From: Candidatus Woesearchaeota archaeon
GTDB lineage: Archaea; Nanobdellota; Nanobdellia; Woesearchaeales; GW2011-AR9
Assembly (NCBI GenBank): GCA_018664115.1
Contig: JABJOX010000037.1
Span: 1-47,774 of the forward strand
Reading direction: 5' to 3'
Length of the DNA stretch: 47,774 nucleotides
Below, piece by piece: positions 1-47,774 of this stretch. The notes under the pieces were generated by a model. It had not been told where the DNA came from, searched no databases, and saw nothing but the letters and a program-made list of their open reading frames with translations. The position numbers and the translations under genes are program-made. Position 1 is the first letter of the stretch; every line of letters begins with the position of its first letter.

Positions 1-138
1 CAATGTTAAATAAGAAATAATTCTAATCTCATCTTTTGGAATTTCTTTAAAAAATTCAGCGAGAATTTCTCTAATTTTATTACCTGAAGCAGTCTCTTCT
101 AGTTCTTCGTAAATGTCCGCTAGCTTGCTAAAATCCAT
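1..138 (-). CDS. lig: ATP-dependent DNA ligase, N-terminal fragment (runs off the window edge)
   Basis: Reverse-strand translation from ATG at 138: MDFSKLADIYEELEETASGNKIREILAEFFKEIPKDEIRIISYLTL, typical archaeal DNA ligase N-terminus; 3' end outside window. Confidence 0.75.
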   Translation of the reverse strand, partial: MDFSKLADIYEELEETASGNKIREILAEFFKEIPKDEIRIISYLTL

Positions 139-265
139 AAAATTCTGGATTACTTATTATTATTTAAAGGTTGTTGTGCGATATTAAAAGAAAAGAAAAA
201 CAGATTCACTAAATAGTGACAACATAAACAAAAAGTTTATAAATGAAAATAATTTTGAAAGAGAT

Positions 266-1096
266 ATGCACAAAAAAGAAAATTTAGAGTTATTATTAGA
301 AAAGTTTAATAGCAAAACATTTGAAAATCCGAACAGAGTTCTAAATTCATTATCTGAATTAAATGAAGGAGATATTGAAGATTATGTTAGAGTAAAAGGA
401 TTCGGATTAATCAAAAAAGCATTATTCACATTAACTGCAGGAGCATTAGGTAGTATTGCTTTAAATCACCAAATTAGCAGAGAAATGGAGTGTTCAGACT
501 ATCTCATTGTTGGTGGATTATGGTTTGGAGCATTATGTTCAGTAGTAGTTAATGCTTTAGATAGAGATTATGAAAATGACCTTTCTGAATTTCATACATT
601 TGAATGGCAAACTTCTATCCAAGAAAAAGTAGAGGGAGGACTATATAGATTAACTACAGAATCAGTAAAAGATCCAAGAGACAATAGCTTTGAAAGAGAT
701 TTGAAAAAAATGGCTCAAAAATTAGAAGAAGGTAAAATGCGAACATCACCCGAGTATATTTTAGAAAATGAAAAGAATGATAATAATGATTATAATAATG
801 AGTATGTTTTTGTAAATGGTGTATTAGTTACTGAATGTGAACCAAGAAACGAAACAGCTGACGTTATTGATTTTAAAACAGGAACAAAATTAGAAGAAGA
901 ATCTTATTCAACAAATTTTAAAGTTGTTACAAAAAATGAATTTGGAATCAAAACAGCTGATGCCTATATAGAAGCACCAACTAATAAATTATTAGGTAAA
1001 GACAGATCATTATTAGGAAAAGAATTATGGATGTTATGTAAATATGAAAAAGACGGAATCAGAGTAATAGATTATGGCCCTGCTATTATTAAATAA
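266..1096 (+). CDS. Hypothetical membrane protein (two adjacent TM helices, soluble C-terminal domain)
   Basis: 276-aa ORF; TATA-like tttataaa at 236-243; hydrophobic stretches around aa 50-95. Confidence 0.7.
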   Translation: MHKKENLELLLEKFNSKTFENPNRVLNSLSELNEGDIEDYVRVKGFGLIKKALFTLTAGALGSIALNHQISREMECSDYLIVGGLWFGALCSVVVNALDRDYENDLSEFHTFEWQTSIQEKVEGGLYRLTTESVKDPRDNSFERDLKKMAQKLEEGKMRTSPEYILENEKNDNNDYNNEYVFVNGVLVTECEPRNETADVIDFKTGTKLEEESYSTNFKVVTKNEFGIKTADAYIEAPTNKLLGKDRSLLGKELWMLCKYEKDGIRVIDYGPAIIK

Positions 1097-1108
1097 TAAA
1101 AAAAACAA

Positions 1109-1222
1109 TCAAAACTCTTCTTCTTCCTCTTCTTCAACAACTTTCTTTTTCTTTGTGAAAGAACTAAGAGTATGACAACTCATCATTGCTTTATAAGAAA
1201 TTTTTTTTGTTTTTGTAGTCAT
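1109..1222 (-). CDS. Candidate 37-aa small protein MTTKTKKISYKAMMSCHTLSSFTKKKKVVEEEEEEF
   Basis: ATG at 1222, preceded on the minus strand by aaagaggtgatgg (SD-like); below the ORF-track length cutoff. Confidence 0.4.
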   Translation of the reverse strand: MTTKTKKISYKAMMSCHTLSSFTKKKKVVEEEEEEEF

Positions 1223-1380
1223 CCATCACCTCTTTTTGAAACATCCAACGGAAAAAAAATCTTTTCCGAAGGAGCCGGAAACCTTGCAGCTTCCTAACAT
1301 CTATCAGTACTTTTTTAGAAAACGAACTTCTTTATAAATAATGTGGAGATGGAAAATATATTCTCTAACCCGATACCATT

Positions 1381-1438
1381 ACAAAAGTATAATTGCGATT
1401 TACTACTCGCAACAGATATGTCCCATTACTACTTTTGT
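1381..1438. ncRNA. Candidate structured RNA element
   Basis: Perfect 9-bp stem ACAAAAGTA (1381-1389)/TACTTTTGT (1430-1438) enclosing a perfect 6-bp stem TTGCGA (1393-1398)/TCGCAA (1407-1412). Confidence 0.35.
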
Positions 1439-1490
1439 AGAGGTAGAAAAATTTTAAGTTTATTTGCAAAATAATTATTAAAGGTTTTAG

Positions 1491-2171
1491 TCAAAGGAAT
1501 CCATACTGCATAATTTCTGCACCATTCATTTTTCCATTTTCTAATTTTTCCACTCTTTCAGCAAGTTTTAACAATCTTGTTTTTCCTTTTTCCAAAGAAT
1601 GAATAATATCATTAGAGGTATTAGAATATTTTCGTTCAATATCAATTATCCTTTCATCAACAGAAACTCGTTCCCCATCTACAAGACTTAAATCAGAATA
1701 AACAACAATAGCTTCCGGCCAAGTTCTTGGTAACAACAAAGAAGAATCTAAATATTCAAAATCTTTTCTTGCTTCAAAATTATTTGAATCATTAAATTGT
1801 TCATAAACAAGAAAATGTGGTCTAAACATTTGTGCAACTCGATAAGCATCAATTTCAGAATCTACTACACCCAACTTTAAAGCATTTTTTTCAATATATT
1901 CTGCTCCTCTTAACTCATGAAACAATTGATTCGCACTTAAAATCCTTCCAACGTCATGCAAACCACTAGCTAAAGCAATTTCTTCTGGAATTAATTTATC
2001 ATTCAAACCGGGATATTTAGAACAAATATTTTTTGTTGTTTCTTTAGAAATATCATAAACACCCCCACTATGTAATAAATGTCTTTCCAAAAAATCAGTG
2101 GCACTAGGATGTTGATCTATTAAAATTGTAATTAAATTTAAAATACCATTACGATTCATTAATTGTTTCAT
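1491..2171 (-). CDS. HD-domain protein (putative phosphohydrolase)
   Basis: GLHDVGRI HD motif in a helical context; 226 aa. Confidence 0.6.
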   Translation of the reverse strand: MKQLMNRNGILNLITILIDQHPSATDFLERHLLHSGGVYDISKETTKNICSKYPGLNDKLIPEEIALASGLHDVGRILSANQLFHELRGAEYIEKNALKLGVVDSEIDAYRVAQMFRPHFLVYEQFNDSNNFEARKDFEYLDSSLLLPRTWPEAIVVYSDLSLVDGERVSVDERIIDIERKYSNTSNDIIHSLEKGKTRLLKLAERVEKLENGKMNGAEIMQYGFL

Positions 2172-2192
2172 TTTAATACTAAGAACATCTAT

Positions 2193-2681
2193 CTACTTTT
2201 TCTGTACTAAATCAACTTCCTGCGAATCAACAACATTTCCATCAACAGCACTAATTTTCAAATTAGCAAATTTTAATTGTTTGGTTATAAATGTAAAGTT
2301 CCAAACAGTTTTTCCCTGATATGTTTGTAAAATCAAAAAACCATCTCCAAGAACTGCTTCTGGAAATGTTTCTGGAAACTTTTCTTTAAAGATTTCTAAA
2401 GCTTGTTCAAAACTTAATTTCACTTCCTCTAACTTTAAAGGTTCAACTTCAGCGTTAGGTTTCTTAAAAATTTTATCTTCTGGTTTGATTTCAAAACCAT
2501 TTTCGTTTAAAACAAAAACAGTAATCTTATCATTAGCATGATATCCAATTTCCCAACTAGAATTCAGGTTAAATTTAGAATCTAAAGGTACAAAGAAATG
2601 TGATAAAAAATTTTCAGCATGTTCTTTCTGCCATTGTTTAAATAAATCATCTGCAGAAAGTTTCTCAATAAGTTCTTTCAT
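2193..2681 (-). CDS. Hypothetical protein (start likely at MKELIEKL)
   Basis: TAATG overlap with the upstream TFS stop codon; the longer ORF start at 2699 would overlap tfs. Confidence 0.65.
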   Translation of the reverse strand: MKELIEKLSADDLFKQWQKEHAENFLSHFFVPLDSKFNLNSSWEIGYHANDKITVFVLNENGFEIKPEDKIFKKPNAEVEPLKLEEVKLSFEQALEIFKEKFPETFPEAVLGDGFLILQTYQGKTVWNFTFITKQLKFANLKISAVDGNVVDSQEVDLVQKK

Positions 2682-2995
2682 TATGCGTATTCTCTCCAAG
2701 TAAACCTACATTTAGTACATCTAAAGAATCTGGTTTCTGGCTCATCTGCACCTCTAGTTTGTTGAGACCAATAGTAAGCAGCATTATTCCCACACTTCTC
2801 ACATTTAACTTTAACTTTGGGATAAACTTCTACATCTTCAACAAGTTCTACTTTTTTTCCTACACTTACTGTTTCTTTAATTTCTGTAGAACTTTCCTCA
2901 TCAAGAGCTTTACTAAAGCCACAACTACAAAAAAGTACTTTTTTTCCAGCTTTAACTTTTGGTTTTAATATAGATCCGCATTCAGGACAAAACAT
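2681..2995 (-). CDS. tfs: Transcription factor S (TFIIS/RPB9-like)
   Basis: N-terminal CPECGSIL zinc ribbon; C-terminal CEKCGNNAAYYWSQQTRGADEPETRFFRCTKCRFTWREY. Confidence 0.92.
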   Translation of the reverse strand: MFCPECGSILKPKVKAGKKVLFCSCGFSKALDEESSTEIKETVSVGKKVELVEDVEVYPKVKVKCEKCGNNAAYYWSQQTRGADEPETRFFRCTKCRFTWREYA

Positions 2996-3077
2996 TGTAT
3001 ATTCACCTACGTGTTTTTATTAGAATTAATACGTCATTTATATAATTTTGGTATTTATGGAATATGTTTTTAGAAGA

Positions 3078-3293
3078 TTATCTGTTTCTATTAAGAATAG
3101 CTTCAACACCTGGAGATAAAGGTCGATTAACAATACTAGCTTTAATTGCATCAGCTTCTTCTTTTGTAACTTGTTTTGTGTAAACTTTATCACCAAGTTC
3201 TAAACCTACAATCATCCCGTCAGCAACTTCTGCTCTTGAAGATCCAATTAGTTTATCTGATCCTGTCCTATATAAAGCTACATATCCTGTCAT
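3078..3293 (-). CDS. Small hypothetical protein
   Basis: 71-aa ORF between expressed genes, no opposing ORF. Confidence 0.55.
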   Translation of the reverse strand: MTGYVALYRTGSDKLIGSSRAEVADGMIVGLELGDKVYTKQVTKEEADAIKASIVNRPLSPGVEAILNRNR

Positions 3294-3391
3294 TTTAAGA
3301 TTAATTAAAAGAGAGATTTATAAATTTATGGTAAATAAAAGCAAAAGTGTCAATCTAAAACTTTTTAAACAAGCACCACATTCTCTTTATT

Positions 3392-5206
3392 ATGGATTAT
3401 CAAAAAATAGGTTTGAAGTGTGGTATCGAAATACATCAACAACTAGAAGGAAAGAAACTATTCTGTAATTGTCCAACTTTACTAAGAGATGATAAGCCTG
3501 ATTTTGAACTAAAAAGAAAACTGCGAGCTTCTGCCGGTGAATCCGGAAAAATTGATATAGCAGCAAGACAAGAACAAATTAGAAACAAAACTTTTGTTTA
3601 TCAAGGTTATTCAGACACTACTTGTTTGGTTGAAACTGATTCCGAACCACCACATGCTTTGAACCAAAATTCTCTTTATACAACTTTACAATTATCTAAA
3701 TTAGTAAACGCAAATGTTTCTCCAGTTGTCCAAGTGATGCGGAAAACTGTTGTTGACGGTTCTAATACCAGTGGATTTCAACGTACAGCTTTAATTGCCA
3801 GAAATGGAGAAGTTGAAACTTCAGAGGGAATAGTTAGAATTGACAACATTTCCTTAGAAGAAGATGCTTGTAAAATTGTTTCCGAAACTGAAACTGAAAA
3901 AATCTACAAATTAGATCGATTAGGAATCCCTTTAATTGAAATTGGTACTGCACCAGACATAAAGACTCCAGAACAAGCTCAAGAAACAGCTAAAAAATTA
4001 GGAATGTTACTTCGTTCATTACCCAATGTAAAACGAGGTTTAGGAACAATTCGACAAGATGTTAATGTTTCCATTAAAGGAGGAAATAGAATAGAAGCTA
4101 AAGGCGCTCAAGACCTCAAAATGATTCCAACTTTAGTAAATTTAGAAATCAAACGACAACAAGAATTGTTAAAAATTAAAGAAGAACTGAAAAAAATAAA
4201 ATTAAACGAATTTAAGATTTATGACATCACGAAATTATTATCTAAATCTGAAGCAAAAGTAATTGCATCTGCAATTAAAATCAAAGGAAAAGTTCTAGCA
4301 ATTAAACTAAATGGTTTCTCCGGGTTAATTGGTAGAGAATTGCAACCCAATTATCGAGTTGGCAGTGAATTTTCTGGCCGAGCCAAAATTAAAGCTGGCG
4401 TGAAAGGAATCTTTCATTCCGACGAATTACCAAATTATGGGATTACTAAAGATGAAGTTGATTTAATCAATAAAGAACTAAAATGTAAAGATAAAGATGC
4501 TTTCGTTTTAGTAGCTGCTTTAAAAGATAAATGTAAATTAGCTTTATCTGCTGTTTATGAACGAGCAGAAGAATTATTTTTAAGAGTGCCAAAAGAAGTT
4601 CGTAAAGCAGAAGCAAACGGATTAACAACTTTTATGCGACCAATGCCCGGTTCCGCTCGTATGTATCCAGAAACCGATGTACCTTTGGTCAAACCAGATC
4701 CACATGCTGTTGAATTGCCGGAATTGATTTCAGAAAGAGCTGAGCGATATCAAAAGAAATTAAGTTTAAACTCAGATATGGCCAATCATGTTGCTAAATC
4801 AAATTATTCAGAGTTGTTTGAAGAATTGGTTAAAAAATATCCTAAATTCAAACCTGCTTTTATTGTTGACACTTTAATTTCGATGCCGATTGAAATTAAA
4901 AAGAAATATCAGTTAGATGCAAGTAAATTATCTGATGATAATTATCGTGATTTGTTCAAATATTTGCATGAAGATAAAATCCATAAAGATATTGTTATTG
5001 ATGTTTTGATTGATATGATTAAAAATAAGTTTGACTTGCAGAATTATGAATCTCTTTCTACTGAAGATGTTCATGAAACTATTAAAGATATAGTTTCTAA
5101 GAATAAAGATGCTCCCTTCGGCGCTTTAATGGGTCAATGTATGAAAGCTCTGGCAGGGAAAGTTTCTGGGAAAATCATTAGTGAAGAATTAAAGAAACTA
5201 GTCTAA
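3392..5206 (+). CDS. gatE: Glutamyl-tRNA(Gln) amidotransferase subunit E
   Basis: CGIEIHQQLEGKKLFCNCP, RLGIPLIEIGTAPDI, GLGTIRQDVNVSI, MRPMPGSARMYPETDVP; 604 aa with the GatE-specific insertion. Confidence 0.96.
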   Translation: MDYQKIGLKCGIEIHQQLEGKKLFCNCPTLLRDDKPDFELKRKLRASAGESGKIDIAARQEQIRNKTFVYQGYSDTTCLVETDSEPPHALNQNSLYTTLQLSKLVNANVSPVVQVMRKTVVDGSNTSGFQRTALIARNGEVETSEGIVRIDNISLEEDACKIVSETETEKIYKLDRLGIPLIEIGTAPDIKTPEQAQETAKKLGMLLRSLPNVKRGLGTIRQDVNVSIKGGNRIEAKGAQDLKMIPTLVNLEIKRQQELLKIKEELKKIKLNEFKIYDITKLLSKSEAKVIASAIKIKGKVLAIKLNGFSGLIGRELQPNYRVGSEFSGRAKIKAGVKGIFHSDELPNYGITKDEVDLINKELKCKDKDAFVLVAALKDKCKLALSAVYERAEELFLRVPKEVRKAEANGLTTFMRPMPGSARMYPETDVPLVKPDPHAVELPELISERAERYQKKLSLNSDMANHVAKSNYSELFEELVKKYPKFKPAFIVDTLISMPIEIKKKYQLDASKLSDDNYRDLFKYLHEDKIHKDIVIDVLIDMIKNKFDLQNYESLSTEDVHETIKDIVSKNKDAPFGALMGQCMKALAGKVSGKIISEELKKLV

Positions 5207-5324
5207 GTTACACAATTTTAAATATTTAATTATTCTAAGTTCATAAACCAGACGCCACTCAAATCAACTTCAAAGTAATAAATGACACAAAAGATTTATA
5301 AAAATTCTATTAACATTTAATACT

Positions 5325-5705
5325 ATGACAATAAGAAGAACATTAGGAACCATTATATTGGCTTCAGCATTAGCTTTAGGTGGAACAGGATGTTCTGATG
5401 ATGGTCAAAATAAATCTGCGCAAGAATATGCACAAAGTGCAGAAAATAGATCTATTGTCCATAGAGTTAATGCAGATTACAATAAAGCACAATATTTACA
5501 ATTAATAGAAATTGTTGAGAATAATAATCAGATGTTAGAAACAAAAGGAACTTCAGTTGATATCTCAGACTATTTGAATAAAGCACAAGAATATGCAGAA
5601 AATGCAGAAAATACATCTTTTGTTCATAGAGTTAATGCGGATTACAATAGAGCACAATATGAACTGAATCAAGCAATTCTAAAGCAACAAGAAGCATTAA
5701 AGTAA
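5325..5705 (+). CDS. Putative lipoprotein with two tandem ~26-aa repeats
   Basis: Signal peptide with LGGTGC lipobox; repeats AQEYAQSAENRSIVHRVNADYNKAQY and AQEYAENAENTSFVHRVNADYNRAQY. Confidence 0.75.
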   Translation: MTIRRTLGTIILASALALGGTGCSDDGQNKSAQEYAQSAENRSIVHRVNADYNKAQYLQLIEIVENNNQMLETKGTSVDISDYLNKAQEYAENAENTSFVHRVNADYNRAQYELNQAILKQQEALK

Positions 5706-5843
5706 ATCTTACGGTTTTTATCTTTTTAGCCCGAATTCTAAATTAGACATAACAAGGTTTATATGAAATTATTTACAAAAAATTATTAGAATATTTACCA
5801 TCCTTTGTTGTTACCACTGGTTTGTGACAAAATAAGCGAAACA

Positions 5844-5853
5844 TTTATAAATA
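5844..5853 (+). promoter_or_regulatory. TATA box of the hydrolase operon
   Basis: tttataaata about 21-30 nt upstream of ATG 5874, consistent with a leaderless archaeal transcript. Confidence 0.6.
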
Positions 5854-5873
5854 AGCTTAGTTCTTAGTATATT

Positions 5874-7175
5874 ATGCTTGAAAGACTGATAGAAGATACT
5901 AAAATAGGTGATTTCGTCCTAGATTTACATCCTTCTGCTAATCAATTATTTGAAGAAAATGGTGCTTTAGAAACAGCATGCTTAACCCCTTATAAAAAAT
6001 TAGATGAAAAAGTTACAGATATATTAAAAAATGAAAGTTCTCAATATAAACAAGCAGCTTGGAAAACTCTAAATGGAACAGTTTCTGCACTTAACCATTT
6101 AGGATATGCTGGTTTAGAAACTACTTGTAGATTATCAGAATCAGCAGTTAGAGGTACTGGAAAATTAGCTAATTTAGGTTACCAAAAAGCTGCTGATCAA
6201 TGGACTCAAGTTGAAGATTTTGGACAAAAAGTTGTTAATCAATACAAACATTTGAAAAAGAAAGTCCCTCGTTCTGTTAAAAATTTCTTACAGAGAATTA
6301 AAGATCCGTTAGTTGTTGGTTTATCAGTTGCAGCCATGGCTTTAAGTTATGGTGGAATTAAAGGATGTAATGAAGAACCGGAAGCTGAAATTGAAATTGT
6401 TGATTATCAAAATCCAACTAATAGTGTTGCAGACTTATTTACAGTTCCAGATCAAGAAAACGTTGAACCAGAAAATCCCGAAGATTATTTTACTATAGAA
6501 GAAGTAAACAGTAGACCAAATTCATTTGGAAGAACTAGACAAAGACAAACTAGAGAAAGAAGACAAGTAAGACAAACTAGAACAGCCCCAGAAGTAAATC
6601 TACCTCAATGTTCAAACAATAATTCAAGAAGCGAATATCAAAATGTTGCTAATGCAGCTCAATCTAGAGCAAGTTCTCAAGGAAGTAATTATGCTAAAAT
6701 AAATGCACCAACTAGTCCATTAGAAGGATTAACTGGAAATACCGAACCAGGAAGAACAAAAATTAATTGGTTAAAAAACAGAAATAAATGTAACCAGTTT
6801 GTTGGAGACTCTTTAGTGCAAGCTGGATATAAAGTTCCTACTCATCAAATGAGAGATGGAAGTTTACATTATAAAGAAATCGAACAATTTCCTCATGAAA
6901 ATAATTATTTTACAAAAGTGACTAATTTTTGTGACATTAAACCAGGACAAATTATAGTTATTGACCATCCAACTAGTGGAGAAAGTACTGCTCACGGAGA
7001 AATTATTCATAATGTAAATCATCAAACTGGAACAATTTTAAGTTTCGGTGCCCATGCTGATGGCGCTTATAAAAAAAGAATTGATGTTCTTAAACACGCA
7101 AATTTCGATGGAATTTTAGGATGTTGGCAATCAGGTATGGATAACATTTATGTTTTAGAACCTAAAGGAGATTAA
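5874..7175 (+). CDS. Membrane-anchored CHAP/NlpC-like Cys-His amidase (putative peptidoglycan hydrolase)
   Basis: Internal TM (VVGLSVAAMALSYGGIKG), Ser/Arg-rich linker, C-terminal NKCNQFVGDSLVQAG (Cys) ... DIKPGQIIVI ... STAHGEIIHNV (His). Confidence 0.7.
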   Translation: MLERLIEDTKIGDFVLDLHPSANQLFEENGALETACLTPYKKLDEKVTDILKNESSQYKQAAWKTLNGTVSALNHLGYAGLETTCRLSESAVRGTGKLANLGYQKAADQWTQVEDFGQKVVNQYKHLKKKVPRSVKNFLQRIKDPLVVGLSVAAMALSYGGIKGCNEEPEAEIEIVDYQNPTNSVADLFTVPDQENVEPENPEDYFTIEEVNSRPNSFGRTRQRQTRERRQVRQTRTAPEVNLPQCSNNNSRSEYQNVANAAQSRASSQGSNYAKINAPTSPLEGLTGNTEPGRTKINWLKNRNKCNQFVGDSLVQAGYKVPTHQMRDGSLHYKEIEQFPHENNYFTKVTNFCDIKPGQIIVIDHPTSGESTAHGEIIHNVNHQTGTILSFGAHADGAYKKRIDVLKHANFDGILGCWQSGMDNIYVLEPKGD

Positions 7176-7183
7176 AAATAAAA

Positions 7184-8506
7184 ATGGATCATAAAAAACA
7201 ATTAGAAGAAGCAATAGCCTGGACAAAGCAAGCAGGAACTTGGGTAAATGAAAATCAACCTAGTTTCGCTAAGTTTGCAGATCCAATTATGCTTAAAGCT
7301 TCTGCTAATTTAGGTTATATTAGTGGCGTGCAAGATTTTATTGAAGCAACCCAAGCCCCTCCAGTAATTCAAACAGCTTTATACGCTGCTGCCGGTGCAG
7401 GAATGGTTAAATGGAACGAAATTGTTGTTTCTGAAATTAATCGAGGATTGAAAGAATATAATTCTAGACAAACTTCTGGAAATGGTTTCAATTGGACAAA
7501 AAGTTTGTTGTTAGCCGGAACTGCAAGTTTAGCAATTTCTAACGCAACAGAAGATTCTAATTCCCAAGGAATTCCTTTCTCTGAAGAAAATGTTGAATAT
7601 ATAACTAAAGATTTCATTCAAGAACCAGTAAATGAAACTCTAAGAAACATTATTGTAGAACCTGAATTATTAGAAGAATCAGATGATTTAGAAGATTTTG
7701 AATCTAACTTTCATGAATTTAATATACCAAATTTATCAGACATTATTCAAGAAAAGTCACCACAAATAGATTATCAAGATATTCAAAGATTAAAAGAAAA
7801 ATTAGAATTAACTGCTCAAAAGCAATCATTAATTGATAATCCATTACATCCAAAAGCACAACCACATTATGATCGATTATCTGGAAGAGATTATCATCGG
7901 ATGGTTGAAAAGATTGAAAGAACTGAAGAAAATGGTGATTTGTTAAGAGCAGCTGCAAATAAATATAATATTGATCCTGAAATGATGTTCGCTTTAACTA
8001 TTAAAGAAAGTGATGGTAAAGTAAGAGCAAGAAGTAAACCCGGAGCTCGTGGATTAATGCAAATTATGCCTCGAACAGGCAAATATATTGCTGAACTAAT
8101 GGGAGATCAATTTGTAGAATTAACTGGAAGAAGTACTTTCAGAACAAACGATTTGTTTGATCCAGAAATCAATGTTGAAATGGGTGCATTTTATTTGAGA
8201 TTTATCCATGACACTTATGGAGAAAGAATTTTGAAGAAACGTGGACAGAGAGATAATGGATATAGCGAATGGACAGATGATGATGTTTGGGATTTCACAA
8301 TGGCTTGTTATAACCGTGGTCCAAGTGGGATGACTACAAATATGATGAATGCTCGTGCCGATACTTTCTGGGATTTAGAACAAGGAGAAACTACTGAAGA
8401 AGCCCGTAGATATGTTCCTGGAATTCGAGCTATTGAAAAAGTTTATGTTGAATATTTAATAAAAGAAGCTAAAAAAAGTAATGAAGTTGCTAGGGTAATC
8501 AATTAA
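7184..8506 (+). CDS. Membrane-anchored lytic transglycosylase-like protein (SLT domain)
   Basis: Internal TM, then AAANKYNIDPEMMFALTIKESDGKVRARSKPGARGLMQIMPRTG...DPEINVEMGAFYLRFI, classic SLT motifs including the catalytic Glu of xES. Confidence 0.88.
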   Translation: MDHKKQLEEAIAWTKQAGTWVNENQPSFAKFADPIMLKASANLGYISGVQDFIEATQAPPVIQTALYAAAGAGMVKWNEIVVSEINRGLKEYNSRQTSGNGFNWTKSLLLAGTASLAISNATEDSNSQGIPFSEENVEYITKDFIQEPVNETLRNIIVEPELLEESDDLEDFESNFHEFNIPNLSDIIQEKSPQIDYQDIQRLKEKLELTAQKQSLIDNPLHPKAQPHYDRLSGRDYHRMVEKIERTEENGDLLRAAANKYNIDPEMMFALTIKESDGKVRARSKPGARGLMQIMPRTGKYIAELMGDQFVELTGRSTFRTNDLFDPEINVEMGAFYLRFIHDTYGERILKKRGQRDNGYSEWTDDDVWDFTMACYNRGPSGMTTNMMNARADTFWDLEQGETTEEARRYVPGIRAIEKVYVEYLIKEAKKSNEVARVIN

Positions 8507-8507
8507 A

Positions 8508-8903
8508 ATGAAAGCAAGATTAGAAGAATTGGCATTACAAATCGAACAAGAGATCTTAGAAACTGGTACACTTGTTGTTAAGGGAATAGAAGTTAGAAAA
8601 AGCAATTCTGGTAACAACCCTTATACTGGACTATGTCAAACTGCAGTTGGGAAATTAAAAGAACTGGCACCAGATTTAGAAATGAGATATGTTGCTTTTC
8701 AAATAAATAATGGTAAACACCAAATGGTTAAAGATACCCATGCAATTGCAGAAGTGATTACTGCTGAAGGTAATTTTATTGTTGACCCTACTATTAAACA
8801 ATATTTGCCAGAAGCAAAAATGGTTTATGCCCCTGGTGAAGAATATCCATTAATCGCAGTTCGAGGAACAATGAAAGAACTGCCTTTGCAAAATTACCAA
8901 TAA
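8508..8903 (+). CDS. Small papain/transglutaminase-like Cys-His-Asp protein
   Basis: GLCQTAV ... DTHAIAEVI ... FIVDPTIKQY: ordered Cys-His-Asp candidate triad; starts 1 nt after the upstream stop. Confidence 0.6.
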   Translation: MKARLEELALQIEQEILETGTLVVKGIEVRKSNSGNNPYTGLCQTAVGKLKELAPDLEMRYVAFQINNGKHQMVKDTHAIAEVITAEGNFIVDPTIKQYLPEAKMVYAPGEEYPLIAVRGTMKELPLQNYQ

Positions 8904-8956
8904 CTTTATAAAAACAATTGAGAAATAAATAAAACATTATTAGGAGGAAATATAAA

Positions 8957-9493
8957 ATGACTGAAATTAAGAAAGGAGATAAAGTAAAAGTAGAATATAC
9001 AGGTAAATTAGAAGATGGTTCTGTATTTGATAGTTCTGAAGGTAAAGCACCTTTATGTTTCGAAGTAGGAGCACAACAAGTAATTCCTGGCTTTGATAAA
9101 GCTGTAGAAGGAATGAAAAAAGATGAAGAGAAAGAATTCACTCTTAAAGTTGACGAAGCTTATGGCCCAATTAGAGCAGAAATGGTCCAAGAAATTCCTC
9201 GAGACAAATTACCAAAAGATCCTGAACCTAAAGAAGGTATGATGTTAATGATGCAAGCACCTACTGGACAACAAATTCCTGCAAAAATCACAAAAGTTGA
9301 AGATGATAAAGTTACAATTGATATCAATCATCCACTTGCTGGAAAAGATTTAACTTTTAGTGTAAAAGTTGTTGGTGTAAATGATCCAGAAGAAGCTAAA
9401 TCAGAAGAAACTAAAGAAGGTTCTGATACAGAGAAGAAAGATGACGATGGTTGTAAACCAGACGATTGTTCTTCATGTTGCGGATGCGAGTAA
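8957..9493 (+). CDS. FKBP-type peptidyl-prolyl isomerase with Cys-rich C-terminal tail
   Basis: KKGDKVKVEYTGKLEDGSVFDSSEG...FEVGAQQVIPGFDKAVEGMKKDEEKEFTL; tail CKPDDCSSCCGCE; SD taggaggaa upstream. Confidence 0.95.
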   Translation: MTEIKKGDKVKVEYTGKLEDGSVFDSSEGKAPLCFEVGAQQVIPGFDKAVEGMKKDEEKEFTLKVDEAYGPIRAEMVQEIPRDKLPKDPEPKEGMMLMMQAPTGQQIPAKITKVEDDKVTIDINHPLAGKDLTFSVKVVGVNDPEEAKSEETKEGSDTEKKDDDGCKPDDCSSCCGCE

Positions 9494-9535
9494 ATTTTTT
9501 TTAATTTATTTTTTTTAATATTTTTATTTCTAAAA

Positions 9536-10153
9536 ATGGAACCAAAAGTTATTAGTAAACCAGGACTCATAAAAATCACAGATCAAGAATCCGGCTATAT
9601 TTTGTGGATGGATGATAAACATACTAGTATTAGAATCCCCTCCCCTATATATGATAAGAATAGTATTGCTATAACTTCAAGACCAATAATTGAGTATAGA
9701 ATAGAACAACCCTTTTTTCCAGATCCAAAAAAACAATATTGTGAAATTGGTCCTGGATTAGGAGAATATATTCCTTTCTTAGTAAAACAATTTGAAAAAT
9801 TTCCTAATGCTGTTAAACCAATTGCCATTGATTTGGTAGATTATGATAATCTTATAGAAATAATGAATTATGCTGTTGATGAAGGTTTCACTACCTCAGA
9901 ATCTGTTGAAAGAGAAATCAACACATTAATAGAAAGGGCAAAAATAATTACTGATCCCGAAAAAGTAAGATTAATCAATAAACCTTTAGGACAAGCATTA
10001 AAAGACCACCCAGAATTATTAGGAACTGTTGATGATGTTGTTGACAATATGGCTGCAGTATTCCATAGTGACATTTCAGAAGGAATTAAAATGGAAAGAA
10101 TGGAAAGATTAAGAGATTTTTTATTAAAACCAGAATTAATCGCTTATAGATAA
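9536..10153 (+). CDS. Hypothetical protein, possible methyltransferase-like fold
   Basis: YCEIGPGLGEYIPFL resembles SAM-binding motif I. Confidence 0.55.
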   Translation: MEPKVISKPGLIKITDQESGYILWMDDKHTSIRIPSPIYDKNSIAITSRPIIEYRIEQPFFPDPKKQYCEIGPGLGEYIPFLVKQFEKFPNAVKPIAIDLVDYDNLIEIMNYAVDEGFTTSESVEREINTLIERAKIITDPEKVRLINKPLGQALKDHPELLGTVDDVVDNMAAVFHSDISEGIKMERMERLRDFLLKPELIAYR

Positions 10154-10190
10154 AGTAAGTTTTATATAATTCTTTAAATTTCTTAATTAC

Positions 10191-10556
10191 ATGAAACAAG
10201 TTTCCAAATCTCTTAGAGTCTGGTTTAAGATCCATTTCATCGTAGATTTCTTAGTAGCAATTCCATTAATCTTCTTTACTAAATGGACATTAACATTGTT
10301 TGGATTTCCATTAGAAAATTTAATTTTCGCCCGTTTAATTGGCGCAGCATTAATTGGGATTGGTGGAACTTCATATTTCTGTAAGAAAAAAGAACATTTC
10401 CAAATCATGTTAATTCTAAAAATCTTTTGGAGTCTAACTGCAATCCTCGCTTTAATCTGGGGAATAGTTGAAACTGAAATCTTATCTTTATGGTTATTCT
10501 TAATTATTTTTGTAATCTTTTCTGGAGTTTGGCAGTACTATTGGTTTAAGAAATGA
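10191..10556 (+). CDS. Small integral membrane protein (about 4 TM)
   Basis: Strongly hydrophobic 121-aa ORF, overlaps next gene by 4 nt. Confidence 0.7.
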   Translation: MKQVSKSLRVWFKIHFIVDFLVAIPLIFFTKWTLTLFGFPLENLIFARLIGAALIGIGGTSYFCKKKEHFQIMLILKIFWSLTAILALIWGIVETEILSLWLFLIIFVIFSGVWQYYWFKK

Positions 10557-11119
10557 AAAAAACATTACTAATAATCTTCTGTATCTTTCTTCCTATCTTC
10601 TTATTATTGTTCTCATACAAAATAGTATTAGGAATTTCCAATCTAACAGAAAATCAACAAGAAACCATCAACTTCCTAGAAAATAAACAAGAATTAAATT
10701 TAAATTACACTACAAATGAAATATCCCATTTAGAAGATGTTAAGAAAGTAATAAGTTTTATTGATTACTTATTCTACTTAAGTTTAATAATCATAACTCT
10801 AATCACAACTCATTACAAAAGAAACAAGAAACAATTACAAAAACTAATCAAATATGGAGGAATAACAACTTTAGTTTCCATTGGATTAATTTTACTCTTC
10901 TCTTTATTCGCCTTCAATTCCACATTCACAATCTTCCATAAAATCTTCTTCCCGCAAGGAAATTGGCTCTTCCCAACAAATTCGTTAATAATTCAAACCT
11001 TTCCAATAGATTTCTTTATTGGAATTAGTGTGAAGATGTTTATTCTAACAATAATCCTGGGAAGTATTTTTATATCATTAAGTTATTATCTAAAAAATGT
11101 TTATCGTAAGAGGAGTTAA
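10553..11119 (+). CDS. DUF1461/TIGR01906-like integral membrane protein
   Basis: NLNYTTNEISHLEDVKKVISFIDYLFYLSL pattern with multiple TMs. Confidence 0.6.
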   Translation: MKKTLLIIFCIFLPIFLLLFSYKIVLGISNLTENQQETINFLENKQELNLNYTTNEISHLEDVKKVISFIDYLFYLSLIIITLITTHYKRNKKQLQKLIKYGGITTLVSIGLILLFSLFAFNSTFTIFHKIFFPQGNWLFPTNSLIIQTFPIDFFIGISVKMFILTIILGSIFISLSYYLKNVYRKRS

Positions 11120-11312
11120 AGCCTGGATTGTAACCTTGATTGTCTTAGCAGTAATCGTAACAGCAATAGTTCTAGTATTTCAATTACTATTGTTCTTATT
11201 ACCGTTAATCTTAATTATCATTATCGTTAGTTACCTCTTTAGAATGCTCAACAAAGTTAAAAAAGAGGAACCACAAGATTATATTAATATTAAATACAAA
11301 GTAAAGAAATAA
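11097..11312 (+). CDS. Small membrane protein
   Basis: 71 aa, two hydrophobic segments, operon position. Confidence 0.6.
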   Translation: MFIVRGVKAWIVTLIVLAVIVTAIVLVFQLLLFLLPLILIIIIVSYLFRMLNKVKKEEPQDYINIKYKVKK

Positions 11313-11313
11313 C

Positions 11314-11970
11314 ATGAAACCTTTAATCTTAATCAACTTTAAAACGTACAAAGAATCTTACGGCAATAAAGCTTTAGAGCTAGCTAAAAAAATTGCTAAA
11401 GTTAAAAAGAATAAATATCAAATCGCTGTCGCACCATCATTACTAACAATTAAAGAAATTGCTCAAAAAACAAACTTAACAGTTTTCTCACAACATACAG
11501 ACTTAGCAGATTTAGGTGCACATACAGGCAGAATTCCCGCTGATGAATTAAAAGCAATTGGTGTCAAAAGTACAATCTTAAATCATTCAGAAAGAAAAAT
11601 CCCATTAAAATTTCTTAAAGAGATTGTAGAACTGTGTAAAAATAAAAAGATAGTTACTGTTGTTTGTGCTTCTACTATTTCAGAGATTAAAAAAATCGCT
11701 GTTTTCCATCCAAATTACATTGCTTATGAACCAAAAGAGTTCATTGGTGGAAATATTTCTGTAACCGAAGCTAAACCGGAAATCATTGTTCGAGCAGTAG
11801 AAGCAGTAAAATACATTTCTCCAAAAACAAAAGTTCTTTGTGGAGCAGGAATCCATTCTAAAGAAGATTTAGGTCACGCTTTATTACTAGGAACAGAAGG
11901 CGTCTTGATTGGTCATGCAGTTAGTAAAGCAAAAGATCCGAAGAAGTTTCTAGAAGAAATGTTAATTTAA
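11314..11970 (+). CDS. tpiA: Triosephosphate isomerase (archaeal type)
   Basis: LINFKTYKESYG...VFSQHTDLADLGAHTGRIPADELKAIGVKSTILNHSERK...AYEPKEFIGG...VLCGAGIHSKED. Confidence 0.96.
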   Translation: MKPLILINFKTYKESYGNKALELAKKIAKVKKNKYQIAVAPSLLTIKEIAQKTNLTVFSQHTDLADLGAHTGRIPADELKAIGVKSTILNHSERKIPLKFLKEIVELCKNKKIVTVVCASTISEIKKIAVFHPNYIAYEPKEFIGGNISVTEAKPEIIVRAVEAVKYISPKTKVLCGAGIHSKEDLGHALLLGTEGVLIGHAVSKAKDPKKFLEEMLI

Positions 11971-11973
11971 TAA

Positions 11974-12222
11974 TTATTCACAACGCTCATAAATACGTTG
12001 TCCCTCTTTTAATCCAGGAACATAAATATCTTCAACTTCTGCAAAATATTCTTCATGAAAATTCTCTGCACATTTACGAGACAAAAAACAATGGCTTAAT
12101 TTATACCATTCACTAATCAATTCTTCTATTTTAGAACTATTAGATGGTAAAAGATTGTATTCCTCTACTTCAACCAATTTACATACACTACAAGTTCTTA
12201 ATATTTTATCTGCTGAAACCAT
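11974..12222 (-). CDS. Small Cys/His-containing hypothetical protein
   Basis: CSVCKLVEVEEYNLLP...SHCFLSRKCAENFHEEYF. Confidence 0.6.
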   Translation of the reverse strand: MVSADKILRTCSVCKLVEVEEYNLLPSNSSKIEELISEWYKLSHCFLSRKCAENFHEEYFAEVEDIYVPGLKEGQRIYERCE

Positions 12223-12264
12223 TAAATATATCAGAATAAACCTGTTTTATAAACTTTTAGAGAA

Positions 12265-12813
12265 TTATTTAACATTAACATAAAACTTCTGCGTGTTACC
12301 ATATTGATTACTAGAATCACATGGTAAAGCAGTACAAACTTTAACATTAAAAACATAAGAACCAAGCAAACCATCTTTCGGCACATTAACTAAAATTCCT
12401 TCTTTTTTATGTTCACCTTCAAGAATAGTCATCGGTTTCTTATAATACAAAAGCCAATTAAGAGCTTCCGGAGCAGTAAATTCAACTTCAGATTCATCAA
12501 GTGCTTTAGATAATTCCACAAAAATATTAAACTGATCACCTACACCACCAATATTTAACATCCCTAAACCAAAAACATGCCCTTCTCCCCGAGAAATATC
12601 AGCAACCTGAAAGGGTAAAGCAACCTGTTTTCCTTGATTAATCAACAATCGTTCCAGTTCATTATTAGTTTTCTCACTTAACTGGTTTTCAATTTCAACT
12701 GCCCCACCAATAAACTTGTATAATAAGGCCATTCCTCCTACTAGAAGTACCATCCCCATAATAATCACTACTAAAGTATTAACCGATAAACCTAACGCTG
12801 CTTTTTTCTTCAT
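12265..12813 (-). CDS. Pilin-like / class III signal-type secreted protein (start likely MKKKAALGLSVN)
   Basis: KKKAALGLSVNTLVVIIMGMVLLVGGMALL N-terminus; beside prepilin peptidase; ORF extended to 12873 in the track. Confidence 0.65.
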   Translation of the reverse strand: MKKKAALGLSVNTLVVIIMGMVLLVGGMALLYKFIGGAVEIENQLSEKTNNELERLLINQGKQVALPFQVADISRGEGHVFGLGMLNIGGVGDQFNIFVELSKALDESEVEFTAPEALNWLLYYKKPMTILEGEHKKEGILVNVPKDGLLGSYVFNVKVCTALPCDSSNQYGNTQKFYVNVK

Positions 12814-12844
12814 TTTATAATTAAAAGATAAAAAAATAAAAAAT

Positions 12845-13078
12845 TTATTTGAGGATTTCGTATTCTTTAACAATAATCACTAAAAACAATAATAATATTA
12901 TTGCTCCTGCAATCAAATACCATAATCCTGGAAGAATAGAAAAATCTTTAATTGTAAGATACATTCCCCAACCCATTACTATAAATCCTAACCATAAAAA
13001 CTTGTCTAAGACTAATTTCATGATCTGAAATTCTTGATCTTCCGTCATCCGTTTTTTTGAATTTGTTTTTCTTGCCAT
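12845..13078 (-). CDS. Small membrane protein (2 TM)
   Basis: 77 aa; FLWLGFIVMGWGMYLTI and LWYLIAGAIILLLFLVIIV. Confidence 0.65.
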   Translation of the reverse strand: MARKTNSKKRMTEDQEFQIMKLVLDKFLWLGFIVMGWGMYLTIKDFSILPGLWYLIAGAIILLLFLVIIVKEYEILK

Positions 13079-13091
13079 TTTTTTACCTCAT

Positions 13092-13631
13092 CTAAATTAC
13101 AGTTACAAAAAATGTTTTTTGTGCGTAAATTGTACTGTCGGCTCCATTAATTATTTTTAAATCAACCAAATAAGTCCCTAAATCTTTTGGAATTAATTTG
13201 ATGTTGTAAGCTTCCGCCTCTGTTGATTTTAAAACAAAAGGTCCAGAAGCATAAAAATAATTCACTGCACTTTCCAATTCTTCCGCAGTTGCAACCGGAT
13301 TTTCTTGATGTTCAATGGTATTAATTTCAATCGTAAAATCAAGATTACCATTTAAAATATTTTTAATTCCAATTGCAATATCTTCAGAACCACCTTTATC
13401 CATGGTTAATGTTTGAGCAGGAAAACTTAATTTTTTATTTCCTGTACGTAAATCATCCATAATCCCTTGTTTAATTTGCTCTTGAACCATTGTTGCTGTA
13501 TCACCAGCACCAGTTAATTGTGTTCTGATAAAATTCAAGCCTAATCCCAAAAAAACAAAAGCAATTACAATAACTATTACCGCATTGATTGATAACGATA
13601 AAGATCCTTTTTTCTTAATCATATTATACAC
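13092..13631 (-). CDS. Pilin-like / class III signal-type secreted protein, paralogous N-terminus
   Basis: MIKKKGSLSLSINAVIVIVIAFVFLGLGLNFI matches the N-terminal pattern of the 12265-12813 product. Confidence 0.65.
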   Translation of the reverse strand: MYNMIKKKGSLSLSINAVIVIVIAFVFLGLGLNFIRTQLTGAGDTATMVQEQIKQGIMDDLRTGNKKLSFPAQTLTMDKGGSEDIAIGIKNILNGNLDFTIEINTIEHQENPVATAEELESAVNYFYASGPFVLKSTEAEAYNIKLIPKDLGTYLVDLKIINGADSTIYAQKTFFVTVI

Positions 13632-13700
13632 CTCTTTTTAATTAAACTAATTATTACTTATATAAGCAATATTTTTTAGTATATAAATGTTTGGAAAGGT

Positions 13701-14549
13701 TCAAACAAAAAAACTCAAGACCCAAGTAAAAACTTTCTGTCCAAAAATTAATAATAAGTAAGCAAATAAAAAACTAGGAACAAACGGCACACCCTCTTTA
13801 ATTAAAACTTTTTTAATTTTATTTTCTCTTTCTAAGAAACGTAATTTCCAAACATCTTCTTTTTCTAAAGTTTTTGCCCCCATAACAATTTTCCGCTTAA
13901 CTTTAACATCTTCAATTAACCAGTCCCCTTCGGTTAAATGTTCAGGTTTAACTTTCTTAAAGAAACAAGTTTTTTCAACTATGTTAATAGAGATAAACAA
14001 ATAAAATAATCCTAAAGGGAAAAATATTAACGGCCAAAGATAAATTTTTAAAACTGAAAAAACAATTAAAATAATAGTTAAGATTATTAAAAATAAAGAT
14101 AACTTCTTTTTACTTTTTACAGATTTAATAAATTCTTTCATGAAAATCTTTCTTTTCTTGACGGCAATTCCGACCATAAAAATTAATCCATATATTGCTC
14201 CCAAAAATAACAAAGCCAAAAAGAAAAATAATAAATTCCAACTGCTAGCATCGAAAGGATAAGTTATTCCTATTATTGCTCCCATCCCCATTAATAATTT
14301 TGAATCACCACCGCCCCATTGGTTGGTGTAGTAAAAAAGAAAAGCTAATCCTAAACAAACTATAAATCCTAAAATACCACTTAAAATAATTTCCCAACCT
14401 AAACTAAATGAATAAATTATTCGTATTCCAAAAGCTGAGAAAATTAATCCGTAATTTAACCAGTCCGGAACTTCTCTTGTTCGAATGTCAATGTAAGAAG
14501 CTATAAATAGAACAATGAAAGCAATGGTAATTAGGATTATGTCTAACAT
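13701..14549 (-). CDS. A24-family prepilin peptidase
   Basis: DIRTREVPDWLNYGLI and GGGDSKLLMGMGAIIG, the two catalytic Asp regions. Confidence 0.88.
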   Translation of the reverse strand: MLDIILITIAFIVLFIASYIDIRTREVPDWLNYGLIFSAFGIRIIYSFSLGWEIILSGILGFIVCLGLAFLFYYTNQWGGGDSKLLMGMGAIIGITYPFDASSWNLLFFFLALLFLGAIYGLIFMVGIAVKKRKIFMKEFIKSVKSKKKLSLFLIILTIILIVFSVLKIYLWPLIFFPLGLFYLFISINIVEKTCFFKKVKPEHLTEGDWLIEDVKVKRKIVMGAKTLEKEDVWKLRFLERENKIKKVLIKEGVPFVPSFLFAYLLLIFGQKVFTWVLSFFV

Positions 14550-14756
14550 CTAATTAAAGAAATTATTTGGAATATATTAAAGTGTTGGTTTTTTTGTTGT
14601 TAACGAATGCAGAAACAATAGGTTTCTTTGTGTTTAAAAAAACTGTTAGTTTTTTACAAACATTTATAAACAAAATTATATTAACAAACACATAGACTTT
14701 GGTATATTATAATACTAATAAACTAACAATAAAATAAAAAAGCGTGGTGATATAAA

Positions 14757-15269
14757 ATGATAGATGAAGAATATGAACTTCTCCCTCACAAATTATTGGC
14801 AGATTTAAAAGATGACGTTGAGTTGTTAAGAAAGAAACTTAACCAACCAGAAACAAAAATTAACGAACTGATTCTAGAAATTGAAAGTATGAAAGATTCA
14901 ATTCATGAATTAAATACAGTTTTCGCAAAAGCTTTAGATGAAACTAATGAAGAAGACCCACATAAAACTATTAAAATTTTAGAAAATAAAGTGGAAACAA
15001 TTCTTACTCAGAATGAAATTATTGCTAAAGGGATGGTGGCTATTTCCGACAAATTAGAAGATTTTATGAATAAACAAACTACTGTGCCACAAAAAACTGT
15101 TCCTCAACAAACTCCCCATCCAATGCCAAGTACGCAACACATCATGGGAGCGCCATCAATGCCTGGACCAAGAACTGCACCGCCAGCACAAATGCAAAGT
15201 CCTGGCGCAGGCTTAGATTTCCCACCGCCACCACCAAGTGCAGCAACAAAGAAACGAGGACTCTTTTGA
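14757..15269 (+). CDS. Coiled-coil protein with Pro/Met/Gln-rich C-terminus
   Basis: Heptad-like N-terminal half, low-complexity PQQTPHPMPSTQ...LDFPPPPPSAATKKRGLF tail. Confidence 0.7.
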   Translation: MIDEEYELLPHKLLADLKDDVELLRKKLNQPETKINELILEIESMKDSIHELNTVFAKALDETNEEDPHKTIKILENKVETILTQNEIIAKGMVAISDKLEDFMNKQTTVPQKTVPQQTPHPMPSTQHIMGAPSMPGPRTAPPAQMQSPGAGLDFPPPPPSAATKKRGLF

Positions 15270-15275
15270 TAAAAG

Positions 15276-16154
15276 ATGGGTTCATTGAAAACAAAACAAT
15301 TGTTATTTAGAGCAGCAAAGTATTTAGATAAAGAGAGATCAAAGTTTTCTAGATTAGAAATTGTCAAAAAAATTAATGAAATCAAATATTTATCATCTCA
15401 GAAAAAAGTTCCCAGACTAACTTTAAGAAAAGAAATCATTCATTTAGAAAATAAATTGGGTTTTGTGCTTGAATCTGAAAAAGAGTTGTTAAAAAAGAAA
15501 AAAGAAGAATCTACTAAAGTTCAGGCATTAAAAAAACAAATTGTCAGTTTGAAAAAGAAACTTACAACTTACGAAGATAAGCATTTAGATAAAAAAGTAA
15601 ACAAACTATCTCACTTGTTAGGAGAATTCTTAGCTAAACAAGGTTCAAAAGGGGATGTAGAATTAAGTAAAAAAGTTTTGAAAGAATTAGAAATTAATGA
15701 TAAGAAATTAAAAAATAAATTAAGAGCAGTGGAAAGGAAAAAAGAAGCTGAAGAGGAACCAAAGCATACTCGACATCCAGTACTTAGAGAAAAAGTTGCT
15801 GAAAAGAGAGCTCCTCTAAACGAAAATGAAATGGTTAGAGTAAAAGAATTACAAAAACGTTTATCTGTTTTAAAAGAAGAATTATTAGAGGTAGAAAATT
15901 TGTCACCTGAACAAGTTAATCTCATGAAACAAAAAGCTAATTTGCTTGAAACAAAATTAAATCAATATTATGAGCAACATCCAGAATTAATGACAATGGA
16001 AGAGAAAAAATCTGAAGTTGTTGAATCTCCAATAAAAACGGGAGAAGTAAAACATACTTTGTTGTTTGGTCAGGAAAAACCTAAAGAAGAAAAAGAAAAT
16101 TCTGAAGTTCATGAAGAATTGCCTTTACCTCCTCCGCCAAGAAGAACCGAATAA
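15276..16154 (+). CDS. Coiled-coil protein
   Basis: Charged helical repeats; starts 6 nt after the upstream stop. Confidence 0.7.
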   Translation: MGSLKTKQLLFRAAKYLDKERSKFSRLEIVKKINEIKYLSSQKKVPRLTLRKEIIHLENKLGFVLESEKELLKKKKEESTKVQALKKQIVSLKKKLTTYEDKHLDKKVNKLSHLLGEFLAKQGSKGDVELSKKVLKELEINDKKLKNKLRAVERKKEAEEEPKHTRHPVLREKVAEKRAPLNENEMVRVKELQKRLSVLKEELLEVENLSPEQVNLMKQKANLLETKLNQYYEQHPELMTMEEKKSEVVESPIKTGEVKHTLLFGQEKPKEEKENSEVHEELPLPPPPRRTE

Positions 16155-16187
16155 TTTAAATAAGATTTCTTGATTTTTTACTTTTAT

Positions 16188-16330
16188 GCCCCTGTGGCTC
16201 AGCGGTACTTTGTGTAAACAAAGTTTTACGCATAGCGCAAAAGAGCGTTGCATTGGTACTTGGTTAATTTCCAAAGATGCAGAGATCCCGAGACTCTTAA
16301 TTGAGCGGAAATTCAAATCTCGGCAGGGGC
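16188..16330 (+). tRNA. tRNA-Thr(GGU) interrupted by three insertions/introns (about 16208-16242, 16259-16276, 16293-16311)
   Basis: Removing them gives GCCCCTG TG GCTC AGCGGTA GAGC G TTGCA TTGGTAA TGCAG AGATC CCGAG TTCAAAT CTCGG CAGGGGC (71 nt + T73), a full cloverleaf. Central intron: TTGG(16253-16256)/CCAA(16271-16274) helix with 3-nt bulges TA^C and AG^A, matching a bulge-helix-bulge. Confidence 0.87.
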
Positions 16331-16355
16331 TTGAGTAAAACGAAAGTTCCTGACG

Positions 16356-16378
16356 GCAAAAAGGACTTTGTCCTTTGC
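16356..16378 (+). other. Hairpin just downstream of tRNA-Thr, followed by a duplicated 12-nt tRNA 3' end
   Basis: GCAAAAAGGAC TTT GTCCTTTGC; cggcaggggctt at 16321-16332 recurs at 16383-16394. Confidence 0.5.
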
Positions 16379-16451
16379 TTGTCGGCAGGGGCTTACTTTC
16401 TTATTTTTTACCGAAACTAATATAAATAACTTCTTCAGAATAAGCTATACT

Positions 16452-16541
16452 GCCCCGGTGGCTTAGTGGTTATAGCGGTCGCCTAGTAAAGTCTCTGACT
16501 TAAGAAAGCGACAGGTCGGGAGTTCAAATCTCCCTCGGGGC
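16452..16541 (+). tRNA. tRNA-Thr-like, anticodon AGU as written, 18-nt intron at 37/38 (16489-16506)
   Basis: GCCCCGG TG GCTT AGTGGTTA TAGC G GTCGC CTAGTA[intron]A GCGAC AGGTC GGGAG TTCAAAT CTCCC TCGGGGC; inner helix AGTC(16490-16493)/GACT(16497-16500), bulges TA^A and AA^A. Confidence 0.87.
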
Positions 16542-16597
16542 TTTTATTATCTTACTTTTTTTCAATAAACTTTAAAAATAAGACCATTCTTTAGACA

Positions 16598-16729
16598 TTG
16601 CTTATCTCATTAGGTATAGCTTAGCCCCTTTGTGGGCATATTGCTTTCCATTACCCAGTACAGACCTAGTGCTGTACAACGGGCCCGGGAGGATAATTTT
16701 TACAACAGCAACCCTTTTGAGATAAGCAA
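16598..16729. ncRNA. Candidate structured ncRNA of unknown family, 132 nt
   Basis: 12-bp closing stem TTGCTTATCTCA(16598-16609)/TGAGATAAGCAA(16718-16729); internal GCCC/GGGC and GTACAG/CTGTAC hairpins; GC-rich core in AT-rich context; no ORF; next to tRNAs. Confidence 0.65.
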
Positions 16730-16781
16730 CCTTATACTAAACAAAAGAAATTCTTATATAACACATAACTAAATAAATTAT

Positions 16782-17705
16782 ATGCTCACAGAAATATCCC
16801 AAGAAATTAAAGCAATGTTAAATCAATTCTCCGCAGAAGATAACATCATCTTCAACAACAAAATAATCAGAATAAATAAAGAAAACTTTCAAGAAATCAC
16901 CGCAAATGAAAATAAAACCATCGCTTTCATCGATGGCGGGCAAGCAGAAATTATCTCTACTGGAAATTTCTGTCTCAGTTTCATCAGAATAGCGGCAGTA
17001 TTCTTCAACAACAATAAAAAAATCAACCAAATTAAAAAAGAATTTTACTTGTTCACTAAAGCCAAATATCTAAACAACGATTTATATTACGAATCCAAAA
17101 TATTTGGAGATAAATCAATCAATGAAGAAGATCTTTTAATCTCATCTAATGATTCCAGTATAAAAACAGGTTCAGAACGAGCACCAATTTCTAAAATAAC
17201 CAATATGGCCAGAAGATTTGCTGAACTGAGTTTAGCAAAAGAAATCCAAGCAGACCACATCATATTAGATGGAACTTTAGAACCAACTTTCAAAAATGAA
17301 GAAAAATATATCCCTGATAACGTTTCAGCACTAGCAAAATCGTCTTCTTTATTCACAACTTCTGGAAATTCGCCAGTTATTCTGTTAAACAAAATAGGAT
17401 TATCTAATTGTTGGTCATACTTTTTAGAAAATAAAACTTATTTTGTAAAATTAAATTCAAAAGCAAAACATGTTCTCCGTTTCGAAGGGAATAAAGAAGT
17501 TCTTCCCCACCTAATTCATAATTCTAATGATGCTTTGTTTTTAGGATACCCGTACGGCTTAATCTTTGTAGATCAAATTGCCAGAGTTTCTAATTCCGAA
17601 AAGAATTCTTTAAAAATGAATTTCTTGTTAAGAAAAGATAACCAAGAAATTGCTGAATATTTATCTACGAGTAATGCCCATGAGATATTAGATAATATTT
17701 CTTGA
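16782..17705 (+). CDS. nurA: NurA-domain nuclease
   Basis: TIAFIDGGQAEI ... HIILDGTLEP ... FLGYPYGLIFVDQIARVSNSEK. Confidence 0.75.
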   Translation: MLTEISQEIKAMLNQFSAEDNIIFNNKIIRINKENFQEITANENKTIAFIDGGQAEIISTGNFCLSFIRIAAVFFNNNKKINQIKKEFYLFTKAKYLNNDLYYESKIFGDKSINEEDLLISSNDSSIKTGSERAPISKITNMARRFAELSLAKEIQADHIILDGTLEPTFKNEEKYIPDNVSALAKSSSLFTTSGNSPVILLNKIGLSNCWSYFLENKTYFVKLNSKAKHVLRFEGNKEVLPHLIHNSNDALFLGYPYGLIFVDQIARVSNSEKNSLKMNFLLRKDNQEIAEYLSTSNAHEILDNIS

Positions 17706-17801
17706 TTATACTACTGCAACATCATAAAGTTTATAAGAGAATAGCTGAAAGCTTATCTAATAAATAAAAAAATATTAAAATTAAAAAAAAGGTGATGTAA
17801 A

Positions 17802-18575
17802 ATGAGAAGTATTTGTGTTATTAATCATAAGGGAGGAGTAGGAAAAACTACTACTGCCGTAAATCTAGCATCTGGGTTATCCAGAAATGATAAAAATGTT
17901 TTGTTAATAGACTTAGATCCGCAAAGTAATATCAGCATTTCATTAAAAGTAGATGCCCCTTACAATTTGTACGATTCTTTATTGGGAAATATTCCTTTGA
18001 AAAGATGTATTTTTAATTTAGGTAAAAACCTTGATGTCTTAACTTCTAAAGAAACTTTAGTAAAAGCAGAATATCATCTTGCAAATAAAGTTGGAGCACA
18101 AATGCTATTAAGAGATCAGTTAAGAGAAATTGAAGGTTACGATTATATCATTGTCGATTGTCCACCATCATTAGGGTTGCTTAACCAAAACATTTTAGCT
18201 TTCTGTAAAGAAGCTTTTGTTCCAACTTCAACAGACTACCTAGGTTTTGATGCTTTGAAAAAAATGAAATTGATTGTAGAAAAAATAAATTCTAACTATA
18301 ACCATGATATTAAAATAACTAAAGTGATTCCAACTTTGTTTGATAAAAGAACAAAAATTTGTAAAAATACTCTTGCAGAAATGGAAAACACTTTTAATGG
18401 CGTTGTCTCAAACCCGATTAGAGTAAATTCTAAACTAAAAGAAGCACCAATGTACGGAAAATCAATCTTTAGTTATGCAAAATCAAGTAATGGCGCAAAA
18501 GATTACGGTAAATTGGTAGAGAACGTTTTAGCAATGGGTTCAATTCGAGTTACTGAAGAAACTATTGCTGGTTAG
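17802..18575 (+). CDS. parA: ParA/Soj-family ATPase
   Basis: NHKGGVGKTTTAVNLASGL deviant Walker A, LLIDLDPQSN, DYIIVDCPPSLGLL. Confidence 0.93.
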   Translation: MRSICVINHKGGVGKTTTAVNLASGLSRNDKNVLLIDLDPQSNISISLKVDAPYNLYDSLLGNIPLKRCIFNLGKNLDVLTSKETLVKAEYHLANKVGAQMLLRDQLREIEGYDYIIVDCPPSLGLLNQNILAFCKEAFVPTSTDYLGFDALKKMKLIVEKINSNYNHDIKITKVIPTLFDKRTKICKNTLAEMENTFNGVVSNPIRVNSKLKEAPMYGKSIFSYAKSSNGAKDYGKLVENVLAMGSIRVTEETIAG

Positions 18576-18597
18576 TTTTTTATTTTTTTCTTTTTCT

Positions 18598-19314
18598 TTA
18601 TTTCTTCAAATAACTCTTCCTTTTCCCTTCTTCCAACCTTTCAATAGAATATCTTAACATCGTCCGTGGCATTTCAGCATAATGTTTATCCAAGAATTCT
18701 TCCAAAACTTTCTCATCCCTCTTTCCAATCTCCCGTAACATCCAACCTACTGCTTTGTGAATCAAATCATGTTTATCTTTAAGTAAAATCTCAGAAATTG
18801 CTAAAGAATCTTTGAAATCACCTAAACGAATAAACGCAAAGGTTGCTAATACCGCAATTCTTCGTTCCCATAAGTCTGAAGATTTAACTAATTTATACAA
18901 AACCGAACGATCATGATCAACTAAATACGCACCAACTGTTTTTGGAACGGTTACATCTACTAAATCCCAATTGTTGATATATTTGGTATTTTTCAAAAAG
19001 AATTCATAAATCTTCTTCCTTTCCATATCTTTCTCATACTTGTAAACAAGCATTACTAAAGCACACATTCGGAATTCGTGATATTTACTCTTAACTAGTT
19101 CTTGAACATCAACCAAACTTACTTCTTTAAAATATTTCTTAGCAACAACTCTTAATTCAGGCATAGTTAATCCTAAAAAGACATCTCCTTCTCCATACTG
19201 TCCTGGACCAGTCTTAAAGAATCGCTGAGAATGTTTAGCTCTAACTGGATCAGATAAACCAAATAAATCTTTTTTAATTTCAGATAACACATTAATACAA
19301 ATATTTAAAAGCAT
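18598..19314 (-). CDS. DNA alkylation repair enzyme (AlkD-like HEAT repeats)
   Basis: HSQRFFKTGPGQYGEGDVFLGLTMPELRVVAKKYFKE...NNWDLVDVTVPKTVGAYL...RRIAVLATFAFIR. Confidence 0.9.
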   Translation of the reverse strand: MLLNICINVLSEIKKDLFGLSDPVRAKHSQRFFKTGPGQYGEGDVFLGLTMPELRVVAKKYFKEVSLVDVQELVKSKYHEFRMCALVMLVYKYEKDMERKKIYEFFLKNTKYINNWDLVDVTVPKTVGAYLVDHDRSVLYKLVKSSDLWERRIAVLATFAFIRLGDFKDSLAISEILLKDKHDLIHKAVGWMLREIGKRDEKVLEEFLDKHYAEMPRTMLRYSIERLEEGKRKSYLKK

Positions 19315-19334
19315 AAAAACATTTCCTTTTCATT

Positions 19335-19901
19335 GTGTCTTTCCCAGATTTCCTAAAAAAAGAACGTTTAATTTGGCATAAAAGATTTATCCCCAGCCTT
19401 ATTGCAGGTATGGCAGTAGCAATTATAACATTTTTCTTTGAGATGACTGCATCAAATATAGTTATGTTTGCTTCTTTAGGAGCATCAGCAGCAATCTTAA
19501 CTCATAAACAAATTCATAAATTAACTATTTTAAGAACAGTAATCATATCTTACTTAATCTCTTTAATTATAAGCGGCTTTATACTATACTTGGTCCACCA
19601 TTATTCTTTATCTTTTCCTATTGTGGCTTTAATCGCAGTTACTTTAGCAACATTGACAATGTACTTAGCAAATGTCTTCCATCCACCAGCAATCTCTGCA
19701 GCCTTAGCTTTCGTTCTTTTAGATGGCGGTTTTTGGGAAACTGTTATAATTTTCTTTTCAGTAATCATATTATTAATTATTATCAAAATACTTACTTATG
19801 CTTTCTATTACGAAAATTTAGAAATGGATAAGTTCATGCAGGAATTTAAAAAGATAGAAAAGATAGAAAAAAAGAAGTTGAAAAAAATGTTTAAAGATTA
19901 A
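19335..19901 (+). CDS. HPP-family membrane protein (GTG start)
   Basis: FASLGASAAIL...ANVFHPPAISAALAFVLLDGG. Confidence 0.85.
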   Translation: MSFPDFLKKERLIWHKRFIPSLIAGMAVAIITFFFEMTASNIVMFASLGASAAILTHKQIHKLTILRTVIISYLISLIISGFILYLVHHYSLSFPIVALIAVTLATLTMYLANVFHPPAISAALAFVLLDGGFWETVIIFFSVIILLIIIKILTYAFYYENLEMDKFMQEFKKIEKIEKKKLKKMFKD

Positions 19902-19919
19902 TTCTAAGTTTATAATTAT

Positions 19920-20354
19920 TCAAACCTGATACTGATCCAAGTATTCTTCCATTTTCCGAAGTAAACTATAATCTACCGGTTCTTTTTTATCAATAACTTT
20001 TGTAGAAACAATCACAGACAAATCAGAAGAAGTACCATTCTTTTGTGTTAATCTTCTTTTTGCACCAACAGAAATACCAACCCTCAAATTCCCCACATTG
20101 GAACTCAGTTGACTAACATCATAACCTAACAACCCACCCGCTCTATTATTTAAAGTAGACAATTGGTCATGACCAGAACTAAGCTCATTAGAATCTTCTT
20201 CTTCGCAAATCATAACAAGAAAATCTTTTCCCACTCTAAGTTTCTCAGTTCCAGCTTGATAAACATCAGAAAAACCAATTTCTCTTTCAATTTTAACCAC
20301 TTCTGAAGTTTTCTGATCAATAGTTTCGTCTTTATTAAAATAAGTAATTGCCAT
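19920..20354 (-). CDS. Hypothetical protein
   Basis: 144-aa ORF with TATA-like upstream region. Confidence 0.6.
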   Translation of the reverse strand: MAITYFNKDETIDQKTSEVVKIEREIGFSDVYQAGTEKLRVGKDFLVMICEEEDSNELSSGHDQLSTLNNRAGGLLGYDVSQLSSNVGNLRVGISVGAKRRLTQKNGTSSDLSVIVSTKVIDKKEPVDYSLLRKMEEYLDQYQV

Positions 20355-20438
20355 ATTTAACTTATATTTAATCTAAATTTATAAAGATTTAGCTGTTGGC
20401 TAATATATACTAAACAAAAAAATTAAAAAAAAAAAGAA

Positions 20439-20502
20439 ATCTTGCCCAAAAAAAGAATATCCTTACGGGGGTGGTGTAAGAGAATTGATTATAGGGCAAG
20501 AT
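20439..20502. other. Structured element 3' of ftsZ
   Basis: ATCTTGCCC(20439-20447)/GGGCAAGAT(20494-20502), inner CTTAC(20462-20466)/GTAAG(20476-20480); on the minus strand followed by a T-rich run. Confidence 0.5.
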
Positions 20503-20519
20503 GTATGAATGGAATAGGA

Positions 20520-20538
20520 CATGCAAACACTTTGCATG
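20520..20538. terminator. Perfect hairpin downstream of ftsZ
   Basis: CATGCAAA-CAC-TTTGCATG, 8-bp perfect stem. Confidence 0.4.
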
Positions 20539-20586
20539 CCAACAACTACACACCTCTTTTTCCCTGACCTAAGCCAGAAAGATTCC

Positions 20587-21651
20587 CTAAACTAACTCGA
20601 TCCCTAACTCATTGCTAAGTGTCTCAGCTCTTTTCTCAGCTCTCTTATGATCCACTTTGCCTAAAATCCAAGGACTATTAACACCTGTGATAATTGTCAT
20701 CACAGTAAGCTTACCTTTCATGGCTTCATCTACTCTTGCTCCCCAGATAACATTAGCATCGTCATCTAAAGATTCAGTTACAAGCTCTCCAATCTTACTA
20801 ACATCGTCCAAAGTCATATCTGGACCACCAGTTACATGAATCAAAGCTCCTGTAGCACCTTCATAGCTGATATCCAAAAGAGGATTGCTCAAAGCACCTT
20901 TTACAGCTTCTTCAACTCTGTTGTTAGTATCTGAACTTCCAACACCAATCGCAGCTACGCCACCATTGCTCATGATTGCTTTAACATCTGCATAATCCAG
21001 ATTTACCAATGAAGGTACAGCAATAGTTTCAACAATTCCTTTAATCATCGTTGCAATTAATTCATTAGCAACTGAAAATGCTTGTTGAATTGGTAAGTTA
21101 CCAGCAATTTGAACTAATCTATTGTTATCAATAACAATTACAGTATCACAAACTTGTCTTAACTGTTGTAAACCAAACTCTGCTTTGTCACATCTTGCTC
21201 TTTCAATGTTGAAAGGCATAGTTACAGTTCCGATTACAATTGCACCTGTATCTTTAGCTACTTGAGCCACTACAGGACTAGCACCAGTTCCAGTTCCGCC
21301 ACCCATTCCAGCGCAAACAAAAACCATATCAGAACTTTTCAAAGTTTCTTTAACTTCAATTAAAGATTCCTGAGCTGCTTCTGCTCCTCTACTTGGAAAT
21401 CCTCCACATCCTAATCCTCGAGTACAATCTTTTCCAATTAAGAACTTACGATCAGCACCAGTAATACCTAAGTGTTGATGATCAGTATTAGTAGCAATAA
21501 TCTCTGCTCCTTTTATTCCCTTCTTGTATAGCCAGCCAACCATATTGTTACCAGCTCCACCAACGCCAATCACCTTAATGTTAGCTTGGTTCATACTTTC
21601 AAAATCTTGCTCTGGTGCATTGTTCAGAGCGTTCTCCACGATAAAATCCAT
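20587..21651 (-). CDS. ftsZ: Cell division protein FtsZ
   Basis: VIGVGGAGNNMVGWLY, FVCAGMGGGTGTGASPVVAQVAK tubulin signature, NLDYADVKAIMSNGGVAAIGVG. Confidence 0.97.
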   Translation of the reverse strand: MDFIVENALNNAPEQDFESMNQANIKVIGVGGAGNNMVGWLYKKGIKGAEIIATNTDHQHLGITGADRKFLIGKDCTRGLGCGGFPSRGAEAAQESLIEVKETLKSSDMVFVCAGMGGGTGTGASPVVAQVAKDTGAIVIGTVTMPFNIERARCDKAEFGLQQLRQVCDTVIVIDNNRLVQIAGNLPIQQAFSVANELIATMIKGIVETIAVPSLVNLDYADVKAIMSNGGVAAIGVGSSDTNNRVEEAVKGALSNPLLDISYEGATGALIHVTGGPDMTLDDVSKIGELVTESLDDDANVIWGARVDEAMKGKLTVMTIITGVNSPWILGKVDHKRAEKRAETLSNELGIELV

Positions 21652-21953
21652 TTTTACACCACCTCAATTCTATTTTCCACCCTCAAGTGTGTTTTTTTTT
21701 GGAATATGTATACTCCAGCACACAAAAGATTATAAATGAGTTATGCTTTTCTAACCCTAGAATTAACCAAATTCAAACCAATACCAAAACCCAATTTAAA
21801 CTAACAGAATTAACTTACGTTATTTTTGTAAACCTTTTTTTCAGAGGTAACCAGCCTCCAAAACACCCAAACCTATTTTTTAGAAAAGTATACTAGCTAT
21901 ATAAAGCTTTCTATTCTCCAGAATTTAAATAAATAATTGCATTTAACACAGAA

Positions 21954-22613
21954 TTATTCAACTTTTTTCTTAACTTTATCGACGACAGATTGAGCTGCTT
22001 TTTGTACAGAAAGTTTAGCAGCTTTTGCTTTTCTAGCCAAAATTGTAGCAGTGTCATTATAGTATTTTGCCGGATCTCTCAACCTTAATCTCCAAGAACC
22101 AAAGAAAACTAAATTCTCTAAAGGATATTTAGGGGGCTTAGGAGGAATTTCTTTAGGGTAACCTATAGCAATAATAGCTTGTGGTCTAACTTCTTCAGGA
22201 ATTTTAAATATAGCTTTGATAGCTTCTTCATCAAAACCTCCAATCCAACGTGTTCCTAAGCCTAAAGACTGTGCTTCTAATAACATATTTTGAATGGCAG
22301 CTGCACAATTTTGAGGTGAATAAAGTCTTTCTCCTCTTAAACCATAATATCTTTCGGCTTTCTCTGGTAAAGCACAAACTACGATTAAAACACCAGCCTG
22401 AACAATTTCATATTGATCATAAGCTGCTTCTGCAACAACTTGCTTCTGTCCCGGTTCATTTACGACTATAAACTTCCAATTTTGTACATTTCCAGAACTA
22501 GGAGCATGTCTAGCAGCATCAATAATCTTAGCAACTTTTTCCCAAGAAACAAATTTAGGTAAAAATTGTTTAATATTTCTTCTTGCTTTAATTAAATCTA
22601 ATATATCCGCCAT
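21954..22613 (-). CDS. Nitroreductase-family protein (start likely MADILDLIK)
   Basis: IKARRNIKQFLPKFVSWEKVAKIIDAARHAPSSGNVQNWKFIVV; AIQNMLLEAQSLGLGTRWIGGF. Confidence 0.88.
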   Translation of the reverse strand: MADILDLIKARRNIKQFLPKFVSWEKVAKIIDAARHAPSSGNVQNWKFIVVNEPGQKQVVAEAAYDQYEIVQAGVLIVVCALPEKAERYYGLRGERLYSPQNCAAAIQNMLLEAQSLGLGTRWIGGFDEEAIKAIFKIPEEVRPQAIIAIGYPKEIPPKPPKYPLENLVFFGSWRLRLRDPAKYYNDTATILARKAKAAKLSVQKAAQSVVDKVKKKVE

Positions 22614-22689
22614 CTTTTTAATTAGTAATAATTCAAAGGTATTTATATTTAACGTTTTTAAAAAAACCAATTTACCTCTATATTCGGAG

Positions 22690-22705
22690 TTTCCAAAAAT
22701 GGAAA
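22690..22705. promoter_or_regulatory. Candidate operator between nitroreductase and wHTH regulator
   Basis: TTTCCAAAAATGGAAA inverted repeat, plus an extra TTTCC half at 22709-22713. Confidence 0.5.
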
Positions 22706-22756
22706 GAGTTTCCAAAAAAGAAAAGTATATAAATTAAAAGATTTTTATAAAGTTCA

Positions 22757-23281
22757 ATGACAATTAAAAAAGAGGCATTATCAAATCTTATTGATAATAA
22801 AAAAGCAGCAATCCTAAAACTATTAATTAATTCTACAGATGAACTTTACCTTAAAGAGATCTCAGATAAATCTCAAGTCCCCCTAGCATCAACATTTAGA
22901 ATTTTACAAGAATTAGTTAGCCAAGAAATCCTAGAAAGGAAAGAATGGAAAAACTCCAAAACATACAAATGTAAAGAAAATGACAAAATGATTTTCCTCA
23001 GAGATTTGTTTTATGAAGAATTTGATGGTTTAGGAGAATTTGTAAAGAGCGTTAGAAGTTTTGAAGAAATACAAGAAATAATTTTACATGGCACTAAAAA
23101 GAAAAGTAAAGCCAATGTGTTATTGATTGGCAATGATATCAATGCAGACAAAATAGATCAAGTCTGTAACGAAATCAAAGAAAAGGGTTTTGAGATTACA
23201 TTCATGCCATTAACTAAAGAACAATATAACCAAATGGCCAAGATGGGACTATATTCTGGTGAAAAAATAATATTAAAATAA
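22757..23281 (+). CDS. Winged-helix transcriptional regulator with C-terminal nucleotidyltransferase-like region
   Basis: LKEISDKSQVPLASTFRILQELVSQEILERKE wHTH. Confidence 0.75.
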   Translation: MTIKKEALSNLIDNKKAAILKLLINSTDELYLKEISDKSQVPLASTFRILQELVSQEILERKEWKNSKTYKCKENDKMIFLRDLFYEEFDGLGEFVKSVRSFEEIQEIILHGTKKKSKANVLLIGNDINADKIDQVCNEIKEKGFEITFMPLTKEQYNQMAKMGLYSGEKIILK

Positions 23282-23307
23282 AAATAGAAAAAATTAAAGA
23301 AAAAAAA

Positions 23308-24273
23308 TTAACCTTGTAAATTAAAACCTTTTGTATAAGTTGTCATTAATTTACCATTAGCATCATATAACACAGCGGTTACAATCACATCAGATAAATC
23401 TCCAATCTCAGTCTTACTATAAGAAAAACCACCTGTAACTGCTGCAACTGAACTTACCGCAGTTTTTGATTTAACGGTTCTTGAACTTGGCGCTAATGGA
23501 GCTTTCTTCATACTACCCTCTTCCGGATAACCCTCAACCATGATGGTGATATATTCAGGCTTAATAGTTCCACCTTCATTATTCTTAATAGTATATTTCA
23601 ACTTAATAATCTTACCCCAAGTTTCTTTCCAATCAAATTGAACATCATTAATCGCTAAAGCAACACTGTTATAAGTAGTGATTATCTCTTCTTCTTCAGT
23701 AGATTCTTCAACTACTTCTTCGGCTTCCTCAACAGGAATTTCCTCAACTTCTTCTTCCACAGGAACTTCTTCAGCACTTTCTTCTTCAACAACATCTTCA
23801 GAATCAGTTTCTACAACAGCAGCACCAGTAAGACTCTCAGATTCACCATCAGCGAATAAACTAGTAAAAAAACCAGAAACAGATGAAACAAACGAACTAT
23901 CACCAGTTACCCCCTCAGTTGCAACTTCATAAGTCTCAACACTAGAACCACCAGTCAACCTACCTGCAAAAAAAACCATAATAATTAATAATGCGATTAA
24001 TCCCCACTTCATTGCTTTATGTGGGTCTAAAGTAAAGTTAATAGTAACCTCTCTCTTTTTAGCTTTAGGTTTACTTTCAACTTCTTCATATTCTTCTACC
24101 ATTTCTTCGTTATCATCTAACGAAACATTTCCAAAATCATTTTTTGGTTTTTTCTTAAATAATTCATTATCTGGACTTCTCTTTACCATTTTCTTTTTCT
24201 TTCCTCCTTTTTGTTTCAGCGTTTCCCATGCGGGATGTAATTCTTCTTCCATTTTAAAGTATAAATAAAACAA
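23308..24273 (-). CDS. Single-pass membrane protein with acidic low-complexity linker
   Basis: Basic N-term, TM GLIALLIIMVFFAG, SLTGAAVVE motif, E-rich linker, Ig-like C-terminal region. Confidence 0.7.
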   Translation of the reverse strand: MFYLYFKMEEELHPAWETLKQKGGKKKKMVKRSPDNELFKKKPKNDFGNVSLDDNEEMVEEYEEVESKPKAKKREVTINFTLDPHKAMKWGLIALLIIMVFFAGRLTGGSSVETYEVATEGVTGDSSFVSSVSGFFTSLFADGESESLTGAAVVETDSEDVVEEESAEEVPVEEEVEEIPVEEAEEVVEESTEEEEIITTYNSVALAINDVQFDWKETWGKIIKLKYTIKNNEGGTIKPEYITIMVEGYPEEGSMKKAPLAPSSRTVKSKTAVSSVAAVTGGFSYSKTEIGDLSDVIVTAVLYDANGKLMTTYTKGFNLQG

Positions 24274-24451
24274 TTGAAACCAATATTAAAACAAATCCTC
24301 CACCAATAATTCCAAACGAGATTTGTTCACCCAAAGTTAAATTCTTAAAATTTTTTAATTTGTTAACAATAAAATTAAAGAAATTATTAATCTTAACACC
24401 TACCTCGTTCAATTTTTGATTTAATTGCGTTTGCAACTCTTGAAAATTCAT
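24254..24451 (-). CDS. Small membrane protein
   Basis: 65 aa; amphipathic N-term and GIIGGGFVLILVSIVLFIL C-terminal TM. Confidence 0.6.
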   Translation of the reverse strand: MNFQELQTQLNQKLNEVGVKINNFFNFIVNKLKNFKNLTLGEQISFGIIGGGFVLILVSIVLFIL

Positions 24452-24499
24452 TCTAAGAAATAAGAAAATAAAAGGAATATAAAAAGGTTGTTATTTTAC

Positions 24500-24937
24500 T
24501 TACTCTGTTTTAGGTGTTTCTGCTTTCTCTTCAGCATTTTCTGCAGGAGCAGCTTCTTCACCTAACGATTTAGAACCTTCCTTAAGAACTCTTAAATTAA
24601 CTTGCCGAATAATTTTAGTAACTCTTTCACCACAAACAGTTTTATTTTTAATAATTCCGCCTTGTTTATTCTTGTTTCGATCTTTTCCAGAAAAGCCTAC
24701 GCCTTTTCCTTTAATAGAAATCATTTTTCTTGGTGATTGAATACCTTTTCTCATTGGAAAGCCACATTTATCAGATCCTCCAGTTATTTCAAATTCATAA
24801 CCGTTAAATCCTAAAACATCTCCAGAAATTTTTTCACCAATTAATTTTTTTAGAAGGTTATCTGATTCAGGACTTTTAACTTCTTTTTGATAAGTTTTAC
24901 CTGATTTTGTTCCAATTACACATTTAAAGTCTACCAT
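24500..24937 (-). CDS. rps6e: Ribosomal protein S6e
   Basis: EITGGSDKCGFPMRKGIQSPRKMISIKGKGVGF...KNKTVCGERVTKIIRQVNLRV. Confidence 0.96.
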   Translation of the reverse strand: MVDFKCVIGTKSGKTYQKEVKSPESDNLLKKLIGEKISGDVLGFNGYEFEITGGSDKCGFPMRKGIQSPRKMISIKGKGVGFSGKDRNKNKQGGIIKNKTVCGERVTKIIRQVNLRVLKEGSKSLGEEAAPAENAEEKAETPKTE

Positions 24938-24953
24938 TTTATTTATTCTCCCC

Positions 24954-24997
24954 GAGACTCAAGAACTTATCAGTTCACGCCCAATTAGGGTTATCTC
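24954..24997 (-). promoter_or_regulatory. Structured leader of rps6e
   Basis: GAGA(24954-24957)/TCTC(24994-24997) closing GAACT(24963-24967)/AGTTC(24972-24976) and CCC(24980-24982)/GGG(24988-24990). Confidence 0.4.
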
Positions 24998-25088
24998 AGC
25001 TTGTTTTATGTATATTTACTGTCTGTTTTTATAAAGATTTGGGTTAGAATCAATAAATATATAACTTAACTTAAAAAAACAAGCAACC

Positions 25089-25409
25089 ATGTTAGAATAT
25101 CGTACTACCCATATCGGAAGTTATCGATCGGGAAGTGTATTAAGTGTAATCCGAGAAAAAGATAATCCTGTAGCAATTGCCACAATTAGAAGTAAAACTA
25201 CTGCTAAATATAGGAATGTAAATATTATTTGGAGAACTGGAGAAATTGTTTACCACAGTAAAATATTAAAGGAAAATAAAGTTCAATCTTCAAATGAACC
25301 CTGGATTAACTTTGAAGATGAGCTAAGTTATAGTAATAATAAATCAGGTCACCCTTTAGAACATCAAGAAATAATTGATAAAGTTTTAGAAGTGCTTAAA
25401 GGAAATTAA
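25089..25409 (+). CDS. Hypothetical protein
   Basis: 106-aa ORF. Confidence 0.55.
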   Translation: MLEYRTTHIGSYRSGSVLSVIREKDNPVAIATIRSKTTAKYRNVNIIWRTGEIVYHSKILKENKVQSSNEPWINFEDELSYSNNKSGHPLEHQEIIDKVLEVLKGN

Positions 25410-25588
25410 CTTTGTTCTAATTGATTCAATTCATCACTTAATGCAGAATGTTCTGTTCTTAATGCTTCTAAAGTTTTCTGTTTAAACTGATTAATCTGGT
25501 TTCTACTTGAATCCCACTCTAACGGTTTTATTTTCCGATCTAAGTTAAAGAGCAGTTCCTGTAATTCAGATATTCTTTCTTTAGACAT
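25406..25588 (-). CDS. Small coiled-coil hypothetical protein
   Basis: 60 aa, heptad-like, convergent with upstream gene. Confidence 0.45.
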   Translation of the reverse strand: MSKERISELQELLFNLDRKIKPLEWDSSRNQINQFKQKTLEALRTEHSALSDELNQLEQS

Positions 25589-25676
25589 AAATAAGAGGTG
25601 AGACGTTGAATTATATAAATGTTAGGTAAGAATAAGAGAGATTTGTATTATGGGACTCTAAATTTTCAGATTAACC

Positions 25677-27197
25677 TTATTTAACCAATTCTTTTATAAT
25701 TTTGTAAGAACCAAATTTACCCATCTGGGGACCACTTCCTTTTGGACCATGACAATCAGAACCGTAAGTAACAAAGAGATGTAATTTTTCCGCCATCTTT
25801 CTGAAATAATAATTGATTCTATCTTGAGCTTCTGCATGTTTTTTATCACTGCCTTGATAATTGTATAATTCTATCCCATCAAGACCATGCTTCACAAGAT
25901 CTTTTACAAACTTATATGGTGTAAAATCTGAAGTAACCACAAACCATTTTTTTTCTGGTTTCTCCCATTCCTTTTTCATTCCACCACCATATCCTTTTGA
26001 TAAACCGGGATGTGCTAATATCGCTTTACCACCAGCAGCATGAACTACTTCTATAGCTTGGTAAAATGTTGGTTTGGTACCTTTTCCTTCAAATAAAAAT
26101 TTATATTCTTTTTTAAATTCTCCACTAGGCCCTCTTTTTCCATCCAATGCAGATTTAACATCTTCTGTTTTTACCGCAAAATGTTCAAGAAGATAATATA
26201 CAATGTCCATTCTTGATAAAAAAGGGGCAGGATTCTGATAAGTATCCTTTTTATTTCTCCATTTAATTATTTCTTCAACAGATATTGATTTAACATTTTG
26301 TAATTTGTACTTCTTTTTTTTGTTTTCAGTTTTAAAATCTACTGAATTAATATAATTATTAAAAACAGAAATATATGCATTTAATGAAGATAACCTTACC
26401 TCTGCTCTTTGGTCCACAAAATTTTGAATTTTTCTTAGATTTACATTTAAACCAATCAACTCAATATCTTCCACAATAATTTTCCCAGACTTATAATCTG
26501 CATCAATTTCTATTCCAGGAATAACATGAAGCCCTATCTCTTTACCTCTTATTTGTGCTTCTTTAACTCCGTAAGTAGTATCATGATCAGTTAAAGCGAT
26601 AGTGTGCAATCCTCTTTTTTTAGCTTGATCTACAACTTCAGAAGGAGTCCAACCACCATCAGAAGCTTTTGAATGAAGATGAGTATCCATAATAACTTTT
26701 TTCAAACTAACTTCCAGTCCCGCAATCCATTTAATCAAAATATCAACATTCTTCTCAATCTCAGAAGCAAGAGCATTTATCTTAGATTCTTCAACTGCTG
26801 CTTTTTCTTTCAAACCAGATTTTTCTACACGCCGTTTTAATGCAATTTCTCTCATCAAATTCTTCAATTTATCATGAAAATCTCCAGCATAAAAAGAAAA
26901 AGATTTCAATAATTGTCCGGTTTCAACTTCTAATTCCTTTTCTAACTGAGCTAAATTAGGATGTTTCTTAAGTTCTTTAATAACTTCCTCCGCAGCTCTT
27001 TCCCCTTTTCCCTCACATCTAGAAACATATCTTAGTGCTCTTCTTGCTTTACGAGATGCTTTTTTTTCAATTTTAGTTTCTGTCTCTTTCTCTATCTCTT
27101 CAAGATCTTTCTTTAATTTATTAAGATATTTAGATTCAGCAGCAAACCATTCAATCGCCTCTTTAGTTTCTTTTTCTAAATTTTCAAGTAAATCCAT
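25677..27197 (-). CDS. PHP-domain phosphoesterase with long N-terminal coiled coil
   Basis: DTHLHSKASDGGWTPSEVV, ALTDHDTTYGV, HVIPGIEID, ILAHPGLSKG, TYGSDCHGP; start chosen at MDLLENLEK. Confidence 0.88.
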   Translation of the reverse strand: MDLLENLEKETKEAIEWFAAESKYLNKLKKDLEEIEKETETKIEKKASRKARRALRYVSRCEGKGERAAEEVIKELKKHPNLAQLEKELEVETGQLLKSFSFYAGDFHDKLKNLMREIALKRRVEKSGLKEKAAVEESKINALASEIEKNVDILIKWIAGLEVSLKKVIMDTHLHSKASDGGWTPSEVVDQAKKRGLHTIALTDHDTTYGVKEAQIRGKEIGLHVIPGIEIDADYKSGKIIVEDIELIGLNVNLRKIQNFVDQRAEVRLSSLNAYISVFNNYINSVDFKTENKKKKYKLQNVKSISVEEIIKWRNKKDTYQNPAPFLSRMDIVYYLLEHFAVKTEDVKSALDGKRGPSGEFKKEYKFLFEGKGTKPTFYQAIEVVHAAGGKAILAHPGLSKGYGGGMKKEWEKPEKKWFVVTSDFTPYKFVKDLVKHGLDGIELYNYQGSDKKHAEAQDRINYYFRKMAEKLHLFVTYGSDCHGPKGSGPQMGKFGSYKIIKELVK

Positions 27198-27275
27198 AAC
27201 CAGTAGTAAAATGACCAATTATATAAATAATTCTATAATCACTTATCTTATCTTTCCTCACTTTTTACCACAACA

Positions 27276-27301
27276 TTTATAAATAAATTAACAATAGTTA
27301 A
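27276..27301 (+). promoter_or_regulatory. TATA box (27276-27285) and overlapping inverted repeat TTAACAATAGTTAA (27288-27301)
   Basis: TTTATAAATA then TTAAC-AATA-GTTAA directly before ATG 27307. Confidence 0.5.
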
Positions 27302-27306
27302 TTAAA

Positions 27307-27474
27307 ATGGTAAGTTACAGCTCAAATACAGGATATGCAAGCAGTTCAGGCTACAAAGTAGTAGGTTACGGTTCATCTGGAACTAGTTATTCAGTAACAA
27401 CTTCATCCTGGAAAAAGACTACTTGCTGCGGTGCTAGAAGGTTTGGACAACAATGTAGCGATTGCCCCGCATAA
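27307..27474 (+). CDS. 55-aa Ser/Tyr/Gly-rich Cys protein ending CSDCPA
   Basis: MVSYSSNTGYASSSGYKVVGYGSSGTSYSVTTSSWKKTTCCGARRFGQQCSDCPA; below ORF-track cutoff. Confidence 0.65.
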   Translation: MVSYSSNTGYASSSGYKVVGYGSSGTSYSVTTSSWKKTTCCGARRFGQQCSDCPA

Positions 27475-27507
27475 ACAAAATGGTGACTAAGTGAATGAAA
27501 TGAACGC

Positions 27508-27567
27508 ATGTCGCCGTCTTTGTATGATAAACTTTGTAAAGTTTATTGTTCAGACTGTCCCGCGTAA
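27508..27567 (+). CDS. 19-aa micro-ORF ending CSDCPA
   Basis: MSPSLYDKLCKVYCSDCPA; same C-terminus as the preceding ORF. Confidence 0.35.
   Translation: MSPSLYDKLCKVYCSDCPA
27527..27546. promoter_or_regulatory. Candidate operator palindrome
   Basis: ATAAACTTT-GT-AAAGTTTAT, 9-bp arms with a 2-bp centre, 36 nt before the HTH regulator ATG. Confidence 0.45.
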
Positions 27568-27582
27568 AAAGAGGTAAACAAA

Positions 27583-27954
27583 ATGTCAGCAAAACTAATC
27601 TTCCCCCAAGAAATCGAAGTATGGTATATCCTACCAGCAATTAGAAAGAAAATCTCCTTGAAACTAGCAGAAAATCTTCCCCAAAAAGATGTTGCAGTAA
27701 TTATGGGCGTTACGCCAGCAGCAATTTCGCAATATAAAAAACAAAAGCGAGCAAAAGAAGAAATTTTCGATCAAGAGATGGAAAAAGAATTAACAATCTC
27801 TGTCAAAAACATTATCAAAGACAATAACAATTTGGGTGACGAAATTATCCGGCTAAATACTCTTTTGAAAAAAAAAGGAATTTTATGTAAAATCTACAAA
27901 AACGTTTGTGCTTTGAAAAAAAGTCAAAAATGTACTTATTGTAACCAAAAATGA
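27583..27954 (+). CDS. HTH regulator with C-terminal 4-Cys (putative Fe-S) motif
   Basis: VAVIMGVTPAAISQYKKQKRAKE HTH; GILCKIYKNVCALKKSQKCTYCNQK. Confidence 0.8.
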   Translation: MSAKLIFPQEIEVWYILPAIRKKISLKLAENLPQKDVAVIMGVTPAAISQYKKQKRAKEEIFDQEMEKELTISVKNIIKDNNNLGDEIIRLNTLLKKKGILCKIYKNVCALKKSQKCTYCNQK

Positions 27955-29096
27955 CAACTAAAATAATCTATCTGGACCATGCAGCTTCAACTCCTTTAGA
28001 TCCAGCAGTAAAAAAAGAAATGGATGCAATCAAAACTTATGCCAATCCCAGCGCTTTGCACCAATTGGGATTAGAAGCAAAAGAAATTCTTAACAATTCC
28101 AGAAGTAAAATAGCAGAAATTCTCAATTGCAAACCAGAAGAAATTATTTTCACTTCTGGTGGAACTGAATCAATTAATCTAGCCATAAAAGGGATCGCTC
28201 AAAACAAAGGACACATCATTACCAGCAAAATCGAACATCCGGCAGTATTAGAAACATGTAAATTCTTAGAAAAGAATGGATTTTCTGTAACTTACCTTGA
28301 TGTTGACAAAGATGGTTTAGTAAATCCAAAAGATATTGAAAAAGCAATCACTAAAGAAACAATCTTGATTTCAATCATGTACGCTAATAATGAAATTGGT
28401 ACTATCCAACCCGTAAAAGAAATTGCTAAAATCGCCAAAAAACATAACATCCCTTTTCATACCGATGCTTGTCAAGCCGGTTTCTTAGATTTAAACATCA
28501 ATGCAGACCTAATTACTTTAAACGGTTCAAAAATATATGGCCCGAAAGGAATTGGCATCCTTTACAAAAAGAAAAGTATTCAATTAGAACCGTTAATGCA
28601 TGGCGGCGGACAAGAATTCCATCTTAGAAGCGGAACTGAAAACTTAACTAATATAGTTGGCTTTGCCAAAGCTTTAGAACTTGCTCAAAAAGAAGATAAT
28701 AACAAAATCATCAAACTAAGAGATTATTTTATTGAAAAAGTTCAGAAAGAAATACCCAGAACTTTCATTAATGGCCATAAAAAAGAACGCTTACCAAACA
28801 ACGCTAACATTTCATTCTTAGATGTAGAGGGAGAATCTATTTTGTTATACTTAGACCATAAAGGAATCTTGGTATCCACTGGTTCTGCTTGTTCCTCAGA
28901 AAAACTAGAAATTAGCCATGTTTTAGATGCAATTGGTATTAAACATGATGCCGCCCATGGTTCAATCAGATTCTCTTTAGGTAAATCCACTACAAAAGAA
29001 GAATTAGATTACGTTGTTAAAGAGCTAAAACAAATTATTCAATCATTAAGAATGCTTTCACCAATCCATTTGAATAAAGAGGAAATTAGAAAATGA
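27951..29096 (+). CDS. Cysteine desulfurase (IscS/NifS-like)
   Basis: YLDHAASTPLDP, FTSGGTESINLAIKG, HTDACQAGF, NGSKIYGPKGIGILY, GSACSS. Confidence 0.96.
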   Translation: MTTKIIYLDHAASTPLDPAVKKEMDAIKTYANPSALHQLGLEAKEILNNSRSKIAEILNCKPEEIIFTSGGTESINLAIKGIAQNKGHIITSKIEHPAVLETCKFLEKNGFSVTYLDVDKDGLVNPKDIEKAITKETILISIMYANNEIGTIQPVKEIAKIAKKHNIPFHTDACQAGFLDLNINADLITLNGSKIYGPKGIGILYKKKSIQLEPLMHGGGQEFHLRSGTENLTNIVGFAKALELAQKEDNNKIIKLRDYFIEKVQKEIPRTFINGHKKERLPNNANISFLDVEGESILLYLDHKGILVSTGSACSSEKLEISHVLDAIGIKHDAAHGSIRFSLGKSTTKEELDYVVKELKQIIQSLRMLSPIHLNKEEIRK

Positions 29097-29518
29097 AAAT
29101 TATAGGATATAAACAAGATAAAGCTTGGCTTTATTCGAACAAAGTAAAAGAACACTTCTTTAATCCAAAAAATATTTTTAAAAGTGATCAAGAATTGGAA
29201 GATTACAAAAATAATGCCGATGGAATTGGTCAAGTGGGTTCGCCCGCTTGTGGTGACGTAATGGAAATGTTCATTAAAGTTAAAGATGGAAAAATCAAAG
29301 AATGTCGTTGGCGAACTTTTGGTTGTGCATCTGCAATCGCTTCAACATCAATATTATCTGAGATGGTTATTGGCAAAACTTTAGCGGAAGCAAAAAAAAT
29401 AACACCAAAAGATATTGTTAAAGCACTTGGTGGTTTACCTGCAAGAAAAATTCATTGTTCAATCTTGGGAGACCAAGCATTAAGAAAAGCTATTGAAAAT
29501 TACGAGGGGAAAAAATGA
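29093..29518 (+). CDS. iscU: Fe-S cluster scaffold IscU
   Basis: GSPACGDVMEMFIKV, FGCASAIASTSILSEMVIGKT, KIHCSILGDQALRKAI: three conserved Cys. Confidence 0.95.
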   Translation: MKIIGYKQDKAWLYSNKVKEHFFNPKNIFKSDQELEDYKNNADGIGQVGSPACGDVMEMFIKVKDGKIKECRWRTFGCASAIASTSILSEMVIGKTLAEAKKITPKDIVKALGGLPARKIHCSILGDQALRKAIENYEGKK

Positions 29519-30036
29519 TACCTACAGAAATATTAAGTGCAGAACACCAAAATATTCTCAAAGCAATCAATTTGTTATTAAAAGAATGTCAAGAAATTGA
29601 ATCTGGAAAAGAATTAAACAAAATTTTTTTCAACAATGCAATTTATTTTATTCAACATTATGCTGATAAATTTCATCATGCTAAAGAAGAAGATATTTTG
29701 TTTAAAGAATTAGGTAAAGACACTGTAGAAATGCATTGCAATCCATCAACCCAAATGTTATACGAACATGATTTAGGAAGAGGATTTGTCAAAGAAATGA
29801 TAGATGGCCTTAAAAATAATGATAAAGAACAAATAATTCAAAATGCAAGAAGTTATGGACAACTACTTCAAGAACACATTAGTAAAGAGGACAATATTCT
29901 TTATCCCATGGCAAATGAAGCTTTAAATTTAAACATTCAAACTTCTATGAGTGAAGAATTTGAGAGAGTAGAAGAAGAAATGAAAGAAATGAAAGAAAAA
30001 TGTTTATCTTTTCTTGGAGAAAAAAATGAATCTTAA
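29515..30036 (+). CDS. Hemerythrin domain protein
   Basis: EHQNIL, HYADKFHHAKEEDILF, YEHDLGRGF, HISKEDNILYPMA. Confidence 0.9.
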   Translation: MIPTEILSAEHQNILKAINLLLKECQEIESGKELNKIFFNNAIYFIQHYADKFHHAKEEDILFKELGKDTVEMHCNPSTQMLYEHDLGRGFVKEMIDGLKNNDKEQIIQNARSYGQLLQEHISKEDNILYPMANEALNLNIQTSMSEEFERVEEEMKEMKEKCLSFLGEKNES

Positions 30037-30319
30037 AGAACAAATTGAATATCCTGCAAATGGAGTGTTAAGTAAAGTTATCTCTAAAACCGAAAAAAAT
30101 AATCTAACTTTATTCTCTATGGCCGCTAATACAGATATTGGCACACACACTTCTACTAAAGAAGGGTTTGTTTATGTGATTGAAGGTAAAGGAACGTTCG
30201 TTTTAAATGAAGAAGAAATTGAAATGCTTCCCGGAACAATAATTTTTATGGGTCAAAACGCTCCGCATTCCTTGAAAGCAGAAGAAAATACTAGTTTCTT
30301 GCTAAGTCTGAATAATTGA
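30014..30319 (+). CDS. Cupin domain protein
   Basis: GTHTSTKEGFVYVIEGKGTFVLNEEEIEMLPGTIIFMGQNAPHSLKA. Confidence 0.9.
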   Translation: MEKKMNLKEQIEYPANGVLSKVISKTEKNNLTLFSMAANTDIGTHTSTKEGFVYVIEGKGTFVLNEEEIEMLPGTIIFMGQNAPHSLKAEENTSFLLSLNN

Positions 30320-30420
30320 AAAGAATTATAAACTCAATCAAATTATTTCCAATTAAATCAATTGAGAGCAGTGATTTAACTTGGATGGTCCCAGATGAGC
30401 TTTGTGGAGTTACGCCCACC

Positions 30421-30891
30421 TCAATTATATTTAAGATAACACTGATCCTTTGGAGAACCAGATGGATTCATTTTTACAATCCCAGCTTCCGTAGCTTCTC
30501 TTAAAATGTGTATTGCTGCAAGAACATAAGTTCCTTTGCGAGGCATTAACATTTGACATTCACGAATATCAATATCCTCTTTTTGTGTAGTTGAACTCAT
30601 TACTTCAACAATATCGGAGGCTTCATATATAAAAGCATCAACTTCACTTAAATCAGGGTTTCTTTGTCGTGCATGTGCAACAATCCTAACTATTTTTCCA
30701 ATATCTAAAGTATCACCAAAAGAATCTTTAACAACTTGCCTACCAGTATCAGTTAAATTTCTATCCAAACTGGGAACTATCAAATCTTGTCGATCTAAAC
30801 CATGTAAATATTTAAGATAAACCTGGGTTCTTGAATCCTGATAATCTAATTTAGCAATATTCCCTTGAGACATAATTAAAAAGTACCCCAC
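30421..30891 (-). CDS. Hypothetical protein
   Basis: 156-aa ORF, near-tandem with orc1/cdc6. Confidence 0.6.
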   Translation of the reverse strand: MGYFLIMSQGNIAKLDYQDSRTQVYLKYLHGLDRQDLIVPSLDRNLTDTGRQVVKDSFGDTLDIGKIVRIVAHARQRNPDLSEVDAFIYEASDIVEVMSSTTQKEDIDIRECQMLMPRKGTYVLAAIHILREATEAGIVKMNPSGSPKDQCYLKYN

Positions 30892-30912
30892 TAATTATAT
30901 AAAGATTATGAA

Positions 30913-31980
30913 TTAGAATTCAGTCAACTTTTTCTCAGAAGAATAATTCAGAATAGTAGTATTTCCCTCAAGACCAGTAACTTTCTCAGTAAAAATAAAT
31001 CTGCCTTCAGTCAACTTATTAATCCTTCTCTGAAAACTCTTATAACTCATCTCGCCACCTTTCTGACCATAAGCAACATAAACATCACCAATTTTATTAC
31101 CAGAATGTTCTTTTACCAAATTGAGGATTAAAAGTAAATCTGCATCCAATCCCTCTTTAGGTTTAATATGAAATTCATTTGCTTTTCTAATCGCTTCCGC
31201 CACTTGCGGTAAAGTAATCTTTCTTGAACTTCTTTCTTCTGCAAGGTTGCCCGCTTCTTTCATCAAATAAAGACCCACACGAACATCCTGTACCGAAGTA
31301 CATTTTTGAACAATCTCAATAAACGCTTCATCATCCCAACAATTCTGTACAAAAGCATATTCTCTTCTTTGTTTTAGAATCCCCGCAATTTCTGCTTCAT
31401 TATAAGCTGGAAAATTTAAAAATTCCGGATTTAATCTACTTCTAATTCGTTCATCCATTTCTGAATAAGAGTCACGATAATTTGTCAAAAGAATAATTGA
31501 TTTCCGATAAATGTCTTCTAGAATAGTATAAAGAAAATCTGTATCTTCTAACTTATCAATTTCATCAAAAACAAACACTACTGACTTCTTGTTCAATTTC
31601 TCTTTAATTAATGTAAATAAATCTGACGTTTTTTTGTTTTGTAAAAATTTAAAACCTAAATCATCACAAATCTTTGAATAAATTTTAAATGTAGTATTTT
31701 CCTTCCAACAATTGATGTAAACAGAAGCAACTTCATCAGTCTCTTCTTCCAACTCTCGAAGAACATGCTTACAAGCAGTAGTCTTTCCCACTCCTGGAAC
31801 TCCGTAAACAAATAAATTTCTGCCATTATGCCCTTGTAATAAAGGACGAATAGCAATCGCAAACTGTTTTTGTTCGGCTTCCCGAAACTTCATAATCTTG
31901 GGCTGAAAATCATAATCTAGAACAACCGTATCCCTAAATAACGTTTCACCACTTTTTAACATCTCTTTAAACATCGACAT
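30913..31980 (-). CDS. cdc6: Orc1/Cdc6 replication initiator
   Basis: LFVYGVPGVGKTTACKHVL, VVFVFDEIDKL, ILLTNYRDSYSEMDERIRSRL, C-terminal wHTH. Confidence 0.93.
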   Translation of the reverse strand: MSMFKEMLKSGETLFRDTVVLDYDFQPKIMKFREAEQKQFAIAIRPLLQGHNGRNLFVYGVPGVGKTTACKHVLRELEEETDEVASVYINCWKENTTFKIYSKICDDLGFKFLQNKKTSDLFTLIKEKLNKKSVVFVFDEIDKLEDTDFLYTILEDIYRKSIILLTNYRDSYSEMDERIRSRLNPEFLNFPAYNEAEIAGILKQRREYAFVQNCWDDEAFIEIVQKCTSVQDVRVGLYLMKEAGNLAEERSSRKITLPQVAEAIRKANEFHIKPKEGLDADLLLILNLVKEHSGNKIGDVYVAYGQKGGEMSYKSFQRRINKLTEGRFIFTEKVTGLEGNTTILNYSSEKKLTEF

Positions 31981-32027
31981 AATAATAAATAAAATAAGAA
32001 GTTCTTTATATTAATTGTGTAAATAGA

Positions 32028-32738
32028 CTATCCTTGTACAATCGTTCCTTTCAATCCCTGCACATCATCAGATAATACTTTTTCTAACTGCGATTCTTGA
32101 CAAATGTAAAGAGTAATAAAAGAATTCTCTAATCCTAACTTCGCTGCTAACGGATCTAAAGGCGTATTTAATCTAGGAACCCATTTGGTACCAACTAAAT
32201 CAACCATCTTTTGCCAAGTAGCTTCCGGAAGATCTTCTGCATCCGCTAATCTTTGATTTCTTTCTTCTTTAGATAAATCTTTAACTTCTAATGGGGATAA
32301 ATCTTTAACAACTTCAAAATCGCTGATTTTAATAACTTTCTCTGCACCATAAGTAACTGCTAAAGTCATTGTTACATAATCAGTACTATTGCCTGGTTTC
32401 CAACCACCCGCAAAATAAATTCTATATCCAGCTGTTTTCTGAGTTGGATCTTTAATAACATCAGGACAAACTTTTTCTATACCTGAATCTTGAAATCTTT
32501 TGATAACATACTCGGCATTTTCCCAAGTAGCTTCTATTCCAAGCCAATCTTTTCGTTCATCATCAGCATCAGCTTCTTCTGCTTGCTTTTTTCCAGCTAA
32601 AGCTCCACCACCAATAATAATCATAAATTCTTGCTCAGAATACTTTTTAGTTAAATCAATTAAACTATCAATAAAAGAATCATCCCTTGTTTCGGGTGTT
32701 AGACTTACTTTTGACCCCCCGTATTTAATTATGTTCAT
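32028..32738 (-). CDS. pyrH: Amino acid kinase family, archaeal UMP kinase-like
   Basis: IIKYGGSKVS, MIIIGGGALAGKKQ, GGWKPGNSTDYVTMTLAVTYGAEKVIKISDF. Confidence 0.8.
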   Translation of the reverse strand: MNIIKYGGSKVSLTPETRDDSFIDSLIDLTKKYSEQEFMIIIGGGALAGKKQAEEADADDERKDWLGIEATWENAEYVIKRFQDSGIEKVCPDVIKDPTQKTAGYRIYFAGGWKPGNSTDYVTMTLAVTYGAEKVIKISDFEVVKDLSPLEVKDLSKEERNQRLADAEDLPEATWQKMVDLVGTKWVPRLNTPLDPLAAKLGLENSFITLYICQESQLEKVLSDDVQGLKGTIVQG

Positions 32739-32846
32739 TTTTTCCTCCAGGTGAAAAATGAACGACCAAAATTATTTTTAATTTTGTGTATGTTCATAAA
32801 GAAATAAAATTAAGAGTCGTTTATTAACTTTTTGGAAAAATACTCC

Positions 32847-33686
32847 CTAAGTATACTCAAAAATCAAATCTTTTGCTTTTACTTTTTCCATAACAATAAT
32901 CTGATAAGCAGGTTCTGGCCTGTCAGGTAAAAATTTATAAATCGCAGGGAACTCCCAAGCCATTTTCCTCCCTACAAAAAAACGTTTCAACTTACTTTTA
33001 AAATTATCATAAGAACCACCATAAATAGGTTTATGTTCAGTTATCCAAGATTCAGAAAAAGCAGGATTAGAGAGTCTTAGTTTTAAGACCAAAGTTTTTT
33101 TCTGATACCTAATACTTTTTGCCCATTCCAAAACAGATTCAACAAATTCAAATTCATTTTTACTAATGACCTTTCTAACTTCCTCTTTTTCATTATAAGC
33201 TTCAATAATACTCTCAGCAGTAATTTGAATCCCTTTCATATATTCTCCGCCCCTTTTTCCACCAAGACCAAAGTCTGTTTTAATCCAAAAATGATTTGTG
33301 GTCCAAAAAGTCTTTTCAACAAGTTCTAAATCAACATGTAACCTAGAATCTTTCAAGTTCCAGGACAAATATTCACTAAGAACACCATAGACGGGTCTAA
33401 CCTTCTGTATGATTCTAAAGAAACGTTTTATTTTTCTGCTAAAAGGACGCTTCTTAGGGTCTAAACCATTTTTTCTAATAAAATCTTCATAAACAATACC
33501 AGAACCATGGTATGCCCAACCATCATAAATATGTTGATACCACCACCCATAAAGATAATTTTCAATTTGGTCTTCATTACTTACATTTAACAATTGATGA
33601 CCTTCTAAATGAACAATTTCATAAATTAATTGTTCTGCTTTATAAAATAATTTTTCTGAATCTAAATCTCTTAGCTTGTTTTGCAT
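32847..33686 (-). CDS. Hypothetical protein
   Basis: 279-aa ORF. Confidence 0.65.
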   Translation of the reverse strand: MQNKLRDLDSEKLFYKAEQLIYEIVHLEGHQLLNVSNEDQIENYLYGWWYQHIYDGWAYHGSGIVYEDFIRKNGLDPKKRPFSRKIKRFFRIIQKVRPVYGVLSEYLSWNLKDSRLHVDLELVEKTFWTTNHFWIKTDFGLGGKRGGEYMKGIQITAESIIEAYNEKEEVRKVISKNEFEFVESVLEWAKSIRYQKKTLVLKLRLSNPAFSESWITEHKPIYGGSYDNFKSKLKRFFVGRKMAWEFPAIYKFLPDRPEPAYQIIVMEKVKAKDLIFEYT

Positions 33687-33888
33687 CTTTTAATACAATT
33701 GCACATTCTTCAAGAAGTTTTTCATCACCGTGTTCCTGCTGTATTCTAGCCAATTCATCAAGATCAAACTTAATGATTCTTTTAAGTTCTTTTCTAGCTT
33801 TACCAATTTTATTTTTTTCTAAATGCTCATGAGCAGCTTTAGCTAAAATTAATATCCTCTTAATATCTTTAATAATTCTACTATCCAT
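33640..33888 (-). CDS. Small helical hypothetical protein (start likely MDSRIIKD)
   Basis: Track ORF begins at 33999 inside the neighbouring gene; internal ATG at 33888 is more plausible. Confidence 0.5.
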   Translation of the reverse strand: MDSRIIKDIKRILILAKAAHEHLEKNKIGKARKELKRIIKFDLDELARIQQEHGDEKLLEECAIVLKDAKQAKRFRFRKIIL

Positions 33889-33940
33889 CAAAGCTAAGAA
33901 TAAAGAACAAATTAATAAAGTTTTGGAAAAAAAGGAAAAA

Positions 33941-34381
33941 TCATTCCAACTTAATTGTATAAGTCGGCCCTTTCTTTCCATCTTTATTTGCCCAAGCAAC
34001 TTCTACTTTATCATCTGCTAAAGCCTCTAAACTAACATAGTCATGGTACAACATATCGCGCTTATCAAAACGCGAATCGTATTGATCCCTAGTTCTGATT
34101 TCATTAGTGGATATTTTTTTAATTTCTCCTTCTGGACCAAAATGATATAATGCTACCCACTCACTTGTTCCAACTCCTCCTTTAAATTCGTTCCAGTAAC
34201 GTGATTCCCATTTAGCTGCTACTACTTTATGTTCACCAACCCCCAAATACTCTACGTCAGTTGGATGTTCCCGGTAATGCTTTCCTCCCCTTTCCGAAAC
34301 ACGTTTCAGTATTTTTTCAACTCCCGGCAAATGTTCTTCCGCTTCAGTAATTTTTTCTTCTATAGTTTTTTCAGTTTTCAT
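33941..34381 (-). CDS. Member 1 of a three-copy paralogous family
   Basis: EEKITEAEEHLPGV...HKVVAAKWESRYWNE...VSLEALADDKVEVAWANKDGKKGPTYTIKLE; GGAGG SD. Confidence 0.75.
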   Translation of the reverse strand: MKTEKTIEEKITEAEEHLPGVEKILKRVSERGGKHYREHPTDVEYLGVGEHKVVAAKWESRYWNEFKGGVGTSEWVALYHFGPEGEIKKISTNEIRTRDQYDSRFDKRDMLYHDYVSLEALADDKVEVAWANKDGKKGPTYTIKLE

Positions 34382-34959
34382 TTTTTACCTCCAAATTCTT
34401 CTTCCAAAAACGATTTCATTGTTTTATCAATAAGCTCCTGTTTAAACCCAATCAAATGTTGATACAATCCTGCAGCATAACTCAGATCAGAACAAGGACC
34501 ACCACCATTCAAATCAACTCCATAACGTTTGTTAAGATTTACAACCATTGTCGGAACTTTACCAGAATCTAATAATTCTTGTTCTAAAGGAGCATAACCT
34601 GCAATAGCTTCTTCTACAGTGGCGAAAGTAACTACTTCTTCAAAATCTGCAATTGGAAAACCAGGGCCATCATACCCAAAATCAATCTCTGAAGTTCTTG
34701 CATAAACTAAAACTTCAACATCATTCTCTGTAAATCTTTCTTCAAAATGATTAGGATTAAGATCCAATAAACACATCCCTAATTGTTGCCTTTCTTTTTC
34801 TTCATCAGAATGACAATCAAACAACAATCGAGAAGGGTCACTAAGTGAATATGCTGGTTTACTTTGTAAACTGGTATATTCTGGAACTCTTTCTGATTTT
34901 TGTTCTGGATCATCCCCTAATCCTAGCCCCTTACTAATTTTCATCTCTAATTTTTTCAT
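34378..34959 (-). CDS. Hypothetical protein
   Basis: 193-aa ORF; GGAGG SD; ATGA overlap with next gene. Confidence 0.7.
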   Translation of the reverse strand: MKKLEMKISKGLGLGDDPEQKSERVPEYTSLQSKPAYSLSDPSRLLFDCHSDEEKERQQLGMCLLDLNPNHFEERFTENDVEVLVYARTSEIDFGYDGPGFPIADFEEVVTFATVEEAIAGYAPLEQELLDSGKVPTMVVNLNKRYGVDLNGGGPCSDLSYAAGLYQHLIGFKQELIDKTMKSFLEEEFGGKK

Positions 34960-34977
34960 TTTTATTATTCCTCCATT

Positions 34978-35436
34978 TTATTTCAATTCAACAACATACG
35001 TAGGTCCTTTCGTTCCATCATGCTTAACCCAAGCAACTTCTACTTTATCATCAGCTAAAGCTTCTAAACCAACATAATGATATTTAAAAAGCAAATCAGC
35101 CCTATATTTTTGAGAGTCATATTGATCTCCGACTACTATTTTTTCTGGAACAATTTCCTTCAGTTCATTATCTTCACCAAAATAATGTAGGGTTACCCAT
35201 TCATTGATTCCAACCCCATCATGATAATCATTCCATTCACGAGATTTCCATTTAACTGCCACTACTTTATATTGTTCAGTTTCTAAAAATTCTAAATCTT
35301 CAGGATGACTCTTGCAATAGCGTCCCCAACTTACCCATCCACCTGGTTTGATTGTTTTATTGATTCCAGGAAGAAATGTTTCTGCTTCAGCAATCTTTTC
35401 ATCCATAGTTTTTTCAGTTTTCATTTTATTTTTCAT
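34978..35436 (-). CDS. Member 2 of the paralogous family
   Basis: DEKIAEAETFLPGI...YKVVAVKWKSREWNDYHDGVGINEWV...VGLEALADDKVEVAWVKHDGTKGPTYVVELK. Confidence 0.75.
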   Translation of the reverse strand: MKNKMKTEKTMDEKIAEAETFLPGINKTIKPGGWVSWGRYCKSHPEDLEFLETEQYKVVAVKWKSREWNDYHDGVGINEWVTLHYFGEDNELKEIVPEKIVVGDQYDSQKYRADLLFKYHYVGLEALADDKVEVAWVKHDGTKGPTYVVELK

Positions 35437-35769
35437 TTATTCTTCACATTCAACTTTCAAATATTCTGGTGTTACCTCTAAGACGGTTAATCCTTCTGCA
35501 AGTTCCTTAGTTCTCACAGGAAAATAAAGATTGTACGCTTTACGAAATCCATGCTTAACAACTGTAAAAATGTCTTTATCAGACATCCCTGCATATGTAA
35601 AACCCCCTTTTAACCCGGAATAAATCATTCCACAAGAACCAAATTCACCAACTTTTAAAGTAAGTTCTGTTACGACAGTTTCTTCTATAGTACAATCATC
35701 TCTCGGAGCACAACCACCAGTCCCTAAGAGACCAGCCAATAGTGCTAACGTTACTGCTGTTTTTTTCAT
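35437..35769 (-). CDS. Putative lipoprotein
   Basis: MKKTAVTLALLAGLLGTGGC lipobox; GGAGG SD. Confidence 0.75.
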   Translation of the reverse strand: MKKTAVTLALLAGLLGTGGCAPRDDCTIEETVVTELTLKVGEFGSCGMIYSGLKGGFTYAGMSDKDIFTVVKHGFRKAYNLYFPVRTKELAEGLTVLEVTPEYLKVECEE

Positions 35770-35815
35770 TATATTCCCTCCATTTTATTTTTTTATTTAA
35801 AAAAAATAAAAAAAA

Positions 35816-36475
35816 TTAAAGATCCACTCCTACGAATCCACCAATATCGTAACCAAATGATCCATCAGGTCCAAGTTCAGTCAAATTTGCAGCTGCTCCA
35901 ATGTGGTATTTCTCCATTAGTGTTGCTCCTAATCTTAATTTCTGAATACTGAACTGATGACCTTCTTTTCCAACACTAGTTAAATCTTCCAAACTCATCA
36001 GCAAATCAATTGATTCGCCTAACTTTGGAGTATAACTTAAACTTACAACAACTTCTCCATCTGGATGATCCATAGTTTTTACTGTCGCTAAAGCATACAC
36101 TGCAAGATCTCCAACTTTTCCAAAGTGTTGTAATCCCGCTCTTGGAATTACTCCCATCCCTGGTGCTGCTTGTACTTCTCCAACAACATCTAAACCACCA
36201 ACTAACTTGTAACTTAGATCTGCCAATCCAAAATAACTCACTTCACCTTCAGGAGTTGAAGTAGTCATTTGTCTGATGAACAATCCAGTTTTTTCAGCAA
36301 CTTCTGTTGATACTTTAGTATCTAAAGTTATTGACTGATGTCCAGCCATTAATTCAACTGAACCACCTGCTGTTGCTGGCGTTGGACTTAAGGCAATAGT
36401 TGCAGCCAATAATGCCGCCGTTGCTAAACTTTTAACACCACTTACTTTTTCAGTTAATTTTTCTTTAATTTTCAT
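35816..36475 (-). CDS. Exported beta-strand-rich protein, possible beta-barrel
   Basis: Signal peptide with ALSPTPATA|GG; many short amphipathic strands (VELMAGHQSITL, SYFGLADLSYKLV, LRLGATLMEKYHIGAAANL, YDIGGFVGVDL). Confidence 0.65.
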   Translation of the reverse strand: MKIKEKLTEKVSGVKSLATAALLAATIALSPTPATAGGSVELMAGHQSITLDTKVSTEVAEKTGLFIRQMTTSTPEGEVSYFGLADLSYKLVGGLDVVGEVQAAPGMGVIPRAGLQHFGKVGDLAVYALATVKTMDHPDGEVVVSLSYTPKLGESIDLLMSLEDLTSVGKEGHQFSIQKLRLGATLMEKYHIGAAANLTELGPDGSFGYDIGGFVGVDL

Positions 36476-36510
36476 TTTTCATTCCTCCGTTTTATTTTTA
36501 TTTTTTAAAT

Positions 36511-36702
36511 TTAAATCTTGTAAACACTACCAACTCTTTCCCCTGCTTCAAGTGGTATTTTGTAACCAACTTCTGGCTCTTTACATTCAACAGTCGGACA
36601 ATACAATTTACCTAAACCTTCCAACATTTCTTTGATCAAAATCATTTCAACCTCTTCAGGTTTGATTACAATCAATTCCAATGGTTCATACATGCCTTTC
36701 AT
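36511..36702 (-). CDS. Small hypothetical protein
   Basis: 63 aa; GGAGG-type SD. Confidence 0.6.
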   Translation of the reverse strand: MKGMYEPLELIVIKPEEVEMILIKEMLEGLGKLYCPTVECKEPEVGYKIPLEAGERVGSVYKI

Positions 36703-36718
36703 TTTAGCTTACCTCCAT

Positions 36719-37003
36719 TTAACTTGCCTCTCTATACATAGCAGCAATTTCTTCAGTCCATTCTTCACCTAAGATATGACGAATTACCGCCTCTTCAACA
36801 ATTACAGGGACTTTTCGCAATTTATTCCCTAGCGCATCCGCTAAAAGAACGTGCATTAATTCATGAGCCATTGTTTTAGCGAACTCTTCTGCGAAAATTT
36901 CTTCTTTCTTCGTCATTTCCCAAAGTAGTTCGATGTTTATGCCCACTTGTCCGCCCTCGGCAAAACCAAGGTCCTCTTCCTGCAATGTTTTTAGGTGTTT
37001 CAT
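36719..37003 (-). CDS. Minimal HExxH metallopeptidase-like protein
   Basis: EFAKTMAHELMHVLLADALGNKLRKVPVIVEEAVIRHILGEEW. Confidence 0.65.
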   Translation of the reverse strand: MKHLKTLQEEDLGFAEGGQVGINIELLWEMTKKEEIFAEEFAKTMAHELMHVLLADALGNKLRKVPVIVEEAVIRHILGEEWTEEIAAMYREAS

Positions 37004-37120
37004 CTTATCACTCTTTTTTTATTATTATAGAGTTACTAAATAGTACTAAAAAGTTTGCAAGAAATAATCTATCAAAATAAGAATAACAAATAAAATATCT
37101 TAATAAGAACTAAAATAAGC

Positions 37121-38095
37121 CTATTTACTGGGCATATATATGCCTTTGTAATATTTCAAAACTCTAAAATAATTATAATCCCTAATCGCTCCTGGAAATT
37201 GAATTTTCATTTGATCAATAATTTCCTGAAACTGTTCAAAATTTTTCACTTCCATATCAAACTCAAAATCAAACTCACTAATTGCTTTATCAACTTTAAG
37301 AATATTAGGATGAACCTGACAAAAACTGATTAACTTATTAATCACTTTCAAATCATCTAATTCCATGTTAACACGATAATGATTATAACCTAACTTAGAA
37401 AACTCAATACTAACTCTTGTGCCAACAATTACTTTTTTATTAATCAATTGTTTAATCCGATAAATAATTGCCATGCTACCCATTTTAGTTTTCAAAGCAA
37501 TATCTTTAATGGGAGTTCGAGCATTCTTGGCCAACATTTTCAATATATTTAAATCTAAATCATCAACTTTAACTTTCTCTGCTTCATCAATAACCCAGTT
37601 CTTTTCAGAGATATCTTTCTTTTCATCTGTCAAATAAGATCTTCTAAAAGAAATTTGTTCTGTAACTAAAGCAATATTAAAATGTTTAACATGTTTTCTA
37701 AACTTTTCTAAAACTTTATTCCAAACTTTTTGAAAATCATCAACTTTCTCAACATAAAAACCAATAAGCACATCCCATTCTCCAACTACTCGAGCAACAA
37801 GGCCTGCTTCGGGCAAATCAATAAGATATTTAATTAATTCATCATCAACATTAATATCTCGTTCATAAAAATCAACATAAACACGAAAGAAAAAATAACC
37901 TAATTTAGAAGCATTTACCAAAGTGTTATAACCTTTAATCAACTTCTCATCTTCTAATCTTTTGATATTATAATTAACAACATTCTTGCTAATTTTTAAT
38001 TTTTTAGCAATTTGAATGTTGCTTTGCCTGGCATCTAAGTCTAATATCTTCAGAAGTTTCTGATCACGTTTGTTTAATTTTATCACCATTATCAT
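37121..38095 (-). CDS. Lrp/AsnC-type regulator with two tandem HTH-ligand modules
   Basis: HTH 1: KILDLDARQSNIQIAKKLKISKNVVNYNIKRL; HTH 2: LDLNILKMLAKNARTPIKDIALKTKMGSMAIIYRIKQL. Confidence 0.85.
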   Translation of the reverse strand: MIMVIKLNKRDQKLLKILDLDARQSNIQIAKKLKISKNVVNYNIKRLEDEKLIKGYNTLVNASKLGYFFFRVYVDFYERDINVDDELIKYLIDLPEAGLVARVVGEWDVLIGFYVEKVDDFQKVWNKVLEKFRKHVKHFNIALVTEQISFRRSYLTDEKKDISEKNWVIDEAEKVKVDDLDLNILKMLAKNARTPIKDIALKTKMGSMAIIYRIKQLINKKVIVGTRVSIEFSKLGYNHYRVNMELDDLKVINKLISFCQVHPNILKVDKAISEFDFEFDMEVKNFEQFQEIIDQMKIQFPGAIRDYNYFRVLKYYKGIYMPSK

Positions 38096-38345
38096 AGTAA
38101 AATAAGAAGAAGTATATAAAATTTGTTATTATGAAACAACCTACCAATTTATTTCCAACACCACAAAATTAAAGTTAGTCAAAAAATCCACCAAAGTAAG
38201 AAACCAAAAAAGTTTTTCTTTATATCAAACAATTTCTGAATGCGAGGGTTCATAAACCCAAATTACCGTCGACAAAGATTACGGAGGAAATTAAAAACAA
38301 AAAATGTTTTTAGTCCCTCATTAAAAAGCATGGAGGAAATTAAAA

Positions 38346-39011
38346 ATGGAATATATTGGAAAAATGAAAAATATTTTAGTAACGGGATTAGCGGCTTTAG
38401 TTCTAGGATCTTCTGGAGGATGTGCGAATACAGAAGACAACATTCCAGTTGGACTGAGGGATCAAGGAGGAGCAGTTACGTCCATGGCAAGTTTAGCTAT
38501 AGATGATTACCAAAAAGGAAAGAATAGCAGAATAGATGAGATTTGTAATAATAAGGGAGAAAAGTATATTTTTGAAAACGGAAAATGGCTAGATACAGAA
38601 GAATCATGTACTGAGTTGAGTAGTGCCACAGGACCTAGTGACATTAACAAAATATTTGAAAAAATAAATCAAGAAAAACCTCAATTACCAAAAATAAAAA
38701 TTTACCAACGTGGAAAACTAGTCAAACAAACTAAAGGTAACATTATGGAAGAATTTGAATATAGTACTAAAGAAAGAACAATTACTAAGAAAGTAACTGA
38801 CTACGATAAAAACACGGTTGATGAAGAAACCTGTTATTTTGGTCCTGGAGCCACTGTCATTAAATGTGGTAAAAAAACAAAAAGTGCCGATGGACAAGTT
38901 GTAGAAACATATGAGGACTGGAAGTCAGAATCATTGGTTTTTGGTGGCTGGAATAGTTGGCTAAGAGAATTGTGGAATGAACGTAAACCAGGAGTACACC
39001 AACTTCTTTAG
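38346..39011 (+). CDS. Putative lipoprotein
   Basis: MKNILVTGLAALVLGSSGGC lipobox; GGAGG SD at 38332-38336. Confidence 0.75.
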   Translation: MEYIGKMKNILVTGLAALVLGSSGGCANTEDNIPVGLRDQGGAVTSMASLAIDDYQKGKNSRIDEICNNKGEKYIFENGKWLDTEESCTELSSATGPSDINKIFEKINQEKPQLPKIKIYQRGKLVKQTKGNIMEEFEYSTKERTITKKVTDYDKNTVDEETCYFGPGATVIKCGKKTKSADGQVVETYEDWKSESLVFGGWNSWLRELWNERKPGVHQLL

Positions 39012-39028
39012 TAAAACAAAAGATTTTT

Positions 39029-40321
39029 TTATTTCCTTTTAATTTCTTTAATCCCGCCCATGTAAGGAAGCAAAGCTTTAGGAATCTTTACAGTTCCTTT
39101 AGAAGTCTGATAATTCTCTAGAATACAAGCAATCGTCCGAGCATCAGTCAAAGCAGTATTATTCAATAAATGTACATATTGTTTAGTTCCATCTTTCCGC
39201 TTAACCCGCGTATTCAAAGTTACCGCCTGATAATCTAAACAGTTACTGCACGAAGTAACTTCTCGATACGCACCTTTCTTCTCTTTCTGTCCAGGAAACC
39301 AAGCTTCAATATCGTATTGTAAAGATTGTTTGTTACCAATATCACCGGTACAAATGTTAACAACCCTAAACGGAAGTCCTAACTCTTTAAACAAATCTTC
39401 TGAATTTCCTTGTAAGACATCAAAATACATCGGCGATTCTTCAGGAAGACAATATACTACCTGTTCAATCTTGTTAAACTGGTGAACCCTAAAAATACCT
39501 TTGTCATCTCGACCATGTGATCCAGCTTCTTTTCTAAAACAAGCACTTACACCACAAAACATCATTGGTAATTTAACTTCTTCTAATAATTCATCTTTCT
39601 CTAAAGCAATTAACGGATGTTCAGAAGTAGCAATTAAATAAAGGTCTTCTCCCTCAATTTTGTAAATAGTATCTTCAAATTCAGAAAGATTTACTCCACC
39701 TTCTAAAGCAGCTCTGTTAAGCATGTAAGGAGTTTGAACTAAAGTGTAACCTTTCTCTCTAATTCTATCCATCGCAAACCTTTGTAAAGCGTGACTAAGT
39801 AAAACCGCTTCATTTTTCAAATAATAAAATCTTGAACCAGAAGTTTTTGCTGCTGTATCCAAATCAATTAAATCTAAATCTTCAGCTAACTCAATATGAT
39901 CTTTAATTGGAAAATCGAATTTTGGAACTTTACCAACTTTCTTCAATTCTACATTTTCAGAATCATCTTTTCCTTTAGGAACAGATTCATGTAAAACATT
40001 CCCTATTAATTTCAAAGTACCATTTCTTTTTTTCAATAATTTACTAACTTTATCTTCAGATTTTTTAAGATCATCAATAACAGATTTCATTTCTTTAATC
40101 TTTTTCTTAGCTTCCGCTTCTTTTTTATTTTTCTTAGCTTGATTAATTTCTTGAGAAACAACATTACGTTGATGTCTAAGTTTTTCCATTACTTTTAATT
40201 GTCTCTTCCATTTTTGATCAGAATCTAAAACTAAATCAACATTCTTAATATCATGACCACGCTTCTTTTCAGATTTTTTTACAAGTTCTGAATTCTCACG
40301 GACGAAGTTTATATCTAACAT
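39029..40321 (-). CDS. serS: Seryl-tRNA synthetase
   Basis: MLDINFVRENSELVKKSEKKRG coiled-coil arm; SACFRKEAGSHGRDDKGIFRVHQFNKIEQV; YREVTSCSNCLDYQA; LNNTALTDARTIACILENYQ. Confidence 0.97.
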   Translation of the reverse strand: MLDINFVRENSELVKKSEKKRGHDIKNVDLVLDSDQKWKRQLKVMEKLRHQRNVVSQEINQAKKNKKEAEAKKKIKEMKSVIDDLKKSEDKVSKLLKKRNGTLKLIGNVLHESVPKGKDDSENVELKKVGKVPKFDFPIKDHIELAEDLDLIDLDTAAKTSGSRFYYLKNEAVLLSHALQRFAMDRIREKGYTLVQTPYMLNRAALEGGVNLSEFEDTIYKIEGEDLYLIATSEHPLIALEKDELLEEVKLPMMFCGVSACFRKEAGSHGRDDKGIFRVHQFNKIEQVVYCLPEESPMYFDVLQGNSEDLFKELGLPFRVVNICTGDIGNKQSLQYDIEAWFPGQKEKKGAYREVTSCSNCLDYQAVTLNTRVKRKDGTKQYVHLLNNTALTDARTIACILENYQTSKGTVKIPKALLPYMGGIKEIKRK

Positions 40322-40422
40322 TTTAAAATAAGTAATTTAACGGGCTATATAAACTTTATCTTAGTAAGGACTAAACGAAATATATATAAATAACAAAATA
40401 ATCTCTTTATATATAAAAGAGG

Positions 40423-42084
40423 ATGATAAAAAAATCAATTTTAATTTCAGTAGTGTTTTTGCTAGTTTTAAGTACATTTATTATCGCGGAATCATTTGAA
40501 ACAGGAATACCTTGTGAAATAGATAACGAGTGTATACTAGAAGATGATGAAGAGTTAGGTTTTTATTGTGAAACAACAATTGGAGAATGCGTTTATGATA
40601 TTGAAAGTATAACAGATGACGCTACAACAGACGATACATCAACCGAAACTACTACAGAACCAGAAACAACTTCTTCAAGTTTAAGTTTAGAATTATTAAC
40701 TGCCGTAAGCAATTTAGAAGTTCGTGTTAACAGTTTAGAATTAGGCGACAACAATCTACAACAACAACTAAACAACATTAATTCAAATTTACAATCTATT
40801 AATTCAAAATTAAACGAAATTGATTCTGTTAAAAGTGAAGTTAATAGTGTTGCTGTTGGTCTTGCAAGTTTAGAAAGCGATTTAAATAAAACATCAACCG
40901 AATTGGGAACAGTAGATAAAAAGAGTTCTCGAAATAAATTTTTCATCATATTATTTTTCTTATTAATAATTGGAGCAACAATTTGGGGAATAATGTACTA
41001 TCTCAAAAGAAAAGAAAAACAACTTGATCCAAAAACTCATAAATTCATTTCTAAACATATCAAAGAAGGAAAGAAATTTCCAGAAATAAAAGGAATCTTA
41101 AAAGCTGCTGGTTGGATTGAAGAAGAAATTAAATGGGCCTATAAAGAAACAATTAAAAAAAATTATAAAGAATATGCTAAAAAGAATAACGTCGCTTCAA
41201 CAAAAAAAACCTCAACAAAAAAAAAAACTCCAAAGAGTTCAACAAATAATCAAGCCCCAGTTTATGATAAAAATAAAATGATTGCCATCGCTGTGATTGG
41301 GATCTTATTATTGGGCGGAGTTGTTTTCTTATTAAGCGGAACAACTGGTCAAGCAGTAAATATCCAAAAACTTGTTGATGGCGAAGTTGGTGGAACATCC
41401 GGGAAAGTAACATATGATGTGAAATGTACTCCACCACATACATTAAACCCTTCAAAAGATGGTTGTTGTCTTGATACAGACGCAAATAAAATTTGTGATT
41501 ATATTGAACAACAAGAAAAAGTAGTTGGTAAAGTTGAATCTGGAGCAGCATGTGACGATAATCTTCAATGCCCACAAGGAGACCTTTGTATTAATAGTCA
41601 ATGTCAACAATTAAGTAATATTTATGGCCAACAACTTTGTGAAAGTAAATGCACATATTATGGGGTTAAAGTAAAAGCAATTTATTCAGAAGGAACTGAA
41701 GAAAAAGTTCAAAAAGAATGTAAAACAGATAATCATTGTAATGATTACATTTCTGAAACAAGTGATCAGTGTTCAGAAACCTATCAAGGAACATTTTGTG
41801 TTCATAAGCCGGTTGTAGAAGTTTATGACCTTAAACCAAAACAAGGTAGTTACGGTGCTGCTGGTGCCATTGAATGGAAAGTATTAGACAGCCCTGCTTA
41901 TTGTGAAGGTGAAAATGCAATCGTCCCTATAAAAATTATTAGAAAGGATGGTAAAGAAATTATTTCTGAAGAAATTATTACTTTAAATCAAGGAGAAACA
42001 AGCGAAGCAATAACGCACCCATTATATGATGGGTTCACATTTAAATTAAAAATCGATAAAATAAGTAAGCCCGTCGGTTGTTAG
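40423..42084 (+). CDS. Secreted/surface protein with coiled coil, two internal TMs and Cys-rich ectodomain
   Basis: Signal MIKKSILISVVFLLVLSTFIIAE; TMs FFIILFFLLIIGATIWGIMYYL and MIAIAVIGILLLGGVVFLL; TTGQAV motif. Confidence 0.8.
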   Translation: MIKKSILISVVFLLVLSTFIIAESFETGIPCEIDNECILEDDEELGFYCETTIGECVYDIESITDDATTDDTSTETTTEPETTSSSLSLELLTAVSNLEVRVNSLELGDNNLQQQLNNINSNLQSINSKLNEIDSVKSEVNSVAVGLASLESDLNKTSTELGTVDKKSSRNKFFIILFFLLIIGATIWGIMYYLKRKEKQLDPKTHKFISKHIKEGKKFPEIKGILKAAGWIEEEIKWAYKETIKKNYKEYAKKNNVASTKKTSTKKKTPKSSTNNQAPVYDKNKMIAIAVIGILLLGGVVFLLSGTTGQAVNIQKLVDGEVGGTSGKVTYDVKCTPPHTLNPSKDGCCLDTDANKICDYIEQQEKVVGKVESGAACDDNLQCPQGDLCINSQCQQLSNIYGQQLCESKCTYYGVKVKAIYSEGTEEKVQKECKTDNHCNDYISETSDQCSETYQGTFCVHKPVVEVYDLKPKQGSYGAAGAIEWKVLDSPAYCEGENAIVPIKIIRKDGKEIISEEIITLNQGETSEAITHPLYDGFTFKLKIDKISKPVGC

Positions 42085-42114
42085 TAAAACTTATATACTT
42101 TCTTTTATCTTTAT

Positions 42115-42600
42115 TTGAATATGGCTTATATCAGAACAAAAACAATTAGCGGTAACAAATATGCCTACTTAGTTGAAATTATTCCTACAGATAAAGGCCC
42201 AAGACAAAAAGTAAAACAATATTTAGGAAGAGTTCATGATTTTGAAAAATCAAAAGAAGTTAGCGAAATTAATCCTGGAAATACAAATAAAGAGATTTTA
42301 CTAAACTTGATCATCCCCGAACTAAAAGCCAGAGGATTCAAAGGAAAAAAAGACACTTTTGCTTACAAGAAATTAATCTTTGATCACAAAAATATCTCTT
42401 TACTAAAATCTAAAACAAAAAAAGAAGCAATTATAAAATTAAATGATGGTTACTTGTCTACGTTCACTTTGCAAAGAATTCTTAACTTTCAAAAAACTAA
42501 TAACTTGAATAAAGATGCGCATACTTTAGCAAAATATTTTTTAGAAGCCGGATTACAAATTAATCAAGAATTGTTTGTTAAATATTATCAGAAATTGTAA
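42115..42600 (+). CDS. Conserved-looking hypothetical protein
   Basis: MAYIRTKTISGNKYAYLVEIIPTDKGPRQKVKQYLGRVHDF. Confidence 0.65.
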   Translation: MNMAYIRTKTISGNKYAYLVEIIPTDKGPRQKVKQYLGRVHDFEKSKEVSEINPGNTNKEILLNLIIPELKARGFKGKKDTFAYKKLIFDHKNISLLKSKTKKEAIIKLNDGYLSTFTLQRILNFQKTNNLNKDAHTLAKYFLEAGLQINQELFVKYYQKL

Positions 42601-42603
42601 GAG

Positions 42604-42924
42604 TTATCTTCTTCTAATAGGTTTCTTCATTGACTTCCGGTCAATTTTTTTTGGAACAGCTAAAATCTTCTGATACTTCTCTTTCATTTCTGCTAGAATA
42701 CCAAACTTTCTCTTCAAATCTTCCATATCGTAACAATTAACAATCATTGCATTTATTTCCACATCAATCTTTTCTCCAGAAGGAATAACTTTAGCTTTAG
42801 ACAAATCTTCTTTTCTAAATAATGCTAAAACTTCTTCCAAATGTTCTTTATCTGGTAGAGTCCAAGTCTCGTTACAAACATGTAACTGATGTTTCTTTTG
42901 ATATGTTTTGAATAAGATTCCCAT
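42604..42924 (-). CDS. Hypothetical protein
   Basis: 106-aa ORF. Confidence 0.6.
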   Translation of the reverse strand: MGILFKTYQKKHQLHVCNETWTLPDKEHLEEVLALFRKEDLSKAKVIPSGEKIDVEINAMIVNCYDMEDLKRKFGILAEMKEKYQKILAVPKKIDRKSMKKPIRRR

Positions 42925-42964
42925 TTTAAGATTAATTTGTCGTTTCTGCTTTTAAATGTATTGG

Positions 42965-44647
42965 TTATATTTGTTTAACCATGTAAACGCCTTCCAATTG
43001 ATACCCCAACTTTTTATAATACTCACGAACACCAATCCCAGAAATAATCACAATCTTATTTTTCCCATTCTCTTTAGCGATTTTCTCAGCTTCTAATAGT
43101 AACTTCTTACCCCAACCTTTATGCTGCACAGTCCCCTCTGAACCAAGAGAAGTTGCTATTCCATAAACATGTAATTCTCGCACAATTGCACTTTCAGAAG
43201 TAATTTCCTCTCGTAAACTATCAGCAGGAAATCTCATTCGTAGAAAACCAACTAATAAATCATTCTTTGTATCCTCAACTGATATAAAAAACTCTTTCCC
43301 TTTCGAAGCAGAATATCTATTTACTTTGATCTCTACAAAACCCCAATCAATCTCTTGCCCTTTCGGTTCCCGACATCTAATACATCTGCAATTAACATCA
43401 TACTTTTGATGAATATATTGTCTAAGATTTGTCATCTCGACACCAGCAGCAATTTGATAAGTAGGAATATCTCTCTGTACTCTCATTACCCGACAATATT
43501 CTGGAATAGATTTCTTAAATTCTGCAATTAAAGAAGCAGCTTCTTTAGCATCTAACGGTTTAAAATTTCCAGCAACAAATTCATCATATAACTTAGTCCC
43601 TTTAGTAACCATACACGGATAAAGTTTGATCATGTCCGGACAATAATCAGAATTTTCAAAAAGTGATTTCATTCCAGCTAAATCTTTCTCTCGGTCTGTT
43701 CCTGGTAAACCCGGCATATAATGACCCGCAACTTTAAAACCAAGATCTTTAAGAATTCGAATAGAATCTTTTGTTTGTTGCGTAGTATGGCCTCTTTTCA
43801 TTTTTTCTAAAACATCATCATAAACAGATTGTATCCCTAATTCAACTCGAGTACAACCTAATCTTAACATTTGATTGCCTTCTTTTAACATTCCGTAATC
43901 TGGACGAGTTTCAATACAAAGAGCAGTACATCTAATTACAGCAATTTCATTCTTCTTTTGTTCATTTTCTAAATTAGTTTCATTTTTCAAAGACAATATT
44001 TTTTGATGTAATCTAGCTGCTCTTTCTTTGTTACCAAAATCTTCTGTAGGTAATTCAAAGAATTCTTTAAAACGCAAGAAATCAAAATCTCCATTAACAA
44101 AAAACTTTTCTGAAAAATCGTTCATTGCTTGAAAAGCTTCTTTAACAAATTCTTCTTGATAATCTTCTGGAAAACTAGGAAAAGTTCCACCCATTAAAAT
44201 CAATTCTACTTTCTCACAATTATGTCCTAATAAAATATATTGTTGTAATCTGTTGAACACTTGTAAATAAGCACTGTACTTGTTTCTAATACCCCTCATT
44301 GTAGCTGGTTCTTTCCCAGTATAACTTTGCGGAACATCACCAAACTCGCTCTTAGGACCACCAGGACACATGATACAAGGTCCAACTGTTTGAGCATGTG
44401 GACAGGGAAATGGCTTAGTCATGATTGCTACAGGCGCAACTCCAGAAATAGTTCTTGTTGGTTTTGTTAACAACTTCTTTTTCAAAAAATTTAAATCCTC
44501 AACATTAGAATTCAATAAAATTTGAATATTTGTTGGAATATGTTTCAATTTGTACTTCTGCGAAAGATCTCTTTTCAGCTTAGCCAACTGCCTAGCAGAA
44601 TACTCTTTTTGCTTCAGTTCCGAGATAATTTCTTGATTAAAGTCCAT
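42965..44647 (-). CDS. elp3: Elp3-type radical SAM tRNA uridine(34) acetyltransferase
   Basis: CPHAQTVGPCIMCPGGPKSEFGDVPQSYTGKEPATMRG; LGIQSVYDDVLEKMKRGH; C-terminal GNAT LHVYGIATSLGSEGTVQHKGWGKKLLLEAE. Confidence 0.96.
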   Translation of the reverse strand: MDFNQEIISELKQKEYSARQLAKLKRDLSQKYKLKHIPTNIQILLNSNVEDLNFLKKKLLTKPTRTISGVAPVAIMTKPFPCPHAQTVGPCIMCPGGPKSEFGDVPQSYTGKEPATMRGIRNKYSAYLQVFNRLQQYILLGHNCEKVELILMGGTFPSFPEDYQEEFVKEAFQAMNDFSEKFFVNGDFDFLRFKEFFELPTEDFGNKERAARLHQKILSLKNETNLENEQKKNEIAVIRCTALCIETRPDYGMLKEGNQMLRLGCTRVELGIQSVYDDVLEKMKRGHTTQQTKDSIRILKDLGFKVAGHYMPGLPGTDREKDLAGMKSLFENSDYCPDMIKLYPCMVTKGTKLYDEFVAGNFKPLDAKEAASLIAEFKKSIPEYCRVMRVQRDIPTYQIAAGVEMTNLRQYIHQKYDVNCRCIRCREPKGQEIDWGFVEIKVNRYSASKGKEFFISVEDTKNDLLVGFLRMRFPADSLREEITSESAIVRELHVYGIATSLGSEGTVQHKGWGKKLLLEAEKIAKENGKNKIVIISGIGVREYYKKLGYQLEGVYMVKQI

Positions 44648-44711
44648 ACTTTAATCATTATTTTAGAGTATAGATATAAATATTACTAAGAAAAAGAAAA
44701 AAAGAAAAAAA

Positions 44712-45149
44712 TCATTTCAAATCAACAACATAAGATGGCCCTTTCTTCCCATCTTTACCAAGCCAAGCAACTTCTACTTGATCTTCTGCTAAAGACTCCA
44801 AACTAACATCAGGAAATTTGTCAATAAGATCTTTCCTATCTCTATGAAAATAACGTGGATCTTTAACTTTTATTTTCTCAGGAACCACTACTTTTAATTC
44901 CCCTTCATCACTAAGAAAATATGCTGCAACGAACTCCGCAATTTCAGATCTCCCATAAGCAAAACACTCTTGCTGCCATTTTGCTGCTACCACTTTATGT
45001 CCTCCAGTTTCTAAATATTCCACACCTGTAACATCAAATTGGTAACCACCACCAATAGTCTTAATAAATTCCGATTTCAATTTATCCCCAACTCCTGGCA
45101 AAAGTTCTTCTGCTTCAGCAATCTTTTCTTCTAATTTTTTTTCAGTCAT
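44712..45149 (-). CDS. Member 3 of the paralogous family
   Basis: EEKIAEAEELLPGV...VEYLETGGHKVVAAKW...VSLESLAEDQVEVAWLGKDGKKGPSYVVDLK. Confidence 0.75.
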   Translation of the reverse strand: MTEKKLEEKIAEAEELLPGVGDKLKSEFIKTIGGGYQFDVTGVEYLETGGHKVVAAKWQQECFAYGRSEIAEFVAAYFLSDEGELKVVVPEKIKVKDPRYFHRDRKDLIDKFPDVSLESLAEDQVEVAWLGKDGKKGPSYVVDLK

Positions 45150-45151
45150 TT

Positions 45152-46000
45152 TTATTTCACCTCCTTTTCTTTAATTAATTCAACAAAATCCATCCAAGCA
45201 TCAATCCACAATAATTTTTCAGGAGCATCCCTACGAGATTCAATTTTTGCTTCTAAATCATCAGCTACATCCAACTCATTGAATTTCTTAGCTAATGCAT
45301 CTGCAGCTTTTTGTCTAATAGCAAGTGGCACATGTCCAAAACTTCCTGAAGTATCATATAACATTAAATGTCCTTCTTCTACAGAACCTGTAATCCAACC
45401 CCCACCAAACACACCATAAAGTCCAATTTCTTGAGGCAAACTACGATGCTCATAATATGAAGGAGGATGAGCAATAAAATCTTCATCTTTATGGATTTTT
45501 TCGAGTAATCCTTTCAATCCTTCTTTCAGTTCAGGATGTTCTTCAATTATGTCTTCATGTTTGTAAGTCAAATAAGTTACAGTATCTCTCAAAGTAAGAG
45601 TTTTACCTAGTTCTTCTTTTTTCTGAATATAACCTTCCATTACATGTAAGACATAATCTCTTACGGATTCAATACCATGCTTTTCTTTAACACTAGTTCT
45701 GAAATCCTCAGAATCTAAATATGCAGCTTCAATAGTTTCAATAGAATCCCCATGATCAGAATGAGGAAAAGGAGTACTAGTTCTAAATCTATCACGAAGT
45801 TTAGAATCTTCGGCGATAGTAACATGTGCAGCATTCTCTTCTTTCGCTAAAATTAATCCAATTTCATCAAAATGTTCTCCATCCAAAAAAACAATATATT
45901 TTCTACGCGTTAATGGATCATCAATTGTTCCACCATACATACCTCTAACTTTAAGTAAGCCTTCTTCACTAACATTTATTTTATATTCTCTTGTCATTTT
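45152..46000 (-). CDS. Hypothetical protein (start likely MTREYKINV)
   Basis: About 282 aa, immediately upstream of paralog 3. Confidence 0.6.
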   Translation of the reverse strand, partial: KMTREYKINVSEEGLLKVRGMYGGTIDDPLTRRKYIVFLDGEHFDEIGLILAKEENAAHVTIAEDSKLRDRFRTSTPFPHSDHGDSIETIEAAYLDSEDFRTSVKEKHGIESVRDYVLHVMEGYIQKKEELGKTLTLRDTVTYLTYKHEDIIEEHPELKEGLKGLLEKIHKDEDFIAHPPSYYEHRSLPQEIGLYGVFGGGWITGSVEEGHLMLYDTSGSFGHVPLAIRQKAADALAKKFNELDVADDLEAKIESRRDAPEKLLWIDAWMDFVELIKEKEVK

Positions 46001-46080
46001 TATTCCCTCTTTTAACACCTACTTTGTAAGTGTTTGTTATGCAATAGTAGTGACTCAAGAACTATATAAAACTTTATTCT

Positions 46081-46095
46081 CCAAAAATGGAGGAC
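46081..46095. promoter_or_regulatory. Candidate operator with CCAAAAATGG core
   Basis: tCTCCAAAAATGGAGga inverted repeat in the divergent intergenic region before the TrmB-like gene. Confidence 0.45.
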
Positions 46096-46136
46096 AACCA
46101 CAAAATTTAAATAAAACAAGCAATTAGAAAGTAAAG

Positions 46137-46868
46137 ATGGACACAAGAATCTTAGAAGATATTGGACTAACAAACGCAGAAATAAAGATATATCTAGCTC
46201 TCTTAGAATTAGGAACATCAACAGCAGGACCAATCTTAGAAAAATCTGGCTTGCAAAATTCTGTAGTCCATATGACTCTCAAAAAACTGGTTGATAAAGG
46301 TCTAGTAACGTTTGTTAAAGAGGGTAAAGTGAACCATTATCAGGCTGCTAATCCAAACCATATTATTGAGTTTATCAACGACAAAAAAGAACGTTTCCAA
46401 GAAATTTTACCAGAATTACTGCTAAAACAACAAACGGCTAAACAAAAGCCAGAAATTATTACTTTCCGAGGCCTTAGAGGAATTAAAGAATTACTTTTAG
46501 AACTTCTTGATGCCGGTGGTAAAGAACATCACACTTTTGGTTCTACAAAAGAATCTTTGATGCTCGGAGAAGCTTGGTGGGTAAGCTACCATAAAAAAAG
46601 AGCAAGTAAGAATATTAAAGCGAAACTAATTTTCAACGAATCTTTACAATACTGGAAAGCCGAAACAAAATATCCGAAATCTACTATTAGATATACAAAT
46701 CAAGGTTTTGAACCATTGACAGAAACAATCATCAGAAATGATAAGATTGGCATCATTATCTGGACTAAGAAACCGATGGGAGTATTAATCCATAATAAAG
46801 TTGCAGCTGATTCTTATGAACATTTCTTTAAAATGATCTGGAAAGGATCTTTTGCAGAAAAAAAATAA
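46137..46868 (+). CDS. TrmB-like transcriptional regulator
   Basis: LEDIGLTNAEIKIYLALLELGTSTAGPILEKSGLQNSVVHMTLKKLVDKGLVTFV. Confidence 0.9.
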   Translation: MDTRILEDIGLTNAEIKIYLALLELGTSTAGPILEKSGLQNSVVHMTLKKLVDKGLVTFVKEGKVNHYQAANPNHIIEFINDKKERFQEILPELLLKQQTAKQKPEIITFRGLRGIKELLLELLDAGGKEHHTFGSTKESLMLGEAWWVSYHKKRASKNIKAKLIFNESLQYWKAETKYPKSTIRYTNQGFEPLTETIIRNDKIGIIIWTKKPMGVLIHNKVAADSYEHFFKMIWKGSFAEKK

Positions 46869-46873
46869 AAAAA

Positions 46874-47579
46874 TTAAAGTTTCTGCTTTTCTCCAAGCAA
46901 GATTCTTACTTTTTCAGGCACAGCTTCTAAAAAATCATCTTTAAAACATTCTTTATACTGCTCTTTAGACTCTTCTGAAACTTCTTCCGGAACTCTTGCC
47001 ATTGAAAAAGGAAATCTTTCTTCTGGATCATAAATTTCAGATAATGAGTCAACATGGTCTTCTAATTGAGATACTGTTGGTGAAGGCAATAGATATACCA
47101 TCTCTTCGCCAAAAGTTTCTAAGAGCTTTGCATAAGCTTTTGCTTGATCTATCCCACCACAACAAGGACAACCAGAATATAACACAACAAGCTCTGATCC
47201 TTCAATCTTTTCTTCCATACTTTCAATCATTAAAGAACAAACTTCTTCCAGCTTTCCCTCTAATAACCCTTTTCTACCCTCGCCAATTTTAATAAGTCCA
47301 TATTTTAAAAAAGATTGCAAATGTTGCAGATATTCTGGTCTATCATCCATAATCTCAGAATATTCTAAAAAAGCGGATGAAGTTGCCGTTTCAACTTCAA
47401 TCCCTTCTTTTTCACAAATACCAGTTAAAGATTGATATAACTCTTCGCTCTCAACCCCACTTGCAAGAGTTACTAACAAAATCTTCTTTGACTTACTTTC
47501 TACCAAAGTATCTTCTAAACCTGAATACTCAAACTTCGCCAATATTTCTTCTTTACTTAATTTTTCTAATTCTGTCATT
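46874..47579 (-). CDS. Hypothetical protein with GCPCCGG motif (start likely MTELEKL)
   Basis: ELVVLYSGCPCCGGIDQAKAYAKLLETFG. Confidence 0.65.
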
Positions 47580-47774
47580 TTATTTCCCCATACAATACAT
47601 CTTAACACCATTCTCAAATTTTGCTTCTAAAAATCTTTCAGAAACTAGTGCGTGAACATATTTGATTACTTCTCTTGGATCCCCTACAACTTCTAACAAA
47701 CCAGGTCCGTTATCAACATGGTCATAAGTCATATAACCTGGAACTCTATCCCAAATTCGGAACTGTCTTCCATC
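47580..47774 (-). CDS. C-terminal fragment of a CDS running off the window
   Basis: Reverse strand: DGRQFRIWDRVPGYMTYDHVDNGPGLLEVVGDPREVIKYVHALVSERFLEAKFENGVKMYCMGK*; abuts the 46874-47579 start. Confidence 0.6.
   Translation of the reverse strand, partial: DGRQFRIWDRVPGYMTYDHVDNGPGLLEVVGDPREVIKYVHALVSERFLEAKFENGVKMYCMGK

Follow-up and report, generated by a model that had tools for sequence, protein, structure and literature searches.

Proteins with an SLT domain from Woesearchaeota and Pacearchaeota, with possible action on bacteria, have been published (PMC8204110, PMC9723730; also PMC10936187), and Strock et al. 2025 (PMC12352652) described archaeal peptidoglycan hydrolases, of which two demonstrably killed a bacterium. 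The locus described here lies on a 47,774-nucleotide stretch of DNA from a Candidatus Woesearchaeota archaeon (the window) and comprises three consecutive genes encoding proteins designated P1, P2 and P3. P2 resembles the fam00969 and module 98 proteins (PMC8204110, PMC9723730) in its SLT/GH23 domain, its archaeal group and the bacterial-wall action proposed for them; these proteins are, however, described as large (up to 3,000 aa), whereas P2 has 440 aa, a CHAP-like partner and a fixed position in a slot following gatE. With the hydrolases of Strock et al. the cluster would share the encoding by archaea of enzymes for a polymer that they lack. The survey in PMC12352652 required a cell-wall-binding Pfam domain; P1 and P2 do not combine a catalytic and a cell-wall-binding domain in one protein as modular archaeal hydrolases do, no recognised murein- or cell-wall-binding domain being found in either by Pfam, NCBIfam and PHROGs scans. 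P1 would escape that survey because it is without a binding domain and no Pfam model covers its enzyme family. SLT proteins of archaea and archaeal hydrolases that kill bacteria are thus already known, while a modular anchor, a CHAP-like family and the slot as a hotspot look new, a limited literature search not aimed at these three having found nothing on them.

The original prediction placed three consecutive genes behind a single TATA box, with gaps of 8 nt (P1/P2) and 1 nt (P2/P3), and the ORF list and the sequence agree with it. The features of the locus are:

3392-5206, + strand: gatE, at which the family-wide backbone flanking the cluster begins upstream
5325-5705, + strand: 126-aa lipoprotein-like ORF, located between gatE and P1; the two sister species lack it and it is a doubtful cluster member
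5844-5853, + strand: TATA box TTTATAAATA, read in the sequence 30 nt before the P1 ATG
5874-7175, + strand: P1, 433 aa, N-terminal anchor module plus CHAP/NlpC-P60-like enzyme domain, under purifying selection
5874-6308, + strand: P1 N-terminal helical module (N-module), aa 1-145, predicted cytosolic, with the motif HPSxN...YxxxExxxRxxExxxR (A4/A10 profiles)
6309-6365, + strand: P1 predicted signal-anchor helix, aa 146-164, net charge +7 before and -7 after (N-in/C-out)
6687-7166, + strand: CHAP/NlpC-P60-like domain of P1, aa 272-431, from an AF2 model, Foldseek and invariant Cys/His
6789-6791 and 6993-6995, + strand: codons of P1 Cys306 and His374, both invariant in 10 sequences
7184-8506, + strand: P2, SLT protein of 440 aa with a helical N-terminal half and an acidic linker
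7940-8359, + strand: SLT domain of P2 (PF01464, GH23-type lytic transglycosylase), with the catalytic Glu275 codon at 8006-8008
8508-8903, + strand: P3, 131 aa, probable leaderless transglutaminase/papain-like C-H-D protein
8634-8636, 8739-8741 and 8784-8786, + strand: codons of the P3 triad C43, H78 and D93
8957-9493, + strand: FKBP-type protein, bounding the variable slot downstream
10553-11970, + strand: 188-aa conserved membrane protein (putatively DUF1461-like) and tpiA, the remaining backbone

The element TTTATAAATA is kept at equal distance before the P1 or N-module gene in G002 and G001 (sister species) and in G021 (another genus); this conservation speaks for a genuine archaeal promoter, and the TATA-to-ATG spacing suggests a leaderless transcript of the cluster. 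The ORF at 5325-5705 carries the internal repeat AQEYAQSAEN..HRVNADYNKAQY twice and was seen only in the source genome; just 81 bases separate gatE from P1 in G002. The source genome (G000) is 1.12 Mb in size and 86.6% complete, and the contig also carries FtsZ, Orc1/Cdc6-like, rpS6e-like and Elp3-like genes besides gatE (names by inspection). Its nearest named relatives are the Woesearchaeota MAGs SI039_bin18, SI039_bin115 and SI047_bin3, and the contig is archaeal and belongs to the Woesearchaeota. Elsewhere in the window, 35816-36475 encodes a secreted 219-aa glycine- and beta-rich protein which by eye is like a small bacterial outer-membrane barrel and has no Pfam match; a similar-looking protein is encoded at 6608-7519 of locus L087. 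Paralogous small proteins (TEKTIEEKI.EAEE.LPG...) occur at three places within 33941-35436 and 44712-46018, two of them beside a second gene type, and no Pfam match was obtained for the two that were tested.

P2 is certainly a lytic transglycosylase by sequence, confirming the SLT assignment made earlier. It matches PF01464 with an E-value of 4.7e-20 (71.7 bits against a curated cut-off of 21.3), the motifs KESDG at 274 (containing E275), GLMQIMP at 290 and CYNRG at 375 are intact, and solved Slt70-type lytic transglycosylases align with aa 252-353. A membrane anchor is doubtful, since hydrophobicity analysis revealed at best a weak helix (maximum Kyte-Doolittle value 0.91) and neither a signal peptide nor a transmembrane helix could be recognised convincingly. 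The architecture said to be common to P1 and P2 consequently survives only in part: P1 has a clear signal-anchor helix at 146-164, but the P2 helix is weak and the N-terminal regions of the two proteins have no detectable homology (hhalign P 0.056), leaving common ancestry of these regions unsupported.

The C-terminal domain of P1 was correctly recognized as CHAP/NlpC-like with Cys and His residues, although this is visible by fold comparison only. Profile and sequence searches with the domain gave no match in Pfam (including the CHAP and NLPC_P60 models), NCBIfam or PDB sequences, and one Myxococcota relative matched NLPC_P60 at E 0.023, below cut-off. An AF2 model of full-length P1 from 4 sequences had a pLDDT of 44 and gave meaningless fold matches, and the domain alone with 10 sequences was used instead (pLDDT 75, core 80-95). 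The Foldseek best match of this model was the phage phi812 hub CHAP domain 9eum (E 5e-4, prob 1.00), with further matches to the Ly7917 endolysin and, among viral models, to an NlpC/P60 endopeptidase (prob 1.00) and CHAP proteins. The model shows the papain-like alpha+beta fold of the CHAP/NlpC-P60 superfamily; top CHAP and NlpC/P60 matches had probabilities of 0.99-1.00 but TM-scores of only ~0.5, so that a CHAP/NlpC-P60-like fold is assigned with moderate strength. All 10 sequences have Cys306 and His374 unchanged, with H394 or D396 as candidates for the third polar residue. The predicted fold, with Cys at a helix start and His at a strand start, is like that of known members (9eum, Ly7917 endolysin, Gsp amidase), to which P1 nevertheless has no detectable sequence similarity, its nearest non-archaeal sequence relatives being from Myxococcota. 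Six of the 10 aligned sequences are Myxococcota/Deltaproteobacteria proteins, 45-51% identical, with an EF-hand-like N-terminus and, by inspection, no signal peptide; these are the nearest relatives outside archaea. Among 371 genomes sampled from the phylum the domain was present only in the focal genus and G136, and the family was likely transferred between Myxococcota and these archaea.

The N-terminal module of P1 was detected in 9/353 genomes of the order with a profile of aa 1-172, and a wider profile added G139 and G140, giving 11 proteins. All 11 have a net-basic stretch followed by a single hydrophobic helix and a net-acidic stretch, a pattern indicating a signal anchor with the C-terminus outside (type II topology); P1 is accordingly predicted to be anchored in the membrane with its enzyme domain facing outward. 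Four unrelated C-terminal domains stand behind the N-module in these 11 genomes: CHAP-like (G000, G001, G002 and G136), lysozyme-like by inspection (G026 and G294), caspase-like A (G021 and G061) and caspase-like B (G139 and G140), while the G293 protein ends after the helix. The lysozyme and caspase names are drawn from motifs only, Pfam being silent. In the other genomes, one N-module protein in two ends in a caspase-like domain or lacks an enzyme domain, so the module is not specific to murein. G026 and G061 are congeneric species that have the N-module gene at orthologous positions, between flanking proteins of 80-91% identity; the N-module proteins themselves are 61% identical over residues 1-190 and have nothing in common beyond, indicating a domain swap. 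These data suggest that lineages reuse the P1 anchor as a module while exchanging the enzyme part attached to it. The N-module gene has an M23 peptidase gene as a neighbour in G026 and a YkuD L,D-transpeptidase gene in G061. At locus L090, a second caspase-like protein (3381-4730) and a YkuD L,D-transpeptidase (4956-5669) adjoin an N-module gene where murA is absent, and at L088 a Tat-type M23 peptidase (4294-5211) adjoins one in an archaeon without murA.

P3 is probably a cytosolic transglutaminase/papain-like protein. It was originally described as a Cys-His-Asp protein, which holds for six relatives, in which C43, H78 and D93 are invariant, but not for three others, in which the triad is lost. 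No Pfam family model matched P3 and PDB sequence searches with P3 profiles returned nothing; one relative gave a sub-threshold match (0.0024) to a papain-like Pfam model, and the His-Asp half of P3 (that half only) aligned with a Transglut_core protein (hhalign P 7e-4). Relatives were present in 11/353 genomes, and eight of the nine in the focal family sit in the gatE slot. Nothing supports the action on murein first ascribed to P3, for which its genomic place is the sole tie. The slot of G063 contains a different transglutaminase-like C-H-D protein (L059, 8059-8976; weak PF01841 match, E 0.042), as if the slot also gathers P3-like enzymes.

Throughout the family the order gatE-[slot]-FKBP-membrane protein-tpiA is conserved as a backbone, with the cluster lying between gatE and the FKBP gene. 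When relatives were searched for conservation of the trio, a check that the original prediction had proposed, it was complete only in G000 and G002. P1 and P2 are followed in G001 by an unrelated 242-aa third gene, and in G021 an N-module protein with a caspase-like end is followed by an unrelated 277-aa protein and then P3. A slot profile derived exclusively from nine SLT domains encoded in the slot found further SLT/lysozyme-type ORFs, and a gene matching it was present in the slot of 15/32 genomes showing gatE and a downstream marker (G008 being counted via a second profile round). Slot proteins of other genera are ~25-35% identical to P2, compared with 62-68% for their GatE. On this comparison the conserved unit is the slot and its modules, not the trio. 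Unrelated orphan genes without a Pfam match occupy the third or a neighbouring position in relatives (L019 11531-12259, 242 aa; L020 10671-11813, 380 aa; L021 4340-5173, 277 aa). Slot proteins of G065 (L050, 1830-2564) and G064 (L063, 7542-8336) resemble another lysozyme type by inspection (AAGRYQFLHRTY) with no profile match.

Between G000 and G001, dN/dS was 0.48 for P1 and 0.36 for P2, as against 0.09 for gatE, 0.08 for FKBP and 0.06 for tpiA (neighbours overall 0.06-0.16), and between G000 and G002 the values for the cluster genes were 0.50, 0.11 and 0.14. All three genes are therefore under purifying selection in the latter comparison, which argues that the ORFs are not chance, and evolution of P1 and P2 is accelerated but constrained, the CHAP-like part being the most constrained part of P1. 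Comparison of 3392-10153 of the window with 5739-13007 of L020 showed a synonymous divergence from G002 of 0.31 in gatE but of only 0.04-0.12 across the cluster and FKBP. The gene after FKBP is 99.7-100% identical to that of G002; together these values point to recent recombination between sister lineages.

On balance we favour, with some reserve, the interpretation that the cluster provides surface-displayed archaeal enzymes cutting the murein of bacterial neighbours. P1 would span the membrane with a single helix, its helical module inside and a CHAP/NlpC-P60-like thiol hydrolase outside cutting murein peptides, and P2 would be an SLT-type transglycosylase, exported or loosely anchored, cutting glycan strands; P3 would be a cytosolic C-H-D accessory protein. 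Fast evolution of the gatE slot and replacement of the P1 enzyme part from one lineage to another are what changing targets would be expected to bring about. murA was missing in 48/49 family genomes (14/14 controls positive), the sole match, in G036, being below cut-off; own murein is thus unlikely and bacterial murein would be the natural substrate. A search of nine genomes for a contractile sheath gene was negative, and a contractile injection system was rejected as the exporter. From sequence, which does not separate killing, attachment and feeding, we infer that the enzymes are exported, act on murein, target bacteria and bring a benefit through predation, attachment or feeding. A murein-acting device directed at bacteria, as first proposed, accords with the archaeal origin, the glycan- and peptide-side enzyme kinds, the retained catalytic residues, the predicted outward orientation of P1 and the lack of murA; against it, the trio is no unit, P3 is unlinked and the P2 anchor is doubtful. 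As a tentative extension, a constant anchor may have had enzymes (murein peptidase, lysozyme-like, caspase-like) grafted onto it by recombination, to be deployed on contact against bacteria, with domains partly shared with Myxococcota.

An archaeon with little biosynthesis could equally use these enzymes to loosen or digest the murein of dead or lysing bacteria as food. Such scavenging is in keeping with a reduced 1.1 Mb genome and with the proposal of murein as an amino-acid source for Pacearchaeota (PMC11537232), yet we regard it as unlikely, fast evolution and domain exchange fitting changing antagonistic targets better, though not uniquely. Lower still in probability is remodelling of the archaeon's own envelope, in which a glycoprotein or polymer of the archaeal surface would be the substrate of the SLT and CHAP-like domains during growth or division. 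The stable genomic position beside housekeeping genes and the presence of SLT domains (PF01464) in 177/338 genomes of the order, about half, could be explained in this way, but the other half or so of the order is without SLT and slot contents differ between close genera. A further point against envelope remodelling is that SLT enzymes are not known to have an archaeal substrate. It is highly improbable that the genes are entry or exit lysins of an integrated virus, plasmid or conjugative element: the P2 SLT domain does match PHROG endolysin and tail-lysin profiles and variable genes in a single slot look like cargo, but no relatives of the CHAP-like domain were found in 50,697 phage records, 72,556 plasmid records or IMG/VR, none of the N-module were found in IMG/VR, and no viral genes were noticed in the flanks. 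A virus or plasmid origin was rejected on this absence and on the constant position of the slot across genera. Bacterial contamination of the assembly, which the original prediction had named as a threat to its reading and which SLT and CHAP enzymes, typical of bacteria, might bring to mind, is refuted by the conserved archaeal neighbourhood, with gatE, rpS6e, Orc1/Cdc6 and other archaeal-type genes on the same contig and the same gene order in independent MAGs, including G001 on a 311,756-base contig, and its probability is negligible.

Returning to surface-displayed enzymes acting on bacterial neighbours, the N-module proteins are like bacterial polymorphic toxins in having a constant N-terminus with four exchanged C-terminal domains, one swap being at an orthologous locus, but differ in that there is no known delivery system and the module resembles a simple membrane anchor; inspection of the cluster and N-module neighbourhoods recognised no immunity genes. 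Exchange of enzyme domains behind a single anchor would be an archaeal counterpart to these toxins. The CHAP-like family, absent from Pfam, is common to archaea and Myxococcota, and the slot after gatE is a genomic address that holds candidate wall-cutting enzymes in about half of the family genomes showing the backbone. These findings bear on whether DPANN archaea live on, or off, bacteria.
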